A stretch of 64,000 nucleotides of DNA from Gongronella butleri. Taxonomy: Eukaryota; Mucoromycota; Mucoromycetes; Mucorales; Cunninghamellaceae. Position numbers and translations under genes: made by a program. Within the stretch, counting starts at the first letter, position 1; each line of letters begins with the position of its first letter. The notes under the pieces were generated by a model, which saw only the letters and a list, made by a program, of their open reading frames with translations, made no database searches and was not told the origin of the DNA. Below, piece after piece: positions 1 to 64,000 of the stretch. The DNA lies in assembly GCA_025201375.1 (NCBI GenBank), contig JAIWZP010000001.1, positions 1,350,501 to 1,414,500 on the forward strand, written 5' to 3'.

Positions 1-858
1 GCCAATGGCGGCGCTGGACCCATGTCGGGCGGCAAGGGCGAGACCTTTGCCGTCGACACGAGCAATATTCTCTTCATCCTTAGTGGCGCCTTTGTTGGTC
101 TTGAAAAGATCGTCAATGACCGCATGGCCAAAGGGGTAAAAAAAAAAAAAAGGGAAAAAGTTGACGAATATTGATTTTTTTTTGATGTTCAAATAGTCTA
201 TTGGCTTTGGTGCGATTGTGCGTACGCAAAATGAGGACGACCAGGTGCTAGGCGAGGATGGCAAGACGCTCGTCGCACCCCTGGACATGGTCGAACCCGC
301 CGATTTGATCCAATTCGGCCTGATTCCCGAATTCGTCGGCCGGCTGCCCGTCGTCACCAACGTCAACAGCCTGACAAAGCAAGACCTCGTCCGCGTTCTG
401 ACCGAGCCAAGAAACTCGCTGCTCAAGCAATACGAGGGCCTGTTCAAGCTCAACGAGGTATAAAATTGGAAAGAGAGAGAGAGAGAGAGAGAGAGATCTG
501 TGCGATGACAATGTTCTGACTTTATCCCTTGTTAATCCTGAAAAAGGTCGACCTCCGCTTCAGCCAGAGTGCGCTGGAGAAGGTTGCGGAAATTGCGCTT
601 GCGAAAAAGACAGGCGCGCGCGGCTTGCGTCGAATTTTGGAAAATGTGCTGTTGGACCCGATGTTTGACACGCCCGGCAGCAACATCAAGCAGGTGATTG
701 TCGACACGGACGTCGTGGCCAGCAAGAAGCCCGCCGTGTACCTGCACGAGGGTCAGGAAGACTATGGCGACAAGATCATTGCCCAGGACGATGGCATTGT
801 CGCCGCCGTCACCACCACGCCCATGCCCTCCGCGGTCCATCACGCAAATCATGCGTAA
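1..858 (+). CDS. clpX: Mitochondrial ClpX-type AAA+ unfoldase, C-terminal part
   Basis: The gene enters from the left edge, so its start is missing. Exons read as 1-135, 197-457 and 547-858, stopping at TAA. The protein carries the second half of the AAA+ module: a sensor-1-like stretch ([13 protein letters not shown]), the ClpX signature [10 protein letters not shown], and the sensor-2 motif [10 protein letters not shown]. The tail ends near the expected C-terminus. ClpX hexamers unfold substrates with ATP, either feeding ClpP or acting alone as Mcx1 does in yeast mitochondria; the mitochondrial location here is inferred from the eukaryotic setting. Intron 1 has A14 just after the donor and T9 before the acceptor. 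Intron 2 holds a (GA)n run at about 472-495. The family call is near certain; the presence of a partner ClpP cannot be judged. Confidence 0.93.
472..495 (+). repeat. (GA)n microsatellite in a clpX intron
   Basis: About twelve GA units immediately after the donor side of intron 2 of clpX. Not coding. Confidence 0.85.
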
Positions 859-2594
859 ACAGCCTTTTTTTTTTCTCGCTCGTGTTTTTTTTATACCCTT
901 TTTGCTTTTTTTATTGTTCTTGAAATCAATCACTCTCTGATGCTTTAAATCTTCTCTTTTGTCCCCTCCCCTCGTTCCTTCACCTTCTTGTTGTTTGTAT
1001 TTGCATGTGCCCGCTCAACGGATAAAGAAAAATACCAAATGTGTTGCTTTTTTTTTTTTAAAAAAAAAAAACGCAAATGCCCCCCTTTTTTTAAAAAAAG
1101 AGAAAAACGACGCGTCTTTTCGAGATGTGCACTTGGCATGTTAACGAGGCCTGCGAGTATGCTGTGCACTCTTTGCCGAAAGAGACTCATGGGATGATGG
1201 CAAAGAGCGCGCTTATTGAATCCAGAAGTAGAAGTGGGATTTTGCCCCAATTTACCTGCAAAGTCCATTTTACGCAAATAAATGGATGCCCATACGACGC
1301 CGTGTGGATGACGTCGTCGTATTATGCCTCCCCTGGTTCAAACCTGGGACCATGGAGACAAGGCACTCCAGGGGCAATGCTGTGAAAATGCATTTTGAGC
1401 AAAAAAAGGCTAATGGCGAAGCGTCAAAAAGGGCACAAACGCAGCCCGCCACGTTGCGCATCAAAGAACGCAAGGAAATCTCGACTGGGACGCCGCTATT
1501 TTCACTTTCAGTCGTTATTTGCGCACGCAACACCAAAATCATTATTTTATCATGGCGAGCCGTCAAAACCCAAATGCAAAAAATGGGTCTCTGGAATTCC
1601 ACCAATACTGTGCACAAGATGAATCGCATGGAGAAACCACGGAAAACGCCAAAAAGCAGGGTGGTCCATTGGCTCATTGCCGAGCAATGCGCGATTATCG
1701 TCAAAACTTTGCACGCGAATCTCGCCGGAAAAACGTGCTCATAGATCTCGGCTGACGCGTCCATTGACAAAAGGGAGACCAGGAGCAAATATTTGATTGG
1801 GGACAGGCGCGTGTAACACGTCGACTGACGCGGGTTTTCACGCGTCGAAAATTATAGATGATTTTCAAACCGTGTCAAATATGCCAAAAGATTCCTTTTT
1901 TCATTGATCACCCATGCCCACGTACGCTACGATCCATGCTCTTTTTGATGGTGCAAGTTTCTCGGAGATACAGACACTTTTCGTCGACATGACCTTGGCC
2001 TGAAAATAAAACCTAAAACACATTTTGCGCGGAAACCAGTCAATGGACCTCTGCTTTTTATTGCATTTCTATCGGTAACAGATGCGCTCTTACCCTATAC
2101 TTGAATGGCATGGCGATCTGACGACTTGAATTTCACGGATTTGCAATCCTCGATTGCACCCCTTGGAAAAATCGCCATTTTCGAAAATCGTCATAGCGCG
2201 TCATCTAGTGGACGCAATGCCGCGGGAGTGGGCTCATTTGAACGAGAAACGTCTAAATAACATCTTCAATCATGCGAATTCCCATTGTACATTGTCATTC
2301 ATTAACAAACGGTCAAAATAGAGGAAAACTCAACCATTTGGACCCGCTAGGTCCTCTCCTTCTCTTTTTCTTGCTCAGCAGGCCGACGTCCAGATGATCC
2401 AATTCCATCCCGGTCTCCACGTGTCTTTAAATGGTCCATTTCAGTCATTTGTTTCCGTCTTTTTTTCACATTTATCTGTGGCCTTTATAAAATTGGGCAA
2501 GACAAGCAATAAATAAATAAAAAAAAAATAGATATATGATACAGGAGGGAGGGGGGAAATACAGCAGAGAAAAAAGGGGGAGCCAATAAATAAA
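859..2594. other. Convergent intergenic region with a dispersed repeat
   Basis: This lies between the 3' ends of clpX and the dioxygenase gene. Up to about 1150 it is mostly A and T homopolymers, as expected of 3' UTR sequence. From about 1380 onward it is repeat-like, with only short open frames on both strands and none recognisable. The end near 2460-2590 is A/T-rich and probably belongs to the 3' UTR of the minus-strand gene. Confidence 0.7.
1540..2280 (+). repeat. Repeat family A, copy 1
   Basis: The segment aligns by eye, in the same order, with 41390-42115 (+), 27440-28200 (+) and the reverse complement of 62100-62790. Shared landmarks are ATGGAGAAACCACGGAAAA near 1630, CGAGCAATG near 1681, TTCGTCGACATGACCTTG near 1981 and CTCATTTGAACGAGAA near 2234. 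Copies differ by many substitutions and small gaps, so the family is old. No intact reading frame is shared by all copies, and the termini were not resolved. Confidence 0.8.
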
Positions 2595-4918
2595 TTATCG
2601 GCGCCACAGCATGTCTGACCAGGATTTCTTTGGCGGCATATCCTGTGCCAATGGCGACGATGGCGCGGCGTCTGTGCCTGGGTGTTGCAAGTGGATCTTC
2701 ATTTCTGCGGTCTCGTCGCGGGACTGTTTGAGGAAGGGCATGACATTGGTGCCGCCTGTGCCGCGCACGACCTTTGATTTGGGATCAACGTGCTTGGCAA
2801 GGCCCAATTGCGGGAAGAATTGCGTGACCTTGGACGATGGCGAGCCTGCGTGGATGCCGGGATTTGTCTCGAGGGCGGTTTGTGGGTACAGGATGTTGTG
2901 TTTGGCGGCGGACGAGCCCTCGGTGATGGTGGTGGTGGTGGAATTGGCCGAGGACGATGGCGACATGGGCACGGGCACGGGGGGCGTGCCATTGGTGGTT
3001 GCTGTGGTGGTCTTTTCAGCAGGATGGCCGTTGGTGGTGGGCTTTTCCATGGCAAAGCCGCCGTGGGCAATGTTGGGACCCTTGCGCGCTTGGTTAACAA
3101 TATACAGACTGACGATTTGCACGTGTTTGTCACGGAATAACTTGAGCTGGTGCAGACAGCCATTGTAGGCATCAATGATGGCGCGTTCCTGGTCGGTCAG
3201 CGTGTTGTTGTAGAATTTGCTCTCGAGGTGCAACATGAACGGGCGAATGTTGGCCGCCGACTCGAGATCCTCGAGGAACGCGCGGTGGGGCGCAGGCATG
3301 TACTTTCGCATGGCGCGCAAGAACGCGTTGCGGTTCGTGCGCTTGTAAGGAGCACGCGTGGGCGTCGCCGTGCCGGACGAAGCGGGCGACCCGCGCAATT
3401 CGTCGACGGGGCGCATCGAAGGCAAGTGGCGGTAGCGATCCGCAGGGTCCACGGACAAGTCAAGCGAATTCGACGGTTTCTCGCCAACCGGGTGGTGCTC
3501 CACACCAAACGCCACGTCAAAGCACGCAATCAAGCTGGATTGAGCGGCACTGCCACCGGCGTAACGGCGGTATTGGCGCAAAAGACGTTCTTCTTCGGAT
3601 AAATGGCTAACATCCGCGTACTCGTCGGTTTCCGCGCTCCAAAACGAGTCGACGCCTTCGTAAATCACACCAAGTGGCAGTCCAGCTTCGGCCATGTTCT
3701 CCCAACCCGCAAGGTACGGCCGGATCTTCCAATAAAACACGTACGGATCGCATTTCTCAAACATGCGGTGCAGCACGGCATTGATCTTCTCGAGGCTATC
3801 GCGCACCACACTAAGGTCTTCGGCCACCGCCGCCAAATCATTGTCGCGCACGTGGTCAATGCACGCCAGCAAGCGCGCAGGGCATTGCCCGCCTGCGCTC
3901 TCAATGGCCGTCGTAATCAGATAAAACCACGACTCGTCCAGCGAACCCGAGTACGTTGCAAATGTCGTCAAATTGCTAAAAACAAGGAGAGGGAGGGAAG
4001 GCGGCCGATGAGATAAAACACGGAACGGCGCGTAAAGAACTCTATTTTGTTTTTTTCCACGCTCCCCCCCTCGTCTTTTTTTTTTTTCCGCGTCCCTCGT
4101 GGCCCTTTCCGTGCTTGGGCACACCCTTGGCGCGTCCCATGACACGGTGGAGGGGCGCCCAGTGGCGGGGGCGGATCATTTTTCAAAGCGGCCTCTTTTT
4201 TTTTTTTTTTGTTCTTTACCTGAGATCGACGGGTCCCTCAGGGTCCAAGAGGCGGTAATTCCACAAGATGACGGCAGCATGGCACACCACAGGACACAGG
4301 CCAAGGTCATCAGCAATGGCGGACCATGGCACAGCAATGTTTGCCGGCAGGGTCTAGGAAAAAAAGACGAAAAAAAATGACAGTACCGTGAGAAAAAAGG
4401 TGGCCATGCGACCCTCACTTATTCTTTTTCTGCGCTTCCATTGCATCTCGCTGCGTCACACAAAAAGCTGATGTTTGGCAAGACCCAAAAAAAAAAAAAA
4501 GGTTACCTCAGAGGCCACTTCGTGTTTGCCCCACACATAGCTATGCGCAAGCATGCACAGAATCAAGAACGCACGGCGTGATTCTTGGATCGTCTTTAGC
4601 TTGCGATGGTCCAGCAAGGGCATCTACAATTGGAAAAAAAAGGGGAGGGGGAAAGCGTCAGTAAGAAATGAACACTTCATAGGATGGATTGGGAAAAAGA
4701 GGCGGGCATCACATTAGGCTGGGCAAAAATGCCCCTAGTGAGTTTGTTGTTACCTTGTGTATCCTGGCTCGTAGCTTGCCGGCCAGCAACAAGCCATTGA
4801 AATCATCCATCATGGTCTCCCATGGCTCGAAATAAGGATCGGTGAGCCTGCGCAAGGGTGGCTCGGGGGGTAAAAACCCAGTGACAGGCGAGATATCATA
4901 GTCTTCCAAGGGCTGCAT
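2595..4918 (-). CDS. IDO: Indoleamine 2,3-dioxygenase (heme tryptophan dioxygenase)
   Basis: Four exons, 4918-4754, 4623-4507, 4353-4220 and 3975-2595, join in frame to about 598 residues. IDO opens the indole ring of tryptophan with heme and O2 to give N-formylkynurenine, the first step of the kynurenine and NAD route. The N-terminus has the family run DPVTGFLPP-like (here SPVTGFLPPEPPLRRL), then YVWGKH, LPANIAVPW, YAGGSAAQSS, and MRKYMPAPHR. The proximal heme ligand fits His423 in FRDKHVQIV, and the C-terminal signature GTGGTN is present before MPFLK. A Pro/Thr/Ser-rich insert of about 60 residues separates the helix with His423 from the GTGGT loop; such inserts occur in fungal IDOs. The start is the first ATG and gives a full family N-terminus. 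Confidence 0.95.
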
Positions 4919-5917
4919 GGTCCACGTAATTTGTAATCAAGGAAGAGAAGGAGAAAAGAAAAAAGGGGGACGGAGGGTAAAGACAAAGCCGAGAAATGAC
5001 AAAACAAGAGAAAGAGTGGAAAAGGAAAGAGGAGAGATCATCTCATTTTTTTTTCAATGCCTCATCCGGAGTATCAAACCGCTGGCAAGTCAAAGAGGGC
5101 GAGCGACTGGGCCACACCTTTTTCCTTTGACATCATCACAAATGGCGGCAAAACGAGAGGTCACGCCCACTATTTTTTCGTTTTTTTTTTTTTTGCCCTG
5201 CGCCTGGTCGTGTGCATTGCCCTTCTTGGAAAAAAAAAAAGGTTTGCATCCTGGACCAAAGGAAACAAACAAGCCAGGTTTGATTATCATCTAGCCTTGT
5301 CATTGGCCGTGCATTGACACACCATTGGCCCTCCTTGTCGGATCGATCACTCGCATGTCTCCCCAGGGCGGCCAATCGGATTTAAAACAGCGGGCTATCA
5401 AATGGCGCCATGTGCTTCTGCTTCTCTTCTCTCCATCTCTGGGCGCACCGCCTGAAGCCCTTGCTTTTTTTTTTTTCCTTGTTGCAGCATCTTTCCCCGC
5501 ATGCATCAAGCCGGTGCATGCGTAAAAAAAAAGACAAGACAATGAAAAAGAATGCACGAGAGATCCAATGGGGTCAAAAAGAGAGGAAAAAACGAGAGAA
5601 AGAGAAAAAAAAAACGCCGGATGCGGCAAAATGGATCGCCGTTCACGCTTGTTCTGTCATGTCCTCCGGTACCAGGATACACAAAAGAAACACGCGCGCG
5701 CGTTTGCGGCACCCAGTCAAAAGCATGAAAAAGCCACGTCATGATGAGAAATAATAACATAAAAAAAAGGGCCGAGCCTTTGGAATAAGGCCGCAGCAGA
5801 ACTCATTTGTCCAATGGCAATGGGCCGAGTCCCTTGTGGACCAGGATCAGCATTTGTCATCCTTCAGGCGAGCACGGGACAAGGGGTGGAGGGGATGGAG
5901 GAGAACCAGGTGTGTGT
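4919..5917. other. Intergenic, IDO upstream region and EPG5-like 3' flank
   Basis: About 1 kb between two minus-strand genes. It contains many A and T runs of 8-12 bases and a G+A-rich stretch just upstream of the IDO start (4935-5040). Open frames here are short, homopolymer-driven and unlike any family I know. I see no RNA gene or repeat shared with the rest of the window. Confidence 0.6.
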
Positions 5918-8900
5918 TTATTGCTTTTTCTGCGGCATCGGCGGATGATCTAGTAATTGAAGCAGCTGGGCAAGATCCCAGACGGTCCATGTAGTGTCGA
6001 GCAGCGTGCGACGCGCCCATGCGAGCCATTGCTTGGATGCGCCCGTGCCAGCGACGCGCTTCTTGAATTCGTCCGCGCACGCGGGCCATTTTGCGTGTGT
6101 TGCGGTGTAAGGCGGGATGGTAAGAGCCGCGAGGCGCGAAGACAGGTAAATGTCGATCAGCGTTGTCCATCGGAGCCAGTGGACGCGTGCGTGGAGGGCC
6201 AATGGCTGGGTGTGGTGGTCCAAAGGTGGATCCAATGACCAACGATGACACGTCCGCGCCAGCGCAACAAGCCCTGCTTTCCATTGTGCCAGCACTTTTT
6301 CATCGTCCTTGTTGCCATCTTGCAAGGCAAGGCAGCTCGCGTAGAATTGCACGAGCAACCACAATTTGTGCGTATTTGCTGCATCTGGTTGCAACATGGA
6401 CATCATGGCCACCGCCTCCTCAGCCACCGCTACTACCACCTCCTCTTTGGAAAAAGCCTGCTGCTGCTTGACACGGCAAAACAGCGTCATCGATAATAAG
6501 CACGACGCGTCTAAACACACGTGCAGCCAAGCGTCCAAGTTGGGGAGCGCCATTTCAAACACCGCAGGCACCGTGTCGCGCCACAATTGCACGTCCATCG
6601 ATGGCCCATGGTTCGGTTTGTCGTTTTCTGCCGGAATCACAAGTAATTGATCGAGGCAGCTCTCCAGGATTTGGACACGCCGGTCATTTGGCGCAGAATT
6701 GGTAGAACGGCAACATGAATGTACCATCCAGATTAACGATTGCCGTGTTTTGATGGCTTCCTCGATGGCACGCGTCACTACCGACACGTCCAAACTCCCA
6801 TGCGCGGCCTTGTCCACGAGCGCATCACACCAGTCGCGTACAAATCCATTCTTGTCCACAATCGACCCGTCGGCCTGGCGCACAAGCGGCTGGACAATGT
6901 CGCTTGCGTCAATGAGCGTGTCGTTGATGGTATCGTTGACGTTTTCGTTGTTGTTGGCATGGCGCAGCAGCCAATGCGCCATGGACCACTTGATCTCGTC
7001 GCTGGGCGCCATCCACGCCAAGGAAAACAGCCATTGTATGCACGTCGTGGCCCAGCACGGCGCGTCATAGTCGATCCCGCGGTCCAACGGCGTTTCCAGT
7101 GTCAGTGGCGCATCATGCATCGTGGATTGTGACGGCCACCATTGATCTGCCACGCGCAGCGCCGCATCAAAGTCATCTGGCCCTGAAATCCATCGTGGCG
7201 CTTGATCCAAAGCAAGAACACGTCGCAACGCGTGCGTGCGCTCCTGCGCGTCCGGCCAGAGCGACGAACTATGAATCAGAAGCAGCAGTGCAAGTGCAAT
7301 CGCGTCGCTACATGTCCCAATGCTGTCCGGTGAAAGCATCAGCAGCGCATCCACAAAAGCAAGATGGACAAGCAGCCGCCCATCATCCTCTTCGTCCTCT
7401 TCTTCTTCATTGTCGTGGTCCTCTTCTTCATTGTCGTCCTTGTCGCTCATTTCGCCATTACGGTCCTCTTTTTCGTCCAATTTGTCAATTTTGTGTCGTG
7501 CACTTTTGGCCAATCGAAGCGATTGCTGATGCAGCAGGGCCAGCGTGTCACGAGGCAGGGGTAAAAATGGCTCTTGCCACGGAAGCCGCTCCAAAAGGGT
7601 ATAATGGCCCGTGATCCACATTACATCCATGCGCTCCATCGCCAAAGTATCGAAATAATACCGTAAAATCGCCTCTTGAAGCGCCGCCGCCGCCTCGTCG
7701 TCCTCTGTCGTCATCAGCAGCTGCTGAAGCAGACACTCAAACAATTGGCAAATCCCGTCCACCGTGTCTGCAGGCGTCAAGGTATCTATTTGTAGAGAAA
7801 TGGGTAAAAAAGAGTAAAAACTGGTCAGAAAATGCCTGTTTTTTTTATCTCCCTCGCATCCCTCCACCTCCACCCCCTTTCCTCCATGGCTCCCTTTTTA
7901 CCTTCCATGGCGGCGTCCGGCAAAGGCTGCCAAAATAGACCAAAACAGTCGCAAATCAGATCAAGGGTCAGGGGCATGCGGTGGTCGAGGCATAAAACGA
8001 CCATGCAGCGCGCGAGGGCCACGCTCGTCGCGCCATACACGTATGCCGCGTGACGTCCGCCGCCGTGCGTCGCCATGTGCTGCCGCATGATGTCCGCAAG
8101 CGTCAATAATGTTTGCTCCGGGTCCGACAGCAAAGGAAACGCGTCCACAGGCGACGTATCCGACGTCAGCCACGCCTCAATCATCAGCACAGGATCCTTG
8201 CCGCACAATGCAGCCGTGTACAGGTCAAGCACGTCGCAAAAGCTCGTTTTTAAAGACGATTCTTGCGCACACGACGATGCAATGGCTTCCAGCAGCAGAT
8301 GAATCACGTATAGATGCTCGCCCTGCGCTGGTGGCTCGTCAAGATCATCGGGGACCAAAAAGGCCGTCATCAGATCCATCATCACTTGCGCATAGACCAT
8401 TGACAGCTGAATTTCATCTTTTTCGTCCTTTTGGTCTCTGTCGCGGTGTCTTTGCCGGATAAAGTCGCAACAGCCGAGGTAGCAGTGCTGCCGCATAGCA
8501 TCGTCGTGGGTATCGGGGCACGCAAGCCAGTCAAACGCGCGCACTAGGTGGCGCAGCGCTGAAGGGTCGATTTTGTCGATTTTTGTGTTTTTTTCGGGAG
8601 ATGGATCAGTGGATCGAAGCATCAGGCGCGTGACATGGTCGAAGCGCGTGGCAAACGCGTCTGGCGCGTGAGCGGCTGTGGTGGTGGGGTCGAATGCCGG
8701 GTAAAGATACGCCATGGCCGCCGGTGTCGCGTCAAACAGCGTCAAAAGCCAATCCATGCACTCTGGGTCGGTCGACAGCAAAGGCGCCGCCATGCCGCTC
8801 GCGCGCAGCAAGAACCCCGCCGCAGGAGGGTACGCGTGCACCGTGTTTTCGAGCCGATCCCACAGATAGGCCAAAGACGACCACGTGAGGGGCACCAACT

Positions 8901-9363
8901 GCTCGTGCACCAGCTGCTCCACCTTGGTCAGCCCAAGCAGGCTCTGTGTGCACACACGCGGGTCCACGTGCGTGGAAAACGACGCCAGAATCGCCTCGTG
9001 CGCTTGCTTCGCCTGCCGCTGCACTTGCAAATCATCGTCGTCGCTTTCCATTTCTTGTGTTGTCAGCGTGAGCGATGCCGCTTGCTTGCACCCCTTGTTC
9101 TTTTCGCAACGCACCTCCACCGTCGACAATGGTACTGTCTTCACCGAATGGCACTCGCCCAGCAAAGCCGCATAGTCACGACACATTCGGCTCTGGTCGT
9201 CCAGCAACCCTCGAAACAGCCCCGCATGATGGTGCATCGTCGTCACTAGCGAATGGAACAGCACATCAGGCGTCGACACCCGCAGGTCGTCCGCAGGCAG
9301 CCGCTGGATGGGGCGCACAAGGCGCAGCGCAGGAGGCGCGTGGCGGCTGGACGTGGCTGACAT
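5918..9363 (-). CDS. EPG5-like protein, C-terminal half
   Basis: Two exons, 9363-7902 and 7785-5918, join (phase 1) into about 1109 residues ending at TAA. The chain is helical and Leu-rich with few motifs, as in large alpha-solenoid scaffolds. Read after the upstream half (10126-14219), the total is about 2470 residues, close to the roughly 2580 of human EPG5, and the order of features (a DYAALL segment followed by a Cys-containing beta-like stretch and a long helical tail) fits my memory of that family. EPG5 tethers autophagosomes to late endosomes and lysosomes. An acidic stretch of about 35 residues near 7370-7480 is low complexity. Start is uncertain: ATG at 9363 is the first in frame, but a small upstream exon near 9470-9520 is possible. 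No search was run; an unrelated solenoid protein remains possible. Confidence 0.55.
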
Positions 9364-10125
9364 GGCCGAGCAAAATGCATAAGATAGAGAAAAAAAATAG
9401 TAGCAAAGAAGAAGAGCGAAAAAAAAAAGAGTGAGCTACCTGGCGGGGTTTTGACCTTTTACCGCCTTCGCTGCGCGAATATTTCAGGCACGCATCCCGC
9501 TTTCCGGCCATCCCTGATTAGCTCGGCATCCAATCTGAAAGACCTGGTGCACAAAATAAATACGTGCAGCGGCAACAAAAATTCATTCATGCATGAAATG
9601 CAGTGGACTTGAAAATGATAAAAACTGCGATTTGCTCGATAATCACTTGATCGATCATGTTTTTTTTTTTTGTAAAGGCTTGCAGCATTGATGGCAAGTT
9701 TGACACGAAGCAGCTCAAGCAATCTCGGGCAAATTGTAAAAATAGACCAAAAATGACTTTTCATTTTGAGATGGGTGGTCTGTCTTTTGCACTGGGCCAT
9801 GCATACTGTAGTTTATGCCATGACGCATTTTTCATTGGCGGGCAAGTAGGCTGTAAAAAAGTTTCTGGAGGCACAACAGGCGGACAAAGTCTGAAAAACA
9901 CACTCTTTGGTTTTTAAAACGAAAAATGCGTACGTTTTTGTGCAGTGTATGATAGCGCGATGCTTCAGGCATTGAAATGTGTCGATTTCTATCCACTGAG
10001 ATTTAAACAAGGACAAGTCAAACGCATTATTTCTGTGTAAAATCCCAAAAAACGGATGAAAATCGTGCTCTTGTGCATTTTCTCGCTTGATGATGGGTGC
10101 GGTGCAAAATGCCAGTCTCTGTGTT
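9364..10125 (-). repeat. Repeat copy between the two EPG5-like halves
   Basis: The gap of 762 bp between the stop of the upstream half and the first Met of the downstream half holds a segment (about 9700-9950, minus strand) clearly related to 29370-29570 (+). A 46-base core around 9830-9880 differs at about four positions, and both copies still translate through ASRN(F/I)FTAYLPANEKC. The rest of the gap has stops in all frames. Close to 9480-9530 (minus strand) an acceptor-like CTAATCAG is followed by a short open stretch and a GTAAAAG donor, which could be a small exon. Confidence 0.65.
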
Positions 10126-13100
10126 TTATTGCAACTTGTCGCGATCTATCCAGGGGTAGGCATCGAAGCGCGCGAGCAGAGCTTCACGCTGCACGAGGTT
10201 GGTCCAAAGGGTATCGAGTGAGAACCATGGCTGCTGGCGCTCCCAGTTGTCGGTATCTTCATTGTCGGGGACGCGTGACGGCACCAGGCACGCGGCAAGG
10301 CGCGCGGGGCAATAGTGGCTCTCGAGAGCGTCCATGTCTACGTGCTTGTTGGCGGGGGACGGCATGCCGAGCCACAGCCACATGGCGTGGTACATCTCGC
10401 GCAATCGCTCGTGGTAGTCGTAGTTTTCTTGCTGTTGTTGCTCGGGCAATGTGGAGGGCGATGAAGCAGATGCTGATGCGCGCTGGCTCTGATACGTTTG
10501 CAAAGACGCGACGCGGTCGCGGACCTTGGCGACCATCTCTTGCTGGCGTTTCACAAAAAAGGCGGCACCGAGCGCAACACGAGGACATTGCTTGTTGTCG
10601 GTGGTTGATGCGCGACATGCAGTCTCAAAGTACAGGCAGAAGAACAGCTGGAGCAGCAGGGGCAAAGCAGGATGGTCCATGGGCGCGGCAAGGATATGCT
10701 GGGCAAGGCGATAAATGACGAAAAAGTCGATGGGTTTGTTTGTCAAGCGTAAAAATGAGTCGTGGGCGTCCGCGACGTTGTCGCGCGACAACAGATGCTC
10801 GGCCAATTGGCGGCGTAGCGGGGCCTCGATGCGTGTTTCAACGAGTAGCACATAAAATGCAAACCAGAGACGCGATGACTCGACGCCCGGCGTCTTGTAC
10901 AGGTTGTTGGCCGTCAGCGACAACATGGACCACTCGCCATTGAGCAGCGACAGTATGGACGTGGTTTCCGGCAGCATGCCTCGGATGTAACGAAGCACAT
11001 TCCGCGGTGTGGCCGCCGTCGTGGTAGTCATCGTTGCAGACGATGCCGCCGCTGCTGCGGCTGCGGCAGCCAAGGACCCCGACGATGACGACGATGACAT
11101 GGACATGGACTTGGTCATGGCTGGTTGCTGCTGCTGCTGCTGCTGCTGTTGCTGTGATGGATGATGAGGATCATTGATGGGCGATGTAGATGATGATGAA
11201 GAAGAAAGCGCATGCAATCGCGTGGTTTCGCGCGCAAACAGATCCACGACGGCCATGTCGAGGCCGAGAACAAAGGCCAAAAAGCACAGATTGTCCATCA
11301 ATTCGATATATTCCTCCTGCCACATCCAGTCGTCGCGCCGCATAAGAGTAGTAAGCCATGCATTCATGACCAGATGCAAGTAGGAGAAGCCGTCCAGGTG
11401 ACTGACACGATCAATGTACCTCGCGTGCCAAGCGTGTGCGCCAAAGATCAGCGCCATCCCGTTTTGGTGTTTTTGCGGGAAAAAGGCCAGATTTGTCACC
11501 GATTTTGCCGATTTTTCGTTTTTCGCTCCCTTTGTTGTCCCTATCGATGATCCCAGCAATTCGGCTGCAGCAGCGGCACGCAACATGGGGTCCTTTTTGA
11601 GGTGGATGACATGGCGCACGAGGTCGACCATGGCGGTATCGCTCAGAAAAAAATCGTCGCCGTGCAAATAAACAAAGGGCGGGACGCATTGGCTGAGCAA
11701 TTGGATAAAGGCGGTGCCGGGCCCGCGTGTCAAGATGAGCAACAACTTGCGCCAGCCGAAACCCGCGTCAAATCGCAAAAATTGGCGCGATGTCGGCGAC
11801 AGGGACAGGACGACAAAGACGAGCATGGCGGCATGCGATGCGACGGCGTCGTTTGGATGGTTGACATACTCGCGCACAAAGGCGGCGTCGATGCACTTGT
11901 CGACATCCATGGCGCGCGAAGACACGGGACGGTGATAAAGCGCTAATTGTTGAATAATAGTCCATGCCCACGCGACAAACTCTGCGTAGCCCTCCTTGTT
12001 ATTGCCATTGTTGCCGATGGACGCCGAGGACACGCTACCAGAGCTTGAATTGCTGCCGACCTTGGCCATGGGCACTCCGGATGACGATGACGACGACGAC
12101 AATTTTGCCTCTTCTTGCAGGGATGACCACATGGGCTGCGACAGCACGTCCGAGGCGGAGGCGGAGGCAGATGTGGATGCGGATGCGGATGCAGCAGCGG
12201 CTGCGGTGGCGTCGGACTGGAGTAATTGCGAGCGGTAGAGCATGCAAGTATCGAGCAAGATGAAGGCAAGGTCTTCGTGGATCAATGGCGAGAGGAATGG
12301 CGGGCGGATGAGTGTGGCCCATGTATAAGGCGACGAGGATGCGTGGTGTGTGTCGTCCCTGGTGCTTGCCAAAGATGGCAAGACGCCAAAAGGCAAGTGA
12401 TCAATTACATATTGGGCGAATGCAGGCCAAGGTGCGGGATGATCGCCCAGGAATTGGTACAAAAAAACAAGATCGTCCCTGAGCACGTGCCAGCGGTGCA
12501 AAGGGAGGGATCGGAACAAGTACAGAGCCATGGCATCCATATTGGCCGCGTGCGCATGCGTCCATCGCAAAAGGAGCGAAATCACAAATGGATGAGCCTC
12601 GGCCATGATCCCCAGGGCGTCGCGCACGTCCTTGTATGCGGCCGTGGCCTGGAACACAAATGCAAGCTGGAATAATGCGTGTGCAATCAAAGTCACAAGC
12701 GCACATTCGACGGTGGTGTCCACCACGGATGGCGTGTCGGCCCCACTCGCAATGGCAACCGTAATGCTCGTCAGACACCCCACCAAGAACACAGCCTCAT
12801 TTGCATGCGATTGCACCATGTCGGCCAGCGAATCAAGCGCGGGAGGCTGCCGCAATAAATGTTGCCATCGTGTAGGTGGACGGAACGACGCGTCCAAGCA
12901 TAGAAACCGTAGACTCACGTCCCACAACAAGGGGACCGGCATGGAATCAAATGGCAAAGCGTTCAATTGCGACCAAACATCGTGGTCCATGACGGCCATC
13001 AAGGCGGCCACTGTGTCGAGCACCAATGCATGCGTGCGAGAAGCCATGGTCGCGTGTGCTTGCCTCGATTGTAAAAAGACACGCACCACATGGCACAATT

Positions 13101-14219
13101 GCTGTGTCAGCCGCTTCGTCAGGCCAGAAAACCGCCATTGCGACGCCATTTCCACCCCAGACAGCATGGCGTCAAAAAAGGCACCACAAATAATAAAAAA
13201 CTGGGCATGCTTGTCCTCTTTTTCCTGGTCATTGTCCATTGCCTTTTCCACGTCATCGTGGGCGGCCACCCAGCGTGAAAACACATTGACAAGGTCCAAT
13301 TGGTCGAGACACGCGACAAAATCGTCTTCTTGCCACGGATCTTTGCCATTGTCGTCCTCTTTTGATTGAAACACAAGAGCAAGGGCGCGGGTGGCCAAAT
13401 TCATGGCAGAGGGGTCGTTGTTGTTGTCGTCATCATGCAAGTGTTGGATGAGCGGGGCGCCCCATTGTGCGACGTCTGTGCACTGGCGCAGGTGATGTAG
13501 CAAATACAACCGGTCTGCGGTCGTCTGACCGAGTCTGAGAAGCACGCCGCCCACGTGCAGCACCCACTCTCGCACGTGCTGGCCAAAATAACCATGCGAC
13601 GCGTCCATATTCATCGAAAACAGCGTGTTGAGCACACGTTTGACTGAAAGCACGTCGTCGGTCCACGCAGCACGCATCCCAGCATCGCCGCCTTGATCAT
13701 GGTCATCCTCGGAATTCGCAAGCACGAGCCACAGGTCCGTTGCCGCCACAAGATCCGATCGAAGATGCAAATTCCATAAAATCGTATCAATGGCTGCCTG
13801 GATCTCGAGTTTGAGCATGCGGCACTCGTACAATTGCCCAAACAGGTGTGTATGCGCCTCGCGCGTCAGCCCCGCGAGTGCCACGCCCATTTGCTGCGCC
13901 GCGTCCGCGTCAAATTGCACATTTTGACTTTTGTACGTATGCTGTACGGTCATGCCATCGCCACACATGCCCGTGACCATGGTTTCTGCTTGTTTAGTCG
14001 TCCACACGACAGGCAACACGTCGTCCGGCGTCATCCCCACCAATAATGCTTCTTGGCGCGCTTTGATGACGCTTTCAAGCGCACATTGATATTGTGCAAG
14101 CAGCCGTGCAAGCGCCTCGTCCTTTTTTTCGTCATTATCGTTGATTTCCGCGTGCTCGGTGGTAGCTGCTGCTGCTGCTGCAGTGGCGGCGGTCGCGGTA
14201 CCGGTCGATGCAAAACGCA
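10126..14219 (-). CDS. EPG5-like protein, N-terminal half
   Basis: One long exon, about 1364 residues, running from an acceptor (TTTCAG at 14225-14220) to a TAA at 10126. It is rich in Leu/Trp helices, and an early segment resembles the KARQEAL...LPVVW and CGDG region I associate with EPG5. Low-complexity inserts include Ala/Ser runs, a ten-Gln run from a CTG-type repeat at 11125-11153, and Ser runs near 11090 and 11195. The 5' end is unresolved: the exon begins at a splice acceptor, and a donor GTGAGTC near 14282 could join it to a leader reaching ATG at 14524. The final codons overlap an AATAAA-like string, so the transcript may end here or continue across the repeat into the half at 5918-9363. 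Single-gene and two-gene models both remain open. Confidence 0.55.
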
Positions 14220-14713
14220 CTGAAACGCAATAAAACAGCTCGTGAGTCTCGGCCCTGGGCGCTTGGCAGAAAAAAAGAGACTCACCCTTTTTCTTGGCTG
14301 TTGAGCGCGGCAACACGATGATGGAGAATTGAAAAAAAAGAGGGGATAGAAACACGAGAAAAAGGCCGTCTTGGCGCAGCGTGATGGCAGGTTTGCTCAG
14401 CAACAGCAAAAAAAAAAAAGAGTCGTTGAAAAAAAAGAAAGAGACAAAAGTGTAAAAAAAAAGGGCTGGGGGGGGGGGCGCGGGTTACACAATTTTGGCA
14501 AGAAGATCGGAGTGTGAAAACCATTATAAATTCAATGCTGCGAGGCGAACTGCCGTTTTGTGCCTTTTTTGCGTCTCTTTTTTTTTTTTTGTTTCTTTTT
14601 ACTTTTTTTCCCCCTGTTCTTTCGTTTCAACGTTCGAGGCCGCCACTTCCCCCCCTCCACCCACCACCGACACTCGCTTCCCCCCTCTTTTTTTTTTCCG
14701 ACGCCTTCGTCCC
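14220..14713. promoter_or_regulatory. Divergent promoter region, EPG5-like and KH genes
   Basis: Head-to-head spacer between a minus-strand and a plus-strand gene. It has pyrimidine-rich runs leading to the KH start codon, a G12-type run near 14467-14478 and a TTATAAAT string near 14523. The 5' leader exon of the EPG5-like gene may also lie here. No defined regulatory motif was recognised. Confidence 0.45.
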
Positions 14714-15299
14714 ATGGACCCCTCGGCCTATGTCTACTCGTATTGCGTGGCCAAGGACGACCTGGTGCACCCAAAGGCCCAGACGCTGAGCGAAAAGCAA
14801 GCGCAGCTTCGCCGACGCCACGGCCAGCAGCTCGGCCACTTGGAAGTCAGCCCTATCCCAGCATCCAAACGCACGCTGCTCGTCACCATGGCCACTGCCA
14901 CCATTGCAGACCTCATGGAGGTCCGCCGCGCCTTTTTTGCACAGCAATTCATCCAGGTACAACTTCAAAAAAAAAAAACATTGGAAATAAATGGCCAATG
15001 GACAAAAAAAAAAAAAAAAAAATGAAAAAAAAAAACTTTGGGACACATCTCTCACCCAAAAAAAAAAATTATTCGATCACAGGTCCAGGCAACTATCCAC
15101 AACATCCACCCCGACTTTGTGTGTCATCACGCCAAGCGCGTGGCGCTCAACGCGCAGCTGAAACGCCTGGCCATGCAGTGCAATGTCACGTTTGCCGTCC
15201 ACATTCAACAAGACCCCTTCATTGTCATCAAGGGCGCACAAGAGGACGTGGACGATGCGCGCCAATGGACGCTTGTTGCCATGGATCAAATTGTATGCA

Positions 15300-15341
<42 letters not shown>

Positions 15342-16753
15342 GTGCCACCCCACATTTTTTTTTTTTGTGCTCGTTTTTTGCTCCTTTTCGCCTGTCCCAT
15401 TGGCCTGGTTGCTCATCCACGCTTTTTTTTTCTTGTATCCCCAGCTCGGTTTGGAAACAGATTCCGTCGCCCTGGCTCGCCATCTCCATAACATCGTTGG
15501 TGGCCGACGCCACTACCAGTTGCAATCTGTCATGGAGGAAACGGCAACAAACATCTACTTGGCTGCTCCGTTTTTGATCGGACATCACGACACACCGCTC
15601 GATGAACAGCAGGCGCTTGTTCACATCTCGGGCGATCCACAAAACGTCGCAAAATGCAAACAGCTTGTAAAAAAGCTCGCCGACCAAAAGGTAATTGAGA
15701 AAAAAAATTGAGAAACAGGGTCACCTGATCGATTTGTTCATGGAAAAAAAAACGCAATGACGAAAGCGTGGGGGGGGTGCGCGAGGGTGAGAGGATGATG
15801 ACAGGGGGGGAGGGAGAGGGGCGAGGGGCGGCATTGACTCCAAAAAAGCATAATGCAGATCGCTAAGCCCACATTTTCTTTTAAAAAAATAGGCCACGAG
15901 TGCATTGCTCCGCAAAGAAACAAGTTTGAATCCTCGCAAATTGGATCTGATTCTGCTTCATCGACAGACACGTCTCAGAACCATTTTGCACGACAATGGT
16001 AAACAAAAAAAAGAGAAAACAAAGGCGGGGATGAAGAAGAAAAGACCGAGCTAGTGGACAATTTGCGCGGGTGCGCTTGCGCGCGTCGGTGCCCGCGTCT
16101 ATCGGCCCTAGGAATGTCCAATGAATTTGCCCTCGTTTTTTTTAGGTTCGTTCATCCACTTTCCTGGTATCGGCTCGGGGGCAAGTGTGATACAAGTCTT
16201 TGCTGAAAACAAGATCAACCTGGACCGCACCATTCGACTCGTGAATTTGCTGGTAAGGACCTAAAAAAAAAAAAATCGGATATAGTAAAAAAAGCAAGAT
16301 GATCTTTGTGAGCGAGAAAAAAAAAAAAAGGAGTAAAAGGGTCATTGTTGTTGTTTACTCACCCATTTAAACTCTGGGCGCATGGGCAACACAATAGGTG
16401 TACGAGGTCTATCAAGCCGCTTTTAAGTTCTCGGCGAGGATTTTGGGTGCGTACAACAATGGTCGGCATCCCAATTGGCTTGCGCGTGCCATCAGAGATG
16501 CGTCAGAATTCTCGGGCGGCGAGCTCTTTTACCTAACGGATCAGGGGGTCCTCGAGGTCTATGGTTCCCTCGAGGCCGTGCGCCTCACCTATCACTTTTT
16601 ACGCGACAAGTGTCTCATTGTAAGTTTTTGAGCTTGAAAAAAAATGCAAGGTGCATCATGCAAAATACAAAAAAAAAAAAGGGCTGCAACAGACTGCGCG
16701 CGAGTTGTGCGATCCAACGTGCAGCCGAATCAAAGCGCACATGGGGTCATTAT

Positions 16754-16789
<36 letters not shown>

Positions 16790-18039
16790 CGTGGGGCCAA
16801 GCCCACACGCAGCACAAGACACGCGTTCCATTTTTGCTTTTTTTAATTTTTTTATGTATGGATGGCTGATTCTTCTTTATTTTAATTCATATCACGTGTC
16901 GTGACCATAGCATGAGCCAATGGACACAACAGTGACGGTGGAACTTGCAGCCGAGCACCGTGCGTTTATCCGCGGCAAGAAGAATGGCAAGATGAACAAG
17001 GTGATGAAGGAAACAGGCACCCTGATCAAGTTTGTATCGTCGTATAGCGAGCTCAATTGCCTTGTGGTGCTGTCGAGCACCGAGATGGATAAGGCGTTTG
17101 ATGGCTTGGCCATGCTTGTCGACGAATTACCCGAGGAACGCTCGTTTTTCGTGCCCGACATTTACCATCGGCGCATCATTGGTGTCGGCGGTGCAAACAT
17201 CCAAGCCATCATGAAAAAGCACGGCGTCTATGTAAAGTTTGCAGGCACAGACGAGTTTAATCAGCTGGGTGGCTATTTTCAAAATGATCACAATGTGCTC
17301 GCTCGTACGCCGCACAAACGCAAGGCAAGCCTCGATGCCTTATTCGACGAAATCATGTCCATGATCTCTTTCAACAAGGACCGCGATTGGACATCGCAAA
17401 ACGTCAAAGTGCCCTTGCATCAGCATCGCACCATCCCAGCCCAATTCAATGACCATTTGCGTGAACTGCGCCGACTGTACAACACCCGCGTCATGTGGCC
17501 TGCGCGGTATGGCAACGACAATGTCGCACTGGTCGGCCCAAGCTCACAACTCCAAGTCGTCAAGCACTTGTTTTTGAAATTCCTGACCTACGCCCATTTT
17601 TGCGCGCTCCCAGCCTCGGATGCATTACAAACGGAGCTCGCCAATCCCTCGGAGAACCTTCAGAATGTGCTGCATCACATTGGCCAGGAAATGCACGTGG
17701 CTGTCGTCGTGCCCACGTATCCTGCACGCGAATTGACCGCGCCACACGCTGAACCCGTGAATTGGGCCATTGTCTCCGCATTCAAGGACGCCATGGTCTT
17801 TTGCCTGCTCACCAAGGTGCCACAGGACCAATTGGTCACCGAAGACAATGGCTTTGCCGTCCAGGATTGCAACGCACGCCTCAATGATGCCAAAATCAAG
17901 CTTTTATCGTGCCTTGCCCCCTATGCCGCGCCTCCTTTGGCTCAAAAGATGGAAAAGTCATTACCATTACCCCGCTCGGGCTTCCAACGGAGTAAGGAAA
18001 AAAAAACGCGCATTTCGAGCCCAATTTGGGCTCATTTTT

Positions 18040-18072
<33 letters not shown>

Positions 18073-19322
18073 GAACAGGACCAGGGCCCAATTCGTTGTT
18101 TGCCCACGACCCTTCGGTCCCGCAAGGGCTTCTCGAATCGTTTTCATCGACATTGCTTCTTGGCACTGACACGCGGCGCTCCGCGCCAGGCCCGCCTCCA
18201 ATGGTCGACCTTTCAACACCCGCAACGGCTCCGCTGGCGCCTCCCTATTACCACCGCATGACCGACACATGGTCGACGACAACAACAACGACGCCGGCGA
18301 CAACGCTCGATAGCAATTATGGGGCTCCGCTCGCGCCACACGCAAGACGACCATCGCCACCACGCTCGCAATCATCGCATCGACACGAAAAGCCGCCATT
18401 GACGCTCAGTATCCCGCGACAACAGCCTTTGCCCGTGGGTACGGCACCGCAATCCGCGCCCGTCCACGCTCCTGCCAACCAATTTGCCATGCCATCGTAC
18501 AATGCCATCCGCAAACAACATCAACATCATCACGACATACCCATTGCCTCGCCCACAAGCCCAACGCCCATCGGCGTCGCCCCAACACGCTCAGCATCCG
18601 CTTCAAATTGGCCAAATCAACGCCAATTCGACGACATTTCTCGCGTAAAAATCAAAAAACGGCCATGCTTGCCACAAAAAGTACGAAATACGGTCACTCG
18701 CTCACCCACCCATCATCCCACCCTCTTTTTTTTTTTTTTATGAAAATTAGGAGATGGGCGTGCCTCAGTCCGAGTCTGAGGCGGCAGCCGTGTCAAAATC
18801 CCCGCCAATGATGCCGTTCACGCCATTTGCATCCGGGCCCACGTTTATGCCACCAGCTCCGCCCAATTCTTCGACCGCGCACCATCACCAGGCCCAGGCA
18901 TCTCAGGAAATTGGACTCGGCGCATATAACCGCGGCTTTTCGTCCCTCTGGTCCACAAAGGAACCACAACCAAGCCTGTTTACGACCTTTGCGCCAGCGG
19001 CTCCCATGTCGCCAGCATTCTCAGAGTATCGCACCACCAATTCGTCCGTCAGCTCCGACGCGTCGTCGCTGGCGAGCTTCCCAAGTAATGCTGCGAAAAA
19101 AAAGTGAAATTGCCCTTGTTTGCCCTTTTTTTTCTTTTTTTTTCTTCTTTACTCTCACGTTTCCTCCACATCCACCGCCCACACCTTTTCCCCGGCCATC
19201 CTGCTGTTGCTCACCCGAACTTTTCCAAATGATCAGGTGACGGCAAATATGAACTCAAGGGCCAACCTGTCTGGGGCTACCAGCAAAACGTGCTTTTGCC
19301 TGGCTGGGAGACGCTCCAGTAG
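14714..19322 (+). CDS. Multi-KH-domain RNA-binding protein
   Basis: Ten exons (14714-14956, 15083-15292, 15445-15690, 15893-15998, 16146-16252, 16398-16619, 16911-17991, 18079-18680, 18751-19084, 19237-19322) join in frame to about 1078 residues. Repeated alpha/beta units of KH type cover residues 1 to about 620; the clearest GXXG-like loops are in FIRGKKNGK (about residue 397) and IIGVGGANIQ (about 467), with further units in the early exons. KH units bind short single-stranded RNA, so a role in mRNA localisation or translation is likely but not specified by sequence. The C-terminal third is a Pro/Ser/Thr/His-rich low-complexity region ending in a short conserved-looking tail, PVWGYQQNVLLPGWETLQ. 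Introns carry a T33, an A33 and a T30 run. Vigilin/Scp160 or BicC are alternative names; I would not choose between them. Confidence 0.8.
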
Positions 19323-19783
19323 CGTCCACGCACCCCCCACACCTTTTTTTCTTTCTTGCTCTCGTACCCTTCTCCATGGATTTTCCTATACCCTGTTTCC
19401 CCGCCTCTTCCCCTCCACAAAATCTTCTCTTTCCCAATCCTATGAGCCCTTATTTTTTATATTCCCTCCATTGGATCTTTTTTTTTTCTATTCCCTTGTT
19501 CGTCTGTCCTCCCCCCCCCACTGGCCCCACTTTTTTTTTTTAATTGTAGAGCTGTTTTCAATTCCCTCGCCCCTCGCCCCCACTTCCCCCCTTTTTTTTA
19601 TTTCTACCTTCCATCGCTTGATGATGCAATCTAAGCTCTTTTTTTTCTTCTCTTTTGCATATACCCCTTCGTGAAATGGTCACTATGCTTTTATTTTCTT
19701 TATCTATTCACCCCTCAATGCCAATGCCCAATGCCAAATTAAAAACACCTTTTTTTTTATTTATGCCGCTTTTTTTTTTTAGT
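19323..19783. other. Convergent 3' flanks of KH gene and HAT1
   Basis: A 461-bp pyrimidine-rich stretch on the plus strand (C/T with T8-T12 runs) between two converging stop codons. It most likely contains both 3' UTRs. No open frame or repeat shared with other regions was seen. Confidence 0.6.
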
Positions 19784-21805
19784 CTAGGCTCGTTCCAAGA
19801 TGCGCTGGTAATCTTGTTCAACGCCCATGTACGTTTGGTGCAGCTTGTCCTGCATTTCTTCTTCCTCCATGTCCTGCAGCGCGTCCTAAAAAGCGCCCAA
19901 AAAATAAGTCATGTGGTCTTGTCTTTGTTTTCGCCTCGTCCATGACGTGTTTTGCGTGCCGCCGCGCGATTTTTTTTTTTTTTTTGCAAAAGACGCGTCA
20001 TTTCGCGTCATCGGGACACGTCACCACGTGCTGCGCCACCCCATCTGGCTCCATGTTGCTTTTTTGTTGGCTCTCGCCAAACTTACATAGTTGAACTTGT
20101 AAAGACGCTGCTTGACTTGCAATCGATACGCTTTGTACGCCTTCTTGTCGCTCTTATTCAGCTGGGCCAACAGATGCAGCTCAATGCACGTCTGAATCTG
20201 GCGCTGCAGGAAAAAAAAAAAACGTGTTTTGAGCCTCTCATCCTCCTATTTTTAGAAAAATGCCGCTTACGCTCGTCAATTTGAACTTGTGTTGCAGAGG
20301 CTCAATGATGTCGCGGGTCACGGGGATCGCTACGTCGTTTAGCGCGCCAGAAGACACGAGATGGCGCAAATCACACTTGTCGCGCATGTCGCAAAAGCTG
20401 TCATTGGGGTCTTCCACTATAAACGATCGTGAGACACGGGTGCTTTGAGACTCGCGCATCATGTTGTTGCACCTTACCGGTAATTTCGCACACCTCTTTT
20501 CGCTTGGAGAACACGTCGTAAAGATAGTCATACAGCGTTGCTATGTGTGAATGAAGAAAAATGAATAAAACAGCGAGAATAACTCGCGCAACACGTCAAA
20601 GTCTGTACACAACCCATCAATCTTACTTCCATGACCCTGGCCTTGGTACGGCGGCAGCACTAGGAATTGACTACAGAAAAAAAAAAACGAGTGAGACGCC
20701 CCATTTTTCCGTGAATTCCATCAAAAACGGTGCTTTTTATCAAAAAAAAAAAAGCCCTTTACCTGATGCGCAGGCGGATCTGGTCGAGCCAGCAGTAAAA
20801 CGGATACGCCGTGCAGTAGCCCACAAACGCGTATGTCACCGACGACGCGCTCGCCTTATCGACCTTGAAGCTAAAAAAGAAAAAAAAAGACATATGAGAC
20901 CGCGACGCGCTTTCCGGGAATTGAAAAAAGGGCTTACACTGTGTAAATCTCCCACTTTTCGTCGTCCTCCTCAATGAAGCTGGAGCCCTCAATGAACAGC
21001 AGCACAAAGAATTGCATCCGCCGGTGGAATTCGCGGAATTTGTGATCCTTGAACGAGCACTTTAAAAAAAACAAGAAAAAGGGGAAATGGTCAGACGAAC
21101 GGTCTCTGCCCCGGCTGGCGTGGATCGTTTGGGAGCCATCGGACAACATGGGGACGGGTCCTTTGAACTTTTTTTTTTTTTTTTTTTGCTTACTTTGTAA
21201 ACTTCAAAGGTATCCTCGCCGCCGTCCTCGTTGGCCACGTGGTATGTGTGCATCAACTGGCCCATGGGCTTGAACGCCTCATGGTCAGCCTTGACAGCGT
21301 TGAAAAAAGCATCGTAATTCGTCGTCGTGTCTATCAAAAAGGGGAAAAGCACGTAAAAAGGGAGGTCCAATGGCTCGTTTGAATTTTTTTTCTTTACCTG
21401 GAGGCAGGTATTTCTTGAGCGTGCCCGAGATATCGTCGATGGGGACTTGTTCGAGCGTGGAAGACGACGACGACGGTGGTTGATATTGCGCCGAGCTCGT
21501 CACCTCGACAAATGTGCGCAACGAGCCAGCCGCAAATTGAATCTACGCGTCAAAATCAAAAAGAAAGAGAATTGAGCTCGAGAGACACGCGTGCAGGGGC
21601 GGCGCCAGGCGCAAACACGCGCTATACAAGCCAATTGAACGCCACGACGGCTAGTCTTACGTTGATAGCCAGGTCTTTGTAGCCAAAAGCCGTCTCGTGC
21701 ATACCAAACAGCGGGTAAGTAAACTCGGGCTGGAACGACTCGACGTGCAGGTTGTATGGATCCTCGGGCGATGGCGACACTGGGTCGAAAAAAAAAGCAG
21801 ATTTG

Positions 21806-21844
<39 letters not shown>

Positions 21845-21966
21845 ACACAAAAAGACACTAGCATCTTACCCAGGCCGAGCTGCATCACCTCGGTCGTGTT
21901 GCAAGCCCATCGATCAAAGTCGGGAACTTGCACTTGCGCAGGATGCGGTGGCTGTTCAGGTTCCAT
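19784..21966 (-). CDS. HAT1: Histone acetyltransferase type B catalytic subunit
   Basis: Eleven exons (21966-21870, 21779-21661, 21542-21398, 21330-21194, 21059-20938, 20870-20763, 20670-20627, 20540-20478, 20416-20271, 20203-20087, 19885-19784) give about 399 residues. Hat1 acetylates free histone H4 at Lys5 and Lys12 before chromatin assembly, with Hat2/RbAp48 as partner. The N-terminal domain shows FQPEFTYPLFG and GYKDLAIN, the middle has RRMQFFVLLFIEG, and the GNAT fold has the acetyl-CoA loop LPPYQGQGHG. A VEDP(N/D) motif after it carries the expected catalytic Glu. Length is normal for the family. Intron 1 contains a T34 run in sense. Exon phases all agree, which supports the model strongly. 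Confidence 0.95.
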
Positions 21967-22294
21967 GGTGAGTCTGTCTCGAAAAAAAAAACAAAAAGGA
22001 AAAAGGGGGGGAGAAGGTACAAAAGGACAAAAAAGCGGCAATTCATTGTTTTGCTCTTTTTGAAAGACGCGCCCGCGGAGTGTGGAATCGTCTTTTTTTT
22101 TTCAAGCGCGACTCTACAAAACTGGATCAAAAGGATCCATTTTGACCATTTTGACCATTTTTTTCATCCTCTTAAGCACTGATGGTCAATTTGATCATTC
22201 TGACAATACATTTTTATCATTAAACAAGAGTCTAAAGGGAAGATTAAAACTACAAAAAAGGGAGCGAGACATAAGCAAACAAAAAAAGGTGGGG
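21967..22294. other. Short intergenic, HAT1 promoter and NAPE-PLD 3' flank
   Basis: 328 bp between two minus-strand genes in tandem. It contains TTTTGACCATTTTGACCA-type direct repeats near 22139-22160 and otherwise A/T-rich sequence. The HAT1 promoter must lie here. Confidence 0.5.
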
Positions 22295-24070
22295 TTACAC
22301 GGGCACCGTGGTGGTCTCGCCGAGCTTCAAGACGCCAAAATCATCGGGCGAGTGGCCACGGCCCTCCATGCACGCCTTGAGTCGCCGTGGTGGCTCACTC
22401 ATCGGCTCATCCGTCAGCGCAAACGTGCCCCAATGGATACCAATCTAATCATTTCGTAAAAAAAGTGGTCAATGCACAAGCTCCCCGCCGTGTTACAAAC
22501 AAAACTCCTTACCGAGCGCTTGCTCTTGATGTCCTCATGCACACGCACGGCATCATCTATAAAAAAAAAAAGGGGTGGATGAGCTCCATTCATCGCAAAA
22601 GGTCCATTTCAAGAGTTATTGGCGGCCTTACTTGTGTCGCAATGGAAGGCTGACATGAACCAGCGAGGGCTGTAGGCGCCAATGGGGATCAGCGCCACAT
22701 CAAACGAACCAAAGCGATCGCCGATTTCTAGGGAGAAAGTCAGAATGAGGGAAAAAAGGATGAAATCGCCCATTTCTTTTTTTACCTTTGAAAGCAGGGC
22801 AGTGCGGCAGCGTGCTCAGGTACGCCTCATCGTACTCGCGCTCGGGCCCCGCCTCGGGCGGGACGGTCCGGTAGCCGGTGTCGCTACATCAAAAACGACG
22901 AGATGAAAACAAAAAACGACAGATGAGCGATAAAGTGACGTACGCAGCTTGCCTTTTTTGGATTTTGCCCGCCTTTCGGTTTTACCCGCCAAAAAAGACC
23001 TTGCCCTTTGCTTGGTCGCCAACAAGGCCCTCGACGCACCACGATGCCCACAGCGTGCGATTGCGATCAAAGGGCGTGCGACCCGAAAAGTGCTGACACG
23101 GCGTGCACGTGAATCGTACGGACGCGTCATTGCCAAGCACCACGGTCCGCTCGTCCCACCAGTCTAGCTCCTCGACGCGCGGTGCGCCATCCGACGTCGT
23201 TTCTTTGGCAAGCGCGCCAAACCACGCCTTGTTGCCCAGCGGCACAAGGAAACGCGTGTCAGGGTGCTTTTTCGCAAGCGATTCAATCGTCGAAAGGTCC
23301 AGGTGATCGTAGCTAAATTAGAAAAAAAAGGGGTCAGTAAAATGTCGGTGCTGCGGGGAAACTCGGCGCAGCATGACGAATTTTGCAGTTTTTGGATCGG
23401 AAAACACTCACTGGTTGTGCGAGATGACAACAGCATCGATCCTTGGCAACTCATCCAGGGACGCCGGAGGCTGCGTGTAGCGTGCAGGACCCGCAAATTG
23501 TACAGGCGAGCATCTGGAAAAAAAAAAACGAGGATGAGTTCACTTTGCAAGGACCCATCTTCTTTCATAGTCAATCCAAACGCGCCTCTCTTACCTGTTG
23601 GAAAAGATGGGATCAAAGAGCACATTGTAGCCGTTCAATTGCACAAGGGCACATGCACTATCAAGAAAAAAAAGACAAAAAAAAGTGAGCAAAACGAAAA
23701 GGTTTTGCTCAAAGCCCTTTTCCACACAAATGGATTAAAAAAAAAAAGAACCAAATACGTACTGCCCGAGCCAGGTCACGGTAATATGGTCGTTGGACGG
23801 ATTGCGCAGAGCGTCATGATTGATTTTCACCGTGGCCGGATAATCGTCAGCGGTAGCGTTCTTGGTCACACTGTTGAGACGCACCTGCGTGGCCATTTTG
23901 AGCACCGAAAAGATGCCCCTGTCGATAAACGACGGCCACGGGTTGCGGAAGCCCGTGGATTGGTGGTGGTCCTTTTTCACGTCAAGACTCATTGTCGGGG
24001 GACGAAGATAATAATAGCCAGCAGCAGAAAAAGCAGTGAGACTTGCAAGTACCTTTATACTCCTGCGCAT
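22295..24070 (-). CDS. NAPEPLD: NAPE-hydrolysing phospholipase D (metallo-beta-lactamase fold)
   Basis: Eight exons (24070-23763, 23657-23595, 23513-23412, 23312-22986, 22883-22786, 22727-22632, 22556-22513, 22444-22295) give about 395 residues. The enzyme releases N-acylethanolamines from N-acyl-phosphatidylethanolamine. All metal ligands of the family are visible: TWLGH then the SHNHYDHLD box, a His in CQHFSGR, Asp in GGDTGY, and His in IHWGTF. Two starts are possible. ATG at 24070 adds 26 residues containing a hydrophobic stretch ([16 protein letters not shown]), a plausible membrane or mitochondrial anchor; ATG at 23992 (MSLDVKK) gives about 369 residues. I prefer the longer form, weakly. 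An exon boundary falls inside the HNH of the metal box. Fungal homologues also exist as mitochondrial Fmp30. Confidence 0.92.
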
Positions 24071-24790
24071 AAGGTTCTTGAGAAGAAGAAAGAGAGAGAG
24101 AGAAAAAGAAAAAAAAAAAAAAGAAAGAAAAGAGCACAATGGGTCCCGAATCTTGAATCCAATCAGCTGCTTGGCGACGCCCCTCCAAATCCCGATAAAA
24201 GGACAGCCATGGGCAGTGGCGATCGCTGCTCATTTTTTTTCTCGTCCTGCGACACCCAATGCAGCTCATTTGACAATGGAAACGCGTCAATGGTCAAAGG
24301 GACAGACGTAAAACGCGCCAAACGCGCTCAAAAGCGTAATCATGCACACGCAGCGGCTCGTGCAGCAAGTTTCACCACCAATGGCTGCGCCTCGCGCGCC
24401 TTTTCCAGAGCGCCATTCCCCGTTTGATTCAGCTTTTTATTTGAAAAGTGATCGAAGAACGAAGAAAAAGGCCAGGCAACAATCATTTGGCGTGCTTTTC
24501 ATGCTTTTTATGCGCATTGTGTAGGTCAAAGATGCGATGCACTTGTTAAAATCAGGGACACGCGCGAGTCACGGGGACAAGAAAAAAAATGTAAACAGGA
24601 GGGCGCAAAATGAAAAAAAAAAAAACCATGGAGAGGTAAAACGGGCCAGCCAGCGTTTTCCCATTTTTGCACCCTTTTTTTTTTGTTCCTTTCTTCGCCT
24701 TTTGCTCTCGTCGCTCGCGTTTTGCCCCTCTTCTTTCTCTTTTTTCATTTTTTATATCCTTTTTTTGCATTCTGCTTGTGAGCCTGGGCT
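24071..24790. promoter_or_regulatory. Divergent promoter region, NAPE-PLD and SET9
   Basis: 720 bp between two head-to-head genes. A purine-rich run (GA-rich, then A13) lies at about 24080-24130 just upstream of NAPE-PLD, and T-rich runs with a TTTTTATATCC string at about 24751-24761 precede the SET9 ATG. No coding frame of interest. Confidence 0.45.
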
Positions 24791-26836
24791 ATGGACTTCA
24801 AGGTCTTGTCGCAATACGATGATCTGTGTGCAAGCCTGTTTCTGGATCGCCAGTATCTCTGGTTTGAGACCATCAAAATGAACACTTGCCATGGCTACGC
24901 GCTGCCACCACCTCAACATATCCGCGCCATTATCAACCACTTCATCATTGACAAGCGCATCGTCCGCTACGCCGTCAAGGAACTGCTCAAGTAAGACGTG
25001 TTTCTCACACACGCGCGCGCGCATTCGTCTCACCAACGTGCCTATATGTATTTTGGTTTTTTTTGGGGGGGGGCTTTAGGTTGCCTTTTTTCGAGTCGTA
25101 CATGGCCACGATGGACGATCGCGAGCAACTCGAGTTTACACAGCACATGAGGCGCTATTTGGTCATGTAAGAGATGCCCCAGAAATACAAAAAATTGGGG
25201 AGGAGAGGATGAAACAATTGTGCTCAATCTTCTGTCCAAATAGGTACTTGCCGTCGGCCGGTTTCGAGATCAGCGATACGACGCGCTACATGGGCGTGCA
25301 GGCGTGCATCATTGCGACCAAGCCCTGGAAGGCCGGCGACCAGATCAAATGCTGCACTGGCGCCATTGCGTGTCTCGGACCAGACGACTATGACAACCTA
25401 AAGTCATCCAATTGCGATTTCAGCATCATGTACTCGGACCGCAAGCAGTCCAATTGCCTCTTTCTCGGCCCCGCGCGCTTCATGAACGTAAAGCAACCGC
25501 CCACAACCAGAAAACGATGCAAAAAAAAAAAAAAAAAACACGCTCACACACTTTCCTGTTTATTTTTTATCATGACTTAGCACGATTGTGGCAGCAACAC
25601 TAGGGTACGACAGACTCTTTTGGAAAACTCAAGTGATGCGCTATGAGTGGGACTCAATTTTAATTTCATTTTTAGTTTATCAGCCAGGGCTCGACGGTCA
25701 CATTCCAGGTGTTGCGGGACATTGCGGTCGGCGACGAGATCACCACGTTTTACGGCTCGCACTACTTTGGCGATGGCAACTGCGAGTGCTTGTGTGTCAC
25801 GTGCGAAAAGTAAGCAGAGCGACGGTGACGAGCGCGACACGCGACACGCGACACGCGACGCGCTACATGTTCCGATTTGACACTCTTGTTTTTCCTTTTT
25901 TTTTTTTTTGTAATTTAGCCGCAAAAACAAACCCAATCAGGCCGATAATGACCAGGAAAATGTTCACGCCGGCAAAGATCAGCACCGGCGCAGCAAGCGG
26001 CGACGGACCAATACGAGCAATGATGGTAAAGCGCGTGCAAAAAGGAAAAAAAAAAGAATACGACGGCCCATCTTTATTTTTTTTCCCGGATAGATCACGT
26101 ACACGGGCATGACAAGTCGGGGGATACCAGCACAAACACGAGTCCGCGCACGAAATCTTCCTTGCTGGCCGATGTCGGCGTGGACGATAGTAGCCCGACA
26201 TTGACGACGCCGCTCGCCACCATACCCGACACACTGCCGTCCAATGACGACGACGATGCCACGACGACGACGACGACAACAACAATGCCGCTGCTACAAC
26301 CACCACCACCACCACCGACACCGCCAGAAAAGGACGACGTTCAGAACAGCCTAGCCACTGGCGATGTCATCCACGTGCCACCTGTCCTTGTCGTCACACC
26401 ACCGGACTCCACCCAAGAAGAGTCGTCGCCCGACGCCACAAGAGCCACACCAACCACACCGGAGGCCATGAGCGGCGGAGACATCAAGAGTGACGAGCCC
26501 AACGACGAGAAAAAGATGGAAACCCACGAAAACGACGACAATGACGACTCGTCCGACTGCGCCTCGTGGTTTTCTGAAGAAGACGAGGACACACTGGACG
26601 CTCTCGAGCACGCGGCATTGATGTCGTCGACGTGCGTGGCATGCGACATGCCATTGTTCCCACAGCCCACCCAAACGTATGCTCAATCGACAAATGCCAA
26701 GCCATACCAGGAGATGCGCCCGTATGCATCCGACCGCTGCTGGCGCTGTACTCGCCACATCCTCGTCTATGGCTTCGATTGGCCGCGCAGGATACCTTCC
26801 TTGCATTCGAAAAAGGCAAAACGCACCTCATCCTGA
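24791..26836 (+). CDS. SET9: Histone H4 Lys20 methyltransferase, Set9/SUV420 type
   Basis: Seven exons (24791-24990, 25080-25166, 25244-25487, 25581-25604, 25676-25809, 25919-26025, 26094-26836) give about 512 residues. The SET core is complete: [14 protein letters not shown], the [10 protein letters not shown] catalytic/cofactor motif (residues 177-186), GDEITTFYG, and a Cys cluster CECLCVTC just after. A helical N-terminal module precedes it, as in SUV420. The tail is acidic and low in complexity (Asp, Thr and Pro runs) and ends with CVACDMPLF and [12 protein letters not shown], a probable zinc ribbon also seen in fungal Set9. The NHDC box is split: Asn ends exon 3 and HDCGSNTR forms a 24-nt exon 4. 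Set9 methylates H4K20 and in fission yeast supports the DNA damage checkpoint. Confidence 0.93.
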
Positions 26837-28214
26837 TCCACTATCCACGATTTTACCCAAGACCTCCCCCCGCTTTTTTTTTTAGTAGCAAAGATTAATC
26901 GAGTGAAATTAAAAAAAATAAAAAGTGACGTCGATTCTACGTATCGATTTACATGAGTTTCATTCCTCCACGCATTGCACGAAACACAGCACTGTTGTTG
27001 CTTCCAGCACGTTTTTTTTGGTTTATTGCAATTTCAGGGGTGGCACAATTATTTCAGGGGTCGAACGAATTAACGACGCGCTCGCCATCCGACCGTGGGA
27101 CAAATGTCGCGCATCTACCGGTAAAAAAAAAATCAATCCCGATTGCACAGGCAATCTCCCTGTTTAACAAGGGCGACTTGGTACGATACTGTATGAGGAA
27201 CGTTGCAGATTTTTTTTTATCATATCATATGCGATGAACGAATCAAGTTTCGCCCGCTATCAGTTGCGAACGGATAGGAGCAAATGGACCTTTGAGCCAA
27301 AACGACAAAATTTGGGTTTTCGTGAGTCGGTTACGCACTCGATGACCAGAATCAAGTCTCAAAAGTCTAGAGAAGAGCAAGACACGCAAGCTGGACGCAC
27401 CTTGCAAGCTGTCAAAAAGCGTTGGACGCGCTCCACGCGGTGCTTGCTACGTATTTAGCCATGGCGAGCCACCAAATTCCAAAATTAATAAATGGGTCCT
27501 CATCATACTGCCAAATTTACACACATACGGTAATACGGTATTTCGCTTGGAGAAACCGCGAAAACGCCAAAAAAAGGGTCGTCCATCTGCTGGTTGACAA
27601 GCAATTGGCAATTTTATTTTTTACTTTCCGGGTAGATACAGTACCGTTGGAAAAAGGCGCTGCAGCGCCGCGCTATTAACACACCCACAAGGTAGAGACG
27701 CGCCAGATGCATGGATTTAACAAGGGCTCTGAGCAGCTAACGTGATTGTGGGCCAAAATATCCCCATTCAAACAACTTTTTTATGATACTGTATTATTTT
27801 TGCCTCGCAATTACAGTGCTCTGTTTCACAATTATTTTTATTGATCACCAACATCCACAGATGCTCTAAACTGCGCTCTTTGTGATGAGCCTTACAGTAC
27901 TGTACTGTACAGTATTTCAAAACGCTACAGCCAATTCTCAACGAGTTACCCTTGCTTGAACCAAAAATTAAATCCAAAAGACATTTTTAGTCAAATGCGG
28001 ATGATCGACTCTTGAATTTTATGTCATTTTCGTTGCTAAACAAGCCATGTTCATATAGGGTGTGAATGGTTTGGCGATCTGATGAGGGCCTAAATTTCAC
28101 CGCTTGAAAATGAGCAAAAAATTGCGATTTTGAAAATTGCCATGGCACGCCATCAAGTGATCACCATCCTATGATATGAAACTTTTCAAGTATAGAATTT
28201 TAGACTTCTGCTTA
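26837..28214. other. Left part of the repeat island
   Basis: Downstream of SET9. The first 100 bases are probable 3' UTR. The rest is AT-rich with short frames only and includes family A copy 2. The words TACTGTA and TACAGTA recur (27187, 27786, and a palindromic cluster at 27895-27914). Confidence 0.6.
27440..28200 (+). repeat. Repeat family A, copy 2
   Basis: Same order of landmarks as copy 1: ATGGCGAGCCACCAAA near 27461, GGAGAAACCGCGAAAACG near 27548, TGGTTGACAAGCAATTGG near 27591, and GGCGATCTGATGAGGGCCT near 28071. The middle portion (about 27660-28050) has diverged beyond easy alignment by eye. Confidence 0.7.
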
Positions 28215-29360
28215 GAATTTAATTAAAAACCGCAGGTCAATTGGGCCGTTGTCGAGAAAATCGACATTTTCCCATAAACTCACAATTTCGGCCATGACAC
28301 ACCTAATTATTATTCAATTAGATCGAAACGTGCGCAAGCCGAAAGAGACGTACACGGACGTTGTTTTTCCCCCACCCGGCAAGATCGATGCTCAACTTTT
28401 GTACACTTGCAGCGCCCGAATAAAGATTTCAATCCCATTTTTCTTGACAGGCCAGGTAGCAAACCGCAACATGGTGCAGTAACAAAAGTAGCAAAATTCG
28501 ATGATCTGTCGGATGAACTCAGTTTCACCGGCGTGCGATCAAAACTGGTCGAGAAATTTAAGTTTCTAAATTTTGGCTTTAATCGCCATTTCCTCAGGAT
28601 CCGTCAAGTCGACCCCCGAATTTTATTGCAGATTTGCTTACAAAGATGGTGTCAATGCATCATGTGAGATGACTCTCCAAGCGCTGGTGTGTAGCTTGCC
28701 AAACGGATTTTACTTTTCTTGCGGCCTCAGCCAATCCAATCGGGGACCCTCCAGATGCATTTTGACACGACCAACTTTTTTTTTTCCAAAACTCGAAAAA
28801 ATCATTTCACCACCAAAGACTCGTCGCAGCACCACGAAACTTTCCCAACTACAAGATTCGGCTCCTCTCTTTTCAGAAAAAATTAAAACCCCGATATTGA
28901 TTGGCTGGTTCGGCGATAAACTTGACATTGCTGAAATTTTGGCTGTAACCCATTTTTCAAAAAATCATTTCGCGGCAAAATCGTTCTGCAATCACTGTCA
29001 AACTAAACATCAGATATTTTTCAACGCTCCTCTTTTCAGAAAATAAATAAAAACCAGAGATCATTCTGACCGTTTTCGAGACATGCACTGATTTCACTAA
29101 TTTTCACAAATGCAATACTGTATTGACCGCCACAAGCCGTGTTTAGATCGGTGCCAAAATCAGCCTTTAGGTAATTTTGGCACGTCAACTCATAAAGAAA
29201 CGTTGAAAACCAGCGGTCGGCTGAGTCATTATGCGGATGAATCCTATAAATCGTTATTTTCACAAATTTAGTACAGGGTCTCGAAATGTTCTGTGAATCG
29301 CGGTGAAAATGGCATCGATCGAAAGAGACGTCCTTGGGTGTCATTTTCAGATTTTTCACG
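28215..29360 (+). repeat. Repeat family B, left arm of a large inverted repeat
   Basis: The sequence matches the reverse complement of about 30360-31590 over its whole length, with good identity in long blocks, for example around 28550-28720 against 31200-31350 and 29130-29200 against 30690-30770. The outer end (28215-28290) also matches reverse-complemented sequence near 32450-32530 and 33710-33790. No intact gene is present, though a matching frame of about 60 residues (starting MALIAISS) is open in both arms. Confidence 0.85.
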
Positions 29361-30359
29361 CGCCCTACCAACAAACTTTGCACGTTTAATTCTTTCTTTT
29401 AAAACGACAATGCATGCTTGCCAGACTTTGACAGCTTGTTGGGCTTCCAGAAATATTTTTACAGCCTACTTGCCCGCTAATGAAAAATGCTTCAAGACAT
29501 AAATTACGGCTCAGTGCTCAAGAAGAACCTGCCCGATTTTTTTTGAACTCGAAAAATGCCAAAAACCTCATTTTGTACTATTTTGCGTTTATCTAGCCAT
29601 CTGCATGGTCGGCCCCGTTCAAAAATATGTGTTTCGCATGCAGCGCAAATTTGCAACAAAAAAGCTTAAACCCCCAAAGCGCTACGACGACCACTTTTGA
29701 AAAATTCAGGGGTCACACGTTTAAATCCCAAAAACGGGCAATTTCCAACTCCGAGCGATCAATGCATGCCAAAAAGGTAACTCCGACCATTTGCTATTGG
29801 CAGGAAAAATGGCTGGTCGCCCCAAATTAAGAAAAAAACCAAAAGAGTGACGCATGAACGGCGGTCGACTGAGAAAATTGCGTACTTTGGTGCGAATTTT
29901 TTTTCAAAAATTAAGGTTTGAGACTTCCAAATTAAGGTGCGTGGATTGCATGGAATTTTTGTTTTTTACTTTTTTACTTTTTTATTTTGCACTTTTCTGT
30001 GTGCTGAGTGGGCTGCAGGCTGGTGAAATGACCGATGCAAAAAGTCAAACCCCAAGCTAGCGCACTACAAGTCATGCCATTAAGTGCTTTGCCCCCTGTT
30101 TGTTATCAAACTTCAATAAAAATCACATGTTTATTAGACCGTTATCGAGCAAATCGTCATCGAAAACATTGTTGAAAAAAGCTGTTTTCTCCGTCAGTTT
30201 TGATCAGATTGCGATGAAACTTGCTTCATTCGCCGTAGACTCAGCAGCTGCATTTGACATATCAAAAGTACTGCTGGTTATTTTCTCAGTTGTCGAGAAA
30301 AGTGGATCTGAAATATTTTCCAATGTTTGATCAGCTTTTGCAAGCGTGTAAAGTTCGTT
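29361..30359. repeat. Spacer of the inverted repeat, with a fragment shared with 9.7 kb
   Basis: About 1 kb between the arms. The segment 29370-29570 is related to the minus-strand repeat at 9700-9950 between the two EPG5-like halves. The remainder is AT-rich, with frames under 80 residues that I do not recognise. Confidence 0.65.
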
Positions 30360-31590
30360 CCTCGGGCAAGCAAACAATCCAGAAATGATGCCCAAATTTG
30401 TCTCTTTCGCTCGATGCCATTTTCGCCGCGATACACGAAGTATTTCGCGACCCTGTGCCAAATTTGTGAAAATAACGACTTTTAGGGTTCATCTGCATAA
30501 CGACTCAGCCGACCGCCGGTCTTTGAGAGTTTGTAGCGAAAGAACGCCTCAAATACTGTAACCTTATGTGTAAGTTTGGAGAGACAATCTATCCATGTTT
30601 CTGGTTTTCAAGACTAGAATTGCGAAATTCATTCAAAACATGCCAAAATTTTAAAAATCGTCAAAAACAGCCTAATCACTTGTTGGTTTTCAACGTTTTT
30701 TTTATGAGTTGACGTGCCAAAATTACCTAAAGGCTGATTTTGGCACCGATCTAAACACGGCTTGTGGCGGTCAATATTGCATTTGTGAAAATTCATGAAA
30801 TCAGTGCATGTCTCGAAAACGATCAGAGTGATCTCTGGTTTTTATTTATTTTCTGAAAAGAGGAGCGTTGAAAAATACGTGATGCTAAGTTTGGCAGTGA
30901 TTGCAGGACGATTTTGCCGCGAAATGATTTTTTGAAAAATGGGCTACAGCCAAAATTTCAGCAATGTCAAGTTTCTCGCCGAACCAGCCAATCAATTCGG
31001 GATTTTAAATTTTTTTCTGAAAAGAGAGGAGCCGAATCTTGTAGTTGGGAAAGTTTCGTGGTGCTACGACGAGTCTTTGGTGGTGAAATGACTTTTTCGA
31101 GTTTTGGAAAAAAAAGTTGGTCAGGTCAAAATGCACCTGGAGGGTCCCTCGATTGGATTGGCTGAGGCCGCAAGAAAAGTAAAATCCGTTTGGCAAGCTA
31201 CACACCAGCGCTTGGAGAGTCATCTCACATGATGCATTGACACCATCTTTGTAAGCAAATCTGCAATAAAAATCGAGGGTCGACTTGACGGATCGCGAGG
31301 AAATGGCGATTAAAGCCAAAATTTAGAAACTTGAATTTCTCGACCAGTTTTGGTAGCACACCGGTAAAACTAATCTCATTTGACAGAGAATTAGATTCTG
31401 CATTTTGCGTGCAAAGCTGGCGTGGATATCGCTGTTCGTTGCCGAGAAAATTGAGATTGAAGTATTCAACCTGGCGTCGCAAGTGCACAAAGGTTGCGCA
31501 TCGGCTTTGCCAGGCTAGGAGAAAATAACCCCCGCACGCGTCTCTTTGCCCTTGTAAGTTTCCAACGTAATCGAATAACAATTTAGTACG
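30360..31590 (-). repeat. Repeat family B, right arm of the inverted repeat
   Basis: Inverted relative to 28215-29360. It carries about 160 bp (roughly 30525-30685) absent from the left arm, either a deletion there or an insertion here. Its outer part extends beyond the best-matched block toward about 31590 and matches 33600-33720 in the same orientation. Confidence 0.85.
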
Positions 31591-32439
31591 CCAGGTGAAG
31601 AATGTGGGGAGTAGCTTAGAGCAAAAATAAAGGAAAAGATAGGGACGTTGCAAGGAACGAGAATGAAGTAAGTCTTTTATTGAAATAAAAATGATCTCGA
31701 TATTTATACAAAAATTGAAAGTGCCTAGACGGATTGGCTGGATGCAGAGACGCGTAAAATAAAGCTGCCGCGGCGTCTGGATAAGGAAACAGGGGCGTGA
31801 GATTCCTGTACAACAAAGCCGCGTGGATCTCAAAGAGAGTTACTGTATTATTGCCCTGCCCTGTGGATGTCAATGGCTAAGATTCATTTACATGCGATGA
31901 TTCGCATGGTGAGGAAACGCGAAAAGGAGCATGGTTTGCGATGGGGCCACAAGCATGTGGACCTGGACTTGATCATTGGCGCGAGTGCGCCATTTTGTCG
32001 CAAACCTTTCTTTTTTTTTTTATTTCCTTTTCGCCATGACATTGGTCATAGATTGACTAATGCAGGCCATGAGTCCCACGGGGTGTTTACTTAAGCATCT
32101 TAAACGATGGGAATGTGCGTACAGAGACCGAGATTGCGGAAGATGCGCATTCTTCCAACAAAACGCATGAAGAAGCAGTAAAGCGTGATGACCAGCCGAC
32201 AGCGGGCTTTTGTGACGAGCAAAGCGGGACCATTACCCGATTGGGTAATGCCCGCATAGAGGAGCGGCATGAGAAAGATCAATTGCGGCGACAAGTCAGC
32301 ATTTTCATTCTTTGATCACTGCTTGCACATGCATTGACGCGTTAAGCGCGTTTAAGACGCGCTTGCGCTTTCTTTCATTGACAGACCAAGCGTCTGTTAG
32401 GCTTTTCTTATTAAATCAAGCTCTGTAAAGCAGGCAAAT
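31591..32439. other. Unassigned sequence inside the repeat island
   Basis: This stretch does not match the repeat families by eye and is less AT-rich at 31860-32330. It includes a minus-strand frame at 32294-32100 of 64 codons that is hydrophobic in its N-terminal half and then Arg-rich (key run CRLVITLYCFFMRFVGRMR). It could be an exon remnant of a membrane protein; I do not recognise the family. Confidence 0.4.
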
Positions 32440-32664
32440 ACAACACCAGGGCCGAAATTGTGAATTTCTATGCATGATACTGAAGAAAATATCGATTTTC
32501 TCGTCAACGACCCGATTAACTCCCAGTATTTACTTTGCTTCGAGAAGCCATAGCCAAAATGCACAAATGTGAAATTTCAATAAGAATCTTCAAGGTCAAT
32601 TTGAGATGTCCAGCCCTCACAAAAATAAAAGCCATGTGGCAACCCACACACTGGCGCTCTGAGT

Positions 32665-32672
32665 TGTCTGAG
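32665..32672. repeat. Target-site duplication, left copy
   Basis: TGTCTGAG, identical to 33257-33264, immediately outside the terminal inverted repeat of the hAT-like element. Confidence 0.85.
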
Positions 32673-33256
32673 TAGGGTTGCTTATCGGTCGATTGAGACG
32701 AGATTGACCCCATCTCGTCTCGATCGAAGAATAATTTGACGTGTCTCGATCGATATGGTTATCGAGACAGCATCTCATCTTTCGAGATTCGAGACTTATC
32801 GAGATTCTCATGCACCCATTTTTCAAGAATTCAAAGATTTTTTGACCTTTTGATGAACATTTTCGATCGAGAAATCGATCGATGTTACGATTGAGATCAC
32901 GATTGATCGATATTTCGAGACTTTTTCGAGAAGTAAGCTATTTCCAAGCAAAAAGTTCAGCCCAAAAATCAAAAAAGTGTTCGAAAATCCAATCCAAAGT
33001 TAGGATTTGAACCCCACATCACCAGAGAGGCGTGCAAAGACAGAACCATTACGCCACAAGGCTCGATTTGAGAATTAATTATTGTGTCCAGGTGGCACAC
33101 AAACACTAAAACTTAATTTTTATCGAGATTTCGATCGAGATTCGAGATTCAAATTTATTTTTTAGCGAGATGATCGAGATTGGAGTCGTCTCATCTCGCT
33201 CAATAAGCCGATCGAGATTTCGAGATCTTGATCGAGATTCTCAATAAGCAACCCTA
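32673..33256. mobile_element. hAT-like miniature inverted-repeat element (584 bp)
   Basis: Perfect 13-bp terminal inverted repeats, TAGGGTTGCTTAT at 32673-32685 and its complement at 33244-33256, are flanked by an 8-bp direct duplication TGTCTGAG at 32665-32672 and 33257-33264. An 8-bp duplication with TAGGG-type ends is the mark of the hAT superfamily. The interior has no transposase frame and is packed with subterminal GAGATT/TCTCGAT words. It interrupts a family B copy, which gives an inferred empty site, and it contains tRNA-like promoter boxes. It is non-autonomous and would need a transposase encoded elsewhere. Confidence 0.88.
32996..33063 (-). other. tRNA-like segment with A and B boxes inside the hAT-like element
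   Basis: On the minus strand, TGGCGTAATGG (33056-33046) fits the A-box consensus TRGYNNARNGG closely, and GGTTCAAATCC (33013-33003) fits the B-box GGTTCRANYCC exactly. They are 32 bases apart, the spacing of a normal tRNA. The acceptor, D and T stems do not pair well, so this is not a functional tRNA gene. It looks like a captured tRNA relic or the head of a SINE. Confidence 0.6.
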
Positions 33257-33264
33257 TGTCTGAG
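33257..33264. repeat. Target-site duplication, right copy
   Basis: TGTCTGAG, the second copy of the 8-bp duplication made on insertion of the hAT-like element. Confidence 0.85.
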
Positions 33265-33730
33265 AGTGTGCCATTCGATGCATTGGCCCCTGCTTTCTAG
33301 TTTCTACGTATGCAAATCTGCAATAAAAATTGGAGGTCGATCAAGCGTTTATCGAGGAAGAAGTGCAGTAGTACTGTATTCAAAGTGAAATTTTATTAGA
33401 AACTTTGATTTTTTCTTGACAATTTTTGGAGATACCGGTACATTGATACTGTAATACTGGATCCGTTCGAGAGAGAATGGAATTCTGGTACAGTATTCTG
33501 CGTATTTATTTGGTCATAGTCCTCATAGAAGCGCCATAACGGGATCTCTAGCCCGTTGCCGAGCAAATCACGCTGGAAATTTTTGATCGAATGTCCCGAG
33601 TTTGCAAAGGTCGCGCATCGTATTTGTCAGGCAGAGATAAAATGACGCCCGAACGCGTCTCGTTCTAGAACTGTACTCGTGTAAGTTTCAGTCTGATCAA
33701 ATAAAAATTTAGTGCGTCCGTGCTGAAATT

Positions 33731-33990
33731 GTTAATTTATGGCAAAACGTCAATTTTCTTGCCAACGACCTACTATTTTATGCCTGGCTTAAGAGTCATT
33801 TACAGTACGAGAAGCGCAAGATTGATGAAATGCCCTATCATACGAGTAAAGGTTTTCCCGTTTTCGGCATGGGTTGAAAATGACCAGTGACCAAAAAGTA
33901 TTTTAAAATTGATGATGGACAGCCAACACAGTCACAGTATTATCATAATACCGGTAGGTATGATAAAGCATGAATATGTATTTCTTTATT
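33731..33990. other. Repeat fragments next to the sterol acyltransferase 3' end
   Basis: AT-rich, with a partial match of 33711-33790 to 32450-32530, then non-repetitive sequence that should include the 3' UTR of the minus-strand gene. CACAGTATTATCATAATACC near 33931 is a near-palindrome. Confidence 0.45.
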
Positions 33991-35887
33991 TTACAATGCC
34001 AAGTGCGTGGCGACCCATTGGCTCCAGAACATTTCTCGACAGTAGAGGATGCCGAGTAAAGGGGGTCCAATGATCATACATAGCCAAAAGACCGCATTGC
34101 CGAGCCAATATCTCTCACGGATGAATGGCTTGCGTCCGAGTATAATCAGTGGCAGCTGAAGCATCTGCAGGACAAAGAGGTACATGCGCAAGCGTCGTGT
34201 GATGATGGCCAAGACCATCTCGTGCAGACAAGACGAGAACAGGAACGTTACAAAGGTGGCATTGAATTTGGACAGCCGGTATGAGTCGATCGACTGCGTG
34301 TACACGTGGCGCAGCAGCCATTGATGCACCGGCTTGTTCCACTTTCGAGCAAATTCATCGTACGAGACACTACGAGCGTGTAAAAAAATAAAAAATTAGC
34401 CTGACTGCCTAAAATACTCGTCGAACAATGCCGTTCTAGTCCCATTGACGCACCTATTCCACCAGTCGTCGTAAAAGTTGCGGTCTGCAAATCTATGATA
34501 AAAATGAACAAAAGCAACGAGTCAATGCTGTGAAGCGCAATTTTCTTTGATTCCGCCTCTCTTGGACCTGTCGTGTACCTGCTGAGCTCGGCAAAGGCGT
34601 TCAGGATGCATTCAAAGATGATGTAAAAGATGAAGAGGTAGTTGATGAGGAAGGGGAAGAGCAAGTGCAAGATGACTTGATCCTCGGACAGCTTGGGGTC
34701 ATAGAGGGTCGGCAGAATATAGCGCTCCGTGGTAATGTACAGCAAAAAGAAACTTGCAAAGGTGGCAATGGATTTCTCAATGACGTAACCGGGACGGATC
34801 CTATGCACACAAAAAGTCAGCAAGTCGCGCCTTTTTTGATTATATTCTGTTTTGATTTTTTTTCCTTTACCTGTTTGTGCGTGGGTAGTCCATCCAATAG
34901 ACGAGGCTAGGGATGAGTAGGTAGTCGATGTAGTTGTGCAAGGTCACATTGTTGGGATAGCGCACGGCGCCGTGGACAAGCTCTTCTTCCAAGTATTGGA
35001 TCTCTTGCTCCATGTCGTCCGCGGTGGTCATGGTTTCTAAAAGAAAAAGGCGGTCAAGTGGGTTCCTGGGCCTTTTTCTGCGTCCCCACTTATTATTATT
35101 ATTTATTTTTTTTACCTGGCGATGGCGTCTTGTGAATGGCGACCCAGGCGGCTAGCTTCTTTTTGAGACGCGTCAGTCGTTTCAGCTTGATGGAAAGGTC
35201 ACCATTGAGCGTCGTGTAAGAGTGCATCTTCATCATCATGACAATGGAATGCATGATAAAGAAGCCCGATTGCACCCAGGGCCAGTCCCTTCAGAAAAAT
35301 AAAACAAAAGAGAATCGATCAAAAAAGGCGGTTTGGTGGGACATGGCGGCGCAACATGACTGCGGCGCAGCCCGCATCCGCTCATTTTTTTTTTCAATTT
35401 ACCTGTGAAAGACCCAATAGATGGCGACACACAGGAACAATGTTTGGCCGACATGCTGCAAGATGACGCCAATGGAATCATAAGGCAAGTATCCTTTGAC
35501 GATCAATTTGGAAAATGGGACGCTGGCAATGGTGACGGTGACCATGGTGACGTCCGATATGAGAAGGACCCAGGCATCCTTTGAAAAGAGGCGGTAGAAA
35601 TCGAGTGTCAGCGGGATGCCCTCGTCCTCGTAGCAGTGGACTAGCGTGCGTATAATATAAAATGCCATGGCCAGCCAAAACAAAGTATAAAAACCACGAA
35701 ATCGTTCCTTTTGAGCCTCTGGGTCGGTGATGTCAAACGTTGTTGTCCTTGGCTTGAACAGGAGCCGGCGTTGCTTTTGGAGTTTGTAAGCTGTCAAGCT
35801 GTGCGTCTGGATACTGCGGCTGTCCAGCGCTGCGGCTGTTGTTGTGGTCGTCTCGATAAAGGCGGCCCGTGTCATATCTACCACCAT
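33991..35887 (-). CDS. Sterol O-acyltransferase (ARE/SOAT, MBOAT family)
   Basis: Six exons (35887-35403, 35288-35116, 35036-34871, 34800-34579, 34492-34454, 34369-33991) give about 487 residues. The enzyme esterifies sterols with acyl-CoA in the endoplasmic reticulum membrane for storage in lipid droplets. The MBOAT signature FYDDWWNS is complete and sits across two small exons. The active-site His is in SSCLHEMVLAI, with the conserved Asn in the FYDDWWN box. About eight hydrophobic segments are spread through the protein; the N-terminus is soluble and carries a Thr run. The related DGAT1 uses the same fold, but PYD-like and other ARE features and the overall pattern favour a sterol substrate. 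The ATG at 35887 follows a stretch with no better start. Confidence 0.9.
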
Positions 35888-36834
35888 GTGCGTCTAAGAG
35901 CGAGAAAAACCAAAAAAATATGGCAACAACGGAAAACAAGAGGAGACGAGAAAAAAAGAAAAAAGGAAAAAGAAGCAGGTTTCCGCTTCCCCACCCCTTT
36001 TTGTTTCTCCTTCCCAAAGTTGTTTCGTATTTTTTTAGGAGCCCCGCAATGCTCCTCCTCGTCTAAAATTTCCCCCACCTCCTTTCTTGCATAACTCAGG
36101 TGTCGGCGTATTTTTTTTTTAAAGTTGATCATCCTGCTACGACAAAAAATGTCGTGGACTTTTTCTGCCATCGATTGCAAAAGTCTTCTCACCCGTCAAT
36201 CCCCTCATCGACCTTTTTGCTACAGTCGATTCGTGGCCAATTGCGGGTCCCAGCGTCGTGGATGGCTGATCACGCATGAATCACGTTTCAGACACCGGCT
36301 GGCCACGGTCCGAGCCCGCTTTTCTTTTATTTTTCCCCCATTTAAACAAACACCTCTCCCCCCAAGCGGATTTTGTTTCAGCCCTTTTTTATTTTTCTGG
36401 GTTGCCCCATCCAAAATCGCTCTCCTTGTTTTTCTCTCTCTTTCATTTGATGTTGGGCTTTTGTTGTGTGAACGCGCCCTTGTTTACGAATGCAAGTGGC
36501 GCCCGTGTAACGTTGGCCAAGCGCACGATCGAAAATGGGCATATTGAGACAGGAGCCTTGTGTCGTCAATGAGACTCGTGGCCCCCCTTGGGCATCTGAA
36601 TGCCTTGATGCATCATTGAAAAAGTGTGTCAATGGCAATGTGATCCATTGTCCCCCATTGATCTTATCGAATGCATGCACAATGGTGTATCAATACGCAT
36701 AGGGGTGTGTGGGAACGAAGAAGGCGGCGCGTCAACCATCAGTTTAGCCAAGACGACAATTGCCACCAAGGCTAAACCATAAAAAAAAAGGGGATTTTAC
36801 TTTTTTATTTTTGACAGATCTGATTTGAATTCGA
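35888..36834. other. Intergenic, SOAT upstream and oxidoreductase 3' flank
   Basis: 947 bp between two minus-strand genes. An A/G-rich stretch (35890-35990) precedes the SOAT start. Frames in 36125-36570 are open on the plus strand for up to 140 codons but have no recognisable content and many homopolymer-coded residues. No repeats shared with the islands. Confidence 0.55.
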
Positions 36835-38084
36835 TCAAGGCTTGAGCAACAGTTTGCCTGTGGTGACTCTGCCTTCAAGGTCCTCCTGGGCCTGGCGTGC
36901 ATCCTTCAGGTCGTAAATCTTGTGAATGTGGAATTTGAAGACATTCTTGTCGACAAGATCGAAGAACAGATCATACCAATACTTTGACTCTTCGCGCGTG
37001 GTCAAGTAGTTGTACAGAGTGGGGCGCATCAGTTTGATGTTCTTTTGCGAGAGAACAGCGATCTTGATGGGATCCACAGGGCCCGATGCGTTGCCAAAAG
37101 AAATCAATGTGCCAAGACGGCGCGTACACGCGAGCGATGCCTCAAACGTGGCCTTGCCCACACCATCCAGCACGGCGTGGCAGCCCAGACCGCCCGTGAT
37201 CTCATTGACGCGAGCCACAATATCCTCTGTCTTGGAATTGATCGTGTATGTCGCGCCGTTCTCACGCGCCAGCGCCAGCTTGGCATCGGTGCTTGCCGTG
37301 CCAATCACCTTGGCGCCCAAATACGAAGCCAATTGGCACAAGAGAAGGCCAACGCCACCAGCAGCAGCATGCACCAAGATGAAATCTACGGGAAAAAAGA
37401 GGGTTCAGCCAGGGGCAATCGCGAAAAAAAAAGTTCCTCCGATTTTTTTTTTTTTTACCATCCTTTTGCACCGGGTAGCCGCTCTTGACCATGGTCAAGG
37501 CCGTCAGGCCCTGAAGCGTGCCAGCAGCGGCAATTTCGTACGAAACATTGTGGCTGATCTTTTCAACAGCCAAGGCGCCAACCTCGGAGAACTCGGCGTA
37601 ACCATTGCCACCCATGTGCACGACGCGATCGCCCACTTTGAATTCCGTGACATCGTCGCCAACCTCCACGACCTCACCAGCACTAAAAAAAAAAAAAGTG
37701 GCAAAAAAAAAAGAGCGATGAGGCCATGTTGCTCGATTTGTACATTTCTGCGTCATTGCGCCTTTCCAAAGCGTCATGGCATCATCCTTACCTTTCGCGC
37801 CCGACAATAAAAGGCAAAGGCAACGGGTACAAGCCGGAACGATGGTATGTATCAATGAAGTTCACACCTGGTCACGCAAAAACCATTAATAAAATCAAAA
37901 AAACACGCGTCAGTCGCCGTTTTTTTCTTTTTTTTTTTTCTCTCTCTCTCATGCTCCTCCTACCGCTGTAATGGTTCTTGATAACCACCTTGCCCTTGGA
38001 CGCCGCAGGTCGCGGCCAGTCCCTGTATTGGAGCTTGTCGGGGCCACCAATTTCCTCGACAATAACAGCTTTCATGGTAGACAT
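36835..38084 (-). CDS. NADPH:quinone oxidoreductase, zeta-crystallin type
   Basis: Four exons (38084-37964, 37867-37792, 37682-37459, 37385-36835) give about 323 residues, the normal length. It is a zinc-free medium-chain dehydrogenase that reduces quinones with NADPH by one electron. The sequence shows GVNFIDTYHRSGLYP, the GREs/AGEV start of the cofactor region, AAGTLQGLTAL, and the nucleotide-binding loop VHAAAGGVGLLLCQ. The usual structural zinc Cys cluster is absent, as expected for this branch. The Yeast homologue is Zta1. The start is the first ATG; a second Met follows three codons later. Confidence 0.93.
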
Positions 38085-38439
38085 TTTTCTTTGCAAAGGA
38101 GTAATGATAGGAGCACGTACACCAAAAGTCACTTGCTTGGACAAAAAGGAGCGAAGCATGCAAAAAGCGCGAAAGAAAGCAAGAAAAAAGACGAAAAACG
38201 GGGGGGGGGGGGAAAATACACGTCCAATATTTGTAAGCATTGCAAAACTTTAATTCGTCGCCGTTTGATTCTTTTTCCCCGCTTTTCATTTTCCCGCATG
38301 CTCGGCCATGGCTCAATACCTCTACAGATCGACAGATCGGGTGATTTTTATACAGATGAGGCTGCGCCGACCACACTTTATTATTAGGAGAACAAGTTGC
38401 AAAAAAATAGATAATGACACAATGATGGACAAAAAGTCT
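38085..38439. other. Short intergenic, oxidoreductase promoter and VPS45 3' flank
   Basis: 355 bp. It has a C/G homopolymer (G12-type run near 38200-38211) and AT-rich sequence before the VPS45 stop. No supported gene. Confidence 0.5.
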
Positions 38440-40774
38440 CTATCGGCTGCCGAGTGCGCGCGCGCCATTGGAAAACGACGAGTAATTTTTTCCCACCTGC
38501 TCAATTTGCTGCATAAAAGTGGAGGAATTGTGGATACAAGTGCCCCCGAGCACGATCCGCACACCAGGCATTGTCGCGTTTAATTGGGCGACATAGCTCG
38601 CCTCCTCGAATGTCGTACCGCCGACCATGAACAAAATGATGTCTTGAGGTCTACAAAGGAGATAAGACCGCCTCACGTCAATGTCGCATCCAAATCACGT
38701 CACACAAATGCCTCTTTTTTGTTTTTACCTTTCCCTCGCAGGCATGGGCGTGCCATCGGCAAAGGGGAAATCAGAGTCTTTCAGGCGTGCCTTGATCAGT
38801 AGATCCAACGTGTCGCCGAGGAGAGGGGTATGCTGCGTGTACACGTTCTCGGCGCCCTTGAGGCCCTTTAATGCACTCTTGCCGCGCGCCAAGAACGTTT
38901 GATTCGCAAACAAGTCGTTCTGTCGCTGCTGATGACCGGCATAAATCAGCAACGCAGGCACCAGCTGGTGAGAAAAAAAAAGATGAGCCATGAATTTTAT
39001 TTTTCGCTTTTTTTCATGGGCACTCACTGAGCTGTATTTCTCGCTGACGCCCACAGCATCCAATTGCTCCACGAGGCTCTTGATGGCATTGTTAGGCATA
39101 CGCTCATAGTGGAGCGCATAGAGGAGCACAAGGCGGATCTTGGCTTGATCGGATATGTTGTGATTGTCGATGATCTGGCGGATCGACTGTGCAGGTGGAA
39201 AGAGGGTCGTGAATATGGCGTCAATGGCGCTTTTTTTTTTTTGGGGCGGGGTGAGGGCCCTATTTTTTGATCACGGCATGTACCTTGAGATTTGAATTGT
39301 GATTTTCATTGCAGGCAAGGTCTTGTTCCAATTCGCTGACTTCCAGCAGATGTTTCTCAGAGACCATGCGGCTGAGCTCGCTGACAAGAGCAACGTGCTT
39401 AGACACGTTGCCAGATAGCTTGCGAAACTCGGGATACTCCTCGACAAAGCGCTTCATATCGGCAATCGACTCAATGTTGCGATTGGATTTTGTCTTGCTT
39501 TGGAATTCATCGACATATTTCTTGATGTTGGCGCCCAAATCACCCAGGTTCCAGTACATGGCCTTTTTGAAAAACGGATCCTGATCTGGACTGAGCGTGA
39601 TTTCCTGAAAAAAAATAAAAAAAAGAAAAAAAAGTGAATTTCACGCGTCGCGTCGCGTCACCATACGCGCCCAAGCGCGCTTTTGGCAGCTCGCGCTCCC
39701 CTTACCTTGAGCTCGTTGCGAATGTCCGGAACGCGTGTCATGTCGACGCGGCCGTGATGAATGCCTATCAGCTCGTGCACCATGGCCTGATACGTCCATT
39801 GACTCAACAGCGGCGTTACAGGGTCATTCCGACGATCGAGAATGAGCAGGATAGGCGGCGTGTCGGGGCGTCGGAAATCGAACAATTGGCCCTCTTGTTG
39901 GATATGTCGCTGGAAAAAAAAAAAAAGAAAAAAACCGGTGATTATGCGGATAAAAGCGCGTCGCGCGTCATATTTTGCATCCTTTTCTTTTCTTTTTTTT
40001 TTTTTTTTTTTACCTGCATCTCATTGGCAAGCTGCTTTGCCATTGGGCTGGTGCCTTCGTACCGGATGACTGGTTTCTTTTTGAGACTGAGCAAAACAGA
40101 GCTGATGCCGCGCACGGAGCGCTCAAATGCGTCACGGTCCCACGACGTCAGATTCGATCCAAACAGCAGCTCTGGCGACATGTCGAGTGAGTATAAATCG
40201 GGGTTGACGGCAAGGTAATCGCCAAAGTATTCCTAAAAAAAAAAAAGTGAGCAACACGCGAAAAATAACGCGTTTTTCGTCGTTTTACCTGCAATTCGCG
40301 CACAGCTTCCTGCTCATCAACCTCGGCAAGACGCTCAATGTCGATTTTCTGCACCGTGTTGCTGAAATCTTCAGAAAAAAAAGGTGTCAATAGAAGTGGA
40401 AATCGAAGAACGGGACTCCAAACGTACAAATATAATAGTCACCATAGGCGGGCTCACGCAATTCCTCCATCAAGTATTGAATGCTCTCGCGAGTGGGCCG
40501 AATAAAGCAGACACACTTGAGGTGCTTCATCTTGTCGCGGTGGCGATTGTCAATGCGGTCAATAAGATAGCACTCTTTGGTCAAAAGTGTCGACTGCGTG
40601 TACACGAGTGACACGATGGGCGTCTGGCAAAGAAAAAAAAAACAGTCAATCCACATGCGCATCGCATTTCTGTCACTCGCTTACTGTTTCAATGTCCAAG
40701 AGCAGTGCCTTCATGCCAGGCACGTCGTCTATCATCTTGTCCACATAGTGCTGAACACTTTTTATCACGTCCAT
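38440..40774 (-). CDS. VPS45: Vps45, Sec1/Munc18 family vesicle-fusion regulator
   Basis: Nine exons (40774-40685, 40623-40428, 40368-40289, 40232-40014, 39909-39706, 39604-39284, 39186-39028, 38964-38729, 38650-38440) give about 571 residues, the usual SM-protein size. Vps45 binds the syntaxin Tlg2/STX16 and promotes SNARE assembly at the trans-Golgi and early endosome. Family hallmarks run end to end: GMKALLLD near the N-terminus, [15 protein letters not shown] in domain 2, [11 protein letters not shown], and a C-terminal [15 protein letters not shown] block. All exon phases agree and no residue block is missing. Confidence 0.96.
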
Positions 40775-42476
40775 GGTGCAAAAAAACGCAAAAGAAGGGA
40801 AAGACGAGCGACGAATACGTCCCTCGGTCAGCGGACTTTTTATTTTGCTCAAAAAAAAAAAAAAAAGGCACCACCGCAGCTTAAGGTCCCGCCAATGCCA
40901 CATTTTGGCTCAACCAGGGCATGCAAATGCTCCCTGCTGGCTTGTGAACGGATTCATCCAAAAGCAAAGAGAGCATTTCACCAAATGAGCTTGACTCAAC
41001 TTGTGAAAACGATTGAAATTTGCTGTCACATACCAAAAACAATGAAAATATCCCATTGACACGCAATTGAGCGACCTAATGGCTTTTGATGGGCCGGAAA
41101 TCGCGTTCATTTGACTCTTCTCAATAATGTGCTGTGATCTTGAATAAAAAGAACAGCTTATAAATTGCATCAACAGAGTTCAAATATGAGACAATTTGGA
41201 CAAGTCCATGCGGAAATACTCATTGAAAGATCATTTTTAACGATGAGACAATTTGAACTCGCGAACCAGATACGTTCTTGTCCCAATGCGTTTTAACACG
41301 AAAAGATTTGCCAAAAAGCTGGAGTGGAGGTCAGATTTTTGTCTTTCAAAAGTCATCGGGGCGCGCCACGCCCAAATGTAAAATTGGATGTGAGCGACCA
41401 CCAAAATCAAAATGGAAAAATGTGGGTCTTCAAAATGTCGTCACACTTGTGCACTAGAAACCGTGCACGTAGAAACTACGGAAAATGCCAAAAAAGAGAA
41501 GGATCAACCTGTTGGTTGGCGAGCAATGAGTAATTTTTGTTTAAACTTCAAAGGCAAATTGCAAAGGAGAGACGCGTCCATAGAGTTGCACTGTCGCGTC
41601 CACTGGCAAGAGCCACCAGGTGCATGGATAAAATTAAGAACAGACGCGTGTGGTGCAACGCTTGACGCGGTTTATCACGCGTCCAAGATGGCCCGCAAAC
41701 GGTCTGTTTGCATTGATTCTGCGTGAAACTCGTTTTTAGCCGCGATCATTGATATAACTCCATGCAGCAGGCCATGGTCGTTCTGATGGTCCCTGTCTCG
41801 CGGCCCGTGATCAATTTTCGTCGACTTGACCTTGAGGTGAAAAAACGAAGCAAATTGCATTTTACGCCAAAACTTGTCAGTTCACCCTGGAGTTTTATTG
41901 CATTTCCATTGGTTAAACAGGAGCATTTACCATGTGTATGAATGACCTGACGATCCGAATACCTAACTTCGCTGTTTTTAAATCCTCAACTGCATCCCCA
42001 GAAAAATCTGTGATTTTCAAACGTCGTCATTGCACGGCATCCAGTGGTTGCAAAGCTTCCGGGGTAGCCACATTTGAACGAGAAAACTTGGAGTCGCCGA
42101 TCAAGGTAGGAATGCTCTTGTGTACAAGAGGCTTATTTTTGAAAAGCGACCAAGTATCACACAACAAAATGATTTCTGATCGCGAGCTTTTTCGGCAACC
42201 AGCTAATCGTTTGCAATTATTTTAGCAACATGAACTGCTAGCAGAAACTCAAAGAATTTTTCAATGCACTTGAATTCAGCCGCGATATTGTGCAAGGCAT
42301 CAAAATGGAAAACAAAGGCATTACCATTTTTATGACACGCGTATTTTTTTTTATATTTTACAAGGCTGTTTTTTTATTGGGCTGCTTGACATGCGTGTGA
42401 TTGGAAATACAGAAAAAAAAAGACAAAATGGAGATTTGGGTGGCATTGGATGGGATTCGGGCAAGACAATAGGTGA
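40775..42476. other. Intergenic with repeat family A
   Basis: Upstream of VPS45 and downstream of ASE1, both on the minus strand. The 40775-40870 part should hold the VPS45 promoter. Family A fills 41390-42115. The section 42116-42476 is AT-rich and unassigned, ending in the probable ASE1 3' UTR. Confidence 0.6.
41390..42115 (+). repeat. Repeat family A, copy 3
   Basis: The best match to copy 1, readable almost from end to end: GAAACTACGGAAAATGCC near 41472, CGAGCAATGAGTAA near 41521, TCGTCGACTTGACCTTGA near 41819, TTTTATTGCATTTCCATTGG near 41894, and CACATTTGAACGAGAA near 42069. Confidence 0.8.
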
Positions 42477-45227
42477 CTAGTTGCATTCGACGGGCAATGG
42501 CTGCTGCGACGAGGCGGACGAGGATGAGTTGGTGGACTTGTTGGACGTTGGCGATGTGGAGACGCGAATGGGGATGCTGGAGCCCTTATGGGAGAAGCGG
42601 GGAGAGATGGAAGGCAATGCATCGGGTAAATCTTGCAATGAGGCGCGTTTTTGCTGCTGAGCGTCCATGGCAGAGTGCGGTTGTGGTGGTTGTGGTGGCA
42701 TGGGCGGCAGCGCTGCGTGTGCCTGATGTGTGTGGATGCTTTCGTTGCTCGCGCTCAATCGGTGGCTGGCCCGTTTTCGTTTATCAGCGGTGGTGGCGGA
42801 GGACGCGGTGGAAATGGGGTATGATTTACTCTTGTACTGCTCGGGTATGATGTGCGATGGCGGCGCATTTGCGTGCTGGCTCGTAGAAACGAGGTGCGCA
42901 CTGTGGCGCTTGCGATCTTGCGGACGTTTGGCCGATTTGGCCGCCAATGTCGTGTAAGTGCTTGACCGCTTTGTATGCAGACTTGGCCGCTTCATCGGCG
43001 CGGACGCAACGGACGACGATGACGTCGATGATGACGCGTCCATCATCGTCGGTGACGTGCACAGCGTCTTTGATCGCTTTTTGCTGATGTTTGTATTCAC
43101 CGTACTGGTATAGAGAGAATTGTAGCGCGGCTTGGTACGCATGGGCCGGTCCTGATCAGGTTCCGTGTTCAGAAAACCAAAAAACGTCTGGTTCGTCGTT
43201 CGATCGGCAATCTCGTCCATCTAAAAGTCGAAAAAAGAAGAAAAATACCGATCAAATGCGTTCTTTTTCTCTATTTGCCAATTCTTACCAGGATATCCAG
43301 GTAGCGACGCGTGCCCACCATAAAATGTTTGCCCGAGATTGATTCAAAATCTTGCACAGATTTGATCAATGCATCGTCCAGCTGCAATAGTGTGGGAAAA
43401 CATGTTTTGCGGAAACGCTCTTCTTCCATTAGCTGAAACGACGCGGTAAACAGACGCTGCGGGTTGGATGCCGACGCCTCAAAGTCAATCATCGCCTGTG
43501 AAAATAAAATAAAAAGTAAGAATCACGTGTCGCTTTGCGTCTAATCGTGTCATTTCCCATACCTGGATGAGCGATCTGCGTTCTTGCATAATCCCGGACA
43601 CCTTGTTTGCGGCGGGTAGGATGTGCTGCAAGTACTCTAGGTGCCGTGACATGATGGCTTTGATTTCGTCCATGCTGTTTGCTGTAATAAAAAAAAAAAG
43701 GGCAATGAGATGCCAAATTCGTATTTTTTCTTTTTCTTTTTTTTTTTTTGCGAGTTTACCAGTGTCGTAGACGGTGGCGATGAACTCGTCGCGTTCCAAT
43801 TGAGTGAGCAAGCATCCATCCCATAGCTGCACGAGCTCGTCGTGAATCTCTTCGAGGTATTCATCCAGCATGACGCGCACAATGTCTTTCATCTGGTCAA
43901 ACCCTTCTTGTAGCTAATCAATGGATCAATGAGATGGAATGCCGGGAATGGTCTTTTTTTGTTTTTTTTCTTACGACGGCGAGATTGTCAGGGTGAAGCG
44001 AGTGCTCAATGGCGCATTGTTTGGCGGGCGGGACATTGAGTTCGTGCCAAAGCGCCTCCATGCCCTGTGCATGCTTGTTGAATTGGGCAAGTCGCTCTTC
44101 GTACATCATTTCCATGCGCTGAACCTTGCGCCGGAGCACGGCAATGAAGCCATCCTCCAATGACAAGGGGAAAGGCAGCGGGTATTGATAATAAAGGCAT
44201 GCGTACGCGGTCGATGCGTCTGGTTTTTGGTGCATGTCGAATCGCATGGTGATGTGGCTGCAGAGTGAATTCAGCGCAAAGTCGACCGGATCATCGCAGT
44301 CCACAGGCACGGCCAAGACGGTCCAGTAAAAGTGCATGGCGTGCGTCAAATACTCGAATTCTTGTTGATTTTGCGTCTATTCATTTTTAATAAAGATAAG
44401 AGAGAGCCATTAAACAAGGACATTCTCACTCGCGCCCAGCTGCCATTAACTTTTTTTATAGCCTTACTTGTTTGTAGGACAGGTCGCGTAACGTGCAGCT
44501 GACTTTCTGCACTGTTGCCCACGAAAGATCGTCCTCGTCGTACGGCGTCAGATCATGCGTGACCCCTAATTCGACGCACAGGCTTTGGATGGTTGCACGC
44601 CATTCTTTGACGTGAAGGCGGCGCTGGTGGATCTCCTGGAATGGCAATAAAAAAATAAAAAAATAAAAAACATTATATTAAAATCGTGCATGAATGGCCC
44701 AATCTGCAACTTACATGAGTCAGTCGATTATTTAATGTCGCAAGCGCGTGTTGGCGATCAAAGGTGCCATGGCCAAATTCCGGCGACGCGGCAAAGCATT
44801 CCCAATCGTACTGATCTTTGACCTCGTGCGCTGTCAAGAGGCTTTCCATGGAAATGCCAAGCACGCGGCAGCTGTCGTCGATGCTTGCCTATATATAAAA
44901 TTGGCAAGCATAGAAAACGGTCAGCAAGGGGTTAAAAAAATCATGAATTTCATTGTTAAAAGGGCGTTTACAATGGTGTCTTCAATGTCAGCCAATAAAA
45001 TGGTCTTGCGCCATGACTCGTGCGCAATGACTTTGTCCAATTCCTGCAGCACAAACTAGAAAAAAAGACACAGAGCGTCAGTTCATGAGGCGACCTCTGT
45101 CGTGTGCTTGCTCCTTTTTGTTATTTTTTACCTGTAGCTTATCAGCCACAGCTATGTTATCTGCGTGGGTCCCAAGACAATGCCACAATTGCTCTAGCTG
45201 CGACACTTTGAGCTGCAAGCGTTCCAT
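42477..45227 (-). CDS. ASE1: Ase1/PRC1/MAP65 microtubule crosslinker
   Basis: Nine exons (45227-45132, 45055-44972, 44888-44715, 44635-44468, 44376-43975, 43913-43760, 43681-43563, 43495-43289, 43220-42477) give about 715 residues. Members dimerise and bundle antiparallel microtubules of the spindle midzone. The long helical rod covers residues 1 to about 420. The conserved spectrin-like microtubule-binding part is clear: LVQLWDGCLL, HILPAANKV, FEASASNPQRLF, EEERFRKTCFPTLL. The C-terminal 200 residues are Ser/Thr/Lys-rich and low in complexity, as in yeast Ase1, and are likely Cdk-regulated. The start ATG at 45227 gives a heptad-rich N-terminus; an additional upstream exon cannot be excluded. 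Confidence 0.93.
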
Positions 45228-46064
45228 CAAAGTAAAAAAAAAAGTAAGCAAGAGTAAAAAAAAAAAAGCAAGGAAAAAGAGAATAAAGGGAATTAAGTGG
45301 ACACGCCAGAAAGAAAAAAAAGGGGAAAAAAGGCAGGAGGCCCATTCAAGCTCCGTCCTTTCGATGGCGCTCTTCCATGAACAGGTGGCACTCCTCCCTT
45401 TTTTTGGTCCCTTGCTTGGCGAGGCTGAAAAATCTTCCAATGGCTCCAATGTCGATCACCAGGAGCAAAGCGATTTGGTATCAACAATCGCCTATTTTTG
45501 GGCCTTTCGCGTCTTTTTTGTTTCATCGTTGGCCTGTGTTCGCGTGGTTCTCAGGGAAATCATATGACATGCGCCAAACAAATGATACCGTGACCCTCCA
45601 AGGCCATTTTTTCACTTTTTTTTTCCCCACAGATTTGTTGCCTTTCTGACGCTTCGCATCGTTGCGTCCCATTTTTTTCTTTTTTTTTTTTTTTTTTGCC
45701 ACACGGAAGTCCCCTTGTGCATCCTGGCAAGGTCCCCCCCCCCGCACACACACACTCCAAGTTCCACGTACGATCAGTGCAGTCTGCATCGTGTGGCGAT
45801 TTTCCCCCTTTCCCCGTTCATGCGGGCAAGGAGAGGGCCGTGAACTTTCAAAGAGCGACGCTGCGTGGGATGTGAGAGGCAGATCAAGGTACAAAACCAG
45901 GGCCGCGATGTCATTCGCTGCTTTTTATTCCTTTTTTTTCCCTCTTTTTTTTTTTTTTGTTGCAATTTGCTATACCCCCGTTTCTCCCTTGGCCATTGCT
46001 CTCTTGGACCCTCCTATTTTCATTTGATTTTTACTGCACTCCTTGCTTTATTTTTTTTCTCATC
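45228..46064. promoter_or_regulatory. Divergent promoter region, ASE1 and racemase genes
   Basis: 837 bp, head-to-head. The minus-strand side has A8-A11 runs; the plus-strand side is pyrimidine-rich with T15-T17 runs and C9 near 45735-45744, typical of leader sequence before plus-strand starts in this window. No supported coding region. Confidence 0.45.
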
Positions 46065-46850
46065 ATGACCGAAACCAAGAAGAAATTGCTTGTGATCAAT
46101 CCCAACACGAACAAGGAGATGACAGCCGTCATTGAGGCATCTGTCAATGGCACACTTGCTGCGTGTGGACATGTACTGGAGGCAACGACGGTGCGCGCGG
46201 ATCAAGGCGTGGCATCTGTGGAAGGATCGTTTGACGAAGTGGTATCTGCGTATTGGACGCTCGAAAAGGCGGTACCCCTGTTGCCTGAGCATGATGGCGT
46301 ACTCGTTGCGTGTTTCTCGAATCACGTTGCAGTCAAGGCATTGCGCGAGTACACACACAAACCCGTGATGCATATCATGGAAGCGGCCATCCTGCAGGCA
46401 TTGCCACTTGGTGCGCGTTTTTCCATCATTACCGACTCGAACCATTGGCGTCCCTTGCTCGAGGAGGGCGTGCAGAGTGTGTTGGGCTCCATGGAGCGAT
46501 GCGCAAGCGTGCGGTCGGCAGGCATGACCGCACTCGACACGGTCACCTTGTCGCAGGATGAGATCATTGCCAAACTTGTCGACGCTGGTCGCGCGGCACT
46601 CGACGATGATGGCGCCGAGGTGTTGATTCTTGGCTGCGCGGGCCTCGCACAAACAAAGGAGCGCATGGTCGCTATACTCGGCGTGCCCGTCATCGACCCC
46701 GTTGCCGCTGGTGTCACCGCCATGCTGGGACCCATTATCTCAAATTTGTCCACCAGCTCTATTGGCATGTACACGCCCTTACCACCACGCCCAGACGAAG
46801 TCTGCGTCCCTTCCCCGGGCATCATGAAGGCCTACCATGCATCGAATTAA
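46065..46850 (+). CDS. Asp/Glu/hydantoin racemase family protein (DCG1-like)
   Basis: A single exon of 261 residues. The N-terminal LLVINPNTNKEMT is the family signature, and the two catalytic-type cysteines fall where expected: Cys83 in VACFSNH and Cys191 in ILGCAGLA. In the usual two-base mechanism these thiols remove and return the alpha proton of a cyclic ureide or amino acid. The family includes hydantoin and allantoin racemases and yeast Dcg1. The segment after Cys83, normally FGDPGL-like, reads FSNHVAV, so substrate preference may differ. An NCS1 permease lies 809 bp downstream on the same strand, which supports a role in uptake and use of hydantoin, allantoin or a related ureide. Absence of introns is unusual for this window. 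Confidence 0.9.
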   Translation: MTETKKKLLVINPNTNKEMTAVIEASVNGTLAACGHVLEATTVRADQGVASVEGSFDEVVSAYWTLEKAVPLLPEHDGVLVACFSNHVAVKALREYTHKPVMHIMEAAILQALPLGARFSIITDSNHWRPLLEEGVQSVLGSMERCASVRSAGMTALDTVTLSQDEIIAKLVDAGRAALDDDGAEVLILGCAGLAQTKERMVAILGVPVIDPVAAGVTAMLGPIISNLSTSSIGMYTPLPPRPDEVCVPSPGIMKAYHASN

Positions 46851-47659
46851 AAAAAACACACATAAAAATAAAAATAAAAATAGAACCAAATCCATTAGTC
46901 ATTAGCACTGCTGCTTGTTTTTGTTTTTCAACGACGTGAGCACTCAATTCGCCCCCCCCCCCAACTGAGTGCAAAGGGACCTTCGACGAGCGAGAACTAG
47001 TGAGGGGCCGTGTCTCGTGCATCCCCCCAAGCGGCTCTGCACCCGCGTCTTGATTTTCGATCTCAATTGAGTTCTTAGATCGTGTTTGGGGTTCTCTTTT
47101 TTTTTTGACAGGCCAATATACGCGTACATCAAGGACGTGATTGGGCAAAAGCTTGCCCGTCCCTCGGGTCAGTGGGAATCGCCAGTACCGATAATACATC
47201 ATCAGCTGATAAAGCTTTAATCTCAAGGCTGCTTTTGGGTTATCTAATTTAAACTCCTTTATACCTAGTGCGACAAGATGGTCAACCTGAACCTTTGATG
47301 AAAATGTGGGAATTAACCTCGGAAGAGGGACACGCAAGCGCACAAAAGTCAACAAAAGTCTGATTTCAAGACGAGCAACAATCCATTGTTATTGCACAAG
47401 ATAAGATTGCATCACACTCACGCGCCACAAAGAGGATCATCCATTGAGATTGCAAAAAAAAAAAAAAAAAAGGGCCAAATTCTGCATGAACAATGATTTG
47501 ATAGAAAAAAGGCCGGCCCTGGGGAAATCAAGAGTTATCCTTTTATGGTAGCCCCGCTTTTTTTTTTATTGTCCAGCTTTTCACGTTGAAAAAGGAGCAC
47601 GCTACAAGCATGGATTCTTGCTTTTCTTTCAACCTCTCCTTTTTTTTTTCTCTCTTGTC
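46851..47659. other. Spacer between racemase and permease genes
   Basis: 809 bp that should hold the racemase 3' UTR and permease promoter. A minus-strand frame of 178 codons (47355-46822) is open; its first 90 residues look protein-like (LDNPKAALRLKLYQLMMYYR), but I recognise no family and the rest is homopolymer-coded. It may be a transposon remnant. Confidence 0.4.
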
Positions 47660-49698
47660 ATGATTTCCACGAGTCACCCCACTCTGCAAAAGCTGATCAA
47701 GACGCTGGAAGTCGAGCAAGACAATGATGTGTCCACAAACTCCAACTGGATCAACCGCGACCTGGCGCCTGTGCCACCTGGTATGGGCCGACGCGCTCCT
47801 GAGCAAAGGCCTCTGGGGGACGAAAAACGGATAAAAGTGACATGCTCTCTAATGCATTGACTTTTTTTTTTCAGAGCGACGTACGTGGAAATGGTGGAAT
47901 TTTTGCACATTTTGGATCTCGGACTGTCTCAATGTGAATTCGTTCATGATCGCGGGATCATTCATCGCACTTGGGTGCAATTGGTGGCAGGCATTGATTG
48001 TCGTGGCCGTGGGATATTCTTTGGCGGCTGTCGTTCTCGTCATCAATGGTCGCGCGGGCGCTGTCTATCATGTTGGCTACCCCGTTCTCACACGTTCATC
48101 GTTTGGCCTTGTGGGCGCCTATATACCCATTTTGAATCGTATTCTCCTTGGCATTGTCTGGTATAGCGTGCAAAGCTGGATTGGCGGTGTAAGTTTTAGT
48201 TCAAACTTGACCTGGACGGCTGTCGGCGCGGTGCGCTCATTCTATTTTTTTTTTAACTTTGATGCAGGAATGCGTATACCAGATGCTTCGTGCCATGGCG
48301 CCCAGTGTGGCGGATATCCCAAACACGTTTGGTCCCAATGCAGGCCTTACAGTCGCCCAATTCCTTGGCTGGTTCCTGTTCAGCTTGCTGTCGCTGATTG
48401 CCATTTGGTTCCCTGTGGAAAAGATTCGCCATTTGTTCACGCTAAAATCGATCATTGTTCCAATTGCCGCCGTGGCACTCTTTGTGTGGGCTGTCGTCAA
48501 TTCACACGGCCTTGGTCCTATTGTTGACCAGCCCGCCACGTTCACGTCGTCGTCGCAGGCCGCATGGGCCATTGTCTCCGGCATCACCGGCTGCATGGGC
48601 AACATGGCCGCTTTGGTAAGTTGACAAACAGGCATTTCACTGGTTTTTCCCGCTTTGTGCGACGCTGCCAGCGCACAAAGATTGAAGTCAGCGCGTCCGA
48701 GATAAGCGGGCTGGGATGAAAAAGAGCTTCTCGATCTGCGTATGTATACCTTATCTCACTCCCTATTTTTTATTCTTTTTTTGGCCCAGATTGTCAACAC
48801 GCCTGATTTCACCCGCTATTCGACCAAGCCCAGTGACATTACATACTCGCAACTGATCACGATGCCCCTGGGCTTCTTCTTGACGTCGTTCATTGGCATC
48901 ATTGTCACGTCTGCTGCGCAACATCTATATGGCGAGGCCCTGTGGAACCCAATTGATATTTTGGATCGCATGGAGAACCGTGCCGCTGTCTTTTTCCTGG
49001 CGTTTGCCTTTGCCTTTGCGACCCTCGGCACCAACCTGGCCGCCAATTCGATCCCTGTGGGCGCCGATTTGAGTGCCGTGTTCCCACGATTCCTCAACCA
49101 GCGCCGTGGTGGCTACATTTGCGCCGCCATTGCCATGTGCCTCACCCCCTGGAACTTGCTCTCTGGTGCTCAGAATTTCCTCAACTTCCTTACCGCTTAT
49201 ACCATCTTCCTCGCGCCAATCACTGGCATTATGATCACGGACTGTAAGTTTAAATGGCGTGCACGTGAAATTTGGCGTATGATCCATGAGCTCATCCTTT
49301 TTTTTTTTTTTATCGCAGATTACTTTGTCAAAAAGGGCAAGCTTGCTGTGCCACAACTGTACGATCCGTCCGGTATCTATTGGTACAAATGGGGCTGCAA
49401 CTGGCGAGCGTATGCAAGCTATATTTTGGCCATTGTTCCCAACTTGCCTGGTTTTGTTGGTGCTGTTGGCCACACGGCGCCGCCCGGTGCCGACCGCATT
49501 TTCACGCTTGCGTGGTTTGTCGGCTTCCTCCTCTCCAGCGCTTTTTACTACCTTTTCAACATGTTTTTCCCGTGCCACTGGATCATTGCCGAAAATGAAA
49601 AGGAAGTTGTCGTCGACCCCTCTTCGGTTCCCAAGGACGACCACGAAAAGGAACAAATTACATCGCGTCACTCTGGTCAAACATATGATGACGCATAA
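47660..49698 (+). CDS. NCS1 family nucleobase/hydantoin/allantoin permease
   Basis: Five exons (47660-47780, 47875-48188, 48268-48615, 48790-49243, 49319-49698) give about 538 residues. It is a proton-coupled plasma-membrane symporter of the LeuT fold with 12 predicted membrane segments. The entry signature NWINRDLAPVPPERRTWKWW, the GYPVLTRSSFGLVGA motif and NTPDFTRY before TM6-like sequence identify the fungal Fur/Dal4 branch. Substrate cannot be read from sequence; uracil, uridine, allantoin and hydantoin carriers are all close relatives. The upstream racemase makes allantoin or hydantoin the leading guess. The tail is acidic and Lys-containing, consistent with ubiquitin-dependent turnover known in the family. 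Confidence 0.93.
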
Positions 49699-51383
49699 AA
49701 ACGCAAAACACACAAAAAAAAACACGTCGTTCTTAAAAGTCACTTTTTCATCTCATTTACTTTCTTCCTATCATTCAATTCTCACTTTATCCATCACCTT
49801 CTTGCTTGTATTTTTAAGTTTGTAAATAAAAATTTCTTGTAATTGTAACATCTAATATCCATTGTAGGTATATTTGTATTTAATGCGCGAAACACTGTAT
49901 CATATGATAGTCGCGTCCGTACTTTTGCTTTGATATGATGACACATATGTTGTGTTGTATACATTAATATACAGTATCAAGACAGGCGATTGATGATGAT
50001 GCAACAAAAGTAGATCAACTTGAAGCTTGATGTTGAGGAGGTCCTGGGTCCTTGCGCGGCATTCCGCAAAAGTCTCAACAAATGAATTAGCAGGCAAACG
50101 CGGTAAAAGCACTTGTGGTTTGAAGACATCGCGTCGTGCTCTCGGCGAGTTAGCCTTCAAGGGTCGTTTTGGTTCCGTTTTGGCCCTGAGTTTGCACAAA
50201 ATGCATTTTCTCAGGACTGGATGATCCGATTTGCAAAAAAACTTGGAATCATCGAAGTTTTGAGTCGAGTATCCACCAGTCTAAATTTGGCGCCAGATAA
50301 TCAGGTTCATCGGGAGAAACGCGTAAAGTATTGTTTAGCGTTGGGTTTCACTAGCAAACTCGCATCTCGAGATTTCTCGAAACTGAGTGATCCGATCCGC
50401 GAAAGAAATTAACACCGCTGAAGAATTGGGTCTACCATCAACTGGTCCAAACTTGGGACCAGATGAGCAAGTTCCTGAGGACGCGCCTATTTCATAGGCG
50501 TAAAAAGGATAAAATCACGACCATTTGTTCTCGTACCGCGGCAACGGCTGAGCGCCCCGACACGTGAGATACATCGAATGAATTAGCGTGCAAACACGGT
50601 AAAAGCGCTTGTGGTTTGGGGACATCGCGTCGAGTTCTCGGCGAGTTAGCCTTCACGGGATTGATTTGGCTCTGATTCAAGCAAAATGCATTTTCTCAAG
50701 ACTGAGCGATCCGATCACCGAAAAAACTTGACATCGTTGGTGTTTTGTGTTTAGCATGCTCTAGCTCAAATATAGGACCTGGAGGACGGGCCCAGCAAAA
50801 TGAGGATAAGATTTTGTCCATTCTGGTAGCGTACGCGACAACGGCCCAACGCATCGACGCGTGAGTCGCCTCAATTGAATCAGCGGCAAACGCGGTAAAA
50901 GTGCTTCTTGTTTGGAGAGATTGCGTTGAGTTCTCGGCGGATTGGATCGAAATGAATCCGAAAACGCGCAATTTTGATTTTGGTTTATTGTAGGAGCTTC
51001 TTTTTATCGCGTGCCAAGCAAGGATTAACGCAACGACGCGTCTAAGTGTGTGTTGAGAAAATGACACACTGGACGATTTCACATAGTACAATTCAATCAT
51101 CAATTTTATCTGAAAAGAAAGAATGGGAGAAACAAGCTATGATATGATAAATTCAAAGCGGGGTCTTCCGCCCTTGCCGAGGCAAAGGTTTTTTTGATCG
51201 ATTTCAGTAAGCGCTCATCTATGGTGGACGTGTGTGTTCTTTGCATGAAGCGGGATTTTAAACAAGGATTTCTCCTTTTTTTTTTTTTTCTCTATCATAT
51301 TGTATTTTCTGTTCCCTTTCTTTTTTTTTTCCCAAGCGCTCTGTTTCCTCCCAAGCACTCTGTGTTTTCGTTTTATCCCGAGT
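49699..51383. other. Intergenic with degenerate tandem repeats
   Basis: The first 200 bases are AT-rich 3' flank with ATACAGTATC-type words (49887, 49971). The centre is the array described separately. The last 250 bases include T10-T15 runs that precede the F-box gene. Confidence 0.6.
50040..50955 (+). repeat. Repeat family C, degenerate tandem array
   Basis: A unit of about 250-300 bp recurs three to four times. AAACGCGGTAAAAGC-type sequence followed by a TTGTGGTTTG block and TCGGCGAGTTAGCCTTCA appears at about 50096, 50590 and (shorter) 50888. The downstream half, ATGCATTTTCTCA then GATCCGAT, recurs at about 50200, 50390 (partial) and 50685. Identity between the best two units is high over 120 bp. 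No coding frame persists across units. Confidence 0.75.
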
Positions 51384-53258
51384 ATGAACCGTCTTCCGGA
51401 CGAGCTGCTACAGTCTGTGTTGGAGTGCGTGCCCAAGGACGACCTTCTTTCCGTGCGCTTGACGAGTCGCGCTTTGTATAGCGTGGCGACCGAGGTGTTT
51501 TTCCGCAAGCACACGGTGTATATTCAAGATCGCGACGATCTGCGTCGTCTTGTCAAGTTGATGAGCACAGCGCCTGAAAACGCGGTGCCAATTCAACGAT
51601 TGGAGCTGTACACGTCTGTGTGGACGCCCTCGCCGACGGCGACGCGTGTGGACGTCGCATGGAAGATGGGCATGTTACTGGTTGGCCGCGCGGTGCCTTA
51701 TTTGCAGCGTTTGACACACTTGTACTTGCAACCGCCGCAAAGTTTTGAGAGCAATCTCAATGAACAAACGTGGCGCGTGTTCAAGCAGCTGTTTCAACTG
51801 CCAGCGCTCCTCGATTTGGATATTTTGTCGGTCGCGCACGTGCTGCGGTGCCCACTGCCATCTATGCTGTCGCGTCGCCTCACGACGCTCCATCTGGACA
51901 TTATTATGCCTGATCAAGACCTTCTTATCATTTGCCAATTGCTCGAGCACATGACGAATCTTGCCATTCTCACGGTGCGTGTGCCGTCGCCCATGATTAA
52001 CAAAAAGCCGCTGTCGCGCTTTGTCCATGGCCAGCTGCGTACAAAGCCTCAATTCCTGGAATTGCGCGATTTGACGATCCTGGTGGGTTGTCACAGCTAT
52101 GAGGAAGAGCAAGAAATTGCGTCGTTGCTCTCGTTTCTCTTTTACGTGACGCCGCGATTGGACAAGCTTCGCGTTGAGACGGGCACGTACGAGGACCATC
52201 GCATTCCGAGTCTTTCACGCGTCATGCCGCCGGACCCCACGCGCCTCCCTGTCCGCTACTTTGGTTTTCCTCGCGAATTGGTCGTCGTGCTCCATCTGGG
52301 CCCCATTTCTTGCGTTTGGGAAGCGCCATTGCGTCTTGATTATCGTGCTCATTATCCGACGCGTCTGCCTGAAAAGGTGGTTTGCGTGTCGCCGCTGCCG
52401 ACGGCGTTGATGTTACTGATGTATCTGCCAACGTCCAATATGACCCATGTGGAGCTTCAAGGTGGCAATGAATCCACGGCGCTGCTGTCGTTGGCCTTGT
52501 GGCCGCGTGTCCTCAATCGCATCCCTACACTGGAAACGCTGAAATTCACGCTTGTGGACCTGTCCGAACAAGGGCTGGCGCTGTGCGAGACGCCTGAATG
52601 GCACGGCAGTCGCGACCGGGTGAATCACCTCTCGTTCATGGGCTGCATCCTGGACCGGCCGTCGACGGTGACACGCGTGCTGCGTCTGTGCCCATCCGTC
52701 CAGAAACTCGACATTCTGCACTGCATGTGCCGTTCGTGGCAGATGGACGTGCCCATCCACGACAATCCGTGGGTCGCGTCGCTTCGCGCCCTGTTCCGGT
52801 CGCGACGCACCAACAAATACACGTTCTTTTGGTGGCATTTGCCGGCCAGCCAGCTGCACATGCACGTGAGCGAGCAATGCCCGCATCTGGAATTGCCGCG
52901 TCTCCACATCATCCTGCAGGACACGTCGCATGCCATTGGCCAGACAACGCGCATCTGGCTACGCGAAGTCGATGGCTACGATCTGGTGCCGTCAAGCCAA
53001 TCGTCGGAACTGCCATACCACGAATTGTCGGCTCAAGAGGTGCTCTATGTGCGCCAATATATCGACAGCCATCAAGCGGCACTCAAGAGCCCGCGCGTCC
53101 TTTTCGATAATGATAGCCAGCTCGATCCGATGGAGCTCTACGACCTCGCTGTCTTTTGCTTGCGCCACCATCTCATCACCGTCTACACGTGCAACAGCTT
53201 GACTTTTTGTCATTTTATCATGGACGCCAAACAAAACATCGCTCAATTGACCATGTAG
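51384..53258 (+). CDS. F-box protein with a leucine-rich solenoid
   Basis: A single exon of 624 residues. Residues 3-45 form an F-box (LPDELLQSVLECVPKDDLL, then SVRLTSRALYSVA). The rest is Leu-rich with irregular repeats of the kind found in fungal F-box/LRR proteins. F-box proteins dock substrates on Skp1-Cullin-1 ubiquitin ligases; the substrate here is unknown. Such genes are usually numerous and fast-evolving in zygomycete-type fungi, which fits its position beside a repeat array. No intron was needed, unlike most neighbours. Start chosen at the first ATG, placing the F-box at the very N-terminus. Confidence 0.85.
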   Translation: MNRLPDELLQSVLECVPKDDLLSVRLTSRALYSVATEVFFRKHTVYIQDRDDLRRLVKLMSTAPENAVPIQRLELYTSVWTPSPTATRVDVAWKMGMLLVGRAVPYLQRLTHLYLQPPQSFESNLNEQTWRVFKQLFQLPALLDLDILSVAHVLRCPLPSMLSRRLTTLHLDIIMPDQDLLIICQLLEHMTNLAILTVRVPSPMINKKPLSRFVHGQLRTKPQFLELRDLTILVGCHSYEEEQEIASLLSFLFYVTPRLDKLRVETGTYEDHRIPSLSRVMPPDPTRLPVRYFGFPRELVVVLHLGPISCVWEAPLRLDYRAHYPTRLPEKVVCVSPLPTALMLLMYLPTSNMTHVELQGGNESTALLSLALWPRVLNRIPTLETLKFTLVDLSEQGLALCETPEWHGSRDRVNHLSFMGCILDRPSTVTRVLRLCPSVQKLDILHCMCRSWQMDVPIHDNPWVASLRALFRSRRTNKYTFFWWHLPASQLHMHVSEQCPHLELPRLHIILQDTSHAIGQTTRIWLREVDGYDLVPSSQSSELPYHELSAQEVLYVRQYIDSHQAALKSPRVLFDNDSQLDPMELYDLAVFCLRHHLITVYTCNSLTFCHFIMDAKQNIAQLTM

Positions 53259-53890
53259 CCACCTTTTTTCTCAGCCATTCATCCTCGTTCCCTCTGTCTT
53301 TTTCTTCTCCTCCATTTTATCCACATTTTCCAAAGTTCTTTTTTTCTTTCCCCTCCCCTCCATTTCCACCTCTTTTTTTTTTTTTTTTTTTTTCTTGTCA
53401 TTTCTCATCTGTACACACATTTCAATCCTCCATTTTTCCTTGTACATGCCTTGCTCTCACTGTAATTACCCCCCAAATGTTGAGCCCAAATCCCCGTCTG
53501 ATGCACATCTGTTCTCTGCATTGAAGAATAAATAGTGAAATTTGTCAAAATTGTAAAAAGAAATGGCAAATCACGCCTGTCGTTCCTGGTTAAATGACGC
53601 GCTGGATGGTGACCGCGTAATTAAAAAAAAAAAAGAAGGGAGGGGCAGCGTGCCAGGTATACGATCAGAGGTGCAACGTGATGGAAAATGCACATTTTAA
53701 GTTTTTTTTTTTTTTTCCTCATAGATTTCTGTCTTTTGAACGCCTTGTCGCAAACAATATCCCCCCAAATCAGGGACGACAAGAACGCGTCCTGGGCCGG
53801 AACTTCAAAATGAATGCTTTTGACGCAGCATTTTCACTTTTTCTTGATTTTTGCTTTTACTTTTTTTTTTTTTTACTTTTCTACTGCACT
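53259..53890. other. Intergenic, F-box 3' flank and HAUS6-like promoter
   Basis: 632 bp. The first half is C/T-rich 3' flank with T runs, including about T21 at 53372-53392. AATAAATAG near 53527 may be a polyadenylation signal. The second half has T12-T14 runs close to the next start. No other gene seen. Confidence 0.55.
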
Positions 53891-55218
53891 ATGAAGGTCC
53901 ACGTGGAGGACGACGAGGACCGGCAGCGTGTATCGCTTCCGCTGCTTTTCCTGGACAATTTACAGCTGCTCGGGTTTGATCAAAAACAGCACGCTTCGGA
54001 CGAATTCTTCCACGGTGTCTCGCTGGACAACCGTGTGTTTGCCAATGAGCACGATGCGGTGGTCAACGCGCTTGCGTTTGAGTGCACGAGCCATTTTTTG
54101 TTCACGCGCGTGGATCCTCTGCGGTCGACGACGCTTTTTCGCGGGTGTTGGCCGTTTCAGGACTATGAGCGTGACAGCCGGCGGTATCGGCAGTGTGCGC
54201 GCGAGTGGCTCCTTGCCCTGGAGGCGCAGAGCGACCTTGTGGGGCTGCAGGTGCCTGTTGCCGCGTGCGATTTTGCCATTTGCTCCGGAAATGGGTTTTT
54301 GGTCCTGATGGTTGCATTCTCCACGTACGCATTGCAATTGGTCCTCGACCGCGACCTTGCCGACCCGCGCGGTAAGCCCATCCGACTATCTGCACGCACC
54401 AATGCCGTGCCACTTGCACAAATCGCCGCGGCCATCCCGGAAATTGCAAAATACACGCACCAGCGCCGCCGCGAGTTTATGACCATGACAACCAGCATCG
54501 CAAAGCATGTGGCCGTCATGCGCCAGCGCATTGATACCCAAGGTAGGCAAAAAAAAAAAAAAAATACGAGAAAACAAAAAGGGCGCGACGCGACGTGCAG
54601 TGGCGGGTCTTTTTCTTTTTCTTTTTCTTTTTTTTGACTATTTTTTTATATTGCTATTGACTAGACAACGATACCCAACAAGGCGACAAGGAGGACGACA
54701 GCGACGTGACATGGCTGGATGAGATGCGGGAAGACATGCTGGTGATGCGAGACCGCCAGCACGACATTTATCGGCGCTACAGGCAATATTATGGCTGCGC
54801 ATCGCCTTACAGGCGCGACTCGGAGTAAGTGGGCCACGAGTTGACGCATCACTGTCATACCCCTTGGCGTGGCATGAAAAAGCAATTCTGATCGTGTTTT
54901 TGCCCCTATTTTTTGCTTTTAGATCCACGGCATCCACGGCATCTAGGCGAGCGTCGATGAAACATCGTGCATGGCCGCCCGATTTGTTCACGCTTCCATC
55001 GCTGCTCTCGGGTAAGACAAGGAGGGATACAAGGGGAGGGGCGCTGATTCCGATTTTGTTTTTTATCTTTTTGTCATTGTTGGTTAGAAATGGATGGAGG
55101 TGCACAAATGGAAGCAATCCGTAGCTTTACACGTGACAGGGCCAAAGAAAGGGGCATCGTCAGAACCGCGGCAAGTGCGAAAAAGGCGCGGCGACAACCA
55201 ATGGCAAACACCACCTGA
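53891..55218 (+). CDS. HAUS6/Aug6-like augmin subunit
   Basis: Four exons (53891-54542, 54665-54824, 54923-55011, 55088-55218) give about 343 residues. The N-terminal 170 residues fit the HAUS6 N-terminal domain as I remember it: LQLLGFD near the start, then FLFTRVDPLRSTTLFRGCWP and YRQCAREWLLAL. Augmin is an eight-subunit complex that recruits gamma-tubulin to existing microtubules for branching nucleation. The remainder is shorter than in animal HAUS6 (about 950 residues) and ends in a basic low-complexity tail, so this is either a reduced fungal form or my 3' exons are incomplete. The call rests on the N-terminal pattern only. ATG at 53891 is preferred over an upstream in-frame start because the domain begins just after it. 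Confidence 0.7.
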
Positions 55219-55459
55219 TCCAACATTGCCAATTTCGCCCATTTTTCCATTTATCTCAGTCTCTTTTTTTCTTTTTCTTTTCACCCCTTGTGACCCTTGT
55301 TCTCTCGTATTCGTTTGCCTTTTTTTTTTTTTTTTTCTCTGCCTCGCTTTAGCTCTTTTTTTTCTTCTTGCACTGCTTTCTTGGCCATTTTTCCCTCTTT
55401 TTCACGTAGTCTCCCGCGTTTTCTTTATGCTAGAATTGACGTTATGCTTCTTATAAACC
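55219..55459. other. Short spacer before the EST1/SMG-like gene
   Basis: 241 bp, C/T-rich on the plus strand with T17 at 55320-55336; the promoter and leader of the downstream gene. Confidence 0.45.
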
Positions 55460-58400
55460 ATGCAACCTTCGACTTCATCCCCACGTGCCCCTGCTGACGT
55501 CGCCGACGCGCCTCTCAAGCAACGTCGTCGCCGTAGACGTAGAAACCAAAAAAACAAGCAAAAGTCGCCCGCGGACCCCACCGACGTCGCCATTGACGCC
55601 TCGCTGGATCTCAAGGACTTGACAAGGTAACGAAACAAAAAATAGAAAGCGCCACATGGGGGGACGATGACAAGGGCGATCTGACGCTTTTTTTGGCAAT
55701 TAGAGATGCATTTGCACTGGAAATGCAGCTTCAAGAGCTGCAAGCCCAGCTCAAAATCAATTATGCCAACATCCCAAAGGACCAAGGGCGCCGTGCCAAT
55801 GCCATTGCACTCGAGCAGGTGCATGCCACCGAGGAAGAAATGTCTTTTGTGCGCACCAGGTAAAAAAAAAAGCAATGATTTTGCATAAAATGAGTAGGCT
55901 CACTCTCTGTTTTTTTTTTATGCAGCCTTGAGCATATTTACCAGCAAGCATTGAAGAAGGATCCTCTGTATGCTGCATCGCAGCACATGGACGACAAGCT
56001 TTGGCGCTTCATCTTTTATCCTCGCGTTGAGGAGCTTCGTCATCGCCTGCGCAAGACCCCTGACAGCGACACGCACCACGCCACGCTCCTCAAGAACTAC
56101 CACCATCACCTAGATCACTGCTTTAAATTTTATCGCGAGCTGAACCACACCATCAAAGCCATCTTTCATCTTGACACAAGGACAATGGGCATTGGTAAGT
56201 GCCATTGGACGCCTTTTTTTTTGATGATTTGCTCAATTGATTCTTTTTTTTTCCCAGATTTATTCCGTCATCCGAGCAACAAAAAGGAGGAAGACCGCGT
56301 TGCAAAGCTGCTCCAGGCCAACTATGTGTGCATGGGCGATCTTGCGCGGTATCGCGCCTCGGCCGCGCATGCGCCTTCTTCCGCCAATGATTGGGCCGTG
56401 TCAAAACTCTGCTATCAAAAGGCCGTCGACGTGTTTCGTGCCAATGGCAAGCCTTACTCGCAATTGGCCCTTGTCGCGGCTTCCACTGGAAGCGTCATTG
56501 ACGTTGTGTGTTATTATTGCATGAGGTACAATTGACAAAGAAAAAAAAAGCTGCGCCTTCTCACACACGTTTTTTTTCTGCTGCATGTATTAGCATGGCC
56601 ACAAAGTATCCTTCCAGCGTCGGACGCGACAATCTGCAATCTTTTTATTCAAAAATCCGCTTTGCCGGAACGGGCTCGCCGCAGCCCGCCTGGAAACCAT
56701 CGCAGCACGTGGCGCACTATGTTGACGCGTTTCTGCAGATGCACCAGGCCGTGCTTTTCCAGCAGTCCGACAAGTAAAAAGCATATGAAACAGCAAAAAA
56801 AATGGGGATTCTCAATTTTTTTTCGTTTTTTTGTCGCCTTTTGCATGATAGCTATCCGCCATTCTCCAATGGTCTGTGCATTGCCATGGCGCATGCCATG
56901 CAAGTCCAGGACCAGCGGCAAGACGCGCTCTTTCAGATCCTTCGATCGACGCTGACGCGCTCAATCACCATCCTCATCATCAGCATCTGGCATATGGATG
57001 TGCGCGCGCGCGACAAACGTAAGAGAAAGACGCGTCGCGTCGCAAAAGAAAAAGAGAGAAAAAAAAAAGCTAATGCCATTTAAAAAAAAAAAAAAGCCAT
57101 GCTGCGACGCGCCGAATTCAAGCACATGCAAATGCGACTCCTCGAATTTGGGTTCCATTTGCTGACCAAGGTGGGGACGGCCACTGTCAAGGACGCAGAC
57201 GATCCAAAGGTGGCCATGATGGCCAACAACACCCTGCTGCCGGCGCTGTCGCTCTGGTGCACGTTTATTTTTTGCAACATGGATATCATTGCTCAATTTT
57301 GCCATGGTGCCGAGGGCCATGCCGGCATGATTCGCGACGAGATGAAGCGGTCCTTGATTCGCGTAAGCTTGTTGGATTTGCCCCGGATCTTGCAATGAAA
57401 GTATCTGATTTAGCCCCCCCTTTTGTTTTTGCTAATTTGCAGGAGATTCAATCGTTTTGTTCCTTTGTGATCAACCATCCATTGTTCCCTGTGCCTGCAC
57501 ATCCAGTGCTCCCCAGCCAGTACCCTCTCTCTGAGGACAATTTGCTGCTTGGCGTGATTCCATTGATCCCGTTTCATAAGCACGTCGACTTTTTCAAGGA
57601 AATCGCGCACGATGTTGCCGACCCATCGTCCATGCTCGCGCGCCAGCAAGTGCGCTGGGGGCGCGTGCGCGACCTGATCCGCCGCATGGCCGATTCAAAC
57701 GTAAGACAGCATCACCGAGGATGGATTCCCTTTACTCCTTTTTAACCTTCTCCCTGCCCATTAGTCGTTCCAATTCGTCCAATTTAATGCCACGGACCAG
57801 AATTTCGTTGTCATGGATGAGAATGCAAAGGTAGACAAAAAAAAAAAAAGAGTGTGACATGTATGTGAATGCGGAGTGATTCATAACTTTTTTTTTATTT
57901 TTTATTTTTTTGCAAATATTAGCGCCAACAACAAAGCCGATTCATGAAGGCATTGGCGACGCAGCGGCTGATGGACCAGGTGTCGGCGCTGGAGAAGGAT
58001 GTGGACGAATTGACGCTTGTGGCGCCGGTGCGGCACGTGTACACCGTGGTGGTGGATGTCACTGCGTTTTTGGACGATTTGCCCAAAATCAAGAAATGGG
58101 CGAATCTCGTGCTGGACACGCGTCAGCGCGACCAATCGGCGATTGTGCAAGTCATTGTGCCGCTTAATGCCATTGACGTCCTGGACCAATTCAAAAAGGG
58201 CACGGACAAGGCCAATGTCCATGCACGCGAGTCCATCCGGTACTTGGACCAACAACTGCTGCGCCAGGCGCACGAAACAACGGCTGCGGCTGCGACTGCG
58301 CCGCCTTTGCCCACACACTCGTTTTTGCGCACGCAAAAGATGGCAGAGACCCTGGATGGCTGGGACAAAGTGGCGGCGTTTTGGATTGGCGAGACCAGTC

Positions 58401-58999
58401 GCCGATCGACGCAATTGATGAGCGACGACGATGACAACGATAAAAATGAGCGCAATGGCCGAATTCACACGCCCGACACGGTTGACGACGACAACGATAC
58501 TGACAATGACGATGAAAACGACGATCCCGACGCGTCGGCCAGTGACGATGATCTGTTCCGCCGCCGCTATGCCGACGACGACTCGGACGATGATGATTTC
58601 GCTAGCACCACCGACGAAGACGACTCGGACGACGACGATGAGCATGAAAACGACGAATTGAGCGATCCGTCGGAAAACGCGGCGTCGGCCGAGGAAGAAG
58701 ATATTGTCGACTGGCAAGATGTGCCGAAAAAGCACCGTGCCGTGCTCAATTGCTTCCTTTATCAATTCAAGCAGCAACAGCAGCCATTAGACCCAAAGAC
58801 CGATCAACCTGAGCACCATGTCACGCTCGTCACCAATGATGAGCAGCTTGCATGGTGGGCAGAGCTCTTTGGCGATCCCGCATCGGGTCAGCGTGTCCAA
58901 GTCCATTCCGTCAAGGAATATGATCGCCTCTTGGGCGCCATGATCTACACCAAGCCGTCGTCCAAGCGCCAAAGACATCGTCAACGGCGCACCTCATAG
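55460..58999 (+). CDS. EST1/SMG5-SMG6-like protein with C-terminal PIN domain
   Basis: Ten exons (55460-55626, 55704-55859, 55926-56194, 56258-56525, 56594-56773, 56852-57018, 57097-57362, 57443-57700, 57765-57830, 57923-58999) give about 957 residues. After a basic N-terminus come the 14-3-3-like and helical-hairpin repeats of the EST1 family; the core CMGDLARYRA, then GKPYSQLALVAASTG and VVCYYCMSMATKYP, is typical. A PIN fold follows from about residue 638 (VVVDVTAFLDDL) to 925 (VTLVTNDEQL). It acts in nonsense-mediated decay or telomere maintenance. Of the three acidic residues needed by SMG6 nuclease, the first (Asp644) and last (Asp905) are present but the middle one is replaced in KKHRAVLNCFLYQF. 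An Asp/Glu-rich insert of about 95 residues interrupts the PIN fold. SMG5-like non-nuclease function is therefore plausible. Confidence 0.88.
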
Positions 59000-59082
59000 C
59001 CCACTTTTTTTTTTCGATAAACAAATTCAATTAAAAAACAGATGTTTTATTTTAAAAGTGGAATCCAAAAACCATCCGAAAT

Positions 59083-59937
59083 CTAAGCTTGTTGCTTCTT
59101 AGTTTGGAGAGCAAAGCGGCGCTGCAAGAGAAAAAATAGAGACAATGTGAGCAAAAAAGGGTGATTCCTTTTTTTTTTTTCTTGAGTTTTTTACCTGGGC
59201 CTTGAGCTTTTGGACCTTGAAACGGTCAAAGTCGGACAGGTTGGCGCGGGTGGCACGGGCCTGGATCTTCTTGTTCCAGGCGGATTGCTCCCAGGCAGCC
59301 TCGACACCAGACTTCTCAATGTACTTCTTGACAGTCTTTTGGCCAGCACCGCGGGGAAGACCCTTGACGACCAAAGGCGTCAGGATCAAGTCGCGGTAGG
59401 CAATGGCCTGGCGGGTGACACCGGTGGTGGGGCCATCGATCAAGGCACGGTTGTGGTCGATGATCTCGACAATGACGGCCAACTTGTTGCCCTCGACGAG
59501 AACGACGCGGCCAACTTCAACTTGACGTGTGAAAGAACCTTGCTGGAAACGGGCAAAATAAAAAAAAGAGGACAAAATCAGTATCCGATGGCGACGAAAC
59601 GTCAAAAAATGTAAAGAAAACGAAGCAAAAAGGAGAGTGTGTGCATATGTGTGTGTCTATGCGCATGCGAATCGGACAGTCGTTTGGCAATCGATTAGCG
59701 CCCGAGAAAAAAAAAAAGACAATGGCAACGTCGTGTGGTGGAAACAAAGGGGCGAGTCGTCAAGAACGAAAAAAAAGGATGCAAAAAGATGACGATCCAT
59801 CCATCCATCCATCCATCAAGGGGTGCAGATGCCTATCCATCGTCGTTTGGCGTGCTGTATACACGTTACACTCTCCTAGGTGCTTGCTTCGTGTCGATCA
59901 AGGGTAAGGAAACGAGGGGCATAAAACTTACCACCAT
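59083..59937 (-). CDS. RPL14: 60S ribosomal protein eL14
   Basis: Three exons, 59937-59932, 59542-59195 and 59121-59083, give 130 residues. eL14 is a large-subunit protein; the KOW-type beta barrel is visible in [19 protein letters not shown] and the helical basic tail in the second exon. The first exon holds only ATG GTG (6 nt) before a GTAAGT donor and a 389-bp intron, a layout common in fungal ribosomal protein genes. Intron 1 contains a (CATC)n run near 59792-59817. RPP0 starts 353 bp away in the opposite direction, so the two probably share control elements. Confidence 0.96.
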
Positions 59938-60290
59938 GGTTGCTGATGTATGGAATAGAGAAAGAGGAAGAAAAAGAAGAGGAAATCGGCGAGCTTTACC
60001 AGCCTCTTTTTTTTTTGTTTCAAAGGCCGGACTGGTCCGACCTTGCTCTGTCCGGCCAATCCGGCTTCTCCATTGGCTCAATGTGCAATTGGGGTCCAGC
60101 CTCCCCCTTTTTTTTATTTCATTTTGCGCGGAAATTCCACTTTTTTTTTTTCTTTAACCCACCGTTTGTAAGTCGCCATCCATCCATTGCCATGCATCCA
60201 TCCATCCATGGATCCATCCACCCAAGAAATGTTCATTCTGTTTTTCTTCATCTAGTTCTTCTTTAAAAACACCTCGAACAGTTACTCAAC
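59938..60290. promoter_or_regulatory. Shared divergent promoter of RPL14 and RPP0
   Basis: 353 bp between the two start codons. Notable sequences are GGCCGGACTGGTCCG and TCCGGCCAATCCGG near 60025-60065, C/T-rich tracts, and ATCCATCC repeats at about 60177-60221. The CCATC run resembles the one in RPL14 intron 1. Which of these is functional cannot be told from sequence. Confidence 0.6.
60177..60222 (+). repeat. (ATCC)n tetranucleotide repeats in the RPP0 promoter
   Basis: Three interrupted blocks of CATCCATCC, 70-115 bp upstream of the RPP0 start. A related run lies in RPL14 intron 1 at about 59792-59817. Confidence 0.8.
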
Positions 60291-61282
60291 ATGTCGAAGC
60301 GAGAAGCCAAGGAACAATACTTTTTGCGTCTCCGTGAATACTTGGATACCTACAAGTCCATTTTCATTGTCAATGTCGACAATGTCAGCTCCAACCAGAT
60401 GCACCAGATCCGTCACTCTCTCCGTGGCGAGGGTGTTGTCTTGATGGGCAAGAACACCATGGTTCGCCGTGCCCTCAAGACCTTTGTCTCTGAGCGCCCC
60501 GAGTTTGAGCGTCTGTTGCCTTTTGTCAAGGGCAATGTCGGCTTTGTCTTCACCAACGAGGATCTCAAGAGCATCCGTGAGAAGATCTTGGTAAGTGCCA
60601 TTTCGATCCAATTGAGCGGCAAAGGTTGCTCACCTTTTTTTTTTATTTCTAGTCCAACCGTGTCGCTGCCCCCGCTCGTGCTGGTGCTCTCGCTCCCGTC
60701 GATGTGTTTGTGCCCGGTGGCAACACTGGCATGGAACCCGGCAAGACGTCCTTCTTCCAGGCCCTTGGTATCCCCACCAAGATTTCGCGTGGTACCATTG
60801 AAATCGTCTCTGACGTTCAATTGGTCAAGGCTGGTGAAAAGGTCGGTCCCTCCGAGGCTACCCTGTTGAACATGCTCAACATCTCGCCCTTCACCTATGG
60901 TATGGGTGTCGTCCAAGTCTACGACGATGGCTCCACCTTTGGTGCCGACGTTTTGGACGTGTCCGAGGACCAATTGGTCGCCAACTTCTTGGCTGCCGTC
61001 CGCCAGGTCGCCTCCGTGTCGCTCGCCATCGGCTACCCCACCTTGGCCTCCATCCCCCACACCTTCATCAACGGCTACAAGAACTTGATCGCCGTCTCCG
61101 TCGCCTCCGACTACACCTTCCCCGGCTCCGAGAAGATCAAGGAGTTCATTGAGAACCCCGAACTCTTTGCCTCCGTTGCCGCCCCCGTTGCCGCCGCCGG
61201 TGGTGATGCCCCCGCCGCTGAGGAGGCCGCCGAGGAGGAGGAGTCCGAGGACGAGGACATGGGCTTTGGTCTCTTTGATTAG
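60291..61282 (+). CDS. RPP0: 60S acidic ribosomal protein P0 (uL10)
   Basis: Two exons, 60291-60590 and 60653-61282, give 309 residues. P0 is the base of the ribosomal stalk; it binds 28S rRNA and anchors P1/P2 dimers that recruit elongation factors. The N-terminal rRNA-binding domain ([25 protein letters not shown]) and the C-terminal Ala/Glu-rich hinge ending [11 protein letters not shown] are both intact. Codon use is strongly biased to C-ending codons, stronger than in neighbouring genes, as expected of a highly expressed gene. Confidence 0.98.
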
Positions 61283-64000
61283 AGAATAGAGCTGCTCATG
61301 AATGGATCTTGCTTCATTCCACGAACGCAAAATAAAAAAAGATAGTCATTCTTGGCTTGATTTTGTTCCTTAAAAAACGCGCCATTCGCCGAGTTAAAAA
61401 CACGCGAAACGATCATTGCACGCGCTTTTGCCTTTTTCTCCAGACCATCTTTTTCCTGCGCGTACGTCGCTCATTTGAGCAAGTCGACACGTTGAATTTG
61501 ATCCATGCTCCGGATGTGCATGAAGCCTAAAATGCATGCTGGGCATAAAACAAATGGACTTTTGGCATTTTTTACATTTTACGTGCCTTTTCTGCAACAT
61601 GTCCCTCTCAGCTTGGCACAGCATTGTGTTGAGCGTCACGTAAGCTGAGTTTTTGTCGCACGCATCGAGGCTGTACCATGCGTGTGGATAGAATTTATAC
61701 TATTCAAAAATCGAAAACACCAATTTTCGACATTAACGAGGCAATGGTGTGCTTTTCTGGCACTAAAACGTGCTCTTCACAACCAGAGGCAGCACTGCAA
61801 AAGAGCGCACCATCATCTTTACATCGCTTGCTCGGAGCGTGCATGCTGCACGGTGTTTTATTCGGAGTTAAAACCTTTAAGCGCATTTTGGCACGCCTTC
61901 CATCGGGAACTCGGGATGGCCAAGCGGGCGAAAACCCATACCCAAACGCGTCTCTTTCCAACGGAACACATTCACCGGAAGCGAAATGTACTGTACATGA
62001 AACCAAAAAATTCGCGAAAACAGCATTTTTATTGTATTTTGGTCATTTTTCAAAAAAGTTTACAATGTACAAAGAAAAAAAGATATTGGAGCAGACGAAC
62101 CCTTGCCTTCTCGTTCAAATGAGCCCGCCCCCGAGGCGCTGCGTCCACTGGATGGCACGCAAACACGATGGTTAAAAATCGCGGATTTTCTAAGGGGTAC
62201 AGTCGAGGATCTGAAAATGATCAAATTTAGGTCCTCTAATCGCCGCGCCATTCAACCAAGTCTTAAAGACCACACCATTCACCGATAAAAGCGAGATAAA
62301 ATTCAAGGGTCCATTGACTAGGTTTGGCGAGAAACGCGTTTTTGGCAAAATTTTCGACTCAAGGATAACTCGACGAAAATTGGCCAGAGAGCCGCGAAAC
62401 GTGGACCACCAGAAAGAGCACGACCTGGAGCGTATGTTGCCACCGGTGATCAATGGAAAACACGAGTTCCAGTCGAATGAGCGCGTGCCCAAGATTTGAA
62501 GTGAAGCTAGGACGCGTCAAAAAGCGCGTCTTTTTTGCGTCTTCGCGCTCCGTGCTCTGATCAAAGTTATGCACCTAGGGCATGACTTGCCAGTGGAAAC
62601 GTCGGCGTGGCTAAAAAGTCGCGTTTTGGTGCCGCCATTGCACTTTTAATTTAATTCTTAAACTGCCCATTGCTCGACAATGAGCTGATGGATATCAGTT
62701 TTTTTTGCCATTTTTCGTGGTTTCTCCATGCGATTCGTCTTGAGCGTGAGTTTGGTCGCATTCTGAGAACCTGATTTTTCGATTTTGGTTTGAGAGCCCG
62801 GAGAGGCTGATTTTTGCATTTGCGTGTAGCGCTCCTCAAGGATCTCTGAGGACCTCAAGTGGTCATTCAATCGGTTTTTCTGGCTTCTCACTTGACTGTG
62901 GATGCATTTTTGGGGCCAGTCGTTCTGAGTGGGTTCTGGAGATTTGGAGCAATTTGTGATTTCGCTTATTTTCTTGTTATAAACGCTTTTTCCATCGATC
63001 CACCCTAGCTGAAATCGCATGCAATCGACAAGTACAGGCCATAGCACCTTTTGCCTATGCCGAAACCTACGGTCATCATGCTCGCTGCGTACAATATCGG
63101 GCATTTGTAAAATTTGAACCATTTTTTCAACTGAACCATTCAAAAGGATGGCTATCAATGCTCCCAAGCAGAGCTTAAGTTCTGTCCTTCAGCGTCCCGT
63201 TCTGATGATACAAGTTTCAAGCCGATGGCTTGATAAATGGTCAAGCTTATAATATAAGCAAGGGTTAAAATCAAGAAATGTCCAATTTCTCAACCACAGC
63301 CTAATCGATTTCCCGATTTTTTTTTATTTTATTTCTCTCGAAGCGAAGAATCGGCAAATCGCACAAATGGCTGACAAGTTGGATTTTTTTTTATTTGAAG
63401 CGAGAATTTGTTTTCGAAACCACCCAAAGCCTAAGCCTTGGATTTTGGAATCATGAAGGATCCGTCGTCCAGATCACCTTGGCTACCACTCACCTTTACC
63501 GTGAAATCCGCGACACAACGACCTGGAATTGACCCAAAAGTCCAATCGCTTTCATACAAAATCAAAGGCAAAAAGACCTTTTACGCCATTTCAGTCGGAT
63601 CATGCCATTCCTTTCACCATTGGCGCGCTGTTGAATCACTGCGGCGTGATTCAGCGGGTGATCCGACGCGTAAAAAATGGAAACGTGACCATCAAAGGCT
63701 CATATCGGATCAAGATTTCAATGTCACGTCATGTGTCATGGTCATGCCTCTGTCCAGCCACGGCTTTGTCAACCTAAATGGAGCACAATGCTTAGAGGCA
63801 TGATGCCGTGGCTAAAAAAAAAAGGGGAAAAAATAGACATGGCAAGTCAGAGGCCACGTGTGGCGCATGTCTTTCGCATCGTGAGCTGCTTCCTGCATCG
63901 GATTTTGGATTTCTTTGCTTGGTTCTTGATCTTTTCGGAACCTGGCGGTCGATGGCGTCATGCTTGGCCGTCGCTGTGCTACGCCAGCGTCGGTCAAATG
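61283..64000. other. Right-edge repeat and unassigned region
   Basis: After about 100 bp of RPP0 3' flank, no recognisable gene remains. Family A copy 4 lies at 62100-62790. A 169-codon minus-strand frame (63167-62658) runs from unassigned sequence into that repeat, so it is probably fortuitous. A 121-codon plus-strand frame at 63438-63803 and a short minus-strand frame at the very edge are open but unlike any family I know; an exon of a gene beyond the window is possible. Confidence 0.55.
62100..62790 (-). repeat. Repeat family A, copy 4 (inverted)
   Basis: Read on the minus strand it starts with AATCGCATGGAGAAACCACG near 62737, then GAGCAATGGGCAG near 62668, TTTTCGTCGAGTTATCCTTG near 62370, and finishes with GGGCTCATTTGAACGAGAA near 62117. 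Same order as copies 1-3. Confidence 0.8.

Follow-up and report, generated by a model that had tools for sequence, protein, structure and literature searches.

A relative of the EPG5 tether in a Mucorales fungus, probably encoded by two adjacent genes

EPG5 is the Vici syndrome protein, and the locus described here raises the question of whether a fungus encodes a relative of it and, if so, in one gene or in two. According to the available text of PMC7935953, animal EPG5 binds Rab7 on late endosomes, Atg8 on autophagosomes (via LIRs) and also SNAREs in the course of their assembly, and the human protein is staff-shaped and predicted to be mostly helical. Its range is described differently from source to source: the same available text calls EPG5 metazoan-specific, the abstract of PMC6443784 calls it eukaryotic-specific instead, and passages of PMC12005284 list epg-5 without a yeast name.

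The window, by which we mean the whole analysed stretch of 64,000 nucleotides from Gongronella butleri, had been described in an earlier note as carrying two adjoining minus-strand coding blocks of about 1364 and 1109 residues, and we recover them as 1363 and 1109 residues. Block A, the EPG5-like N-terminal half (10126..14219, minus strand), lies in a stop-free minus-strand frame of 1452 residues (14484..10126); its reading frame of 1363 residues starts from a likely splice acceptor that ends at 14220 and closes with a TAA at 10128-10126. A probable intron of 66 bp (14220..14285, minus strand), read from the sequence as GTGAGT...TTTCAG, precedes it, and the first coding exon and 5′ end of gene A upstream of this intron are not settled. 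Block B consists of exon 1 (7902..9363, minus strand), which has its own ATG at 9363, a GT...AG intron of 116 bp (7786..7901, minus strand), and exon 2 (5918..7785, minus strand), which runs to a TAA at 5920-5918; joining the intron borders yields a frame of 1109 residues whose sole stop is the terminal one. Shuffling the window base by base 40 times gave a longest stop-free run of 358 codons (mean 190), and block A is therefore far beyond chance. The GC content at codon positions 1/2/3 is 0.60/0.43/0.65 in A and 0.63/0.42/0.67 in B. Between the blocks lie 762 bp of non-coding DNA (9364..10125, minus strand) with a GC content of 0.42, versus 0.56 and 0.57 for blocks A and B; the three frames of this stretch contain 10, 2 and 6 stops.

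Other genes in the window include an indoleamine 2,3-dioxygenase-like exon downstream of B on the same strand (2595-4175, minus; Pfam IDO, E 6.8e-86) and, divergent from gene A, a KH-domain protein (16911-18740, plus; KH_1, E 3.9e-13). Farther along the plus strand are a member of the cytosine/purine permease family (48706-49695, E 6.8e-62), an F-box protein (51249-53255, E 1.3e-6), and a HAUS6_N match (53621-54634, E 9.7e-18), an augmin subunit that is perhaps of interest in a fungus.

The assignment of the joined pair to the EPG5 family, put forward in the earlier note from sequence pattern, length and order, is borne out by sequence searches, which recovered proteins annotated as EPG5 as well as a fungal one labelled Epg5-like. 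Searching a large database with A and B joined gave six proteins at E ≤ 10, including proteins already named EPG5 from a snail, a thrips and a beetle. Also among the six were the unnamed P0002 (E 1.3e-211) and P0003 (E 3.8e-200), a hypothetical protein of Syncephalastrum racemosum that carries the UniRef label Epg5-like, and the snail EPG5 was found at E 2.2e-16. P0003 (2178 residues) is homologous over both A and B and is an unsplit predicted chain, unlike the window's pair, whereas P0025 of Apophysomyces ossiformis (1276 residues, annotated as 'Ectopic P granules protein 5') is homologous over A. Identity of P0002 and P0003 to the window is 31-33% for A and 21% for B. Within the six-protein set, BLASTP aligned A with residues 45-1207 of P0003 (33% identity over 1353 columns) and with the Littorina (snail) EPG5 (E 4e-25), and B with residues 1240-2231 of P0002 (21% identity over 1147 columns, E 9.6e-34) and with P0003 (21% over 1124 columns, E 3e-26); the best match of B to the animal proteins of this set was only E 0.34. 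When P0003 was searched against the source genome (33.0 Mb, 110 contigs), it gave four matches, all at this locus, in which exon 1 of block B matched residues 1233-1463 at 28% identity.

Comparison of HMM with HMM, which the earlier note had named as the check on its call, placed A on the N-terminal part of EPG5 and the B-containing fungal profile on the C-terminal part, in order and nearly end to end. With HHalign, a 16-row profile of A matched columns 293-1454 of an animal EPG5 profile, built without human, fly and worm EPG5, at 100% probability (E 5.7e-72), and a 12-row profile of the fungal C-terminal half, composed of B and 11 unsplit fungal proteins, matched columns 1494-2577 at 99.9% (E 2.5e-36); reversed animal alignments as controls gave 0.3% (A) and 0.2% (C-terminal half). 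B alone was non-significant against the animal profile (3.8%, E 0.011), although it was placed at columns 1496-1746, the right position, and its link to animal EPG5 is thus a transitive one through the unsplit fungal proteins. Both halves accordingly match animal EPG5 in order over nearly the whole length, except that the N-terminal extension of the animal protein is unmatched, A starting near residue 457 of the snail protein. The six animal-type rows are single chains of 2394-2796 residues, whereas the window apparently holds two genes. As judged from sequence, both halves are collinear EPG5 relatives, and one copy was found in the genome.

A Pfam scan of A and B gave only chance-level matches and no EPG5 family. 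This null is no evidence against EPG5, since animal EPG5 (P0004) and the fungal P0002 and P0003 also fail the same scan, in which the set of families lacked PF26103. The precomputed Pfam annotation of the window's A protein (P0048) lists PF26573 and PF27745. A sequence search of the PDB returned one match for A, at E 0.087, and nothing for P0004 up to E 0.1, and no loci related to P0048 were found in viral contigs.

A second search, starting from P0003, listed 46 proteins out of a capped set of 7990 scored candidates, and the combined set holds 44 fungal-type proteins (including the window's A protein, P0048) and six animal-type ones, several of them placed by tree only. In the tree, A clusters with proteins of Absidia, Chlamydoabsidia, Halteromyces and Cunninghamella and one unnamed protein (SH-aLRT 100). 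Halteromyces and Cunninghamella belong to the Cunninghamellaceae, Mucorales, and this position among Mucorales proteins agrees with the earlier suggestion that the host is a fungus. The window row has a long branch (1.27), and the quick tree flags it for branch length and composition. Unsplit chains account for 12 of the 44 fungal proteins (2151-2908 residues), with unsplit predicted chains in Syncephalastrum, Zychaea, Fennellomyces, Circinella and Phascolomyces. Another 31, P0048 (1284 residues) among them, are short (1197-1354 residues), and the C-terminal ends of the 30 short proteins other than P0048 fall within the linker or slightly beyond it. The remaining one, P0012 of Dichotomocladium elegans (1680 residues), is cut at the linker yet sits inside the unsplit clade; either its chain broke independently once more, or its gene model is wrong.

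With P0012 left out, the 31 short rows, including the window, fall on one side of a branch in the quick tree (SH-aLRT 88), which is not decisive for a single origin of the short form; an alternative topology, with the window and the five proteins closest to it placed outside the remaining Mucorales, was not rejected (p-AU 0.23). The ends of the short chains also vary. In the window's A and the five proteins nearest to it, the chain stops no more than about 20 residues from a W(V/I)D motif; Mucor-type tails extend to a PLPPL..NTP-like stretch, which in the window has its counterpart at the start of B; and the Apophysomyces tail reaches further than the Mucor type. Two breaks or later drift are both possible for these short forms, whose records, compared as protein models, may contain gene-model errors.

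How A and B are expressed in the window is the next question. We consider it probable that each has a gene of its own, the two lying side by side on one strand after an ancestral gene broke apart in its linker, and separate transcripts for A and B are likely. This reading is favored by the interval between them, with its stops in all frames and low GC content, by B having its own ATG behind a pyrimidine-rich leader, and by the 31 short fungal proteins with their ends at or near the linker; in an alignment with the 11 unsplit fungal C-terminal halves, block B begins within the linker. The interval is accordingly read as the 3′ end of gene A plus the promoter of gene B and, less likely, as the bulk of one long intron.

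If it were an intron, A and B would be exons of a single EPG5 transcript, as the 12 unsplit chains among the 44 fungal proteins would suggest, with an intron of about 790 bp. No splice donor of the usual type occurs near the end of A. Joins of A to B that are in frame and stop-free comprise five of the GT-AG and 17 of the GC-AG type. Four of the five GT-AG joins cost A about 20 to 32 residues, and only two donors spare A to within three codons of its end, both with the acceptor at 9347. The first of these, the fifth GT-AG donor (10135, GTTGCA), gives an intron of 789 bp at the cost of roughly two codons from A and the initial six from B. The second, a GC-AG donor (10132, GCAATA), gives an intron of 786 bp and the junction WIDRDKFRHAPPAL, which is near the GSDKFR/GSEKFR of relatives. 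Both donors are poor, however, and with 22 joins tried a likeness of two residues could arise by chance. The leader before the ATG of B is 0.82 pyrimidine over 60 nt and could also be a splice acceptor tract, and the T-rich tract ahead of the acceptor and of this ATG does suit splicing. The tails of A and its five kin diverge right past W(V/I)D, as gene models entering an intron would, but six separate gene models (P0041-P0045, P0048) stop A at that point, and B has its own ATG. Length also counts against a single transcript: 25 hand-picked gaps between neighboring kinase-domain pieces in the source genome, which need not all be introns, measured 66-366 bp after correction, and since the interval exceeds every one of them, an intron of about 790 bp would be an outlier. 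The existence of 17 GC-AG joins, including the one that would bring back DKFR, lowered our estimate for two genes, though to a level that we still call probable, and raised that for a single spliced gene, which we nevertheless regard as doubtful.

Even with two genes, B need not take part in the function of A. A could be a working protein like the short worm EPG-5, and B a leftover or a protein with another job, a reading compatible with two genes that we hold to be rather improbable. Going by the available text of PMC7935953, with which the window is compared by description, the EPG-5 of C. elegans, at 1599 residues, is only about half as long as the human chain, so that a half-length EPG5 does exist, and human EPG5 without residues 1770-2579, which are dispensable for the purpose, retains GABARAP binding. 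The window differs from the worm case in keeping an adjoining B. A search elsewhere for stand-alone B proteins found none at E ≤ 0.01; it was a weak search, made with an alignment of four C-terminal halves against 7993 candidates chosen by words from the first 500 residues. Against B being a remnant, its frame runs unbroken through 1109 codons, and it is as similar to the 11 other fungal C-terminal halves (19-22% identity) as the distant pair P0046/P0047 is to the remaining ones (19-23%), so that B looks undecayed.

The structures of parts of A and B were predicted separately with AlphaFold2. The predicted head of A (residues 10-124; 13774..14118, minus strand) consists of a long helix, a beta-hairpin and another long helix, and the predicted head of B (residues 32-130; 8974..9270, minus strand) of a helix, a beta-hairpin and a helix in the same order. 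When profiles of the two halves were compared with each other, the best match was head to head both for fungal A against the fungal C-terminal half (E 0.034, and 0.011 in the reverse direction) and for animal N-terminal against animal C-terminal half (E 0.0022), with reversed controls at E 0.07 to 0.7; in the mixed pairs, fungal A with animal C-terminal half and fungal C-terminal half with animal N-terminal half, the head-to-head match was not recovered. Head against head scored 21.4 and 23.1, versus 15.3 and 14.9 for the best of 27 control windows each. However, among 336 window pairs, five pairs, representing two other, shorter stretches, outscored the heads (24.3 to 22.6 versus 21.4), and internal duplication is therefore not established from sequence; we treat a duplication origin of the EPG5 halves as a lead. 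The models of A and B have the same best PDB chain, which may reflect merely common helical repeats. That both blocks belong to some other solenoid family, such as the karyopherins, nucleoporins, CAND1 or Utp10, and imitate EPG5 only through a shared helical pattern, is very hard to reconcile with profile matches that come in order, and we consider it highly improbable.

If A and B together act as EPG5 does, their contact with Atg8 would have to differ from that in animals. The animal LIR1 stretch (AWxxLDSDGEE-like), present in all six animal-type rows, would stand in the window just before WQEDDFVACLDQ (13300..13335, minus strand) and is missing there: no W..[LIV] core occurs in the aligned segment of any of the 44 fungal rows, including the window, most of which read W.EDD..L..LDQ or near it. 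The animal protein thus has a LIR core where the window protein has none, and of the six animal-type rows a single one has a LIR2-like core downstream. Other W..[LIV] cores elsewhere in A are putative as LIRs. Because the animal LIR stretch is missing where it would be expected, any contact with Atg8 must be made through a different motif or surface, and to judge by these alignments the absent core weakens any direct carry-over of the animal mechanism. Candidate partners are encoded in the source genome, which holds one match to Atg8 (E 2.5e-34, at C67) and, once, at C91, a Rab7-type signature with a Rab7-like frame adjoining.

We infer that the pair functions as an autophagosome tether. The A and B proteins would re-associate after the gene fission, A serving as the hook-like part that touches the autophagosome and B as the shaft, and the pair would tether autophagosomes to Rab7-marked late endosomes or vacuoles and aid SNARE assembly, with Atg8 contacted by means other than the animal LIR stretch. 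More tentatively still, EPG5 might be an old opisthokont tether of two related modules (each a helix-hairpin-helix head plus a helical solenoid) that has been split at the module border in some Mucorales, perhaps by more than one independent break, and that docks there on autophagosomes without the animal LIR stretch.

The homology of fungal proteins to EPG5 is already known to annotation pipelines, and databases name some of the fungal relatives. In the open-access literature, we found neither the split nor the gene arrangement described, and nothing on the missing LIR core. Open-access full text held nothing joining EPG5 with Mucoromycota, Rhizopus or Mortierella, nor 'ectopic P granules' with fungal; among the matches listed for EPG5 and fungi, all titles were off topic, and the available portions of the open-access literature on EPG5 and choanoflagellates contained nothing on EPG5 evolution.

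The occurrence of fungal EPG5 was noted for Mucorales and Mortierellales, other fungi being outside the survey. Its presence in these two groups would mean either that EPG5 predates the split between animals and fungi and was lost in other fungi, or that it was transferred early. The missing LIR core raises the question of whether tethering is older than Atg8 binding. A genetically simple fungus could become a test bed for the protein behind Vici syndrome, and a natural split would mark where the chain tolerates cutting, which may help in expressing the halves and in assigning binding activities to each.
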